Shown in pieces: positions 1-41,916 of a stretch of DNA of 41,916 nucleotides. Position numbers and translations under genes: made by a program. Source of the stretch: Pelagibacterales bacterium SAG-MED28. Its GTDB lineage: Bacteria; Pseudomonadota; Alphaproteobacteria; Pelagibacterales; Pelagibacteraceae. The first letter of the stretch is position 1. Each line of letters starts with the position of its first letter. The stretch spans positions 1-41,916 of the forward strand of contig JACWDY010000009.1 in the NCBI GenBank assembly GCA_014653835.1, in the 5' to 3' direction. Under the pieces are notes generated by a model, which was not told where the DNA came from, ran no database searches, and saw only the letters and a list, made by a program, of their open reading frames with translations.

Positions 1-78
1 AAATATCTTATTGATCATTTAAAAGCTAATAATGTTAATTATGAAACCTCAAATAGTTTTTTTTATAAAATTCATTAA
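1..78 (+). pseudogene. Inverted partial copy of the 3' part of a trypsin-like protease gene
   Basis: Positions 1-59 read on the plus strand as KYLIDHLKANNVNYETSNS. This is the same sequence, base for base, as part of the minus-strand protease gene at about 4556-4614. After base 59 the match stops abruptly and the frame runs through FFYKIH to a TAA at 76-78, overlapping the stop of the convergent DUF2065 gene. A perfect match ending in mid-gene, next to an A/T run, suggests a chimeric join (amplification or assembly) or a very recent inverted duplication. It is not a diverged paralogue. The upstream part of the frame lies outside the window. Confidence 0.7.
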
Positions 79-260
79 CTTTTTATATACCAAATTATTA
101 AAAAACCGATAATCAAAAAAACTACACCAAAAGATCTCAGTTTATTTTCTGGTGTATTCTTAATTAGTTCTAACATATTTTTTATTCTTGACGGGAAAAT
201 GGCTAGAAATAATCCTTCTATAAAAAAAAGTAAACCTATTGCTGTAACTAGGTCACCCAC
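75..260 (-). CDS. DUF2065 (YjeT-like) small membrane protein
   Basis: This 61-residue protein has two hydrophobic segments (about residues 5-23 and 43-58) separated by a basic, polar loop containing PSRIKNMLELI. That layout is typical of the DUF2065 / YjeT family. The start is a GTG 14 bases after the restored hflC stop, so it is the third gene of an hflK-hflC-DUF2065 operon. This neighbourhood is common in proteobacteria. The molecular role is unknown; the context suggests association with the HflKC membrane complex. Its stop overlaps the end of the convergent partial protease frame. Confidence 0.75.
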   Translation of the reverse strand: MGDLVTAIGLLFFIEGLFLAIFPSRIKNMLELIKNTPENKLRSFGVVFLIIGFLIIWYIKS

Positions 261-274
261 AAATCTATATCTTA

Positions 275-1151
275 TTATCTTTTGACGGCTGGCTTCATTG
301 CTTTGCCAAAGAATTTAAAAAATTCACTGTCGGGTGATAGAACAAGAGAGGTTTCTCCGCCAATTAAAGCTTTTTCATAGGCTTGCATGGCTCGATAGAA
401 TGCAAAAAAATTGAGGATCTTGTCCAAAGGCATCAGCAAAGATTTTATTTCTTAAACCATCACCTTCACCTTTCATGATCTCTGATTTTTTATTTGCTTC
501 AGCTAAAATTACTGTAACATCCTTATCAGCTGTTAATCTAATTTTCTGTGCAATCTCTGCTCCTTGTGCTCTAAATTCTTTAGCTTCTCTCTCCCTTTCA
601 GTCTGCATTCTTTTATAAATCGCTTCACTGTTAGCAGGAGGTAAGTCTGCTCTTTTAATTCTTACATCAACAATTTCTATTCCAAAGTTTTTAGCCTCTG
701 TATTTACATCATTTTGAATAATTGCCATCTGCTTAGTTCTATCCGTTGATAATAGAGTAGCTAGTTCTTGTGTACCAAGCACACCTCTTATTCTTGAATT
801 TATAATTGTAGAAAGTCTTGATCTTGCAACTCTCTCGTTTCCAACTGAAATATAAAATTTTAAGGGATCTACAATTTTAAATCTTGCTATTGCATCTACG
901 ATTAATCTTTTTTGGTCAGCTGCAATTACTTCTTGTGGTTCGTTGTCTAGGTTTAAAATTCTTTTATCTAAGAAAACTACGTTTTGGATAAATGGTAGTT
1001 TAAAGTTTAAACCTGCTTTAGAAATTATCTTTTTTGGATCACCAAACTGAAGAACTATAGCTTGACTGATTTCTTGAACGATAAATAAAGATTGAAATAT
1101 AACAACTGCGATTAAAACTATTGCTGGAATTATAAATTTAACGGCTTTCAT
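275..1151 (-). CDS. hflC: HflC, band-7/SPFH membrane protein (frameshifted near the C-terminus)
   Basis: HflC pairs with HflK in a large periplasmic-facing complex that surrounds FtsH protease and modulates membrane protein turnover. The protein has an N-terminal membrane anchor (about residues 5-25), then the SPFH domain with VLQFGDPKK and an acidic, helical EREREAKEFRAQGAE region. As read, the frame ends soon after GQDPQFF with a short wrong tail (stop at 375). Removing one base from the run of seven A (plus strand, 404-410) restores AFYRAMQAYEKALIGGETSLV and on to KPAVKR with a stop at 275-277, giving about 291 residues, the normal family length. The start ATG overlaps the hflK stop by one base (TAATG). 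The frameshift is probably a homopolymer sequencing error; a true mutation is the alternative. Confidence 0.9.
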
Positions 1152-2266
1152 TAGTTTGTGCTCCCTGATTTTTTTAACTCTGGTAATGGTAAGTAGGGTA
1201 CAACACCTGAACCAGACTCTTTATCTATAATAACTTTATCAATATCCGCTAAAACTTTTTCCATTGTCTCTAAATACATTCTCTCTTGAGTAACTTGTTT
1301 TGCATTTCTGTACTCATTATAAATTGCAGTAAATCTACTTGCTTCACCCTCAGCTTTTGCAACAACTTCTTTTTTATAAGCCTCAGCTTGTTGTAAAACT
1401 TGTTCCGCTTCTCCTCGTGCTCTTGGTATCACATCGTTAGCATAACCTTCAGCTTCGTTTTTAGATCTTTCTCTATCCGCTCTTGCAGCCTGTACATCTC
1501 TAAAGGCATCAATAACTTGCTCTGGCGGATCGGCTTGTTGGGTTTGAACTTGTGTAATTTGAATACCTGACTGGTATTCATCTAAAATTTGTTGAGTAAT
1601 ATCTTGAACTTCTAATTCTATATTAGCTCTTCCTTCGGTTAAAATAGTTTGGATATTATTTTTTGCGATAACTTCTCTCATCGCTGTTTCAGAAGTTGCT
1701 TTAACTGTCTCTACTGGACTTTGAATATTAAATAAAAACTTACCTGCATCTTTTATTACCCAAAATACTGAATAGTTTATATCAACGATATTTTCATCTC
1801 CTGTAAGCATTAGACTTTCTTCTGGAACATTACCAACTCCTGATGATCTTCCACTATCACTTGTTGGTCTAAAGCCAACATCTACTCGATTAACTTTTGT
1901 AACTTTTGGAGTTAGCACTCTCTCAACAGGCATTGGTAAATGATAATGCAATCCTGGTTGAGTTGTGTTTACAAATTTTCCAAATCTTAAAACTACACCT
2001 TGCTCGTCTGGTAATACTCGGTAAAGACCACTTGCAACATAAAGTCCTAAAATAATTAATAAGCCAATAATAATTGGTCTTGAGCCACCTGATTTTCCAC
2101 CTGAAAATTTGTTAATTGTTTTTTGAAAATTCTTTATAATATCATCAAGGTTAGGAGGATCTTGTCTTGAGCCAGACCCGTTTCCTCCTGGTGAACGTCC
2201 TCCACCGCCTGGTGGTGTAGATCCCCAAGGAGATTGGTTCTTTAAAATCTTGTCTTTGAAACTCAT
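1151..2266 (-). CDS. hflK: HflK, band-7/SPFH membrane protein
   Basis: HflK is the partner of HflC in the FtsH-regulating HflKC complex of the inner membrane. The 371-residue protein has the typical Gly/Pro-rich cytoplasmic N-terminus (STPPGGGGRSPGGNGSG), a single transmembrane helix at about residues 65-82 (IIIGLLIILGLYVASGLY), and an SPFH domain with GVVLRFGKFV and TQPGLHYHLP. A long Ala/Glu-rich helical region follows. Length is normal for the family. It is the first gene of the minus-strand operon and is translationally coupled to hflC. It is divergent from mrp across 54 bases that contain a palindrome. Confidence 0.95.
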   Translation of the reverse strand: MSFKDKILKNQSPWGSTPPGGGGRSPGGNGSGSRQDPPNLDDIIKNFQKTINKFSGGKSGGSRPIIIGLLIILGLYVASGLYRVLPDEQGVVLRFGKFVNTTQPGLHYHLPMPVERVLTPKVTKVNRVDVGFRPTSDSGRSSGVGNVPEESLMLTGDENIVDINYSVFWVIKDAGKFLFNIQSPVETVKATSETAMREVIAKNNIQTILTEGRANIELEVQDITQQILDEYQSGIQITQVQTQQADPPEQVIDAFRDVQAARADRERSKNEAEGYANDVIPRARGEAEQVLQQAEAYKKEVVAKAEGEASRFTAIYNEYRNAKQVTQERMYLETMEKVLADIDKVIIDKESGSGVVPYLPLPELKKSGSTN

Positions 2267-2284
2267 GTCACTTTATATAGTGAC
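2267..2284. promoter_or_regulatory. 18-bp palindrome between divergent hflK and mrp
   Basis: GTCACT, a six-base AT spacer (TTATAT) and AGTGAC form a perfect six-base inverted repeat directly upstream of the hflK start codon, in the only 54 bases separating the divergent hflK and mrp genes. It could be a dimeric repressor operator or part of a promoter. No specific regulator is recognised. Confidence 0.35.
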
Positions 2285-2320
2285 TTTTCTTCTAAAAACA
2301 AGTTAAGAAGAAGCGGTATT

Positions 2321-3148
2321 ATGACCGAAAAAAAAGAAGAAATAGACCGAGCAGTTAAAGAAAAGCTTGCTCCTAAGCAATTTACTAAAACTCCAATTAA
2401 TGGAACTAAGTTTACTATTTTAGTCTCAAGTGCAAAGGGAGGTGTAGGTAAGTCTACTGTGGCGATAAATATTGCATTTGCCTTACAAAATTTAGGACTA
2501 AAAATTGGCATCTTAGATGCTGACGTTTACGGACCATCACTTCCAAAACTAATGAATTTAAATGAAAAACCAAAAAGTGAAGATGGTAAAGCAATGATGC
2601 CATTAGAAAAATACGATGTTCAATTGATGTCTATGGGATTTTTAGTTGATGAACAAACACCGATGATTTGGAGAGGTCCTATGGTCATTAGTGCAATAAA
2701 AACAATGACGCAAAAAGTTTTATGGAAAGACAGAGATGTAATCATTGTTGATATGCCACCAGGCACAGGAGATACCCAGTTAACTTTTGCTCAAGAAGTT
2801 AAAGTTGATGGAGCAATAATCGTATCAACTCCTCAAGATTTAGCATTACTTGATGTTAAAAGAGGAATTCAAATGTTTGATAAAACTGGAGTAAAAATTT
2901 TAGGATTAATAGATAACATGAGCTACTTTAAAGGAGATGAAGGTAAAGATTATAAAATATTTGGCGAAAGTGGAGTGGAAAAAACTGCTAAAGAATTTAA
3001 TAAAGAATTTTTAGGTCATTTACCAATTCACCAAGATTTAAGAATTTCAGCTGATAAAGGAGATCCTTTGACTCATTCAGACCCAGACCACGAGGTATCT
3101 AAATTATTTATAGAAATAGCTGGAAAAATTAAACGATCTTTTCAGTAA
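2321..3148 (+). CDS. mrp: Mrp/ApbC-type P-loop ATPase (iron-sulfur carrier family)
   Basis: This is a soluble deviant-Walker P-loop ATPase of the Mrp/NBP35 family, which carries and transfers Fe-S clusters. The Walker A is KGGVGKST at residues 39-46, followed by [21 protein letters not shown] and [13 protein letters not shown], all diagnostic for Mrp. At 275 residues it lacks the N-terminal DUF59 (MIP18-like) domain found in longer homologues. The region after NMSYF, where many family members have a CxxC that bridges a cluster between subunits, reads [12 protein letters not shown]. The whole protein contains no cysteine. An AAGAAGAAG purine tract precedes the ATG. The 3' end overlaps convergent thyX by 20 bases. 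Confidence 0.9.
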
Positions 3149-4076
3149 AATTAAAAGAAGTCATCAATTCATTCCATTCCCTTTTTGATAGACCTGAGCT
3201 TTCATGACTTACTTTTTCCCCTTTTGTCATTTTTTGAATAACTTTTTTACCTTTAGCGGAAACATGAACCGCACCTACTCTATAATCTAAAAATGCAGAG
3301 TGAGTTATAGGCACCCATTTTTTAACCGTATCTAACATAGTTTCTGCGTAAACCCTTATCTCGTATTGAGCATGACTATCAGCTCTAAGAAATAAAAAGT
3401 TAAGTAGATTTAATAAATCTGTTTTCCAGTACCACTGTGTATACGAATTTAATGTTAAATTCATTCTAGCTAATTCTCTTGCAAGGCCTGCTTTACCTTC
3501 ATCAATAGTAGAGCCATCAAATTTTTCATTAAGCATCTTCTCGTAATTATCGTAAGTTCTTGTTGCATCATCTTTTAAAATTTTTAAAACTTCATCAGCT
3601 TGTTCGCCTGTAATTAACTCTCCTCTTCCTTGTCGATTAGAAGTTGATTGAGCTGATAATTGATCTTTTGATGGTATATAAAATTCTTTATCTAATATTG
3701 AATATCTTGCAGAATATTCATTTACGTTTGCAGTTCTGTGTCTAATCCATTGACGAGCAATAAAAATAGGTAACTTAACATGATATTTTATTTCACACAT
3801 TTCAAAAGGTGTAGAATGCCAGTGCCTCATTAAATATTTTATTAATCCTTCATCGGTAGAAACTTTTTTAGTTCCTTTGCCATAAGAAACTCTTGCAGAC
3901 TGAACGATAGAACTATCGTCTCCCATATAGTCTACGACTCTTACAAAACCATGGTCTAATACAGGAAGTGCTTCATAAAGAATTTTTTCAAGTTCTCGAG
4001 AAGTAACTCTTTTAGTCTCATGCTTTTGGGCTTGTTGATCTGCAATTTCTTGCTTTTGTTCTGATGTAAGTTTCAT
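3129..4076 (-). CDS. thyX: Flavin-dependent thymidylate synthase ThyX
   Basis: ThyX converts dUMP to dTMP using methylene-tetrahydrofolate, FAD and NADPH. The ThyX signature RHRTxxxNExSxRY is present at residues 112-125 ([14 protein letters not shown]). Flanking conserved blocks include [21 protein letters not shown] and [11 protein letters not shown]. At 315 residues it is long for the family (about 220-320) because of a charged N-terminal extension. It is convergent with and overlaps mrp, and its start lies about 50 bases from the tmRNA transcription unit, from which it diverges. Presence of ThyX without a visible ThyA is usual for SAR11-type genomes. Confidence 0.95.
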
Positions 4077-4090
4077 TTTGAATTAATTTA

Positions 4091-4118
4091 TTGAATCTCT
4101 GCTAAAGAGTTTTATATT
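4091..4118 (+). promoter_or_regulatory. Probable ssrA promoter
   Basis: TTGAAT (4091-4096) and TATATT (4113-4118) are separated by 16 bases, a good sigma-70 arrangement pointing at the tmRNA. A six-base stem hairpin (AGTTGG, four T, CCAACT at 4124-4139) follows at about the expected transcript 5' end. Confidence 0.5.
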
Positions 4119-4123
4119 AATAG

Positions 4124-4390
4124 AGTTGGTTTTCCAACTATGACGATAAACGAATTTCGTAATAAACATTACGGACGTGGGGGCAGTACCCACCACCTCC
4201 ACCATTTACAACTTATGGGGGTGAATTAGGATCGACGAGTGTCTAAAGGCTATTCTTTCGTACGAGATGGTTCCGACGTAACGGGCCAATTTACAAATGC
4301 TAACGAAAGTTACGCACTTGCAGCTTAATTAACTTTGTTAATTAGGTAACGGGGTCCGGGGCACCTGGCAACAGAACGCCCCTTTCCGAA
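4124..4390 (+). ncRNA. ssrA: tmRNA, circularly permuted two-piece form
   Basis: The gene has the alphaproteobacterial permuted order, with the acceptor piece first and the coding piece second. The acceptor piece ends CACCTCC-A-CCA (4194-4204). Its T stem is GTGGG (4177-4181) paired with CCCAC (4189-4193) around a GGCAGTA loop. After a 12-base intervening loop, the coding piece starts GGGGGTG (4217-4223), which pairs over seven positions with CACCTCC, and continues with AATTAGGATCGACG, the typical tmRNA 5' region. The resume codon is GCT at 4299 and the tag reads ANESYALAA followed by TAA at 4326-4328. A GGGGC...GCCCC stem (about 4358-4382) forms the 3' end. tmRNA rescues stalled ribosomes with SmpB and tags the product for proteolysis; the hydrophobic LAA end fits ClpXP recognition. 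The exact mature ends are estimated. The 3' end doubles as the recombination core described below. Confidence 0.93.
4354..4383 (+). repeat. Recombination core copy 1, within the tmRNA 3' end
   Basis: A 30-base sequence starting GTCCGGGGCACC and ending GAACGCCCCT lies at the 3' end of the tmRNA coding piece. It recurs without change at 5723-5752 and 6818-6847. In this copy the left flank is genuine tmRNA sequence and the right flank belongs to element 1, as expected for a left attachment junction. The GGGGC/GCCCC inverted ends form an RNA stem in tmRNA. Confidence 0.88.
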
Positions 4391-4435
4391 TAGAGATACA
4401 TAAGGCTTTGCAACACTATTTTTAAGAAACCAGTG

Positions 4436-4457
4436 TTCACACGTTGAGTACACGTAA
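4436..4457 (-). repeat. Left arm-type repeat pair of element 1
   Basis: Two adjacent 11-mers, read on the minus strand, are TTACGTGTACT (4447-4457) and CAACGTGTGAA (4436-4446). They share the ACGTGT motif with the right pair of the same element and lie 52 bases to the right of core copy 1. The tandem 11-bp period and fixed orientation resemble arm-type sites of tyrosine integrases. Confidence 0.6.
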
Positions 4458-4484
4458 TCCTGTTTAAAATTTTTGATAATTATT

Positions 4485-5612
4485 TTAGTTATTGCATTTT
4501 ACTTTCACAGTAAAATTTTTTGCAGATTTTGCTATAACAGACTTTTTAATTTCTTTTAAACTATTTGAGGTTTCATAATTAACATTATTAGCTTTTAAAT
4601 GATCAATAAGATATTTTGATTTAATTGCAAAATTAACATTTTCAGGCAAAGTTCCTGTATAATTAGCAACTGCTATTGCATTAAGTTTTGAGGTTACAAT
4701 TCCAGATAAATTTCCACTTTCATCAAGTAAAGGTCCCCCGCTATTACCAGATTGAACTGGTGCGGACATTTGCAGATATCTTTGATCATTTTTAATTCCA
4801 GATAAAGCACTTACATCTCCTGATGTCATGTGCATGTTATCTGCAAGTAAATCTGATAATGGAAAACCTAAGACAATTATGCTTTCTCCTAACTCATCAT
4901 CATTCACTTTTATTTTAACAAAAGATTTATTCTTCTCAGCTATTTTTAGTACTGCAATATCATTACTATAGTCGCTAGAATATACGACGGCTTTATTTTC
5001 TTTTTTGTTATGAACCACATTTATCGATTTGCACTTATCGATTACATGATTATTAGTAACGACGTATCCATTATCATTTATAAAGAATCCTGACCCGCTA
5101 CCTCCACGAACTCTTTCTTTTTTTTCATCGTAAGGCGGATAGGTACGTATCATTGCAACTTTACCTATTTGAGGTACAGCTGTTTCAATAATATTTTCTC
5201 CTGTCATTAAAAAAGTGGTTTCTACATCCATCCCTGGACCTGGAAGAGCTAAATTGAAAGTAACATACACACCAGAATAGACATTTGATGATGCGGTTTT
5301 ATTAATCTTTAATTTTACTACACCAGATTTAACCATTCTGCCTTTAATTACTACTCCCAAATATTCGTATTCTGGAAGAGTTCCTGTATTATTTTTTATC
5401 ACTGCAATAGTATAATTCCCATTTAACCACCTCCAAATACCCTCGACTTTTGAAAGTTTTTTATTTTTAAAATAATTATTTACAAAACTTTCTTTTGTGA
5501 AACCGTTAAGATTTAATGTATCTTGGTCAATTCTTGTTGTTGCGCATCCACCAGCATGTAATAGCATCACTCCTGCAACTAATAGTATTAGAGCTCTCTG
5601 ATAACGCTTCAT
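4485..5612 (-). CDS. Trypsin-like (S1C) serine protease, lipoprotein; cargo of element 1
   Basis: The C-terminal half is a chymotrypsin-fold protease with an intact triad. His is in VVTNNHVID (residue 189 from the chosen start), Asp in SNDIAVLKI (218) and Ser in QSGNSGGPLL (291). The N-terminus is a lipoprotein signal ending LLHAGGC (Cys 23). Between them lies a roughly 130-residue domain of unknown identity containing GIWRWLNGNYTIAVIKN. There is no PDZ domain, unlike DegP. An in-frame ATG at 5630 lies six codons upstream. The ATG at 5612 is preferred because the signal peptide then has normal length and because the upstream ATG falls within a block (ATGCTA) shared with the unrelated element-2 gene. 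It is the only gene of its element. It probably acts in the periplasm, anchored to a membrane; the substrate is unknown. Confidence 0.88.
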   Translation of the reverse strand: MKRYQRALILLVAGVMLLHAGGCATTRIDQDTLNLNGFTKESFVNNYFKNKKLSKVEGIWRWLNGNYTIAVIKNNTGTLPEYEYLGVVIKGRMVKSGVVKLKINKTASSNVYSGVYVTFNLALPGPGMDVETTFLMTGENIIETAVPQIGKVAMIRTYPPYDEKKERVRGGSGSGFFINDNGYVVTNNHVIDKCKSINVVHNKKENKAVVYSSDYSNDIAVLKIAEKNKSFVKIKVNDDELGESIIVLGFPLSDLLADNMHMTSGDVSALSGIKNDQRYLQMSAPVQSGNSGGPLLDESGNLSGIVTSKLNAIAVANYTGTLPENVNFAIKSKYLIDHLKANNVNYETSNSLKEIKKSVIAKSAKNFTVKVKCNN

Positions 5613-5625
5613 ATTTTTAAATCTT

Positions 5626-5631
5626 AGCATA
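5626..5631 (-). promoter_or_regulatory. Possible -10 box of the element 1 cargo gene
   Basis: The minus-strand sequence AAATTTTATGCTA lies directly between the arm repeats and the cargo start. A near-identical AAATTTATGCTA occupies the same place in element 2 although the two genes are unrelated. TATGCT is an acceptable -10 box, but no clear -35 box is seen. If it is the promoter, the arm repeats would lie over or beside its upstream part. Confidence 0.3.
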
Positions 5632-5635
5632 AAAT

Positions 5636-5657
5636 TTCACACGTAATCCACACGTAA
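5636..5657 (-). repeat. Right arm-type repeat pair of element 1
   Basis: Two adjacent minus-strand 11-mers, TTACGTGTGGA (5647-5657) and TTACGTGTGAA (5636-5646), differ at one base. They end 65 bases before core copy 2, exactly the distance seen in element 2. The TGTG half matches the left pair of the same element but not element 2. Confidence 0.65.
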
Positions 5658-5663
5658 TTTCTC

Positions 5664-5752
5664 TCAAAGTTTTAGATTTGATGCAATTGCAAATGGCTTA
5701 TAATAAGGAATAATGTTACAAAGTCCGGGGCACCTGGCAACAGAACGCCCCT
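5664..5752 (+). repeat. Element right-end repeat, 89 bp, including core copy 2
   Basis: These 89 bases match 6759-6847 with five mismatches, all in the first 59 bases; the 30-bp core (5723-5752) is identical. The block includes TATAATAAGGAATAATG just before the core, which contains a -10-like TATAAT (5699-5704) pointing out of the element across the core. The block ends element 1 and its core begins element 2. Confidence 0.85.
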
Positions 5753-5805
5753 TACAACTTTACAGTTTTTCTTAGTTATTAACGCTAATTTAAAAATTCA
5801 ACCTG

Positions 5806-5827
5806 ATGGGTCGTAATATACTCGTAA
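5806..5827 (-). repeat. Left arm-type repeat pair of element 2
   Basis: Adjacent minus-strand 11-mers TTACGAGTATA (5817-5827) and TTACGACCCAT (5806-5816) lie 53 bases after core copy 2, immediately beyond the cargo stop codon. The ACCC half recurs in the right pair of the same element. Confidence 0.55.
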
Positions 5828-5829
5828 TT

Positions 5830-6708
5830 TTAAAACTTTTTTTTATTAGTAGGAACTTTATTCCTCTGACTAAAATCGTGCATACTTAAATCTTTGTGAT
5901 CAAGACTTATATAGCCTATGTGGTTGCCCTCCCTTTCTTCACAGCCTATAAATATTCTGTAAACTTCATATCCATTTTTTACCAAAACATCTCCGTAAGA
6001 GTTACTGCCTAATTCAAACTTCCCTGCGTATTTATCTTTTGCGTAATTTTTATATGGCTGCATAACATTTCTACATTGAGTATATCCTAGATTTCTAGAG
6101 TTCAGTTTTAAATAGCCATCTATTTCGAAAATTTGTTTGGTTTCACGATGATAACGTATTAAATAAGTTCCAAATGACTCATGAGGTTTAGGTGGATAAA
6201 TAATCCTCTTTCTTACTTTAAATTTTTTGTCTCCAACCAATATAAACGACCCTAATTTATAATTATCTATTGTTTTACCTATTTGCACACCAAATAGTTC
6301 CTCTCCGAGCATATATTTGATCTTGTTAGGTGCTCTTATATATGTTTCTTTAAATTTAAATTTTTTTCCCTTAAAATTACCTTTTACTGTTTTTAATAAT
6401 TTACCTTCTTTCAGTTTGTAAGTCGCTTTTGCGTCTGTCTCAGTCCAGGGATATTTGAGTTCTGTGGCTATAAAATTTCCCTTGTAGCCTAAATTTGTTT
6501 TCTTAAATGAGCCCATTAATTTATCTTTGTGCTCTTTAAAGAACTTTGTACTAAATAGTAAATACAGATTGTAATTACCATTACTTTTTTTTATCTCATA
6601 AACGCTACTAGTTTTTTCGTTTACCCATTTACCTATTAAAGTATCATCAGCGTATAAATTACTAAATTTTAATAGACAAACTATGATAACTAACAAATTC
6701 TTTTTCAT
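5830..6708 (-). CDS. Exported protein of unknown function; cargo of element 2
   Basis: The family is not recognised. From the ATG at 6708 the protein has 292 residues with a clear signal peptide (MKKNLLVIIVCLLKFSNLYA, cleavage probably before DD). A short beta-rich domain follows, beginning LIGKWVNEKTSSVYEI, with many Tyr/Lys-alternating strands, and then a second domain containing two closely placed cysteines (YTQC, FIGC). The opening GxW...Y.I pattern recalls the domain that precedes the protease in element 1, but the similarity is too weak to assert homology. The ATG at 6726 is six codons upstream; the chosen ATG has GGAG just before it and starts the signal peptide cleanly. The product probably resides in the periplasm or is secreted. 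Confidence 0.75.
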   Translation of the reverse strand: MKKNLLVIIVCLLKFSNLYADDTLIGKWVNEKTSSVYEIKKSNGNYNLYLLFSTKFFKEHKDKLMGSFKKTNLGYKGNFIATELKYPWTETDAKATYKLKEGKLLKTVKGNFKGKKFKFKETYIRAPNKIKYMLGEELFGVQIGKTIDNYKLGSFILVGDKKFKVRKRIIYPPKPHESFGTYLIRYHRETKQIFEIDGYLKLNSRNLGYTQCRNVMQPYKNYAKDKYAGKFELGSNSYGDVLVKNGYEVYRIFIGCEEREGNHIGYISLDHKDLSMHDFSQRNKVPTNKKKF

Positions 6709-6721
6709 GCTCCACGATTCT

Positions 6722-6727
6722 AGCATA
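6722..6727 (-). promoter_or_regulatory. Possible -10 box of the element 2 cargo gene
   Basis: TATGCT in AAATTTATGCTAG sits between the right arm pair and the cargo start, at the place of the matching block in element 1. Conservation across two elements with unrelated cargo supports a regulatory role; no -35 box is evident. Confidence 0.3.
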
Positions 6728-6730
6728 AAT

Positions 6731-6752
6731 TTGGGTCGTAGCTAGGTCGTAA
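6731..6752 (-). repeat. Right arm-type repeat pair of element 2
   Basis: Adjacent minus-strand 11-mers TTACGACCTAG (6742-6752) and CTACGACCCAA (6731-6741) end 65 bases before core copy 3. They share the ACCC/ACCT half with the left pair of the same element and the TACG half with element 1. Confidence 0.62.
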
Positions 6753-6758
6753 TTTTCA

Positions 6759-6847
6759 TCAAAGTTTTAGATTTCAAACAATTGCGAATGGCGTATAATA
6801 AGGAATAATGTTACAAAGTCCGGGGCACCTGGCAACAGAACGCCCCT
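6759..6847 (+). repeat. Element right-end repeat, 89 bp, including core copy 3
   Basis: This is the second copy of the 89-bp block at 5664-5752 (five mismatches, core identical at 6818-6847). No arm-like repeats occur at 50-60 bases to its right, so this is the outer junction. The sequence to the right is probably the original flank of ssrA. Confidence 0.85.
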
Positions 6848-6848
6848 A

Positions 6849-6870
6849 AAAAATAAAGTATTATTTTTTA
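6849..6870 (+). terminator. Possible AT-only terminator after the outer junction
   Basis: The run AAAAAATAAAGTATTATTTTTT can fold into a weak all-A/U stem ending in a T tract. It could be the original terminator of ssrA, displaced by the two elements. The fold is weak and the call uncertain. Confidence 0.25.
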
Positions 6871-6894
6871 AAATTAAAGTTTAATTTTAAAATT

Positions 6895-7533
6895 ATGAAT
6901 AAATTAAATTATAAATTAAAGATTATTGATGACTTTTTAAATCGAGATGATTTTAATGGGCTTTGTAATTTAGATAATATAAAAAATTTTGGAAAAGAAT
7001 TTAAAGTTCTTAATAATAAAATTGATAATGACGAAATTATTAGCTCGTCAATAGACGTAGAACTTTTAAAAACTATTCATAGAAATTATCACTCTAAGGC
7101 TTTAAATATTTTAAAAGAGTTATGTCCAGAAAAATTTGATCTTTATGATTATACAAATTTTTCAATTGTTATTACAAACAAAAATAGTAAATTTCCTATA
7201 CATGACGACACTCCAAATAAATTATTATCAGGGGTAATTTACTTACACCCAGAAAAGAATTCAGGCACATCTTTTTATAATGATCAGAAAGGATCAGATA
7301 AAACAGTTATTAAATGGAAGCCAAATAGAGCAGTTTTTTTTTCAAGGAAAGAAAAAGAAACATGGCACTCTTATGAGGGGGACGGAATGAATGATAGAAT
7401 AGCTTTAATATATAATCTGATGACAAATAGAATAAAAGATGTTTATAAAATTGAAAATAAAAGTTTTTTTTGGGGTAACATAAGATTTAAACTTAATCCG
7501 TATTTATTTAGATATTTTAAAAAATATATTTAA
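6895..7533 (+). CDS. 2-oxoglutarate/Fe(II)-dependent oxygenase-like protein
   Basis: The 212-residue protein has the features of the prolyl-4-hydroxylase-like 2OG-Fe(II) dioxygenase fold. A probable HxD iron motif lies in FPIHDDTPNK. GVIYLHPEKNSGTSFY follows, then a distal His in WHSYEG and an Arg in RIALIYNL that would bind 2-oxoglutarate. The substrate is not known. It starts a three-gene plus-strand set with two FkbM-type methyltransferases. That company suggests modification of a surface glycan or a small secreted molecule, which is inference only. It begins 47 bases after core copy 3, next to the recombination hotspot. No signal peptide is seen. Confidence 0.7.
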   Translation: MNKLNYKLKIIDDFLNRDDFNGLCNLDNIKNFGKEFKVLNNKIDNDEIISSSIDVELLKTIHRNYHSKALNILKELCPEKFDLYDYTNFSIVITNKNSKFPIHDDTPNKLLSGVIYLHPEKNSGTSFYNDQKGSDKTVIKWKPNRAVFFSRKEKETWHSYEGDGMNDRIALIYNLMTNRIKDVYKIENKSFFWGNIRFKLNPYLFRYFKKYI

Positions 7534-7542
7534 CCAGTTTTA

Positions 7543-8406
7543 ATGATAAAAAAAATATCACGCTTACTCTTTAAAATTTTAATTTTTTTTGATAAATTAA
7601 TTAAGATAATCACTAGACGAAGCTTGATAATTTGGTTTACTGATTTTTTAGAAGAAACATCTTACAAATCTCTTATAATTTTTGAAAAAAAAATAAATTT
7701 TTTTGTTCCTAACCAGCTCACAAATTGGAGAGTTGACACTTTTTTTTCTAAAGAGCCTGAGACTCTTGAATGGATAGATAGTTTTGAAGAAAAAGATAAT
7801 TTAATTTTTTGGGATATTGGAGCAAATATAGGTTTATACTCAATCTATAATAGTTTAAAAAATAAAAATTCTACTACTTTCGCTTTTGAGCCATCTAGCG
7901 CCAACTTAAGAATATTAACAAGAAACATATCAATCAATAACTTAGAAAAAAAAATAAAAGTAATCCCTATACCTCTCACCAATAAAAAGAATGCTTTTCA
8001 AGAAATGAAAGAAAGTGATTTTTCTGAAGGAAGTGCTTTAAACTCATTTGGCGAAAAATATGATTTTGAAGGAGAAAAATTTAATCCTAAAATAAAGTAC
8101 TCTTTATTTGGTACAACAATAAATTATTTTTTAGAAAGTTCAATCTTGGAAATTCCTGACTATATCAAGATAGATGTTGACGGAATTGAACATTTAATAC
8201 TTGAGGGAGGTAATAATTTTCTAAATAATAAAAAAATAAAAAGCCTATCAGTGGAAATAAACGAAAATTTTTCAGAACATTACAAAAAAGTTTTAGATTT
8301 AATGAAAGAATACAATTTTAAAATTTTACATAAAAAACATAATGAAAAAAACTTCTCCAGTGAAAGTAAATTTAGCAAAACTTTTAATTATGTTTTTATT
8401 AGATAG
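7543..8406 (+). CDS. FkbM-family SAM-dependent methyltransferase
   Basis: The core of this 287-residue protein shows the FkbM Rossmann motifs: FWDIGANIGLYSIY (SAM-binding motif I), TFAFEPSSANLRIL (motif II acidic residue) and IKIDVDGIEHLILEGG (post II). These are the standard signature of Methyltransf_21. A basic, hydrophobic N-terminal stretch of about 75 residues precedes the domain. It lies nine bases after the oxygenase gene and 30 bases before a second FkbM gene. Family members O-methylate sugars or polyketides; the substrate here is unknown. Confidence 0.85.
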   Translation: MIKKISRLLFKILIFFDKLIKIITRRSLIIWFTDFLEETSYKSLIIFEKKINFFVPNQLTNWRVDTFFSKEPETLEWIDSFEEKDNLIFWDIGANIGLYSIYNSLKNKNSTTFAFEPSSANLRILTRNISINNLEKKIKVIPIPLTNKKNAFQEMKESDFSEGSALNSFGEKYDFEGEKFNPKIKYSLFGTTINYFLESSILEIPDYIKIDVDGIEHLILEGGNNFLNNKKIKSLSVEINENFSEHYKKVLDLMKEYNFKILHKKHNEKNFSSESKFSKTFNYVFIR

Positions 8407-8436
8407 GAAAATAACTTTTATAAAAGAAAATAAATA

Positions 8437-9228
8437 ATGATTAAAAAATTTGTTAAAAAAATATTGAGCTCTTTTGGCTACAAATTATCTAGAATAGAAT
8501 CAGTTGATTTACCTGATCTTGATGAAATAACAAAATCCTTAACTAAAAAACCTGATCCTATTATCTTTGATGTAGGAGCGAACAAAGGTCAATCTATAGA
8601 AAGGTATAAAAAAATGTTTAAATTTCCTACCATTCATTGTTTTGAACCTAATGCAGATGAAATAAGTAATTTAAAAAAAAAATTTCTAAATGATAATAAT
8701 TTGGTTTTAAATAATTTAGCAGTAGGTGAAAAAGAGGGTACACTTGAATTTAACATTAATGCAATAAGCGATCACTCAAGTTTTAGAAAATTGATCCCTA
8801 ACACTACTTGGATTAAAAAAAGAAGTAAGCAAGTAAATATTAGTAGTGAAAATTATACATCGAAAAAAATTAATACTGAAATAATCACCTTAGATGATTA
8901 TGTAAAAAAGAAAAATATTGAAAATATAGATATTCTAAAAATTGATACCCAGGGTTTTGAGGACAAGGTTTTGTTGGGAGCCCAAAAATTAATTAAGGAA
9001 AATAAGATAAAACTAATTCAATTAGAGTTAATATTTTCTGAAATTTATCAAGACTCTTTACAAATCTACGATATCGAAAAAAATTTAATTCCAAAAAACT
9101 TTAAACTTTTTAGCATTTCTAATGGTGGAAGTTTAGATTCACATTATGTATTTCAATCAGAATTAATTTATGTATCTTCTGATGTTTATGAAAACTTTAA
9201 AAAAAACTCACCTTACTTTAACAATTAA
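8437..9228 (+). CDS. FkbM-family SAM-dependent methyltransferase
   Basis: This second FkbM-type enzyme has 263 residues, with IIFDVGANKGQSIERYK (motif I), IHCFEPNADEISNL (motif II) and ILKIDTQGFEDKVLLGAQ (post II). It is only distantly similar to its upstream neighbour, so the pair is not a recent duplication. It ends the plus-strand set; its stop overlaps by two bases the stop of a convergent 26-residue ORF. A glycan or surface-polymer methylation role is likely from the family and context. Confidence 0.85.
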   Translation: MIKKFVKKILSSFGYKLSRIESVDLPDLDEITKSLTKKPDPIIFDVGANKGQSIERYKKMFKFPTIHCFEPNADEISNLKKKFLNDNNLVLNNLAVGEKEGTLEFNINAISDHSSFRKLIPNTTWIKKRSKQVNISSENYTSKKINTEIITLDDYVKKKNIENIDILKIDTQGFEDKVLLGAQKLIKENKIKLIQLELIFSEIYQDSLQIYDIEKNLIPKNFKLFSISNGGSLDSHYVFQSELIYVSSDVYENFKKNSPYFNN

Positions 9229-9305
9229 AAAATATATTTATCTCCTAAATAAATCAAAATTCCAGCAGCAATTCCTAATAAAATCCAATGATAATTTTCT
9301 TTCAT
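9225..9305 (-). CDS. Small membrane peptide, 26 residues, coupled to the MazG-like gene
   Basis: An uninterrupted 26-codon frame begins at the TAATG junction with the MazG-like gene, sharing one base between stop and start. It ends at a TAA that overlaps the convergent methyltransferase stop. The peptide starts MKENYHW, has a hydrophobic core ILLGIAAGILIYLG long enough for one membrane span, and ends DKYIF. The tight coupling, Lys-rich ends and clean transmembrane core argue for a real gene. No family is recognised. Confidence 0.5.
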   Translation of the reverse strand: MKENYHWILLGIAAGILIYLGDKYIF

Positions 9306-9676
9306 TATACTAAAATCTTTTCAAGATTGGGTTTAAAATAATTAGGCCCTTTCATCACTTTACCTTTGTCATTATAAATTGGTCTTCCATTAGAGTCTAA
9401 TTTACTCATGTTCGAATTTTGAACTTCTTCAAAACATTTATCCAAATTAATACCAAAAGCATGACCGGCGCCATATGTAACATACAGAATATCAGTCAGA
9501 GCATCAGCAACTTCTTTGAGGTCTTTATTTTCAATTGCCTCTTTAAGTTCACCTAACTCCTCTTTAATAAGTTCGTATCTTAAAGAGGAAATATTTTGGT
9601 TAGGAAAACCAGCTTTTACTTTAATTTCCTGACCAAAAGTTTCCATAAATTTCCTAACACTTTCAAAATTAGTCAT
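9305..9676 (-). CDS. MazG-like / PRA-PH-type nucleotide pyrophosphohydrolase
   Basis: This 123-residue all-alpha NTP pyrophosphohydrolase-like protein has the acidic metal site [10 protein letters not shown] followed by [12 protein letters not shown], the ExxE...ExxD pattern of the MazG / phosphoribosyl-ATP pyrophosphohydrolase superfamily. Such small forms hydrolyse (d)NTPs to monophosphates and pyrophosphate in house-cleaning roles; the specific substrate cannot be told from sequence. The C-terminal [13 protein letters not shown] block is typical of this subgroup. AGGA precedes the ATG. It is divergent from fumC and translationally coupled to the small downstream peptide. Confidence 0.8.
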
Positions 9677-9736
9677 TTCTTGTCCTTTATATTTTATAAT
9701 TATTTAATAAGAGTGTATTATAACAATGAATCAAAT

Positions 9737-11125
9737 ATGAAATATAGAATAGAATTTGATAGTATTGGTAAAATTAAAGTTCCTGGTGATAAGTATTGGG
9801 GGGCATCGACAGAAAGATCTAATAAATATTTTAATATTGGAGATTTTTTAGTAAGACCTTTGGTTATTCACTCAATTGCAATTATAAAAAAAGCTGCATC
9901 AATTGTTAACTCTAGAAATAAAGATTTAGATCCTAAAATAAGTAAATATATTGTTAAAGCTGCTGAAGAAGTTATTAAGGGAAAACACGATAGCCACTTT
10001 CCTTTGAAAGTTTGGCAGACTGGGTCAGGTACTCAAACAAATATGAATGTAAATGAGGTGATAGCTAATAGAGCAATTCAAATGATGGGTGGTAAATTAG
10101 GGTCGAAAAAACCTGTTCACCCAAATGATCATGTAAATAAGTCTCAATCCACTAACGACGTTTTTCCAACAGCTATGCACATTGCCATAGCTATAAAAGC
10201 AAAAGAAAAACTTTTACCCTCATTAAAATTACTTGAAAAAGAATTAGCTAGAAAATCCAAAGAATTTAAAAGTATAGTAAAAGTTGGCAGAACTCATTTG
10301 CAAGATGCAACTCCTTTGACTTTGGGACAAGAATTCTCAGGCTACTATGTGCAGCTTAAAAAATGTATTACTAGAATAGAATTTGCCTTAAAAGAAATTC
10401 ATAACTTAGCACAAGGTGGAACTGCAGTTGGAACAGGTTTGAATACTAAAAAAGGTTTTGATAAAAAAATTGTAAGAGAAATTAGTAAGATTACTAAAAT
10501 TCCTTTTAAACCAGCTACCAATAAATTTGCTGCGCTGGCAGCCCATGATGAAATTGTAAATTTTTCAGGAACGTTAAACACAACAGCGGTTTGTTTAATG
10601 AAAATTGCAAATGATATTAGGTTTTTAGGTTCGGGTCCTAGAGCAGGTTATGGAGAGCTTATTTTACCTTCTAATGAACCTGGATCTTCAATTATGCCTG
10701 GTAAAGTAAACCCGACCCAGTCTGAGGCTGTTACAATGGTTTGTGTAAAAGTCATCGGAAATCACAATGGTATTACCATGGCAGGATCTCATGGTCATTT
10801 TGAACTAAATGTTTTTAAACCATTAATCATTCATAATATTTTACAATCAATCGAAATAATGAGTGACTCATCAAAAACTTTTGCATTGTACTGTGTGAGA
10901 GGAATAAAGGCAGATAAAAAAAGAATAAAATATTTATTAGATAATTCTTTAATGCTCGTTACCGCATTAGCACCAAAAATTGGTTATGATAAAGCGGCTC
11001 ATATAGCTAAAACAGCTCACAAAAACGGTACCACATTAAAACAAGAAGTTGTTAAGGCGGGTTTAATAAAAGAAGGTGATTATGATAAAATTATGCTGCC
11101 GCTAAAAATGACAAAGCCTAAATAA
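9737..11125 (+). CDS. fumC: Class II fumarate hydratase
   Basis: FumC is the TCA-cycle enzyme that interconverts fumarate and malate, an iron-independent cytoplasmic tetramer. The class II signature [11 protein letters not shown] is at about residues 316-326. [31 protein letters not shown] and [17 protein letters not shown] are the other active-site blocks. The frame stays open upstream to 9596, but that stretch lies over the divergent MazG-like gene. The ATG at 9737 gives 463 residues, the normal FumC length, starting [11 protein letters not shown]. Its stop directly abuts the stop of the convergent AsmA-like gene. Confidence 0.97.
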
Positions 11126-12529
11126 TTAAGAAACTTCTAAAATAAATTCTTTTATTTTATTTAAATTAAAGATTCCTACAAAATCCTTATCAAATAAAAT
11201 ATTTTCAAAATTTTTTTTAAAATAATTGAGATCTTCATTAGTTGCTTTGTAATTTTCATTTAATGAAATAGCATTAAAATTAATTTTTTGGTTTAATATA
11301 CTTAGATTCCCCTTAGCACTTAGATTAAAAGTTTTATCATCTTTTTTAGTATCAATATTAAATTTTTTTAATAAATCACTTTTTGCGTCTACAATAATTG
11401 AGCAATCAAAAAATAATAATGGAAATTCTTCTAGTAAGTTTATATTGCCCTTACATTGAAAAACATCATCTAAAATTGATAATTTTTTTAAATAATTTAA
11501 TCTTCCGTATGATAGATCAAGTTTTAAGTTTAATTTATCAAAGAAACTACGGCTAAATTTTTTAGAATTAAAACTAATTTCATTTTTAGTATTAATTTGT
11601 TTTAATAAATTTTTTGGCTTTAGTATTTCATCTATTTTTAATTTTTTAAAAATTTTTAAATCTATATCCTCAATCTGAAATTTTGAGTTACTATATAAGA
11701 AAGGTTTTAAGGTGATAAAACTTTCATTTTCAAAAGAAAGATATTTATTTCTAAAAAATGAATTATAAATATTTAGAAATTTTTCATCATAGCTAAAGTT
11801 AAATTTTAATTTCGTATTAAGTATTTTTGATTTAAAAACTCCATTAATAGAATGCTTATTAATTTGATCATCTAAATAAATATCTATAATAAGTCCAGAT
11901 TTAATAAGTTTAAAATTGATATTATTTAAATCATTATTAATTTTTGCTATAAATTTTTTATCAAAAATATTTCCCTCAATTATATTTTTTTTATATCCGT
12001 AATTAGTAAATTTTACTTTTTCTATTGAGACTAGTGATTTAAAAGCATCATTTATTTTGATATTTAAATCATCAATGTATAAATTATTTTTTTGATTAAT
12101 AAGTTTTTTTACAAAAAAATTTAAATTCGAAGTTTCTAAAATTATATTACTGTTTTTTAAGACTATTTTGTTGGATTGAAAATTTTGATAATTATAGATA
12201 CTTAAAAATTTAGGATATATTCTAAATTTTTTTATATTAAATTCTGATGGAAAACTGTTGAATTTTATAAAGACATTTTTAAACTCGATGTATGGAACTA
12301 GAAATGAATTAAATTCTATCTTTTCATATTTTAAAATTTTTATATCGTAATTTTTAATAAGGTGATTTTTAAAAGTCTCTGACCTTTTTTCATAATTAAA
12401 ATAATTTGGAACAGATAGAAATAATATAGTAGCAATAACAAATAATCCAAATACATATCTTAAAAAAAAAATAAATCTGAAAAATCTAGAGTACTTATTG
12501 TGTATTATTTTATAAAATTTATTTATCAT
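11126..12529 (-). CDS. AsmA-like membrane-anchored protein
   Basis: The 467-residue protein has one N-terminal transmembrane helix (about residues 23-43, FLRYVFGLFVIATILFLSV). A long, repetitive beta-strand-rich region follows, with the Asn/Ile/Phe/Lys alternation typical of AsmA / DUF3971-type proteins that form extended grooves for lipid transport across the periplasm. A pattern near the N-terminus (SFLVPYIEFKNVFIKF) resembles the AsmA start. The similarity is in style more than in identifiable residues. It abuts convergent fumC and is divergent from uvrD. Confidence 0.55.
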   Translation of the reverse strand: MINKFYKIIHNKYSRFFRFIFFLRYVFGLFVIATILFLSVPNYFNYEKRSETFKNHLIKNYDIKILKYEKIEFNSFLVPYIEFKNVFIKFNSFPSEFNIKKFRIYPKFLSIYNYQNFQSNKIVLKNSNIILETSNLNFFVKKLINQKNNLYIDDLNIKINDAFKSLVSIEKVKFTNYGYKKNIIEGNIFDKKFIAKINNDLNNINFKLIKSGLIIDIYLDDQINKHSINGVFKSKILNTKLKFNFSYDEKFLNIYNSFFRNKYLSFENESFITLKPFLYSNSKFQIEDIDLKIFKKLKIDEILKPKNLLKQINTKNEISFNSKKFSRSFFDKLNLKLDLSYGRLNYLKKLSILDDVFQCKGNINLLEEFPLLFFDCSIIVDAKSDLLKKFNIDTKKDDKTFNLSAKGNLSILNQKINFNAISLNENYKATNEDLNYFKKNFENILFDKDFVGIFNLNKIKEFILEVS

Positions 12530-12573
12530 TTTTTTTATTTTTATAACTAGTATATAAATGAAAATTCTCTCTT

Positions 12574-14606
12574 ATGAATAACATAGATAATTTAATTGAA
12601 AACCTAAACAAAGAACAAAAAGAAGCTGTTCTCAGTACTGAAGGACCAAATTTAATTGTTGCCGGCGCAGGTTCTGGTAAGACTAGAGTATTAACTACAA
12701 GATTAATTCATATTATTGATCAAAAAAAAGCATGGCCTAACCAAATATTGTGTGTGACTTTTACAAATAAAGCTGCAAAAGAAATGCAGAATAGAGTTAT
12801 GCAATATGTGAAAGGTAGCTCTAATGCCGTCCCTTGGCTAGGAACATTTCATTCTATAAGTGTAAAATTTTTAAGAAGACATGCTGAAGCTTTAGATTAT
12901 AAAAGTAATTTCACGATTTTAGATACTGATGATCAAAAGAAATTAATTAGAAATATTGTAAAAGGTGAAGATCTAGATGCTAAAAAATTTTCTCCACAAT
13001 TGATTATGTATCATATTGATCAATGGAAAAATAAAGGTCTTTTGCCACAAGATGTAAGAATAGAAAAAACAGGTCCGATAATTAAATCAATATTAAAAGT
13101 TTACGAAGTTTATCAAAAAAAAACCAAAGATTTAAACGCATTTGATTTTGGAGATTTAATTTTGTTCTGTGTAAAACTTTTTGAGGAACATAAGGATATT
13201 AGAGAAATATATCAAAAAAATTTTAAATATATTCTGGTCGATGAATTTCAAGATACTAATTTTATTCAAAATAAATGGTTAAATTTATTAGTAAATGATA
13301 AAGAGAATATTTGTTGTGTTGGTGACGATGATCAATCAATCTATAGTTGGAGAGGTGCTGAAATTAAAAATTTCCTTACTTTTGATAAAATTTATAAAAA
13401 CTGTAAAGTTTTTAAATTAGAGCAGAACTATAGATCCTCAAAAAATATTTTGGATACAGCTTCTTATTTGATATCAAACAATACTAATAGAGTTGGCAAG
13501 AAATTGTGGTCATCAGCAAATCAAGGTGAACCGGTTAAACTTAATTGTTACAGAACTGGTAAAGAAGAAGCCCAAGGTGTGAGTGACATAATTGAACAAA
13601 AGATCAAAAAAAAATATTCTCTTAATGATGTTTCAATTTTAGTAAGAGCAATTTACCAAACTAGAGAATTTGAAGAGAGATTTCTTCAAGTCGGTATTGG
13701 CTATAGAGTGCTCGGAGGTATAAAGTTTTATGAAAGAGCTGAAATCAAAGACGCAGTGTCCTATTTAAGAATTATTAATCAAAAATTTGACGATTTAGCT
13801 TTAGAGAGAGTTATAGGTGTGCCTAGAAGAGGAGTTGGTGAAAGTACACTAAATCAAATTTATACTTTTGGTAAAACTAACAAGCTATGTTTAGAAGACT
13901 CAATTATTAGATTAATAGAAAAGGGGGATTTTAAACCAAAAATAAAAACTGCGCTAAGTCAATTAATAAAGATGATCCAAAAATGGCGAAATGACTCATT
14001 AAAAATGAAACATTTTGATTTACTAAAATTAGTACTAGATGAGTCTGGCTATTCTTCCATGTTAAAAAATAAAAAAGATTTAGAGAATGAAAATAGATTG
14101 GAAAACTTAAAAGAGTTACTTAGAGCGATGCAAGATTATGACAACTTGCAAAGTTTTTTAGAGCATGTAGCCTTAGCTACTTCGATAGATCAAGAATGGG
14201 AGGGTGCAAAAGTGAATTTAATGACCATGCATGCAGCTAAAGGCTTGGAATTTGATGTTGTATTTCTTCCAGGTTGGGAGGAAGGATTATTTCCTCATCA
14301 GAAATCTTTAGAAGAAAAAGGTGATTTTGCATTGGAGGAAGAAAGAAGACTAGCTTATGTAGGGATCACAAGAGCAAAGAAAGAGGCTTATTTATCTTTT
14401 GCAATGAAACGAGCTTATCATGGCGATTGGATGGACGCTATTCCTTCAAGATTTATAAATGAAATACCAGATGAGAGTGTAGAAAAAAATGAAATCAGTG
14501 AAAATAGAAATGACGACTTTGATTTTAATCAAGATAATTCAATAGAATTTGACGAAGAATATAGAAGTCCTGGATGGGATAGATACAAAAAAAATAAAAT
14601 ACTAAA

Positions 14607-14619
<13 letters not shown>
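12574..14619 (+). CDS. uvrD: UvrD/PcrA-type superfamily 1 DNA helicase
   Basis: This is a 3'-5' SF1A helicase for nucleotide-excision and mismatch repair and for removing recombination intermediates. Motifs in order are Q-motif LNKEQKEAV, Walker A AGAGSGKT (residues 30-37), Ia TFTNKAAKEM, Walker B LVDEFQDTN, III GDDDQSIYSWRGA, IV EQNYRSSKNIL, V MTMHAAKGLEFDVVFLPG and VI EEERRLAYVGITRAK. At 681 residues it is slightly shorter than E. coli UvrD (720). The C-terminal tail is acidic and poorly conserved. It overlaps the following aminopeptidase gene by 13 bases. Confidence 0.96.
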
Positions 14620-18353
<3,734 letters not shown>

Positions 18354-19172
18354 TTATTTGATCATTTTGATTATTTTTTTAAAAATATTTGTTTTTTTTT
18401 GTGGAATATCTTTATTAAAAACATAATCTTCATTTAAAATTTTATAAGATTGTTTAAACCATTCGCTAGAGTTATAGTTATATCCTAGTATTTTAGCGTA
18501 TCTTTTAGCTTCATCTTCTAAACCGAGGAGATAATTGATTTCTACTAGTCTATGAAGTGCTTCTTCAACAAATATTGTTTTATCGTATTTAGATACAATT
18601 AATTTTAACCTATTAATTGCGGGTATCCATTTTTGGACAGAAATATAAAATTTTGCATTATATAATTCTTTTGCAGCCAATTGATTCTGTATTAAATTTT
18701 TTTTAAACTTTAAATCTATAGAGTAATCGGATTCTGGGAATTTTTTTATAAAATAGTCTATTTGTTTGTCTGCATCCAAAAGGGGTTGTAAATCTCTACT
18801 CTCATCACTCATTTGTTCAAAATAAATAATTGCTTTCAAGTATTCTGCATAGACAACATGTTTATCTGCAGGATAAGTTTTTAAAAATCTTTCTATATTT
18901 TCTAAAGATTCTTCATAAAAATTAATTCCATAAAGGGAAAAGCAAGACATTATCGCAGACTTTGCTGCAAGATTTACATCTGTAAAATTAAGCTCTGCTT
19001 CTGTAAACTTTTTATTTGCAAAGAAAAAATCATTTTTTTCAAACGCGGCGTATGCTTCTTTATACAAAGTGTATGGATTTACTTTTTCAGATGTTTTATA
19101 AACTGGCTGATTTTTGGAACAAGATATAAGAATTAAAATTACAGTTAAAAATAAAAATAATCTAGATAACAT
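18354..19172 (-). CDS. bamD: BamD/ComL outer-membrane assembly lipoprotein
   Basis: BamD is the essential TPR lipoprotein of the BAM complex that inserts beta-barrel proteins in the outer membrane. A lipoprotein signal ends LILISC with the lipobox cysteine. TPR-like helices follow, including YKEAYAAFEKNDFFFANKKFTEAE, the family's first repeat. DSPYAD-type segments (YPADKHVVYAEYLKA, FPESDYSIDLKFKK) follow. Length 272 is normal. It follows lpxC as the dcw cluster runs out, an arrangement common in alphaproteobacteria. Confidence 0.92.
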   Translation of the reverse strand: MLSRLFLFLTVILILISCSKNQPVYKTSEKVNPYTLYKEAYAAFEKNDFFFANKKFTEAELNFTDVNLAAKSAIMSCFSLYGINFYEESLENIERFLKTYPADKHVVYAEYLKAIIYFEQMSDESRDLQPLLDADKQIDYFIKKFPESDYSIDLKFKKNLIQNQLAAKELYNAKFYISVQKWIPAINRLKLIVSKYDKTIFVEEALHRLVEINYLLGLEDEAKRYAKILGYNYNSSEWFKQSYKILNEDYVFNKDIPQKKTNIFKKIIKMIK

Positions 19173-19226
19173 AATTAAAATTATTAACAGATTACCTAAA
19201 AAATAATATGTTAAAAATTTATTTAT

Positions 19227-20153
19227 TTATGCGTTTACTGCAATTTTTTCTAATTCTTTAGAGTGAAATTTTTTTGAAACTTCAATATCTTGAAGTTCTA
19301 TAATTTGGAAATTACTTTTTTTACTAAAAATTTTTCTTAATAATAAGTTAGTTAATTCATGGCCACCTTGGTAACAATTAACTTTTCCTAATATTCTATG
19401 TCCAGATAATAAAAAATCCCCGGCTAAATCTAAAATTTTGTGATTAACAAATTCTCTCTCATTTCTTAATCCTCCCTCATTTAAGATTTTATCATTATCG
19501 ACCACTAAGGCATTTTCTAGAGAGCCACCTTTTGCTAATCCATTTTTTTTAATTTTTTCTATATCTTCAAATAAGCAAAATGTTCTTGAGCTAAATACCT
19601 CTGTCAAATTATCTTTTTGGAAATCAATTGCATTTTGTTGCTTTCCTATTATCTCATTTTTATAATTTAGTTGAAAATATACATCAAGTGATGAACTGTT
19701 TGGTTGAATTGAAATTTCTCTTTCTCCATCAATTAATTCAATTTTATCAGAAATTTTTAAATATTTTCTTTTCTTTTTTTGATTTACCAGCTCAGTTCTT
19801 TCTAGAACTTTAATAAAATCTTTTGAAGAACCATCCATTATTGGCACTTCCTCGTTATTAATTTCAATCAAAGCATTGTCAACTCCAGTTATATAAAGAG
19901 CAGCAAGCAAATGTTCAACAGTGGAAACTTTAACATTATGATCGTTCTTTAATGTTGTGCACAATTTTGCTGAGCACACATTTGCAAAACACGCTTTAAT
20001 TAAATTATTGTTAGCTAAATCAACTCTTTTAAAAACAATTCCTGCATCTTCTTTAGCTGGATGTAAATTTATTGTTGAGCTCTTTCCTGAATGCAGCCCT
20101 ATTCCCTTAAAACTTATTTTTTGTGATAATGTCTTTTGATAAACTTCGTTCAT
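19227..20153 (-). CDS. lpxC: UDP-3-O-acyl-N-acetylglucosamine deacetylase
   Basis: LpxC carries out the committed zinc-dependent step of lipid A synthesis. Family blocks are GIGLHSGK, VSTVEHLLAAL (zinc-binding His), EVPIMDGSS, FSSRTFCLFEDIE-like (here VFSSRTFCLFEDIE), NEREFVNHKILDLAGDFLLSGHRILG (two more metal ligands) and GGHELTNLLLR. At 308 residues it is full length. It lies 66 bases after ftsA, the space where most relatives have ftsZ. It shows that the organism makes lipid A. Confidence 0.96.
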   Translation of the reverse strand: MNEVYQKTLSQKISFKGIGLHSGKSSTINLHPAKEDAGIVFKRVDLANNNLIKACFANVCSAKLCTTLKNDHNVKVSTVEHLLAALYITGVDNALIEINNEEVPIMDGSSKDFIKVLERTELVNQKKKRKYLKISDKIELIDGEREISIQPNSSSLDVYFQLNYKNEIIGKQQNAIDFQKDNLTEVFSSRTFCLFEDIEKIKKNGLAKGGSLENALVVDNDKILNEGGLRNEREFVNHKILDLAGDFLLSGHRILGKVNCYQGGHELTNLLLRKIFSKKSNFQIIELQDIEVSKKFHSKELEKIAVNA

Positions 20154-20219
20154 GGGACATTTTATACTTCAGTAATGTAAAATCATTAAAACAACAAATG
20201 TTTCTGAAAAAAACAAAAA

Positions 20220-21416
20220 TCAACCAAAAAATCTGTCAAAAAACTTAGCAATTAACGATTTATTTGATTGCGAAATCGGTATAGCTTCATTTTTCCAACC
20301 AAAATGAATTAGCTTATTGGCAGTATTAATCATGCTTCCACTCGTTAAATATTCCAAAATAATCAAATTATGATTTCTATACATGGAAAAAACTTTTTTA
20401 TAAATTTCTACTAGGAATATTAATTTGGACTTAGGATTAATTTCAAAAAAAACATCTCTAGAAATTTTATTGTAATGAATAAAATTCACATTTTTAAATA
20501 ACATTAGCTCTGTTATTTCATGAATTCGGGCTACAATAATATCATAAATTAATTTCTTTTTAATTTTTTTATAGACCTCGTCTACAAATAGCTCTTTTTT
20601 AAGAAGTTCATCCTCTGAAATATCATTTTGAAAATCAATTTTTTCTAAAATTGCTTCTACTGTATCTCTTTTTAAAGAAGTAACCTTTGATATATCAGTA
20701 ATTATAATATCAGTTCCAAATTTAAAATTCTGTTCAAATTTAAGCGAATTATTTTCAAAGTAAAAAATTTTGGAATTATTATTATCCATCTTGATATGAA
20801 AAAAAGTATCGATTTTTTTATAATCATTACTAATATTTGCTCCTTTAATAAAACTTTTAATTAAAATTTTTTTAATCTTTAAGTTTATTTTATCCAAAAT
20901 ATTGCTTAAATTTTTATAATCATTTAAATTAATTAACGTGAAAGATAATTCATGAGAATAGAAATCTCCAAAGAGACCTATTGGTAAATTGTCAATTTTT
21001 TTATTATCTATAAAAAAATTTGAGTTAAAAATATGTAAAATTTTTTTTTTCGACTCATTTTCTTCTATAAAAGATTTTAAACTATTCAATATGTAAGTTA
21101 TATTTTCTCTTAAAATTTGAGATCCGTTTAATTTTTTATATCCCGATAAATTAATAAAAGTAGGATTAAAATTTTCTAAAATTAAGGTTATTTTATTAAA
21201 AGTATGATTAAACTTTTGTTCGATAGTATAAACATTCTTTTTAATTATATCATAAACTTCTTTTAAATCAGTAATACTATTATTGTATATCCCCTTAAGA
21301 GGTAATTCTAACTTATATACAATTTTGAAATTATTATATTCACCATTTTCACAAACAAAAAAAATATAACTTTGATTATTAATTTCTAGTAAAAGTGTTA
21401 AAGAAGAATTATTCAT
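20220..21416 (-). CDS. ftsA: Strongly diverged FtsA-like cell-division protein
   Basis: Position between ftsQ and lpxC, length (398) and two patterns identify this as FtsA. FGTDIIITDISKVTSLKRDTVEAIL aligns with the FtsA segment that reads GxxxTxDIAxxLxTxxxxAExIK. The C-terminus (NKSLIAKFFDRFFG) is an amphipathic helix like the FtsA membrane-targeting tip. The phosphate loops of the actin fold are not recognisable: the N-terminal DxGxxK region reads LLLEINNQSYIFF, and the DxGGGTxD region appears to read IKMDNNNSKIFYF. It would tether FtsZ to the membrane; ATP binding is doubtful. It starts two bases after the ftsQ stop. Confidence 0.75.
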   Translation of the reverse strand: MNNSSLTLLLEINNQSYIFFVCENGEYNNFKIVYKLELPLKGIYNNSITDLKEVYDIIKKNVYTIEQKFNHTFNKITLILENFNPTFINLSGYKKLNGSQILRENITYILNSLKSFIEENESKKKILHIFNSNFFIDNKKIDNLPIGLFGDFYSHELSFTLINLNDYKNLSNILDKINLKIKKILIKSFIKGANISNDYKKIDTFFHIKMDNNNSKIFYFENNSLKFEQNFKFGTDIIITDISKVTSLKRDTVEAILEKIDFQNDISEDELLKKELFVDEVYKKIKKKLIYDIIVARIHEITELMLFKNVNFIHYNKISRDVFFEINPKSKLIFLVEIYKKVFSMYRNHNLIILEYLTSGSMINTANKLIHFGWKNEAIPISQSNKSLIAKFFDRFFG

Positions 21417-21418
21417 AT

Positions 21419-22075
21419 TTATTTTAAAATAAGTTGATTACTTATTCTATAATCGAATAGTTTATATTTCTCAAAACTATTTTTACTTTTTAGATTTAAG
21501 AAGCTTTCAAGACTTTTTGTATAATTTTCGTGAGGAAGTTTAATAACTCGATTATTTATAGTTTCTAAATCCCATCTATTCGTTTCATAAAATTTATATT
21601 TTACAATTATATCTAACGGGAAATTAATCTCTTTAAGATTATTGTAAAAAATTTTAAAATCATCTTTATTTCCCAAAACAGAAGGAAGAGTTTGATAATT
21701 TGGTAAATTTTTAAATTCAATCAAATCTATCTTTTCACTTAAATAAAACTTTTTTTTTTCACTTATTAATACAGCAATTGGTTTTTTTTCAAATATTTGT
21801 ATTTTAAGAGTACTAGGATATTTTTTTTTGATATTAAAACTTTCGATAAAGCTATTTTGAATTAATGCTTTTTTTATTTCAGTATTTTTTAAAAATACAA
21901 GATTTCTATCGTATATAGGTAGTAATAAATTTTTTATATCTTTATCTTCTAGTAATGAATTATTTTCTATTATTATTGTCTTTAAATTAAATTTAGAAAT
22001 AACAATTTTTTGTTGTGGATTAATAGTTGTTAATAATATTAATAAAAGTAAAGCAATTACTAAACGTTTTTTCAT
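21419..22075 (-). CDS. ftsQ: FtsQ, divisome POTRA protein
   Basis: FtsQ links early and late divisome proteins through FtsB/FtsL. The 218-residue protein has one N-terminal transmembrane segment (RLVIALLLLILLTTI). A POTRA-like domain follows (VIENNSLLEDKDIKNLLLPIYDRNLVFL) and then SFNIKKKYPSTLKIQIFEKKPIAVL, the usual FtsQ block. The PSVLGNKDDF segment and C-terminal DYRISNQLIL fit the family. It is shorter than most FtsQ and has almost no cytoplasmic tail. It overlaps ddl by four bases (ATGA). Confidence 0.85.
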   Translation of the reverse strand: MKKRLVIALLLLILLTTINPQQKIVISKFNLKTIIIENNSLLEDKDIKNLLLPIYDRNLVFLKNTEIKKALIQNSFIESFNIKKKYPSTLKIQIFEKKPIAVLISEKKKFYLSEKIDLIEFKNLPNYQTLPSVLGNKDDFKIFYNNLKEINFPLDIIVKYKFYETNRWDLETINNRVIKLPHENYTKSLESFLNLKSKNSFEKYKLFDYRISNQLILK

Positions 22076-23016
22076 TTATTGATGCTTGCATCTAATAAAA
22101 TTTTTTCAACTAAATTTTCAAAAGTTAAACCTTTAAATTTAGCTATTTCAGGAACTAAAGATAAACTTGTCATACCCGGCTGAGTGTTTATTTCTAGTAA
22201 ATAAAAAATATTATTAAAAAATTTAAAATCTGATCTTGTTACCCCTCTACATTTCAAAACGTTATGGGTTTTCATTGCTATATTCAAAACTTCATTATAT
22301 TTTTTTTTAGACAATCTTGCGGGCATCACATGTTTGGTCTTCGCTTTTTTAGTATATTTTGCTTTGTAATCATAAAACGCCCTTTTAGGTACAAGCTCAA
22401 TTGCACCGAGAGTGTCACTATTAATAACTGCGACTTGGACTTCTTGGCCTCCGATATATTCTTCTAATATTAATTCGTTATATTTTTTAAACAAATAATG
22501 TGATGATCTAGATAATTTTTTTTTATTTTTACAAATTTCTACTCCTAGACTAGATCCTTCATTGATTGGTTTCAAAATAACAGGAAAATTAATTTTTTTA
22601 CTGCTTATAATTTTTTGTATTGTTTTATTTTTATACTCAGTTTTTTTTATCGAAAAAAACTTCGGGGTACGTATATTGTTTTCAATAAATATCTCTTTTG
22701 AAATAAGTTTATTCATAGCATTAAATGAACTGATTACACCTGAATGGGTATAGGGAATTTTCAAATATTCAAAGTAACTTTGAGCAATGCCGTCTTCTCC
22801 ATCTCTTCCATGTAAGGCGTTAAAAATAACATCAACTTTTTTTTTATTAATAAGATTAAAGTTTTTAATTTTAGGATCAAATGATGAAACCTTATAACCC
22901 TTTTTTTTTAAAGCCTTAATGCAGGCTCTGCCACTCTCTAAACTAACGGCCCTTTCTCCTGAGGTGCCTCCGAGAACAACCATGACATTTTTAAATTTTT
23001 TATTTCTCACCGACAA
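22072..23016 (-). CDS. ddl: D-alanine-D-alanine ligase
   Basis: Ddl joins two D-Ala with ATP to make the terminal dipeptide of the cell-wall precursor. The ATP-grasp motifs are VLGGTSGERAVSLESG (N-terminal substrate loop), FNALHGRDGEDGIAQ, PVILKPINEGSSLGV, LILEEYIGGQEVQVAV, DYKAKY and FYLLEINTQPGMTSLSLVPEIAK. At 314 residues it is full length. The 5' end overlaps murB by 17 bases and the 3' end overlaps ftsQ by four, so all three are co-translated. Confidence 0.96.
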   Translation of the reverse strand: MSVRNKKFKNVMVVLGGTSGERAVSLESGRACIKALKKKGYKVSSFDPKIKNFNLINKKKVDVIFNALHGRDGEDGIAQSYFEYLKIPYTHSGVISSFNAMNKLISKEIFIENNIRTPKFFSIKKTEYKNKTIQKIISSKKINFPVILKPINEGSSLGVEICKNKKKLSRSSHYLFKKYNELILEEYIGGQEVQVAVINSDTLGAIELVPKRAFYDYKAKYTKKAKTKHVMPARLSKKKYNEVLNIAMKTHNVLKCRGVTRSDFKFFNNIFYLLEINTQPGMTSLSLVPEIAKFKGLTFENLVEKILLDASINK

Positions 23017-23908
23017 TTTTAATCTCTAATTCAAGATCTACTCCGGTTTTTTCTTGGACTTTCTTTTTGACTTTATTAATCAAATTCTCAATATCAGCAG
23101 ATTTAGCGTTACCATTATTTACAAAAAAATTACAATGCTTTTGTGAAATCATCGCATCCCCTACTCGATAATCTTCGCAACCAGCCTCTTTGATTAACTT
23201 CCAAGCTTTTTCATCTTCGCTTATATTTTTAAAAGTACTTCCGCAAGTTTTTACTTGACTGGGTTGGGAAGATTTTTTTTTCTCAATATAATAGGATTGT
23301 TTTTTTTCTATTCTCTCTTTTACACCCTCAACACCTTTTAATTTTGCTGAAATAATAATTAGATCATCAGATAAACTAGTTCCTCTGTATGAAAATTTTA
23401 TATCCTCTTTTTTGATTTCAATTACCGATAATTTTTTTTTATCAATTGCCTGAATAGATAATAAAACTTTAGATATGTCATTTTCGTAGCAACCACTGTT
23501 CATTATAATCGCGCCCCCCACTGATCCAGGTATGCAAGATAAAAATTCTAAATTTTCCAAATTATTTTCTTTGGCATAATTAGCAACTTTACGATCTAAT
23601 GTTGCAGCGCCTACATCTAAAATATTTTTATTGACAAGTTTAGTATAAGAGAATTCATTTCCTAATTTTATAACTGCTCCTTTGACACCATTATCTCTAA
23701 ACAATGTGTTAGATCCAGCTCCTAAGATTGTTATTTTTAAGTTTTTTTTTTTTGCTTCTCGTAAAAATTCTATGAGTTGTTTTTGATTTTTAGCTTTAAA
23801 AAAGTACTCTGCCTTACCTCCCAAATTAAACCAACTATAGTTAGATAAGCTTACATTATAACTAAAATTATCTTCAAACTTTTTTATAAAATTTATATCT
23901 AGAGTCAT
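23000..23908 (-). CDS. murB: UDP-N-acetylenolpyruvoylglucosamine reductase
   Basis: MurB is the flavoenzyme that reduces the enolpyruvyl group to give UDP-MurNAc. FAD-binding blocks are ILGAGSNTLFRD, EFLSCIPGSVGGAIIMNSGCY and SFRYRGTSL-type (here KFSYRGTSL). The catalytic region is SQPSQVKTCGSTFKN, followed by LIKEAGCEDYRVGDAMISQKH. The absence of the extra C-terminal Tyr loop and the length of 302 fit type II MurB. It overlaps murC by four bases. Confidence 0.95.
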   Translation of the reverse strand: MTLDINFIKKFEDNFSYNVSLSNYSWFNLGGKAEYFFKAKNQKQLIEFLREAKKKNLKITILGAGSNTLFRDNGVKGAVIKLGNEFSYTKLVNKNILDVGAATLDRKVANYAKENNLENLEFLSCIPGSVGGAIIMNSGCYENDISKVLLSIQAIDKKKLSVIEIKKEDIKFSYRGTSLSDDLIIISAKLKGVEGVKERIEKKQSYYIEKKKSSQPSQVKTCGSTFKNISEDEKAWKLIKEAGCEDYRVGDAMISQKHCNFFVNNGNAKSADIENLINKVKKKVQEKTGVDLELEIKIVGEK

Positions 23909-25302
23909 AATAAATTTTTAAGTCCTGCCATCCATTTTGAGATTGCGCCTGCTCCCATGCCAATTATAATTTCATCACTTATTAAATTTCTTTTTAAATA
24001 TTTACTTAATTCAATTTCATTTTTAACAATAATTACTTGAGTATTAGAATTTTTCATAATTGATTCTGCAAACTTGATTAAGTTAAATTTAAAATTTTTT
24101 TTTTCACCTGCGGTATATAGAGGACACATTATTACTATCTTTGATTTAGAAAAACATTTTGAAAACTCATTTTTTAACGACACCACTCTTGAATATCTAT
24201 GTGGTTCAAAGACACTAATAATTTTTCTTTTTGGATTTACATTATGAACTCCCTCTAAAATTGAACTGATTTCAGTAGGATGGTGAGCATAATCGTCATA
24301 GAAATCATTTTTATTAATTGAAAAAAGTTTAGTCATTCTCCTTTGCACGCCAGAAAAATTTTTGAGCGATTTTTTAATTAGATTTATATTAGCTCCTAGG
24401 TTTAAACAAACAATAAAAGCTGCAGCTGTGTTTAGCACGTTATGTTTTCCCAATAGTTTTACATTTATATTTTTTATATTCGTGGTTTTTTTGTTTTTAT
24501 CTTTAAAACTTAAATCAAAGGTTGTGCTACCAAAATAATATTTGATTTTTTTAATTTGATAATCGGCTTTTTTATTTTCTCCGTAAGTTAGAATATTTTG
24601 ATTTTTAATTTTATAGAATATTTTTTTAATATTATAGTCATCAATACAAATTACTGATTTACCAGTTGGAGGAGTTTTGTTTATAAAATCTAAAAAAGAT
24701 TTTTCTAAATTTTCATAGTTTTTGTAATAATCAATGTGCTCATAATCAATATTAGTTACGATTGAATAGTTAATTGGTAGTTTTAAAAAACTGCCGTCTG
24801 ACTCATCAGCTTCTAATATTGCCCACTCTCCTTTTCCAAGTTTTGCATTACTTTTAAAAGAATTTATTACTCCGCCGTTAATAATAGTTGGATCAAGTTT
24901 TTGATCTGATAAAATTTTTGCTACTAAAGATGTAGTTGTAGTTTTTCCATGTGAACCTGTAATTATGATATTTTTTTTTAAAGACACTACATCTGCTAAA
25001 ATTTCTGCTCTTGAATAAATTGGTATTTTGTTTTTTTTTGCAAACTTAAGTTCTGTATTATTATTTTTTATAGCAGATGATTTAACTACAATGGTTGTGC
25101 CTTTAATATTAGTCGACGAATGACCAATAAATACTCTGATTCCTAGTTTTGAACAATTGATTGTATTTTTATTTTTATTTTGATCGCTTCCTTGAATTCT
25201 AAATCCCATATTTCTCATAATTTGGGCTAGACCACTCATTCCTATGCCCCCAATACCTACAAAATGAATAACATCTTTTTGACCTAAATTAATTTTTTTC
25301 AT
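23905..25302 (-). CDS. murC: UDP-N-acetylmuramate-L-alanine ligase
   Basis: MurC adds the first amino acid (L-Ala) to UDP-MurNAc. The Rossmann start is VHFVGIGGIGMSGLAQIM, the ATP loop is TGSHGKTTTTSL, and Mur-ligase motifs EADESDGSF, NIDYEHIDYY, GVQRRMTKL and DDYAHHPTEI follow. At 465 residues it is full length. Overlap with murG is 14 bases, and the order murG-murC-murB-ddl is canonical. Confidence 0.97.
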   Translation of the reverse strand: MKKINLGQKDVIHFVGIGGIGMSGLAQIMRNMGFRIQGSDQNKNKNTINCSKLGIRVFIGHSSTNIKGTTIVVKSSAIKNNNTELKFAKKNKIPIYSRAEILADVVSLKKNIIITGSHGKTTTTSLVAKILSDQKLDPTIINGGVINSFKSNAKLGKGEWAILEADESDGSFLKLPINYSIVTNIDYEHIDYYKNYENLEKSFLDFINKTPPTGKSVICIDDYNIKKIFYKIKNQNILTYGENKKADYQIKKIKYYFGSTTFDLSFKDKNKKTTNIKNINVKLLGKHNVLNTAAAFIVCLNLGANINLIKKSLKNFSGVQRRMTKLFSINKNDFYDDYAHHPTEISSILEGVHNVNPKRKIISVFEPHRYSRVVSLKNEFSKCFSKSKIVIMCPLYTAGEKKNFKFNLIKFAESIMKNSNTQVIIVKNEIELSKYLKRNLISDEIIIGMGAGAISKWMAGLKNLL

Positions 25303-26383
25303 TTAAAATTTTCTCTATTTGCCTATTCAAATTTTCAAATATATCTTTGTCCGAATGTTGTCTTTGATTTAATAAAAAACTATTTAACATTAATTTATCA
25401 TTAAAAGTTGAAACAATTAAATCGTACAATTTATTTTTTATATCTTTTTCCTCTAAAAAATTTCCATAACCTTTTTTTGAGTAAAACACAGCATTTTTGT
25501 ATTGATGGTTATCTGCCGATGTTGGCAAAGGTATAGAAATAAAAGGAATTTTAAAGTTAACTAATTCACCTAAAACTGAAGCACCAGATCGAGTAATAAC
25601 TAAATTTGACTTAGAATAATAATTTATAATGTTGCTCGTAAAATTAAATATCTCAAAGTCTATTTGAGCTTTTTTGTAAAACTGAGTTAATTGAGCATTC
25701 TGATTTTTATGACATTGCTGATAAATTTTAATTTTTATTTTGGAGTCTTTCAGTTTTTTAAATATTTGTGGGAACTCATCTGCAAATATTCTTGCAGCTT
25801 GACTGCCTCCAAGAACTAAAATATTTAAACTTTCAAACTTATTTGTATCATCATTTAAATTATTAGAATTAATTATCTCTTCTCTAACTATATTACCTAC
25901 CTCAACAACTTTATCTTCATATTTTTCAGATATACCTTCGAGTTCTTTATAAGAAACGAATATTTTTTTTGCAAAGGGTAATAAATATTTATTAGCTTTT
26001 CCAATTATTAAATTATTTTCATAGATAATAAATTTTATTCTTAAAATAAATGCGGCAAAACAAATTGGAAAAGAGGAATAGCCTCCCATTCCTAGAATAA
26101 GTGATGGTCTATCAAATATAAGAATTATTAAAGATTTGATAATTGAAAAAGAAATAATTAAAAATGAATAAAAAAGTTTAATAATATTTGTTTTAATAAG
26201 AGGAGTTGCGATTATTTTTATTAAATTTAAATTATTATATTTTTTTAAGTAAATAGATCCTCTTTCATCTGAGGTTAATTTTACATTAAAACTCTTATTT
26301 TTTAGATAATTTGCTAAACTATAAGCCGGGAAAACATGACCGCCTGTACCACCAGTTGCAATGACTATTTTTTTTTTAATCAT
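25289..26383 (-). CDS. murG: MurG, lipid II-forming GlcNAc transferase
   Basis: MurG transfers GlcNAc from UDP-GlcNAc to lipid I on the inner face of the membrane. The N-terminal G-loop is ATGGTGGHVFPAY. A second block, GMGGYSSFPICFAAF, is followed by IIYENNLIIGKANKYL. The nucleotide site contains LVLGGSQAARIF-type (here NILVLGGSQAARIF), SNLVITRSGASVLGELV and IPFISIPLPTSADNHQ. At 364 residues it is normal. It overlaps ftsW by eight bases. Confidence 0.96.
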   Translation of the reverse strand: MIKKKIVIATGGTGGHVFPAYSLANYLKNKSFNVKLTSDERGSIYLKKYNNLNLIKIIATPLIKTNIIKLFYSFLIISFSIIKSLIILIFDRPSLILGMGGYSSFPICFAAFILRIKFIIYENNLIIGKANKYLLPFAKKIFVSYKELEGISEKYEDKVVEVGNIVREEIINSNNLNDDTNKFESLNILVLGGSQAARIFADEFPQIFKKLKDSKIKIKIYQQCHKNQNAQLTQFYKKAQIDFEIFNFTSNIINYYSKSNLVITRSGASVLGELVNFKIPFISIPLPTSADNHQYKNAVFYSKKGYGNFLEEKDIKNKLYDLIVSTFNDKLMLNSFLLNQRQHSDKDIFENLNRQIEKILNEKN

Positions 26384-27503
26384 ATAGGTAAGTTTTATTT
26401 TTAGTATAATTTAAAACCAATCCGGCCAAAATTGCGCTTCCAATTAAAGAAGAGCCTCCATAACTTAAAAAAGGTAATGTCATGCCCGTTGTTGGTAGTA
26501 AGTTCGTATTAACGCCGGCATGAATAAATGTTTGGAATATCAACAACGACGCTAATCCACTTAAAGAAATCTTTAAGAATTGATTATCTTGATTAAAACA
26601 ATTTTTAATTATTCTGAAAGAAATATATAAAAAAATAATTAGTATTATTATGGTAGCTAAAGAACCATATTCTTCCGATATTACGGCTATAACATAATCT
26701 GTATGTGCCTCTGGAACACTATCCTTTAATATGCCCTCACCCATTCCCTGACCAGTTAATCCTCCTAATTTAATAGCATCAAGAGCAGAAGATGACTGAA
26801 ACTTATCTCCTTGACTAGGATCAAAAAAATTAATCAGTCGATTGATAATATATCCAAATTTTTCAGGCAATAAAAATAATAAAGAACCGAGTAATATTGA
26901 AAAAATTAAAAAGATGGTAAATATATAAGTTAAACTAACACCAGAAATAAATACAGCACCAACCCAACTTCCTATTAACAATATTGATTGCCCCAAATCT
27001 GGCTGATTGACCAATAAAATTACAACAGAACCTAAAAGCATAAAGCTAAAAATATATTTAATTTGAGAATTTTGAAATTTTTCAAAAGTTAGTAATTTTG
27101 CTGTCATTAGTATGAAGAAAGGTTTTAATATTTCTATTGGCTGTAATCGAAAGAAATAAAGATCGATCCATCTTTTGGCTCCTTTTACTTCTATTCCAAT
27201 TATTGGCACGACAGCTAAAAGAGAAAAAGATACAATAAATAATGGTACTACAAATTTTATAAGCAACTCAGTCTTAATAGTTGAAATAACAATCATAATT
27301 ATTACAGCTAAAAATGTAAAAATTAAATGCTTTGTAAAGAAAAAATAAAATTCTTTATTAAGTCTTTCACCTGCTAAAGATGAAGTAGATGAAAATGAAA
27401 AGAATAAACCTAAAAAAAATAAAATAAAAAAACATGATAAAATTTTTTTATCTATACTTCTCCAGTAGTTTATAAATATAAATTTAAATGAATTTTCTAA
27501 CAT
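26376..27503 (-). CDS. ftsW: FtsW, septal peptidoglycan glycosyltransferase (SEDS)
   Basis: FtsW is the SEDS-family polymerase that works with FtsI. It has ten hydrophobic segments and the family blocks GAKRWIDLYFFRLQPIEILKP, NQPDLGQSILLIGSW, QSSSALDAIKLGGLTGQGMGEG and LPFLSYGGSSLIGSAILAGLVLN. The frame is open back to 27563 inside murD. The ATG at 27503 (MLENSFKFIF) is preferred: it overlaps murD by 20 bases rather than 80 and gives 375 residues, close to other FtsW proteins. Start choice is moderately certain. Confidence 0.93.
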   Translation of the reverse strand: MLENSFKFIFINYWRSIDKKILSCFFILFFLGLFFSFSSTSSLAGERLNKEFYFFFTKHLIFTFLAVIIMIVISTIKTELLIKFVVPLFIVSFSLLAVVPIIGIEVKGAKRWIDLYFFRLQPIEILKPFFILMTAKLLTFEKFQNSQIKYIFSFMLLGSVVILLVNQPDLGQSILLIGSWVGAVFISGVSLTYIFTIFLIFSILLGSLLFLLPEKFGYIINRLINFFDPSQGDKFQSSSALDAIKLGGLTGQGMGEGILKDSVPEAHTDYVIAVISEEYGSLATIIILIIFLYISFRIIKNCFNQDNQFLKISLSGLASLLIFQTFIHAGVNTNLLPTTGMTLPFLSYGGSSLIGSAILAGLVLNYTKNKTYLYD

Positions 27504-28761
27504 ATTTATTACATAGTCTCTTAAATTCCTCTCCTCTTTTTTCAAAATTTTCAAATTGATCAAAGGAAGCGGCTCCGGGACTTAGTAAAATGGATTTATT
27601 GTTATGTTTTTGTAACTTAATATCTTTTGAAATTTTAATAATTGAGTTTTTTAAGTTTGTTGTAATTGAAAAGTCTATTCTGCCTTTAATTTGATTTTTG
27701 AAAAAATTTATATTTTTTCCTATTAAGTAACATTTTATTATATTTTTTTTAAACTTTGATAATTTAAATACATCGTTTTTTTTTGGAAGACCTCCTAGTA
27801 TCCAATAAACATTTTTTAAACTACACAAAGCAGACTCTGCAGCCTTAAATGAAGTTGACTTAGAATCATTAATAAATGTTATATCTTTTCTTTTTAAAAA
27901 AATTTCAAATCTATGTGGTAAGCCTTTAAACGATCTCATGGCTTTTAAAAAAGATTTTTCACTTATTTTTAATAATTTAGAAAGTGTATAAACAAAGCTC
28001 ATATTTTCCTCATTAATATTAGAGTTTAAATATTGGTTTTTAATTTTTTTTTTTATCTTTCTATAATCTTTAATTTTAGGAAATAGTAATTTACCTGAGA
28101 ATTTTTTTGAAACAAATTTTTTTTTTAAATTTTTATTTATTATCGCAAAATTTCTTTTTTTTTGTAAATGAAAAATTTTTAATTTTGAATTCAAATATTT
28201 ATTTTTACTGCCATGCCAATCTAAGTGATCATTAGAAAAATTTAAAAATATAGCATAGTCAGGGCAAATAAACTTTGAATGTGAAAGTTGGTAAGAGGAT
28301 GCCTCTATGATTACAAAACTATTTTTTAAGTTTTTCAAATTCAAAATTGGGGTACCAATATTCCCTCCAAGTGAACACTTCAATTTATTCTTTTGAAGAA
28401 GGTGTGCTAACAATTTACATGTAGTTGATTTACCGTTTGTGCCGGTTACTACAATGCTTTTAAATTTATTGTTGTACAAATAAAGTAAATCAATATCTGT
28501 AATTATTTTTTTTTCAAATTTATTTATTTTTTTATTTTTAAGTAAACTTACTCCTGGAGATAAAACAATATAATCAACTTGATTTAAAGTATGAGTCAAA
28601 TTTTTTGATCTATATTTTTTATGTATATTTTTTTTTTTATCATCCCAAACTTTAAAATTTTTTATATTATTTTTTTTAAAAAAATTTATTACAGATCTTC
28701 CGGATAAGCCTAAACCATAAACAAGGAACGATAGTTCTTTCAGTTTTGAAGATTGAACCAT
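27484..28761 (-). CDS. murD: UDP-N-acetylmuramoylalanine-D-glutamate ligase
   Basis: MurD adds D-Glu as the second residue of the stem peptide. Blocks seen are FLVYGLGLSGRSVINF (N-terminal domain), VLSPGVSL, VTGTNGKSTTCKLLAHLL (ATP loop), GGNIGTPIL, IEASSYQLSH, NFSNDHLDWHGS, GLPHRFEIF, FINDSKSTSFKAAESAL and LLSPGAASFDQFENFEKRGEEF. At 425 residues it is full length, although very Lys/Phe-rich. It sits between mraY (three-base gap) and ftsW. Confidence 0.96.
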   Translation of the reverse strand: MVQSSKLKELSFLVYGLGLSGRSVINFFKKNNIKNFKVWDDKKKNIHKKYRSKNLTHTLNQVDYIVLSPGVSLLKNKKINKFEKKIITDIDLLYLYNNKFKSIVVTGTNGKSTTCKLLAHLLQKNKLKCSLGGNIGTPILNLKNLKNSFVIIEASSYQLSHSKFICPDYAIFLNFSNDHLDWHGSKNKYLNSKLKIFHLQKKRNFAIINKNLKKKFVSKKFSGKLLFPKIKDYRKIKKKIKNQYLNSNINEENMSFVYTLSKLLKISEKSFLKAMRSFKGLPHRFEIFLKRKDITFINDSKSTSFKAAESALCSLKNVYWILGGLPKKNDVFKLSKFKKNIIKCYLIGKNINFFKNQIKGRIDFSITTNLKNSIIKISKDIKLQKHNNKSILLSPGAASFDQFENFEKRGEEFKRLCNKYVRKFI

Positions 28762-28764
28762 AGT

Positions 28765-29850
28765 CTATCTTAATTTAAGTGTTGCTAATCCAATTAATGC
28801 TAAAATAATCGCAATTATCCAAAATCGAATTACAATTGTAGACTCAGCCCATCCTTTTTTTTCGAAATGATGATGAATAGGTGCCATCATAAAAATTCTT
28901 TTACCGGTTAATTTATATGAAGCTACTTGAATAATCACAGAAATAGTCTCTAAAACAAATAATCCTCCAATAATTGCTAGTACAATTTCATGTTTTACAA
29001 TAATCGCTACAACAGCTAGGGAACCTCCAAGAGAAAGTGATCCAGTATCGCCCATAAATATTTTTGCTGGAGGTGCGTTGTACCAAAGAAAACCTAAGCA
29101 AGCTCCAACAATTGAACCACAAAAGATAGATAGTTCTCCAACATCAGGGATGTATTGGATTTGTAAATATTCTGAAAAAATAGTATTTCCTACAACGTAT
29201 GAAATTAATGTAAATGAAAGAGCCACTAACATAACTGGTACTGTTGCTAGCCCATCTAATCCATCTGTTAAATTTACAGCATTTGATGATCCGATAATCA
29301 CAAATAAGCCAAAGAAGATAAAAAATAATCCCATGTTCCATATTAAATTTTTGAAAAATGGAAAGTAAAGGTCATATAAATACTCATGATTTGAATATTT
29401 TATCAAAATCAAAAGAGTGATTAAGCCAATAATAATTTGACCAAGAAATTTATATCTTGATTTAAGTCCTCTTGAATTTTTAAATTTAATCTTAAGTACG
29501 TCATCTAACAATCCTAATGCACCTAAAGATAAAGAGACAAAAATTAAAGTCCAAATATAAATATTTGTTAAGTCTGCCCATAAAAGAGTACTTGATATTA
29601 TGCCAATTATGATAATCACACCACCCATGGTTGGTGTGCCAGATTTTTTAATAATGTGATCTATTGGTCCGTCTTGTCTTATAGGCCCAGTTATCATTTT
29701 TTCAGAAAATAGTTTTATTAATGGACCACCAATAATAAATACAACTACTAAAGATGTTACTACAGATAAGCCTGTTCTAAAAGTAAGGTATTTGAATACG
29801 TTTAAAAATGAATATTGATCAATTAAAGAAGTTAATAAATTAAATAACAT
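28765..29850 (-). CDS. mraY: MraY, phospho-MurNAc-pentapeptide translocase
   Basis: MraY transfers phospho-MurNAc-pentapeptide to undecaprenyl phosphate to make lipid I. The multi-span protein of 361 residues carries the catalytic blocks GTPTMGGVIIIIG, LGLLDDVLKIK (Asp-Asp pair), NAVNLTDGLDGLATVP, NAPPAKIFMGDTGSLSLGG and MMAPIHHHFEKKGW. Length and topology are standard. It directly abuts the fused murE-murF gene with no spacer. Confidence 0.97.
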   Translation of the reverse strand: MLFNLLTSLIDQYSFLNVFKYLTFRTGLSVVTSLVVVFIIGGPLIKLFSEKMITGPIRQDGPIDHIIKKSGTPTMGGVIIIIGIISSTLLWADLTNIYIWTLIFVSLSLGALGLLDDVLKIKFKNSRGLKSRYKFLGQIIIGLITLLILIKYSNHEYLYDLYFPFFKNLIWNMGLFFIFFGLFVIIGSSNAVNLTDGLDGLATVPVMLVALSFTLISYVVGNTIFSEYLQIQYIPDVGELSIFCGSIVGACLGFLWYNAPPAKIFMGDTGSLSLGGSLAVVAIIVKHEIVLAIIGGLFVLETISVIIQVASYKLTGKRIFMMAPIHHHFEKKGWAESTIVIRFWIIAIILALIGLATLKLR

Positions 29851-32613
29851 TTATATTCCTTTTATCATTTTTTTACTAAAATCGTTAAGTCCTGTGGCAT
29901 TTGAACCTTTAATCATTAAGTGATCATTGTTAGATATCATTTCTCTTAAACTAATATCTATATCTTCATTATCTTGTAAAATATTTCCTCTTTTATCTTT
30001 GTTTAATTGTTTATATGTGAAAATTGTTTTTTTTCCTTGAATGAAAACTTTATCTATATCAGATTTGTTAATAACTTTAGACAACTGCTCATGATATTTA
30101 TTAGACTTAGGACCTAACTCAAGCATATCGCCAAGTATTAAGTATTTTTTAAATTTTTCTTTTTTAATTAAATTTAACCTATTAATTGCATTTTTTACTG
30201 ATAAAGGATTGGCGTTATAACTTTCATCAATTAAATTAAATTTTTTCTTGTATCTTATTATTGAGTATTTTTTTCCTCTTCCCTCTGGTGATTCAAAAAT
30301 TTTTAGTTTCGCTTTAACCTTTTTGATATCAATTTTTAATATTTTTAAAACTGCGATTGAAGCAAGTACATTATAAATATTTAAATCTCTTATTTCTAAA
30401 TCTATTATTTTATTATCTATATTTATAAAAATTTTTGAGTAATTGCCTTTTTTAGTAATTTTCTTAATTTGGATATCTGATTTTTTATGATGACCAAAAG
30501 TAAAAGTTTTTAATTTATATAATTTAGCTTTTTTTGATAAATAATTAAAAAATTTGTCGTCTCTATTTAAAACCATTGTTCCACCTTCAACAATGCTTTC
30601 TATGATTTCCGACTTAGCTTTTGCAATCTCATAAATGCTTTTAAAGTTCTCAATATGAGCTTCACCTATATTTGTTATAACGCCTATATGAGGTTCAATT
30701 AAATTAGATAAATTTTTAATTTCTCCAGTTCTGCTCATACCAACTTCGAAAACCCCAAATTTATCATCTAAACTTAAGTTAGATAAGCTTATCGGAACTC
30801 CTAAATGATTATTGAAAGACTTTGATGAGGAGCATGTCTTTCCAAAATTAAGTAATAAATCTCTAATTAAATTTTTTAAAGATGTTTTACCAGCGCTGCC
30901 TGTTACTGCTATTACTTTAGCTAAAGAGAGTTTTCTTTTAAGTTTTGCAAAACTATTTAATAATGAGATAGAATTTTTAACAGTTATTATTTTTTTATTA
31001 TTTTTTTTTAAATTTTTAGATAAAATAACACATCCAGCTCCTTTTTTTAATGCAATATTTGCAAATTTGTTTCCATCAATTTTTTTTCCTTTAATTGCTA
31101 AAAATAAATTACCTTTTTTGATCGTTCTTGTGTCAATGGAGATGCCACTAAAGTTTAGTGATATTGTTTTTCCTAAAATTTTATTAAGTATCAGTTTATT
31201 TTGCAGATAGTTTTGATCTTTAATAGATTTATTTTTTTTTTTTATATTTATATTTGTTAATATTTTTTTATCAGAAATTTTTAATATCTTATTCTTATAA
31301 ACTTGTTGCTCTTCATGGCCTTTACCAGCTATCAATATTATTTCTTGTGGATCTGCATTTAAAATAGCTTTTTTTATAGCTAATGACCTATTTCCAATAT
31401 TAAAAGATTTACTCTTTGAAATATGTTTTGAAAGAACTTTTCTAATTTCTTGAGGTTTTTCATTTCTAGGGTTGTCATCTGTTATGTAAATTTTTTTACA
31501 TTTATCATTCGCTATGTTCGCCATTATTGGTCTTTTAGTTTGATCTCTCTCACCTCCACATCCAAAGACTAAAGAAATATTATTTCCGTAATTGTTCTTT
31601 AAAGATTCAAGAGCTTCTAATAAAGCATCTGGTGTATGAGCATAATCGATAAAAACTTTTACATCATTTGGATATTTTTTGATTAACTCAAGCCTACCGT
31701 TGACATCTTTAAGTTTTTTTAAACTTCCAAATATTTTTTGCTTGTTTAATCCACATAATTTCGCAGCTTCAATGGCCATAGCTAAATTTCTAATCTTAAA
31801 ATCTTCAATTAATTTTAAATCAATATTTTTAATTTTTTCAAAAGTTTTGTTTATATTTAATATTTTTAATTTTTTTTTTTTAGCAATTTGATTTAATATT
31901 TTAAAAGTTGAAATTTTATCATTAGAGATGATAGTTGATTTTTTACTTAAAATTTTTTTAAATAATATAAGTTTTGCATTTAAATAAGACTTCATAGTTT
32001 TATGATAATCTAAATGATCTCGGCTGAAATTCGTAAATATTCCCCCTTTAAATTTTATATGATGTAATCTTTTTTGGTCCAAACCATGACTTGAGGCCTC
32101 AATGATTACATTATTTATCTTTTTATTTTTTAAGTAATTCAAATTTTTATGAAGTGTAATAGTATCAGGTGAAGTCAGGTTGGTTTTTATAATCTTATCA
32201 TTATATTTAATTCCTAAAGTACCTACTGAGGCGACGCGTATATTGTTAATTCTTAATATTTGATAAAATAAATCAGACACAGAGGTTTTTCCGTTTGTCC
32301 CAGTTACAGCAATAATATTCTTTGGCTTTAATTTATAAAATTTTGAGGATATTTCGCTCAAAATATGTCTTATTTTTTTTGTTTTAATTGTAAGAATGCT
32401 TTTGTCTCTAAATTGACAGCTTTCAGAGCAGACTACAACCGAGGCTCCTTTATAAACTGCTTCTTTGATAAATTTTTCACCGTTAAATTTTTTTCCTTTA
32501 ATAGCAAAAAAAATGTAGTTCTTTTTAACTTTCTTACTATTCGTTGAAAGTCCAGAAATAATTAAATTTTTTTTTTCTTTTGAAATGTTTCTAATTAAAT
32601 TTTTCAACAACAT
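29851..32613 (-). CDS. murE-murF: MurE-MurF fusion: meso-DAP-adding and D-Ala-D-Ala-adding ligases in one chain
   Basis: A single uninterrupted 920-residue frame contains both Mur ligases. The MurE half (about 1-455) has ATP loop VTGTNGKT (103-110), TSPDTITLHKNL, EASSHGLDQKRL, FSRDHLDYHKTMKSYLNAK with the carbamylated lysine, and DNPRNE at about 380, the motif that selects meso-diaminopimelate. The MurF half (about 465-920) has SIDTRTIKKGNLFLAIKG, VTGSAGKTS (570-578), SFNNHLGVP, EVGMSRTGEI, NIGEAHIENF, DESYNANPLS and LGDMLELG. The linker is only about 10-15 Lys-rich residues and no start codon or stop divides the halves. It performs two consecutive stem-peptide steps before MraY. It overlaps ftsI by 23 bases. 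Confidence 0.95.
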   Translation of the reverse strand: MLLKNLIRNISKEKKNLIISGLSTNSKKVKKNYIFFAIKGKKFNGEKFIKEAVYKGASVVVCSESCQFRDKSILTIKTKKIRHILSEISSKFYKLKPKNIIAVTGTNGKTSVSDLFYQILRINNIRVASVGTLGIKYNDKIIKTNLTSPDTITLHKNLNYLKNKKINNVIIEASSHGLDQKRLHHIKFKGGIFTNFSRDHLDYHKTMKSYLNAKLILFKKILSKKSTIISNDKISTFKILNQIAKKKKLKILNINKTFEKIKNIDLKLIEDFKIRNLAMAIEAAKLCGLNKQKIFGSLKKLKDVNGRLELIKKYPNDVKVFIDYAHTPDALLEALESLKNNYGNNISLVFGCGGERDQTKRPIMANIANDKCKKIYITDDNPRNEKPQEIRKVLSKHISKSKSFNIGNRSLAIKKAILNADPQEIILIAGKGHEEQQVYKNKILKISDKKILTNINIKKKNKSIKDQNYLQNKLILNKILGKTISLNFSGISIDTRTIKKGNLFLAIKGKKIDGNKFANIALKKGAGCVILSKNLKKNNKKIITVKNSISLLNSFAKLKRKLSLAKVIAVTGSAGKTSLKNLIRDLLLNFGKTCSSSKSFNNHLGVPISLSNLSLDDKFGVFEVGMSRTGEIKNLSNLIEPHIGVITNIGEAHIENFKSIYEIAKAKSEIIESIVEGGTMVLNRDDKFFNYLSKKAKLYKLKTFTFGHHKKSDIQIKKITKKGNYSKIFINIDNKIIDLEIRDLNIYNVLASIAVLKILKIDIKKVKAKLKIFESPEGRGKKYSIIRYKKKFNLIDESYNANPLSVKNAINRLNLIKKEKFKKYLILGDMLELGPKSNKYHEQLSKVINKSDIDKVFIQGKKTIFTYKQLNKDKRGNILQDNEDIDISLREMISNNDHLMIKGSNATGLNDFSKKMIKGI

Positions 32614-34312
32614 GCTGATCAGTAAACTCTCCGTTATTTATGGCTAAAATTGGCCCAATTTTTTCTATTATTTTGCCTGCTACATAAACAGAATTCCAAC
32701 CAGAGGTGTTATAAGGTGCCTTGGTTTTAACGCCTCGATAATTATAAATTAGATCTTTATTTATTTTAGGATTTTCTAACATTACGAATAAAGTATAATT
32801 GGGCTTATTAGTAGGAAAAACTGATATAAATGTGTTTATTCTATTTTTTTTGTCTCCATAACTTTCGGCTGTGCCTGTTTTTCCTCCAACATAATACCCG
32901 TCTTTATCTGCTAAACTTGCTGTACCGTCTTCACTGCTGACTACTTTTCTTAAAATATTTCTCAACTTTTTACTTGTATCAAGGGAAATTATTGATTTTT
33001 GATTTTCAGTTTTTCTTTCTTTAATCAGGCTAGGTATGACTATTTTTCCTCCATTGATCATAGCTGCGTATAAAGCTGTAGCTTGCAAAGGGGTGGTAGT
33101 GATACCATGACCAAACGAAACTGTTTCTAATTTACATTTATTCCATTTTAATTTGTGAGGTACCCCGACCTCCTCTAACTCGATTTTTGGATTTCGTGTT
33201 ATATTTGTATCTTTGATAAATTTTTTATAATTTTCCTTACCGATTTTTTTTGCGAGTAATACAGAGCCTACATTAGACGATCTAACTAGTATTTCTTCAA
33301 CTGATAAATTATTTGGATGTTCTTTCATATCTGTAATTTCATGGATAGAACATCGAATTTTTTTTGGGATACTTTCAATAATTGTATTTGTATCTACTAG
33401 CTTATGTTCAAGTGCTAATGCTATAGTAAAAGTTTTAAAAATTGAGCCAAGCTCATATACACCTTTAGTGATCTTATTAATAAATTTTTTATCTTTAATA
33501 ATTATTCTCTGATTAATATTAAAGTTAGGTAAAGAAACAAGAGATATTATATCACCGTTATTAACGTTCATTAATAACGCTCCACCACCTGTAGCATCAA
33601 AAGTTTCGATGGCATTATTTAATTCCTTATTAATTATATACTGAATGTTACTATCAAGAGTTAATTTTAATGGTTGATTGATTTGCTCTTTGTTTTTTAA
33701 TTCTCTATCAAAATATTTTTCAATACCCGATATTCCATAATTATCATAATCGACTTGACCTACAATATGACTGAATAAATCTCCGTGGGTATACATTCTT
33801 GCTTGAAAGGGTTCAAACTTGATTGCTTTTTCTCCTAAAGCCCAGAATCTCTCTCTTTCGATTTGGTCTATTCTTTTTTTAATTCGAAAATATTTATTTT
33901 CTTTTAATTTAATTTTAATTTGATCAATAGGAAGATCTGGAAAATTTAGTCTTAACTTAATTATAAAGTTTTTTTTATCTTTAATTAATTTTGGGTTAAC
34001 AGCGGCATGAAAAGTTTTTACATTTCTAGAAATTATTACATCATTTCTATCAACTATATCTCTTCTCAATAAAGAAAATTGAGAATTTTGTTCTACAATA
34101 TTAAAAATATCCTTTTTATTAAAAGAGATATGAGTAATTTTAATTGAAAAAATTAATATTAAAGAAAAAAAGAAAAAGAATAATAAATAAATTCTATCCT
34201 GAAAATTATTTGATTTTTTTAAAACTTGTTTTTTTTTATTCGTTTCTAAATAATCTTCAAAATAAAAACTGGTTTGATTGATATTTTTATTTTTTTTGTA
34301 TTTTTTTTTCAT
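32591..34312 (-). CDS. ftsI: FtsI / PBP3, septal peptidoglycan transpeptidase
   Basis: FtsI is the class B penicillin-binding protein that crosslinks septal peptidoglycan with FtsW. After a Lys-rich cytoplasmic tail there is one membrane anchor (about residues 41-60). A pedestal domain follows with RRDIVDRNDVIISR and HIVGQVDYDNYGISGIEKYFD. The transpeptidase motifs are SIFK (Ser 290, Lys 293), SSN (about 348-350) and KTGTAE (about 470). At 573 residues it is normal. It overlaps ftsL by 26 bases. Confidence 0.95.
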   Translation of the reverse strand: MKKKYKKNKNINQTSFYFEDYLETNKKKQVLKKSNNFQDRIYLLFFFFFSLILIFSIKITHISFNKKDIFNIVEQNSQFSLLRRDIVDRNDVIISRNVKTFHAAVNPKLIKDKKNFIIKLRLNFPDLPIDQIKIKLKENKYFRIKKRIDQIERERFWALGEKAIKFEPFQARMYTHGDLFSHIVGQVDYDNYGISGIEKYFDRELKNKEQINQPLKLTLDSNIQYIINKELNNAIETFDATGGGALLMNVNNGDIISLVSLPNFNINQRIIIKDKKFINKITKGVYELGSIFKTFTIALALEHKLVDTNTIIESIPKKIRCSIHEITDMKEHPNNLSVEEILVRSSNVGSVLLAKKIGKENYKKFIKDTNITRNPKIELEEVGVPHKLKWNKCKLETVSFGHGITTTPLQATALYAAMINGGKIVIPSLIKERKTENQKSIISLDTSKKLRNILRKVVSSEDGTASLADKDGYYVGGKTGTAESYGDKKNRINTFISVFPTNKPNYTLFVMLENPKINKDLIYNYRGVKTKAPYNTSGWNSVYVAGKIIEKIGPILAINNGEFTDQHVVEKFN

Positions 34313-34625
34313 CTATATTTTTAAGATTTGAAATTTTATTTTGTATTTCAGTTAAATCTGAAATATCAAAAAATATGTTTGAGTATTTAATTGGAAGATA
34401 ATTATCAAATCCAATGATACTTAACTTTTTCTCAATTTCTGCCGGTGATGTTAAGTAGTGAAAATCAAGTTGGGCTTCATTAAAATCTTTTGTTTTAAAA
34501 GAGATTTTTGTAGTTAAATTTGAAATATTTTTTTCTATAACTCGCGTTTTATTTTTTATAGTAGAAGTAAAAAGTAAAAATGAAATAAATATGGATGAAA
34601 CAATTATAAATTTCATTTTAAACAT
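34287..34625 (-). CDS. ftsL: FtsL-like small divisome protein
   Basis: The 112-residue protein has one N-terminal transmembrane segment (IIVSSIFISFLLFTSTI). A short helical, coiled-coil-like periplasmic part follows (RVIEKNISNLTTKISFKTKDFNEAQLDFHYLTSPAEIEKKL). The YLTSPAEIEKKA-type motif is the hallmark of alphaproteobacterial FtsL-like proteins. Identification rests on this motif and the position between rsmH and ftsI. It would bridge FtsQ/FtsB to FtsWI. Confidence 0.82.
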   Translation of the reverse strand: MFKMKFIIVSSIFISFLLFTSTIKNKTRVIEKNISNLTTKISFKTKDFNEAQLDFHYLTSPAEIEKKLSIIGFDNYLPIKYSNIFFDISDLTEIQNKISNLKNIDEKKIQKK

Positions 34626-35628
34626 TGATTGACTCCAAGTCTAAATAATTCTTAAATTTTTTAATTAAATCAACTGGATATTTAAAATTATTTTTGCTTC
34701 TAATTGCAAATCTTAGTTTTGCTGACCTTGATCGATTGTTTTGACTAATTTCTTCATTTGATGGTCTTAATACCTTATTCTTATATTGTTCAAATAAAGC
34801 TGTATCAACAACTTTCGTTTCAGGCAAATATCTTGATGATCTAGATTTATTTTTTGAATAGTTAGAAAAAAAATATTTAACAATTCTGTCTTCAATTGAG
34901 TGAAAACTAATAACTAAAATTTTTCCTCCCGGTTTTAGTTTTTTAGTAGCATTAATAATTCCGTTTATTAACTCAGTTATTTCTTTATTGACAAAAATTC
35001 TGAGTGCTTGAAAGGTTTTGGTGCAAGGATTAATCTTATTTGCGAAATTTTTTTTCTTACTTTTTTCAATTATTTCAACTAACTCATTTGTATTTTCAAT
35101 TTTTTTTGTGTTTCTATGTTTAACAATATTTTTAGCAATTTTAGAAGCGTCTCTTTCATCACCTAAAATTTTAATCACGTGCTTTAAATTTATTTCATTT
35201 AGATTGTTTATTGCTTCTAGAGCAGATATTTCGTTAAGGCCCATTGTCATGTTTAGTTTTTTACTAGATTTAAATGAAAAACCTCTATCAAAATCATCTA
35301 ATTGAATTGACGATAAACCTAAATCAAAAATTGCAACATCAACATTATCAATTGAAACTGTTTCTAATTGACTAAATTTTAATTGATGAAATTTAAATCT
35401 GCTAGGAAATTTTTTTTCTATTTTTTTTGCTTCTATTAAAACTTTTTTATCTCTATCAAGTGCTAAGACTTTGGTCTTTAAAAATTTTAAAATTTCTTTG
35501 GAATAACCTCCACCTCCAAATGTGCAGTCAATAAATGTCTTACTAGTTGATGGAGATGATATCTTTAGAACTTCATTCAACATCACTGGAAAATGGGAGA
35601 ATTCCAGTGATGAAGTTTGATTGTTCAT
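34618..35628 (-). CDS. rsmH: 16S rRNA C1402 N4-methyltransferase (MraW)
   Basis: RsmH methylates C1402 of 16S rRNA on N4. SAM-binding and family motifs are HFPVMLNEVL, FIDCTFGGGGYSKEIL, AIFDLGLSSIQLDDFDRGFSF, TKTFQALRIFVNKE and ISFHSIEDRIVKYFF. The Cys usually present in the CHP-like TKTFQALR region precedes it (NPCTKTFQALR). At 336 residues it is full length. In most bacteria this gene directly follows mraZ; here ftsZ lies between them. Confidence 0.96.
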   Translation of the reverse strand: MNNQTSSLEFSHFPVMLNEVLKISSPSTSKTFIDCTFGGGGYSKEILKFLKTKVLALDRDKKVLIEAKKIEKKFPSRFKFHQLKFSQLETVSIDNVDVAIFDLGLSSIQLDDFDRGFSFKSSKKLNMTMGLNEISALEAINNLNEINLKHVIKILGDERDASKIAKNIVKHRNTKKIENTNELVEIIEKSKKKNFANKINPCTKTFQALRIFVNKEITELINGIINATKKLKPGGKILVISFHSIEDRIVKYFFSNYSKNKSRSSRYLPETKVVDTALFEQYKNKVLRPSNEEISQNNRSRSAKLRFAIRSKNNFKYPVDLIKKFKNYLDLESINV

Positions 35629-35646
35629 GAATCCAAGATTGGTTCA

Positions 35647-37146
35647 TTAAAACTTTTGTTTTCTTAAAAATGCAGGAATTTCAAAATCCTCTTCCTCATT
35701 TATATCTTGATCAAATAATTGATCGGACTCTTTATTTTTTTCCTCAATTGTTTCTGTGCTTGTTTCTTCAAATTGTAAGTCCTGTCCCTCGGAGAATAAT
35801 TTTGGAGTGTGCTCTTCTTCTTTATTTTCAGTTGTTAATGGGACATTATTATTTTCCTGAAAATTATTGCTCTCGATATATGATGCACTTTCAATTGAGA
35901 CACCAGATGGAATATCATTTGAAAAATTTTCTACTTCTTTTGATGTCCTAATTAAATTTTCATTTTTAATGTCATTTTCAAAATTACTTACTGAACTACT
36001 TTGCTCTTCTTCGTGTAATTGGTAGCTTTCATCAAGTTTTAGCGCTGTAGCACCATCAATAGAACCCAATGTATTATTATTTTCAGCTCTTGAGCTTTGA
36101 GAAAATAAGTTTTCGGAATAACCTGTATTTCTATTTTGTATTCTTGAAACCATGTTTAAAACTGTTTTGTTTTCAGTTTTATGACCATCAAGTGCTGTGG
36201 CAACAATAGATACCCTTATTCTACCTGTCATACCTTCATCCTTAATTGCTCCAAATATCAATTCTGCTTCTGGATCAACCTCTGCTCTAATTTTATTTAC
36301 TGCTTGATCAACTTCAAATAAAGTAAGATCGTTTCCACCAGTAATATTAATTAATAAACCTTTTGCACCTTGAAGAGAGTATTCATCTATAAGTGGATTA
36401 TTTAGTGCCATTTCAGTTGCTGCCATAGCTCTATCTTCTCCCTCAGCCTCGCCTGTTCCCATCATAGCTTTGCCCATTGAGCTCATTACAGTTTCAACAT
36501 CCGCAAAATCTAGGTTTATCATACCAGGTCTAACCATCAAATCTGTAACACTTTGCACTCCGTGTTTTAAAACATTATTCGATAAATTAAATGACTCTTC
36601 AAAAGTAGTTGTCTCACTTGCAATTTTAAAAAGGTTTTGATTAGGCACAACAATAACTGTGTCTAAATGTTTTTTAAATTCTTCTAAACCCTCAACTGCT
36701 CTTCTCATTCTTTTAGGTCCTTCATAAGAAAAAGGTAATGTTGTTACGCCTACAGTTAAAATATTTAACTCTCTTGCTGCCCTAGCAATAACGTGTGAGG
36801 CGCCTGTTCCTGTTCCGCCCCCCATTCCCGAAGTAATGAAAACCATATTTGCGCCTTGCATATAACTTGTAATTTCATTTAAAGACTCATCTGCTGCTGC
36901 CTGACCAATATCGTGTTTTGCTCCAGCACCTAAACCTTTTGTTAAGTTCATTCCAATTTGAATTTTTGCATGAGCTTTGCTCATTTTTAGATCTTGAGCG
37001 TCAGTATTTACTGCAACGAATTCGACTCCTTCCATGCCTGACTCGATCATTGCATTAATGGCATTCCCTCCTGCACCTCCAACACCTAAGACTAATATTC
37101 TAGGTTTTAATTCTTTAAGTTCTCCCCCGCCTATATTTATACTCAT
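35647..37146 (-). CDS. ftsZ: FtsZ, tubulin-like division GTPase
   Basis: FtsZ polymerises into the Z ring. The GTP-binding core begins RILVLGVGGAGGNAINAM. The tubulin signature GGGTGTG lies within residues 109-115, the T7 loop NLDFADVETVMSSMG carries the catalytic Asp, and NRNTGYSEN-like sequence starts the linker. A long acidic, Asn/Glu/Ser-rich linker of about 150 residues leads to the conserved C-terminal peptide DFEIPAFLRKQ that docks FtsA and other partners. At 499 residues it is typical of alphaproteobacteria. The gene overlaps mraZ by four bases and precedes rsmH by 18, an unusual place; no second ftsZ is in the window. Confidence 0.97.
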   Translation of the reverse strand: MSINIGGGELKELKPRILVLGVGGAGGNAINAMIESGMEGVEFVAVNTDAQDLKMSKAHAKIQIGMNLTKGLGAGAKHDIGQAAADESLNEITSYMQGANMVFITSGMGGGTGTGASHVIARAARELNILTVGVTTLPFSYEGPKRMRRAVEGLEEFKKHLDTVIVVPNQNLFKIASETTTFEESFNLSNNVLKHGVQSVTDLMVRPGMINLDFADVETVMSSMGKAMMGTGEAEGEDRAMAATEMALNNPLIDEYSLQGAKGLLINITGGNDLTLFEVDQAVNKIRAEVDPEAELIFGAIKDEGMTGRIRVSIVATALDGHKTENKTVLNMVSRIQNRNTGYSENLFSQSSRAENNNTLGSIDGATALKLDESYQLHEEEQSSSVSNFENDIKNENLIRTSKEVENFSNDIPSGVSIESASYIESNNFQENNNVPLTTENKEEEHTPKLFSEGQDLQFEETSTETIEEKNKESDQLFDQDINEEEDFEIPAFLRKQKF

Positions 37147-37607
37147 GATAGTTCTCCCTTTTGTTTAGTTTCCCATTTTAAATTTGATCTATTTTGATAA
37201 GCCTTTTTTCTTGCAACAACTTTAAACTTTTCGAAATTTTTTGGTTCCCAGATTTGAAATGTTTTTCCTAGACCAACAAACAAAACATTATTTTTAATTT
37301 TTGCATGAATAAGTAATTTGTCTGATAACGAAACTCTACCTTCGGTATCGAACTGTAAATTTTCACTTTCTGATAATATTGAGGTAGCAAAAAAATCTCT
37401 TTTTTCCTCGAAAGGATTTAAGGAGTCTATAGTATTAGAAAGTTTTTCTATTCTATCCTGAGAGCAAGCTTCTAAAGCAGAGTGATTAAATGAAGGATAG
37501 CTTATAAAACCGTTATAGCCCATTGAACTCAAATGAGATCTAAATGTCGCTGGCACTGAAACGCGTCCTTTCTTGTCTATTTTGTTCTCGTAACTCGATA
37601 AAAACAT
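37143..37607 (-). CDS. mraZ: MraZ, transcriptional regulator of the dcw cluster
   Basis: MraZ is an AbrB/SpoVT-fold DNA-binding protein that forms rings and represses its own operon in E. coli. Two copies of the fold are seen, each marked by a GRV core: KKGRVSVPATFR (about 12-23) and TEGRVSLSDKLL (about 88-99). At 154 residues it has normal length. It is the first gene of the cluster. Three TGGG boxes overlap its promoter upstream, so autoregulation is expected. Its stop overlaps the ftsZ start (ATGA). Confidence 0.93.
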   Translation of the reverse strand: MFLSSYENKIDKKGRVSVPATFRSHLSSMGYNGFISYPSFNHSALEACSQDRIEKLSNTIDSLNPFEEKRDFFATSILSESENLQFDTEGRVSLSDKLLIHAKIKNNVLFVGLGKTFQIWEPKNFEKFKVVARKKAYQNRSNLKWETKQKGELS

Positions 37608-37658
37608 TTTTAATTAAAAACCTATTATTATTTATAATTTTCAATGTACCCTCCATAT

Positions 37659-37683
37659 TGGGATTATTTGGGATAGTATGGGT
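37659..37683 (+). promoter_or_regulatory. Three MraZ-type TGGG boxes upstream of mraZ
   Basis: TGGGA at 37659, TGGGA at 37669 and TGGGT at 37679 are repeated with exact 10-bp period. This is the spacing (TGGGN, five bases, TGGGN, five bases, TGGGN) known for E. coli MraZ operators. The boxes cover the -10 element of the presumed mraZ promoter, a good place for repression. Confidence 0.7.
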
Positions 37684-37700
37684 TTTTATTAATTAGTCAA
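37673..37700 (-). promoter_or_regulatory. Probable sigma-70 promoter of the mraZ-dcw cluster
   Basis: On the minus strand TTGACT (37695-37700) is followed after 16 bases by TACTAT (37673-37678), a good match to the sigma-70 consensus. It points at mraZ about 65 bases away. The -10 overlaps the TGGG boxes. Confidence 0.6.
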
Positions 37701-37755
37701 TAAGTTTATATTTTAGCAAAAGTACAAAAGTAGAACGCTTTTATGCAGGATTATT

Positions 37756-38111
37756 GCCAGATAATCTGTAAGCCGGGTTCTGTCATTGAAGATGTCATTT
37801 CTCTAGGCTCAAATTCACACTTAAGCTCAAGCGGTTAACCCAGAAGACTAACTAAAGACTGTTTTTAGTGTTTGCACACAGTGTCTTCTCTATTTAACCT
37901 TGCTCCCAGTGGGGTTTGCCGTGCGTTTTTTGTTACCAAAAAACCGGTGAGCTCTTACCTCACCGTTTCACCCTTGCCTTGATAAGGCGGTTTATTTTCT
38001 GTGGCACTATCCCTGAAGTCACCTTCGCCAGTAATTAACTGGCACTGTGTCTTTATGGAGCCCGGACTTTCCTCTATTAGAGAACTAATAGCGACAATCC
38101 AATTATCTGGC
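37756..38111 (-). ncRNA. rnpB: RNase P RNA (bacterial type A)
   Basis: The minus strand contains the universal RNase P blocks GAGGAAAGTCCGGGCTCC near the 5' end, GGTGAAACGGTGAGGTAAGAG in the middle and the ACAGAACCCGGCTTA block at the 3' end. Ten-base perfect P1 pairing (GCCAGATAAT with ATTATCTGGC) fixes the ends at 38111 and 37756, about 356 nt. It is the catalytic RNA that matures tRNA 5' ends. Its position between an amidase gene and mraZ matches other alphaproteobacteria. Confidence 0.96.
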
Positions 38112-38157
38112 ATAATACTTTTAAGTAATTAATTACAATTAATCAATATATTAAAAG

Positions 38158-38865
38158 TTAACTTGTTAAAAAATGGCTAATTTCGTAGGTTTTTTGATCT
38201 ATTTTTCCAGTAATATTATTTGGCATATAATGTCTTTGGAAGGCTTTAATTATCATTTTATTATTCAAATTTTTTTTGGAATAAGTAAAATATCTATATC
38301 CAAATTTTTGTAAATTTTTAAAAAACAACTTCTCCATTTTTTTTGAGTTTGACGGAATCTTATTATCAATTTTTACATACCATTTTCCAATATTAAACTT
38401 ACCTAATTTTTTCCAGGGAAATTTTTCCCCTGGATCAACTTTTCTAAGAGGAGCTATGTCAGAATGACCTAAAAAATTTTCTTTTTTAATTAGATATTTT
38501 TTTTTGAGTTTTTTGCAAAGTGTAATAAGGCTGGAAATTTGCTGATAACTAAAACTCTGATAACCAAATTTATGACCTTTATTAACTAACTCAATACCTA
38601 TTGAATAATCATTGAGGTTTTTAAATTTTTTCCATTTAGATTTTCCTGAGTGCCAAGCGATATTTTTTTCTTTCACCATCTGAATTATTTTTCCTTTTCT
38701 ACTAATTAAATAATGGCAGCTTACTTTATATTTAGGATCCTTAAGTCTTTTAATTGATTCAATTTCAGATTGCATTCCGGTATAATGAATTATTACGAAT
38801 TTTATTTCACTTTTTAGTCTTATTTTTTTGGAATGATTTGGAGAGAAATTTGGTATTATTTTCAT
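38158..38865 (-). CDS. Amidase_2-type N-acetylmuramoyl-L-alanine amidase (AmiD/AmpD-like)
   Basis: This zinc amidase cleaves the MurNAc-L-Ala bond. Zinc and catalytic residues are His 27 in IIHYTG, His 134 in FLGHSDIAPLRKVDPGEKFPW and Asp 144 in the same block. A C-terminal peptidoglycan-binding-like helix bundle (IKAFQRHYMPNNITGKIDQKTYE) follows, as in E. coli AmiD. There is no signal peptide or lipobox, so the protein may act in the cytoplasm on recycled anhydromuropeptides like AmpD. The name AmiD-like reflects architecture, AmpD-like the probable location. Confidence 0.85.
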   Translation of the reverse strand: MKIIPNFSPNHSKKIRLKSEIKFVIIHYTGMQSEIESIKRLKDPKYKVSCHYLISRKGKIIQMVKEKNIAWHSGKSKWKKFKNLNDYSIGIELVNKGHKFGYQSFSYQQISSLITLCKKLKKKYLIKKENFLGHSDIAPLRKVDPGEKFPWKKLGKFNIGKWYVKIDNKIPSNSKKMEKLFFKNLQKFGYRYFTYSKKNLNNKMIIKAFQRHYMPNNITGKIDQKTYEISHFLTS

Positions 38866-38898
38866 TTTTATAAATATAGCCTATATTTCTGTAATAAT

Positions 38899-38927
38899 TT
38901 GACCAATTTTAAGCTAAATTGTATATA
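38899..38927 (+). promoter_or_regulatory. Probable promoter of mlaA-mlaC
   Basis: TTGACC (38899-38904) and TATATA (38922-38927) are separated by 17 bases and lie about 35 bases before the mlaA ATG, in the only intergenic space between the divergent amidase and mlaA genes. Confidence 0.55.
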
Positions 38928-38961
38928 GATTATAGACTAAAATTATATATATAGCCTTTAT

Positions 38962-39711
38962 ATGAAAGCAATTAAATTTTTTAAAGTTATACTGCCTATC
39001 TTCATTATACTTATAGTTTGTTTTACATCTCCAAATGCTAAAGCTACCGAAGAGTGTTTTGAGAGAGTTAGTAGATCAATCTTTAAATTTAATATGGCTT
39101 TTGACAGGACTGTTTTGAGACCGATAGCTAAAGGTTATAATAAATTACCTGATCCAGTTAAAAACGGGACTAGTAACTTTACTTCCAATATAGCTACTTT
39201 ATTGTCAATACCAAACTCTTTGCTTCAGGGTAATATAAAACAAGTGGGACACTCTACAGGTAGCTTTTTAGTTAACACTACAGTTGGTATATTTGGAGTT
39301 TTAAATCCAGCAGAAAAAATAGGTTTAAAACCTCTTAAAGAAGATGTTGGGCAAACCTTAGGAGCTTACGGAGTTGGGCCAGGTTGTTATTTGGTACTAC
39401 CCATTTTAGGTCCTTCGACAGCTCGTGATTCTTTTGGCTTAATAGCTGACACTTTTGTCGATCCATTTGCTCATATAACTATTAGAGATCATGAATTATT
39501 TGGAGTTTCAGGAAATGAAATTGATTACTTTTCAGTTAAAGGTGCTACAGCAGTAGATTTCAGAGCTGATAATGATCAGAATTTTGAAAGTTTAGAAAAA
39601 AATTCTTTAGACCTATATTCCTCTCTTAAAAGTGTTTATTTACAAGACAGAGAAAATAAAATTAAAAACTCTATTGAAGACCAGGACGAGTGGGGAAGCT
39701 TAGATAATTAA
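38962..39711 (+). CDS. mlaA: MlaA/VacJ-family outer-membrane lipid-asymmetry protein
   Basis: MlaA sits in the outer membrane and removes phospholipids from its outer leaflet for retrograde transport. Family blocks are RSIFKFNMAFDRTVLRPIAKGYNKLPDPV, GVLNPAEKIGLKPLKEDVGQTLGAYGVGPGCYLVLPILGPST and RDSFGLIADTFVDPF. The N-terminus is a signal peptide ending NAKA. The only Cys in it (LIVCFTS) does not make a good lipobox, whereas E. coli MlaA is a lipoprotein. mlaC follows after seven bases, so the two are one transcription unit. The inner-membrane MlaFED genes are not in the window. Confidence 0.92.
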   Translation: MKAIKFFKVILPIFIILIVCFTSPNAKATEECFERVSRSIFKFNMAFDRTVLRPIAKGYNKLPDPVKNGTSNFTSNIATLLSIPNSLLQGNIKQVGHSTGSFLVNTTVGIFGVLNPAEKIGLKPLKEDVGQTLGAYGVGPGCYLVLPILGPSTARDSFGLIADTFVDPFAHITIRDHELFGVSGNEIDYFSVKGATAVDFRADNDQNFESLEKNSLDLYSSLKSVYLQDRENKIKNSIEDQDEWGSLDN

Positions 39712-39718
39712 ACTAACG

Positions 39719-40315
39719 ATGAAAAAAATTTGTATTTTTTCCTTTTCGTTATTACTCTTTTCTTACAGTTCGTTACTAGCTTATAGTACGGTTCCCAAAG
39801 ATTTTGTTAATGAATTAGTGAGCGAGGCAATAAGCAAGCTGGCAGACAAAAACTTAAACAAAGATCAAAAGTCAGCTTTTATCGAGAATGTTGCTTTAGA
39901 ATATGTCGATATAAACGCATTAGGACTTTATACACTAGGTGAACTAAGAAAATCATCCAGCGAGGATGATATTTCTAATTATCAAAATGCTTTTGAAAAA
40001 TATTTCTTAAAAAGTCTTACTTCAAGATTAACAGACTATTCATCAAGTAAGTTTGAAGTATTAGGATATGATAAAAAGAGTGCTAACTATACAATTGTTA
40101 ATTCTATAGTAACACCAAGTGATGGTGGGCCCAAAATTAAAATTGATTGGAGGATTTACACAAAAAATTCAGATAGGCCTTTAATAAGAGATTTAATCGT
40201 AGAGGGTTTAAGTTTAGCTAGAACTCAAAAAGAAGAATTTTCATCAATACTAAATTCAAATAATAACAATATAAAGATTTTAATTAATAAACTTAATGAA
40301 TTTGTAAAAAATTAA
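39719..40315 (+). CDS. mlaC: MlaC/Ttg2D-family periplasmic phospholipid-binding protein
   Basis: MlaC shuttles phospholipids between outer-membrane MlaA and the inner-membrane MlaFEDB transporter. The 198-residue protein has a signal peptide (IFSFSLLLFSYSSLLA). The Tol_Tol_Ttg2 fold follows, with DINALGLYTLGELRK, YQNAFEKYFLKSLTSRLTDY and IKIDWRIY...IRDLIVEGLSLARTQKEEFSSIL, the family's characteristic end. It follows mlaA closely; a CAU tRNA on the other strand begins three bases after its stop. Confidence 0.9.
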   Translation: MKKICIFSFSLLLFSYSSLLAYSTVPKDFVNELVSEAISKLADKNLNKDQKSAFIENVALEYVDINALGLYTLGELRKSSSEDDISNYQNAFEKYFLKSLTSRLTDYSSSKFEVLGYDKKSANYTIVNSIVTPSDGGPKIKIDWRIYTKNSDRPLIRDLIVEGLSLARTQKEEFSSILNSNNNNIKILINKLNEFVKN

Positions 40316-40317
40316 TT

Positions 40318-40394
40318 TGGTGGGCCCGCCAGGACTCGAACCTGGGACCAATACATTATGAGTGTACTGCTCTAACCAACTGAGCTACAGGCCC
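40318..40394 (-). tRNA. tRNA with CAU anticodon (Met elongator or Ile2)
   Basis: The cloverleaf is complete: acceptor GGGCCTG paired with CGGGCCC (one G-U pair), D arm with TAGCTCAGTTGGTTAGAGC, anticodon loop CTCATAA and T arm with GGTTCGAGTCC. A73 is followed by an encoded CCA (40318-40320). The anticodon CAU and the D arm exclude initiator tRNA and leave elongator Met or lysidine-modified Ile2. The C4-G69 and C5-G68 pairs are compatible with TilS recognition and so favour Ile2 slightly. It lies between mlaC and rpoD. Confidence 0.93.
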
Positions 40395-40420
40395 AAACTA
40401 TCTTGTTATATCACAATTAA

Positions 40421-41916
40421 TTATTTTTCTAAGAAACTTTTTAGTTGTTTAGATCTACTAGGGTGTTTAAGCTTTCTTAGAGCTTTTGCTTCTATTTGTC
40501 TTATTCTTTCTCTAGTAACTGAAAATTGTAAGCCTACTTCCTCTAATGTATGATCTGTGTTCATTCCTATTCCAAATCTCATTCTCAAAACTCGCTCTTC
40601 TCTTGGAGTTAATGATGCTAAAATTTTTGTTGTGGACTCACTTAAATTTGATTGTATGGCCGTATCAAGGGGTTGAAGTGCATTTTTATCTTCGATAAAA
40701 TCTCCTAAACTGCTATCTTCCTCATCCCCTACAGGTGTTTCAAGTGATACAGGTTCTTTTGCAATTTTAAGTACCTTTCTGACTTTTTCTAATGGCATAG
40801 CCAATTTTTTTGCCAGCTCTTCGGGAGTTGGTTCCCTACCAAATTCACTCATAATTTGCCTCTGAGTTCTTACTATTTTATTAATTGTTTCAATCATGTG
40901 AACTGGTATCCTTATCGTTCGAGCCTGATCTGCAATTGATCTGGTTATAGCTTGTCTTATCCACCAAGTTGCATAGGTAGAAAATTTGTATCCTCTTCTA
41001 TATTCAAATTTATCTACTGCTTTCATTAGGCCAATATTCCCCTCTTGAATTAAATCTAAAAATTGTAAACCTCTATTTGTGTATTTCTTTGCAATAGATA
41101 TAACTAGTCTTAGATTAGCTTCTACCATCTCTTTTTTGGCTATTCTTGACTCTCTCTCTCCTTTTTGAATTCGACTTACTAATTTTTTAAATTCACCGAC
41201 TGACAAACCAATTTTTTTACTAAATTCTATTAATCTATCTTTAATTTCTGAAAAATCTTTTTTGTATTTCTTAAAAAAAGCTTTCCAGGTTGCGTTTTCT
41301 CTCAAAAAAGACTCAAATTTTGGATTTATCTCATTACCTACATAATATTTTAAAAATTCTTCACGAGATATCTTATTGTCCATTGCTAGTCTTAAAAGAA
41401 CACCTTCTAAAGAAACAATCTTTTTATTCTCTTTGTAGTGGGCTTGAACTAATTCTTCAACAACATGTGGAGCTAGTTGTAGGTTCTTAAAATTGTCAAC
41501 TAAAACCTCTTGAATTTTCTTAAAATTTTTATTTTTAGATACTGACAATTCTTTTGAGTCTAATAAACATTCAAGTTTCTCAATCTGATATTTTTTAAGT
41601 TTTGAATAGTTTTTATTTAAAGAATCTAGAATATTTATAATCTTTGGTTTAATTTCCTCTTCCATTTTTGCTAGAGAGACGTTAAACTCATCATCGTCAC
41701 TATTGGTGTTTTCGTCTTTTTTATCTAAATCCCCCTTATCAGCATCTTTAGTTTTTTCTTTATCTATTTTTGATTTAGAGTTTTTACTAATTTTTAAATC
41801 ATCGTTATCATTTAAAGCTTCAAAATCTTCATAAGTTGAATCAATATCGATAATATCCCTGACTAACATTTGTTGGCTTTCTATTTGCTCTTTCCACTCA
41901 AATATTTTTTTTCCAA
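40421..41916 (-). CDS. rpoD: RpoD, primary sigma-70 factor (5' end outside the window)
   Basis: RpoD is the housekeeping sigma factor. Region 1.2-2 blocks are [88 protein letters not shown], shown here in part: [31 protein letters not shown] and [14 protein letters not shown]. Region 3 is [12 protein letters not shown], and region 4.2 is [20 protein letters not shown] with its helix-turn-helix. A long acidic stretch (Asp/Lys-rich) replaces much of the non-conserved region. The frame has an ATG at 41869 but is open to the window edge. The preceding codons ([12 protein letters not shown]) read like ordinary RpoD, so the true start lies beyond 41916. Confidence 0.96.

Follow-up and report, generated by a model that had tools for sequence, protein, structure and literature searches.

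Many tandem integrase-less cassettes at the ssrA 3' end of SAR11 bacteria carry putative arm sites whose words mostly match from left to right

Behind the permuted tmRNA gene ssrA, a genome of SAR11, a group very common in the ocean (Pelagibacterales bacterium SAG-MED28, assigned to SAR11 by its relatives; the 41.9-kb stretch of it analysed here is called the window), carries two integrase-less units of 1369 and 1095 bp in tandem, delimited by three identical 25-bp copies of the ssrA 3' end, the first of which lies inside ssrA. We propose that this is very probably an array of two non-autonomous site-specific cassettes that are moved in trans by various ssrA-specific integrases, with a short arm word acting as the key. 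The sequence evidence that points to this reading comprises the array itself, the matched words, the near-absence of recombinase genes from such units, near-identical units in diverged genomes, and two helper-cassette pairs. From it we infer that integrases bind the cassettes in trans, that specificity is of a lock-and-key kind, and that the words co-evolve with the integrase arm domain.

Results

Each window unit encodes a single main open reading frame and lacks an integrase gene of its own (Table 1). The element 1 protease belongs to a homology group of five, its relatives residing on four other units with other ends, and the element 2 protein matches neither Pfam nor PHROGs at the cut-offs applied. 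ARAGORN places the tmRNA at 4109-4419 with the tag ANESYALAA, and AACAGAACGCCCC, within the core, is the stretch common to the unit classes.

Table 1. Features of the ssrA array, in window coordinates
Feature	Coordinates	Strand	Basis
ssrA, permuted two-piece tmRNA gene; last bases are the attachment core	4087..4385	+	Rfam alpha_tmRNA, 220.9 bits, 4087-4385
Core copy 1 (GGGGCACCTGGCAACAGAACGCCCC), the ssrA 3' end	4358..4382	+	
Element 1 left putative arm site CAACGTGTGAA	4436..4446	-	
Element 1 left putative arm site TTACGTGTACT	4447..4457	-	
Element 1 cargo, trypsin-like protease, 381 aa	4485..5630	-	Pfam Trypsin_2, 3e-26
Element 1 right putative arm site TTACGTGTGAA	5636..5646	-	
Element 1 right putative arm site TTACGTGTGGA	5647..5657	-	
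Element 1 right-end backbone, arm to core; similar in other class A units	5658..5726	none	
Core copy 2	5727..5751	+	
Element 2 left putative arm site TTACGACCCAT	5806..5816	-	
Element 2 left putative arm site, deviating, TTACGAGTATA	5817..5827	-	Read from the printed sequence
Element 2 cargo, 298-aa protein	5830..6726	-	
Element 2 right putative arm site CTACGACCCAA	6731..6741	-	
Element 2 right putative arm site TTACGACCTAG	6742..6752	-	
Element 2 right-end backbone, arm to core	6753..6821	none	
Core copy 3, distal end of the array	6822..6846	+	

The seven 11-mers named in the initial annotation are all present on the reverse strand, and its count of three in four for element 2 is accurate, the eighth 11-mer (TTACGAGTATA, beside the one at 5806) lacking the ACC half. 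Agreement among the four copies, with a maximum of 21, is 20 in element 1 and 19 in element 2, and none of 1000 dinucleotide shuffles attains these values (highest 16 and 17, respectively). With up to two mismatches, both paired words occur at only these four places within the window, and they are absent from two other stretches of the same genome (19.0 and 10.0 kb). Scored with the right end of element 1, the left end of element 2 reaches 19 as well; a code read from the two window elements alone is therefore weak, and it is the larger set of units that decides.

Allowing two mismatches, the core is found in 64 of 90 relatives of the same genus and in none of 59 genomes outside it (65 of 150 counting the window's own genome). 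At least two cores are present at 49 of the 65 loci from those 64 core-bearing genomes, and the core rule yields no hits when the same 1.8 Mb are read backwards. Among 94 loci with at least two cores, a count that includes some genomes twice, the first core lies within a tmRNA gene at 79 and in none at 15, five of the latter having 3.7-7.6 kb of sequence preceding it. Over the related genomes we delimited 171 units, the window's two included, with a median length of 787 bp; 153 units fall into 133 near-full-length clusters. The main open reading frame runs antisense to ssrA in 99 of the 117 units of at least 450 bp. Of 270 unit open reading frames of 60 aa or more, two profiles mark one as recombinase-like, and by these profiles all other units lack a recombinase gene. 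No packaging names, as might point to a phage satellite (PICI or PICMI) packaged by a helper phage, appear among the 25 Pfam families listed, out of 62 that cover 113 of 221 cargo proteins. Between genomes whose flanks are 80.5-86.3% identical, units recur at 99.2% identity or more, and small armless units likewise recur in near-identical form, one of 272 bp at 99.2% identity or above; cross-contamination of single-cell assemblies could be a partial cause.

Co-variation was examined mainly in 110 units of 350 bp or longer, 40 of the 171 having been dropped beforehand as redundant; the first such test kept composite units. Arm pairs with a spacing of 11 or 12 bp are called at both ends in 39 of the 110, at the right end only in 29, at the left end only in 4 and at neither in 38, so that 71 lack a pair at one or both ends. 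The words vary among units, yet those at the two ends of one unit match (score 8.31; permuted 6.58 +/- 0.15; p <= 1e-4). The match is strong in the 21 non-redundant units that do not belong to class B and have a pair called at each end, where a unit's own score averages 8.90 against 6.57 +/- 0.23 permuted and its own partner ranks first in 18, ties included. In class B it is significant by Fisher's test (p = 3.3e-4, on 28 of 41 rows), and class B right ends mix words. The initial annotation's claim that the second half of the 11-mer matches within an element and differs between elements, together with the left-right co-variation it proposed to look for in a larger set, is borne out. Across 14 class A right ends the arms are 49-56% identical between units and the next 45 nt 81%, while class A words agree at 88% within a unit. 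Some units have unlike ends: L117 (3209-4294) carries different words at its two ends, two of the units with unlike words at L047 are explained by hidden or decayed cores, and for those at L036 and L040 no explanation was found. Two features go beyond what had been annotated, namely that the units lack an integrase, so that any partner would have to act in trans, and that the words are far more numerous than two.

Two recombinase-bearing elements behind ssrA have counterparts among the integrase-less cassettes of other genomes, with which they share a word (ACTATGTACC or GGCGTCA) and either one end or both. One, L045, encodes a 409-aa recombinase and carries ACTATGTACC three times at its left end and twice at its right; L120, a 662-bp unit with one 140-aa open reading frame, retains arms of the L045 type and a right end identical to that of L045 over 67 letters. 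In the other, L279, whose far end lies outside the contig, a 330-aa integrase sits directly behind ssrA with GGCGTCA twice, and the paired cassette L211 keeps a leader and arm of the L279 type and lacks the integrase. Both enzymes are tyrosine recombinases by homology. The L045 recombinase is unmatched by Pfam and PHROGs; it was identified by alignment with proteins whose own matches to Pfam integrase families are mostly weak, and through a profile that includes it and matches a 418-aa protein of G043, an integrase by PHROGs. Because Pfam misses this enzyme, a Pfam integrase search of 121 genomes cannot exclude further such genes. L045 additionally encodes a small resolvase.

Integrase-bearing SAR11 elements (3.1-8.4 kb) show the same arrangement with words of their own. 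An arm-like pair precedes the start codon in 15 of 18 related integrase genes, each reached by at most 9 of 1000 shuffles; the other three have no pair above chance, that of L315 being reached by 109 of 1000. Among 13 elements with a second attachment copy, the exact word occurs near it in 10 (0.19 expected; the word of G010 was set by hand to CGGCACA for this count), and in three no exact word is present at the far end. The idea that the 11-mers are arm sites of diverged integrases is supported by the left-right co-variation and by the arrangement these elements share; the two at ssrA also carry a word known from a cassette that lacks an integrase. Its further expectation, that words co-vary with the arm-binding domain, is not confirmed, as the association with the N-terminal domain is not significant (Mantel r = 0.16, p = 0.13; 16 integrases, one of them at ssrA). 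Among the related elements examined we found no integrase with the window's two words. The window's own genome, which is 89% complete, encodes one 319-aa and one 406-aa integrase; the latter was rejected as a partner, adjoining tRNA-Val with another pair and having no reported similarity to the L045 recombinase.

A phage origin was also considered and rejected. Eight viral contigs with the core own a tmRNA gene that ends in it (ARAGORN, 8 of 8), with no attachment site visible, and six further contigs retrieved with a wider pattern have, by eye, no ssrA or arm-like surroundings. Viral contigs contain no match to three backbone patterns, neither they nor phage records contain a relative of the L045 recombinase, and searching with 30 nt of the core turned up nothing beyond weak matches to phages that infect other hosts.

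Discussion

We propose that the window cassettes would have been inserted one after another, with a copy of the ssrA 3' end, the core, marking the border of each. The arm-type sites would be the 7-bp words that occur in each cassette as pairs with an 11-bp spacing, roughly 55 bp in from the left core and 70 bp in from the right one. Another element would provide a tyrosine integrase in trans, and this enzyme, bridging arm and core, would cut the cassette out or put it in. All cassettes have the core in common; the arm word differs by cassette lineage and mostly agrees where both ends carry one, which leads us to propose that the word decides which integrase moves a cassette.

Other readings account for parts of these data. 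The units may be deletion derivatives of full ssrA integrative elements that have kept the parent's arm word and have little present mobility of their own, as the retention of L279-type sequence in L211 and of L045-type ends in L120 would suggest. As to origin this overlaps the explanation we prefer. We consider it rather unlikely: near-identical units between diverged flanks point to recent movement of units that encode no integrase themselves, and 171 units stand against the two recombinase-bearing ones found at ssrA. It is quite improbable that the sites are dead, the left-right match reflecting shared descent and local duplication and the units spreading by homologous recombination between core copies or flanks. 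The absence of one or both pairs from many units, the decay of some cores (L047) and the recurrence of the armless 272-bp unit are consistent with such a history; however, class A words diverge faster than the backbone and are kept similar inside each unit, a pattern that requires selection or gene conversion, and the unit ends match those of recombinase-bearing elements. Similarly improbable in our view is that the 11-mers are operators for the cargo gene, bound by a cassette-specific regulator, with the right pair by the promoter of the reverse-strand gene. By eye, the right pair in most of the listed class A units does adjoin a TAGCATAA-like stretch, a plausible -10 element on the other strand, with the cargo start beyond, and the predominance of antisense main reading frames fits. 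Yet the same word also stands behind the gene's 3' end at the left end, the layout recurs in integrase-bearing elements with other genes, and the five homologous proteases are carried on different ends.

The cassette reading places the array beside several known systems. In lambda- and Tn916-type attachment sites, repeated arm sites lie on the flanks of the core at a distance of some 50-100 bp, and the integrases possess a short N-terminal domain ahead of the core-binding and catalytic parts. As in tyrosine-integrase elements, the window core is repeated at both ends from the target gene and putative arm-type repeats lie inside both ends, but an integrase gene of the element's own is present in L045 and L279 and absent from the window units; SAR11 arm words also vary among elements with one core, and all but one unit lack a recombinase gene by the profiles used. 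Integron cassettes mostly hold one gene each and form a tandem array at one site, with the recombinase coming from elsewhere. The SAR11 units are likewise mostly single-gene and tandem, with a recombinase that we propose is supplied from elsewhere, but they are delimited by the 3' end of a gene together with arm pairs, and the attC motif GTTRRRY is, by reading, absent from both strands of the core, so that they do not qualify as integron cassettes.

The closest parallels in layout include the Dehalococcoides ssrA islands, which according to the available text lie in tandem with a 20-bp repeat of the ssrA 3' end at their borders; 15 lack an integration module and are discussed as cis-mobilizable (PMC3146451). 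The SAR11 units are also tandem behind ssrA, bounded by its 3' end and integrase-less, and, judged from their sequences, they appear to fit the cis-mobilizable type in lacking an integration gene and keeping attachment sites. Those islands have the putative serine integrase DsiB, whereas the two recombinases found behind SAR11 ssrA are tyrosine recombinases by homology; the SAR11 units differ further in their median length of 787 bp, and the word 'arm' does not occur in the main text of that study (PMC3146451). Tycheposons, as described in the available part of their report, span 4-200 kbp with a tRNA at the border and a tyrosine recombinase, and, like additive flexible islands, bring cargo to tRNA genes with repeated gene ends in streamlined freshwater and marine hosts (PMC10872708). 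Integrase-bearing SAR11 elements resemble tycheposons so described; the window units, at 1.1-1.4 kb, at ssrA and without a recombinase, fall outside that description.

The available text of one survey reports that no genomic islands were detected in Pelagibacter ubique HTCC1062 (PMC3478194). SAR11 genomes are streamlined, and the ssrA cassette site would be a concrete route of gene gain. More tentatively, we suggest that SAR11 populations may draw on a common, open pool of cassettes, mostly of one gene each and with no resident integrase, which arm words divide into mobilization groups, so that one landing site answers to many keys. Words might change along with the ssrA-specific integrases as that family diversifies, and a cassette might switch helper by altering its arm words while the rest of its backbone stays constant. 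The same core and backbone with different words, together with two helper-cassette pairs, provide material for comparison, and matched words make the diversification of integrase arm specificity, and the isolation of mobile elements from one another, addressable by sequence and binding assays.

Results

Core copies and units at ssrA

The units at this locus are bounded by a core that forms the 3' terminus of a tmRNA gene of the permuted two-piece type, and an Rfam alpha_tmRNA match spans 4087-4385. The window's 995-kb assembly contains three core copies and no more (up to 3 mismatches). Among matches listed in named genomes, 79 of 80 fall in Pelagibacteraceae, Pelagibacterales or Pelagibacter, and the remaining one bears the label Rhodobiaceae; this range, together with the window's relatives, suggests that the window is SAR11. 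With up to 2 mismatches allowed, 64 of the 90 relatives in the same genus have the core, against 0 of the 59 outside it. At least two cores, and at most eight, occur in 49 of 65 loci drawn from those 64 genomes, while the same 1.8 Mb read backwards as a control gave zero matches. The first core lies inside an ARAGORN tmRNA in 79 of 94 loci with at least two cores (named and unnamed sets, overlapping in genomes). Some of the other 15 have little preceding sequence, yet at L135, L143, L149, L157 and L196 the first core is outside the gene despite 3.7-7.6 kb ahead of it; the units of L141 and L204 also belong to loci of this kind.

AACAGAACGCCCC is common to the unit classes, sometimes with one change, and the half to its left varies by class, as expected if strand exchange occurs near its left border; we infer such an exchange, with the element's own left half carried to the distal end. 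In the genome that carries the 409-aa recombinase described below, the ssrA 3' end reads GCTCT rather than GCCCC (L045 2017), as though the element had overwritten the last letters of ssrA. Eight viral contigs (L102-L109) carry their own permuted tmRNA gene, found by ARAGORN, that ends in the same core letters; on phage DNA, a gene of this kind could act as an attachment site.

Cutting between cores gave 171 distinct units, the window's two included, with a median of 787 bp; an earlier cut of 153 units fell into 133 clusters of near-full-length similarity, 124 with a single member. Exactly one ORF of at least 60 aa is present in 102 of the 171 and none in 13; of the 117 units that reach 450 bp, 99 have their main ORF antisense to ssrA. 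Two profiles made for this analysis mark one of 270 ORFs (at least 60 aa) as recombinase-like; other kinds of recombinase could escape them. Among 113 cargo proteins scanned, drawn from 167 clusters (221 proteins, each at least 90 aa), trypsin-like peptidase and methyltransferase are the most frequent Pfam names, five each, in a listing of 25 of 62 families. Four further units, with different ends, carry relatives of the element 1 protease. Eleven loci share an armless unit of 409-411 bp that encodes a 120-aa ORF. Downstream of the array (window 6895-9228) lie two FkbM methyltransferases on the + strand and an ORF whose 2OG-Fe(II) oxygenase match is weak, under the Pfam cut-off.

Positions of core copies, the deviating arm site and the armless unit
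Feature	Position	Description
Core copies	window 4358-4382; further copies at 5727 and 6822	
Deviating eighth 11-mer	window 5817-5827	TTACGAGTATA
Armless 272-bp unit	L049 2039-2311; L069 2170-2442; L090 3300-3572	ssrA strand, 71-aa ORF

Arm words tend to match between the two ends of a unit

The initial annotation had read eight 11-mers in the window's two units as an element-specific arm code, such as two diverged integrases would be expected to leave. All seven that it named are in place, the four-copy agreement is reproduced by 0 of 1000 dinucleotide-preserving end shuffles in either element, and the paired words (up to 2 mismatches) occur nowhere else in the window. The repeats stand, but two elements are slim evidence for a code: by this score, the left end of element 2 pairs as well with the right end of element 1 as with its own (19 vs 19).

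The larger set does show the left-right co-variation that such a code implies. Arm pairs, taken as 8-mers that recur at a spacing of 11 or 12 bp, were called at both ends by one rule. After a redundancy filter had removed 40 of the 171 units, 110 of at least 350 bp were left. Of these, 39 have a pair at each end and 38 at neither, 29 have one at the right end alone and 4 at the left end alone. The best 7-mer common to a unit's own ends scored a mean of 8.31 in the 39 units, against 6.58 +/- 0.15 with right ends permuted (maximum 7.21 in 10,000). A first version of the test, with composite units included, gave 7.97 against 6.84 +/- 0.15 (31 units), its low ranks being composite or one-sided units. 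Outside class B, 21 units scored 8.90 against 6.57 +/- 0.23; the own partner ranked first in 18 (ties counted), second in two and third in one. Class B combines a nearly constant left backbone with varied words (GATCACA, GGACTCA, GGGCACA and others) and mixed words at its right ends. Left and right words are associated there (table 10, 2, 2, 14; Fisher p = 3.3e-4), with the word list drawn up by eye and 28 of 41 rows used, 11 lacking two left words and two near-copies being removed while other related units were retained.

Class A, to which the window's units belong, separates words from backbone. In 14 right ends, hand-picked and aligned in one register (15 tried, one without the anchor; L040_3 fits poorly), between-unit identity is 49% and 56% in the arm words and 81% over the following 45 nt, and the two words of one unit are 88% identical. 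Arm words thus diverge faster than their surroundings and stay alike within a unit, the outcome to be expected from a matched binding protein; the alternative is gene conversion. Class A right ends (window 5658-5726 and 6753-6821; L043, L084, L099 and others) also carry TTGNNAATGGCNTATAATAAGG or a near form, promoter-like and directed towards the core, and TAGCATAA adjoining the arms resembles a -10 element serving the cargo gene on the opposite strand.

Candidate recombinase-bearing partners

Two cases place a cassette's word on a recombinase-bearing element at ssrA. Genome G047 has behind ssrA a 7.6-kb unit with a 409-aa recombinase-like gene, whose end adjoins the right arms, and the word ACTATGTACC three times left and twice right. 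The same word stands at both ends of a 662-bp cassette with one 140-aa ORF in another genome (L120), and over 132 bp the two right ends share 83% identity, with 67 consecutive identical letters among them. A second integrase family has members in 23 of 397 genomes of the order by profile search. One of them (L279) is located immediately behind ssrA and has GGCGTCA twice ahead of its start codon, on a contig that stops short of the element's far end; an integrase-less unit (L211) carries GGCGTCA once left and twice right, and its left end is 86% identical to that of L279 over 107 aligned bp, the integrase leader among them.

Elsewhere, many at tRNA genes, SAR11 elements of 3.1-8.4 kb (L260 7008-11181, L261 6518-11635, L303-L317) encode a 314-347-aa integrase with an arm pair ahead, and seem to form an autonomous mobile element family. 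ARAGORN found tRNA genes (Met, Lys, Arg, Leu) in 9 of 22 integrase loci scanned and tmRNA in one, with tRNA-Glu for G084 and tRNA-Met for G010. Eighteen elements of the second integrase family were analysed with their flanks, from 17 of the 23 profile-positive genomes plus G084, excluding matches in G034, G103, G620, G624, G713 and G734. An arm pair precedes the integrase start codon in 15 (reached by at most 9 of 1000 shuffles); the L315 pair was no better than chance, and none was called in L311 or L316. Of the 13 elements in which a pair was called and the attachment site has a second copy, 10 repeat the exact word, as set by hand, no more than 260 bp from the far end (0.19 expected from shuffles); it is missing there in L305, L307 and L314. 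By eye, many integrase-element words have C at the fourth and A at the seventh place, as do many cassette words.

The initial annotation's further expectation, that words co-vary with the integrase arm-binding domain, did not reach significance: among 16 integrases, with whole-domain identity a blunt measure and registers hand-set, word similarity against N-terminal identity gave r = 0.16, p = 0.13 (partial r = 0.11, p = 0.22), against r = 0.21, p = 0.02 for the remainder of the protein.

Discussion

Searches of titles and abstract openings in the openly licensed literature returned no paper on cassettes at the ssrA of SAR11 or on arm words that differ by element; among the nearest described systems are the ssrA islands of Dehalococcoides (PMC3146451) and the flexible islands of Methylophilaceae (PMC10872708).

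Units of 1536, 1335 and 1362 bp are 99.28%, 99.4% and 99.2% identical between genomes amid aligned flanks of 86.3%, 81.5% and 80.5%, respectively. Such near-identity amid diverged flanks suggests that integrase-less units moved recently by some route, barring cross-contamination of single-cell assemblies. The armless 272-bp unit, at least 99.2% identical across three genomes and amid flanks of 85.3%, indicates that arms are not required for every spread. The repeats that prompted the arm-code interpretation are real, and its main claim is supported; broadened, it would cover cassettes served in trans.
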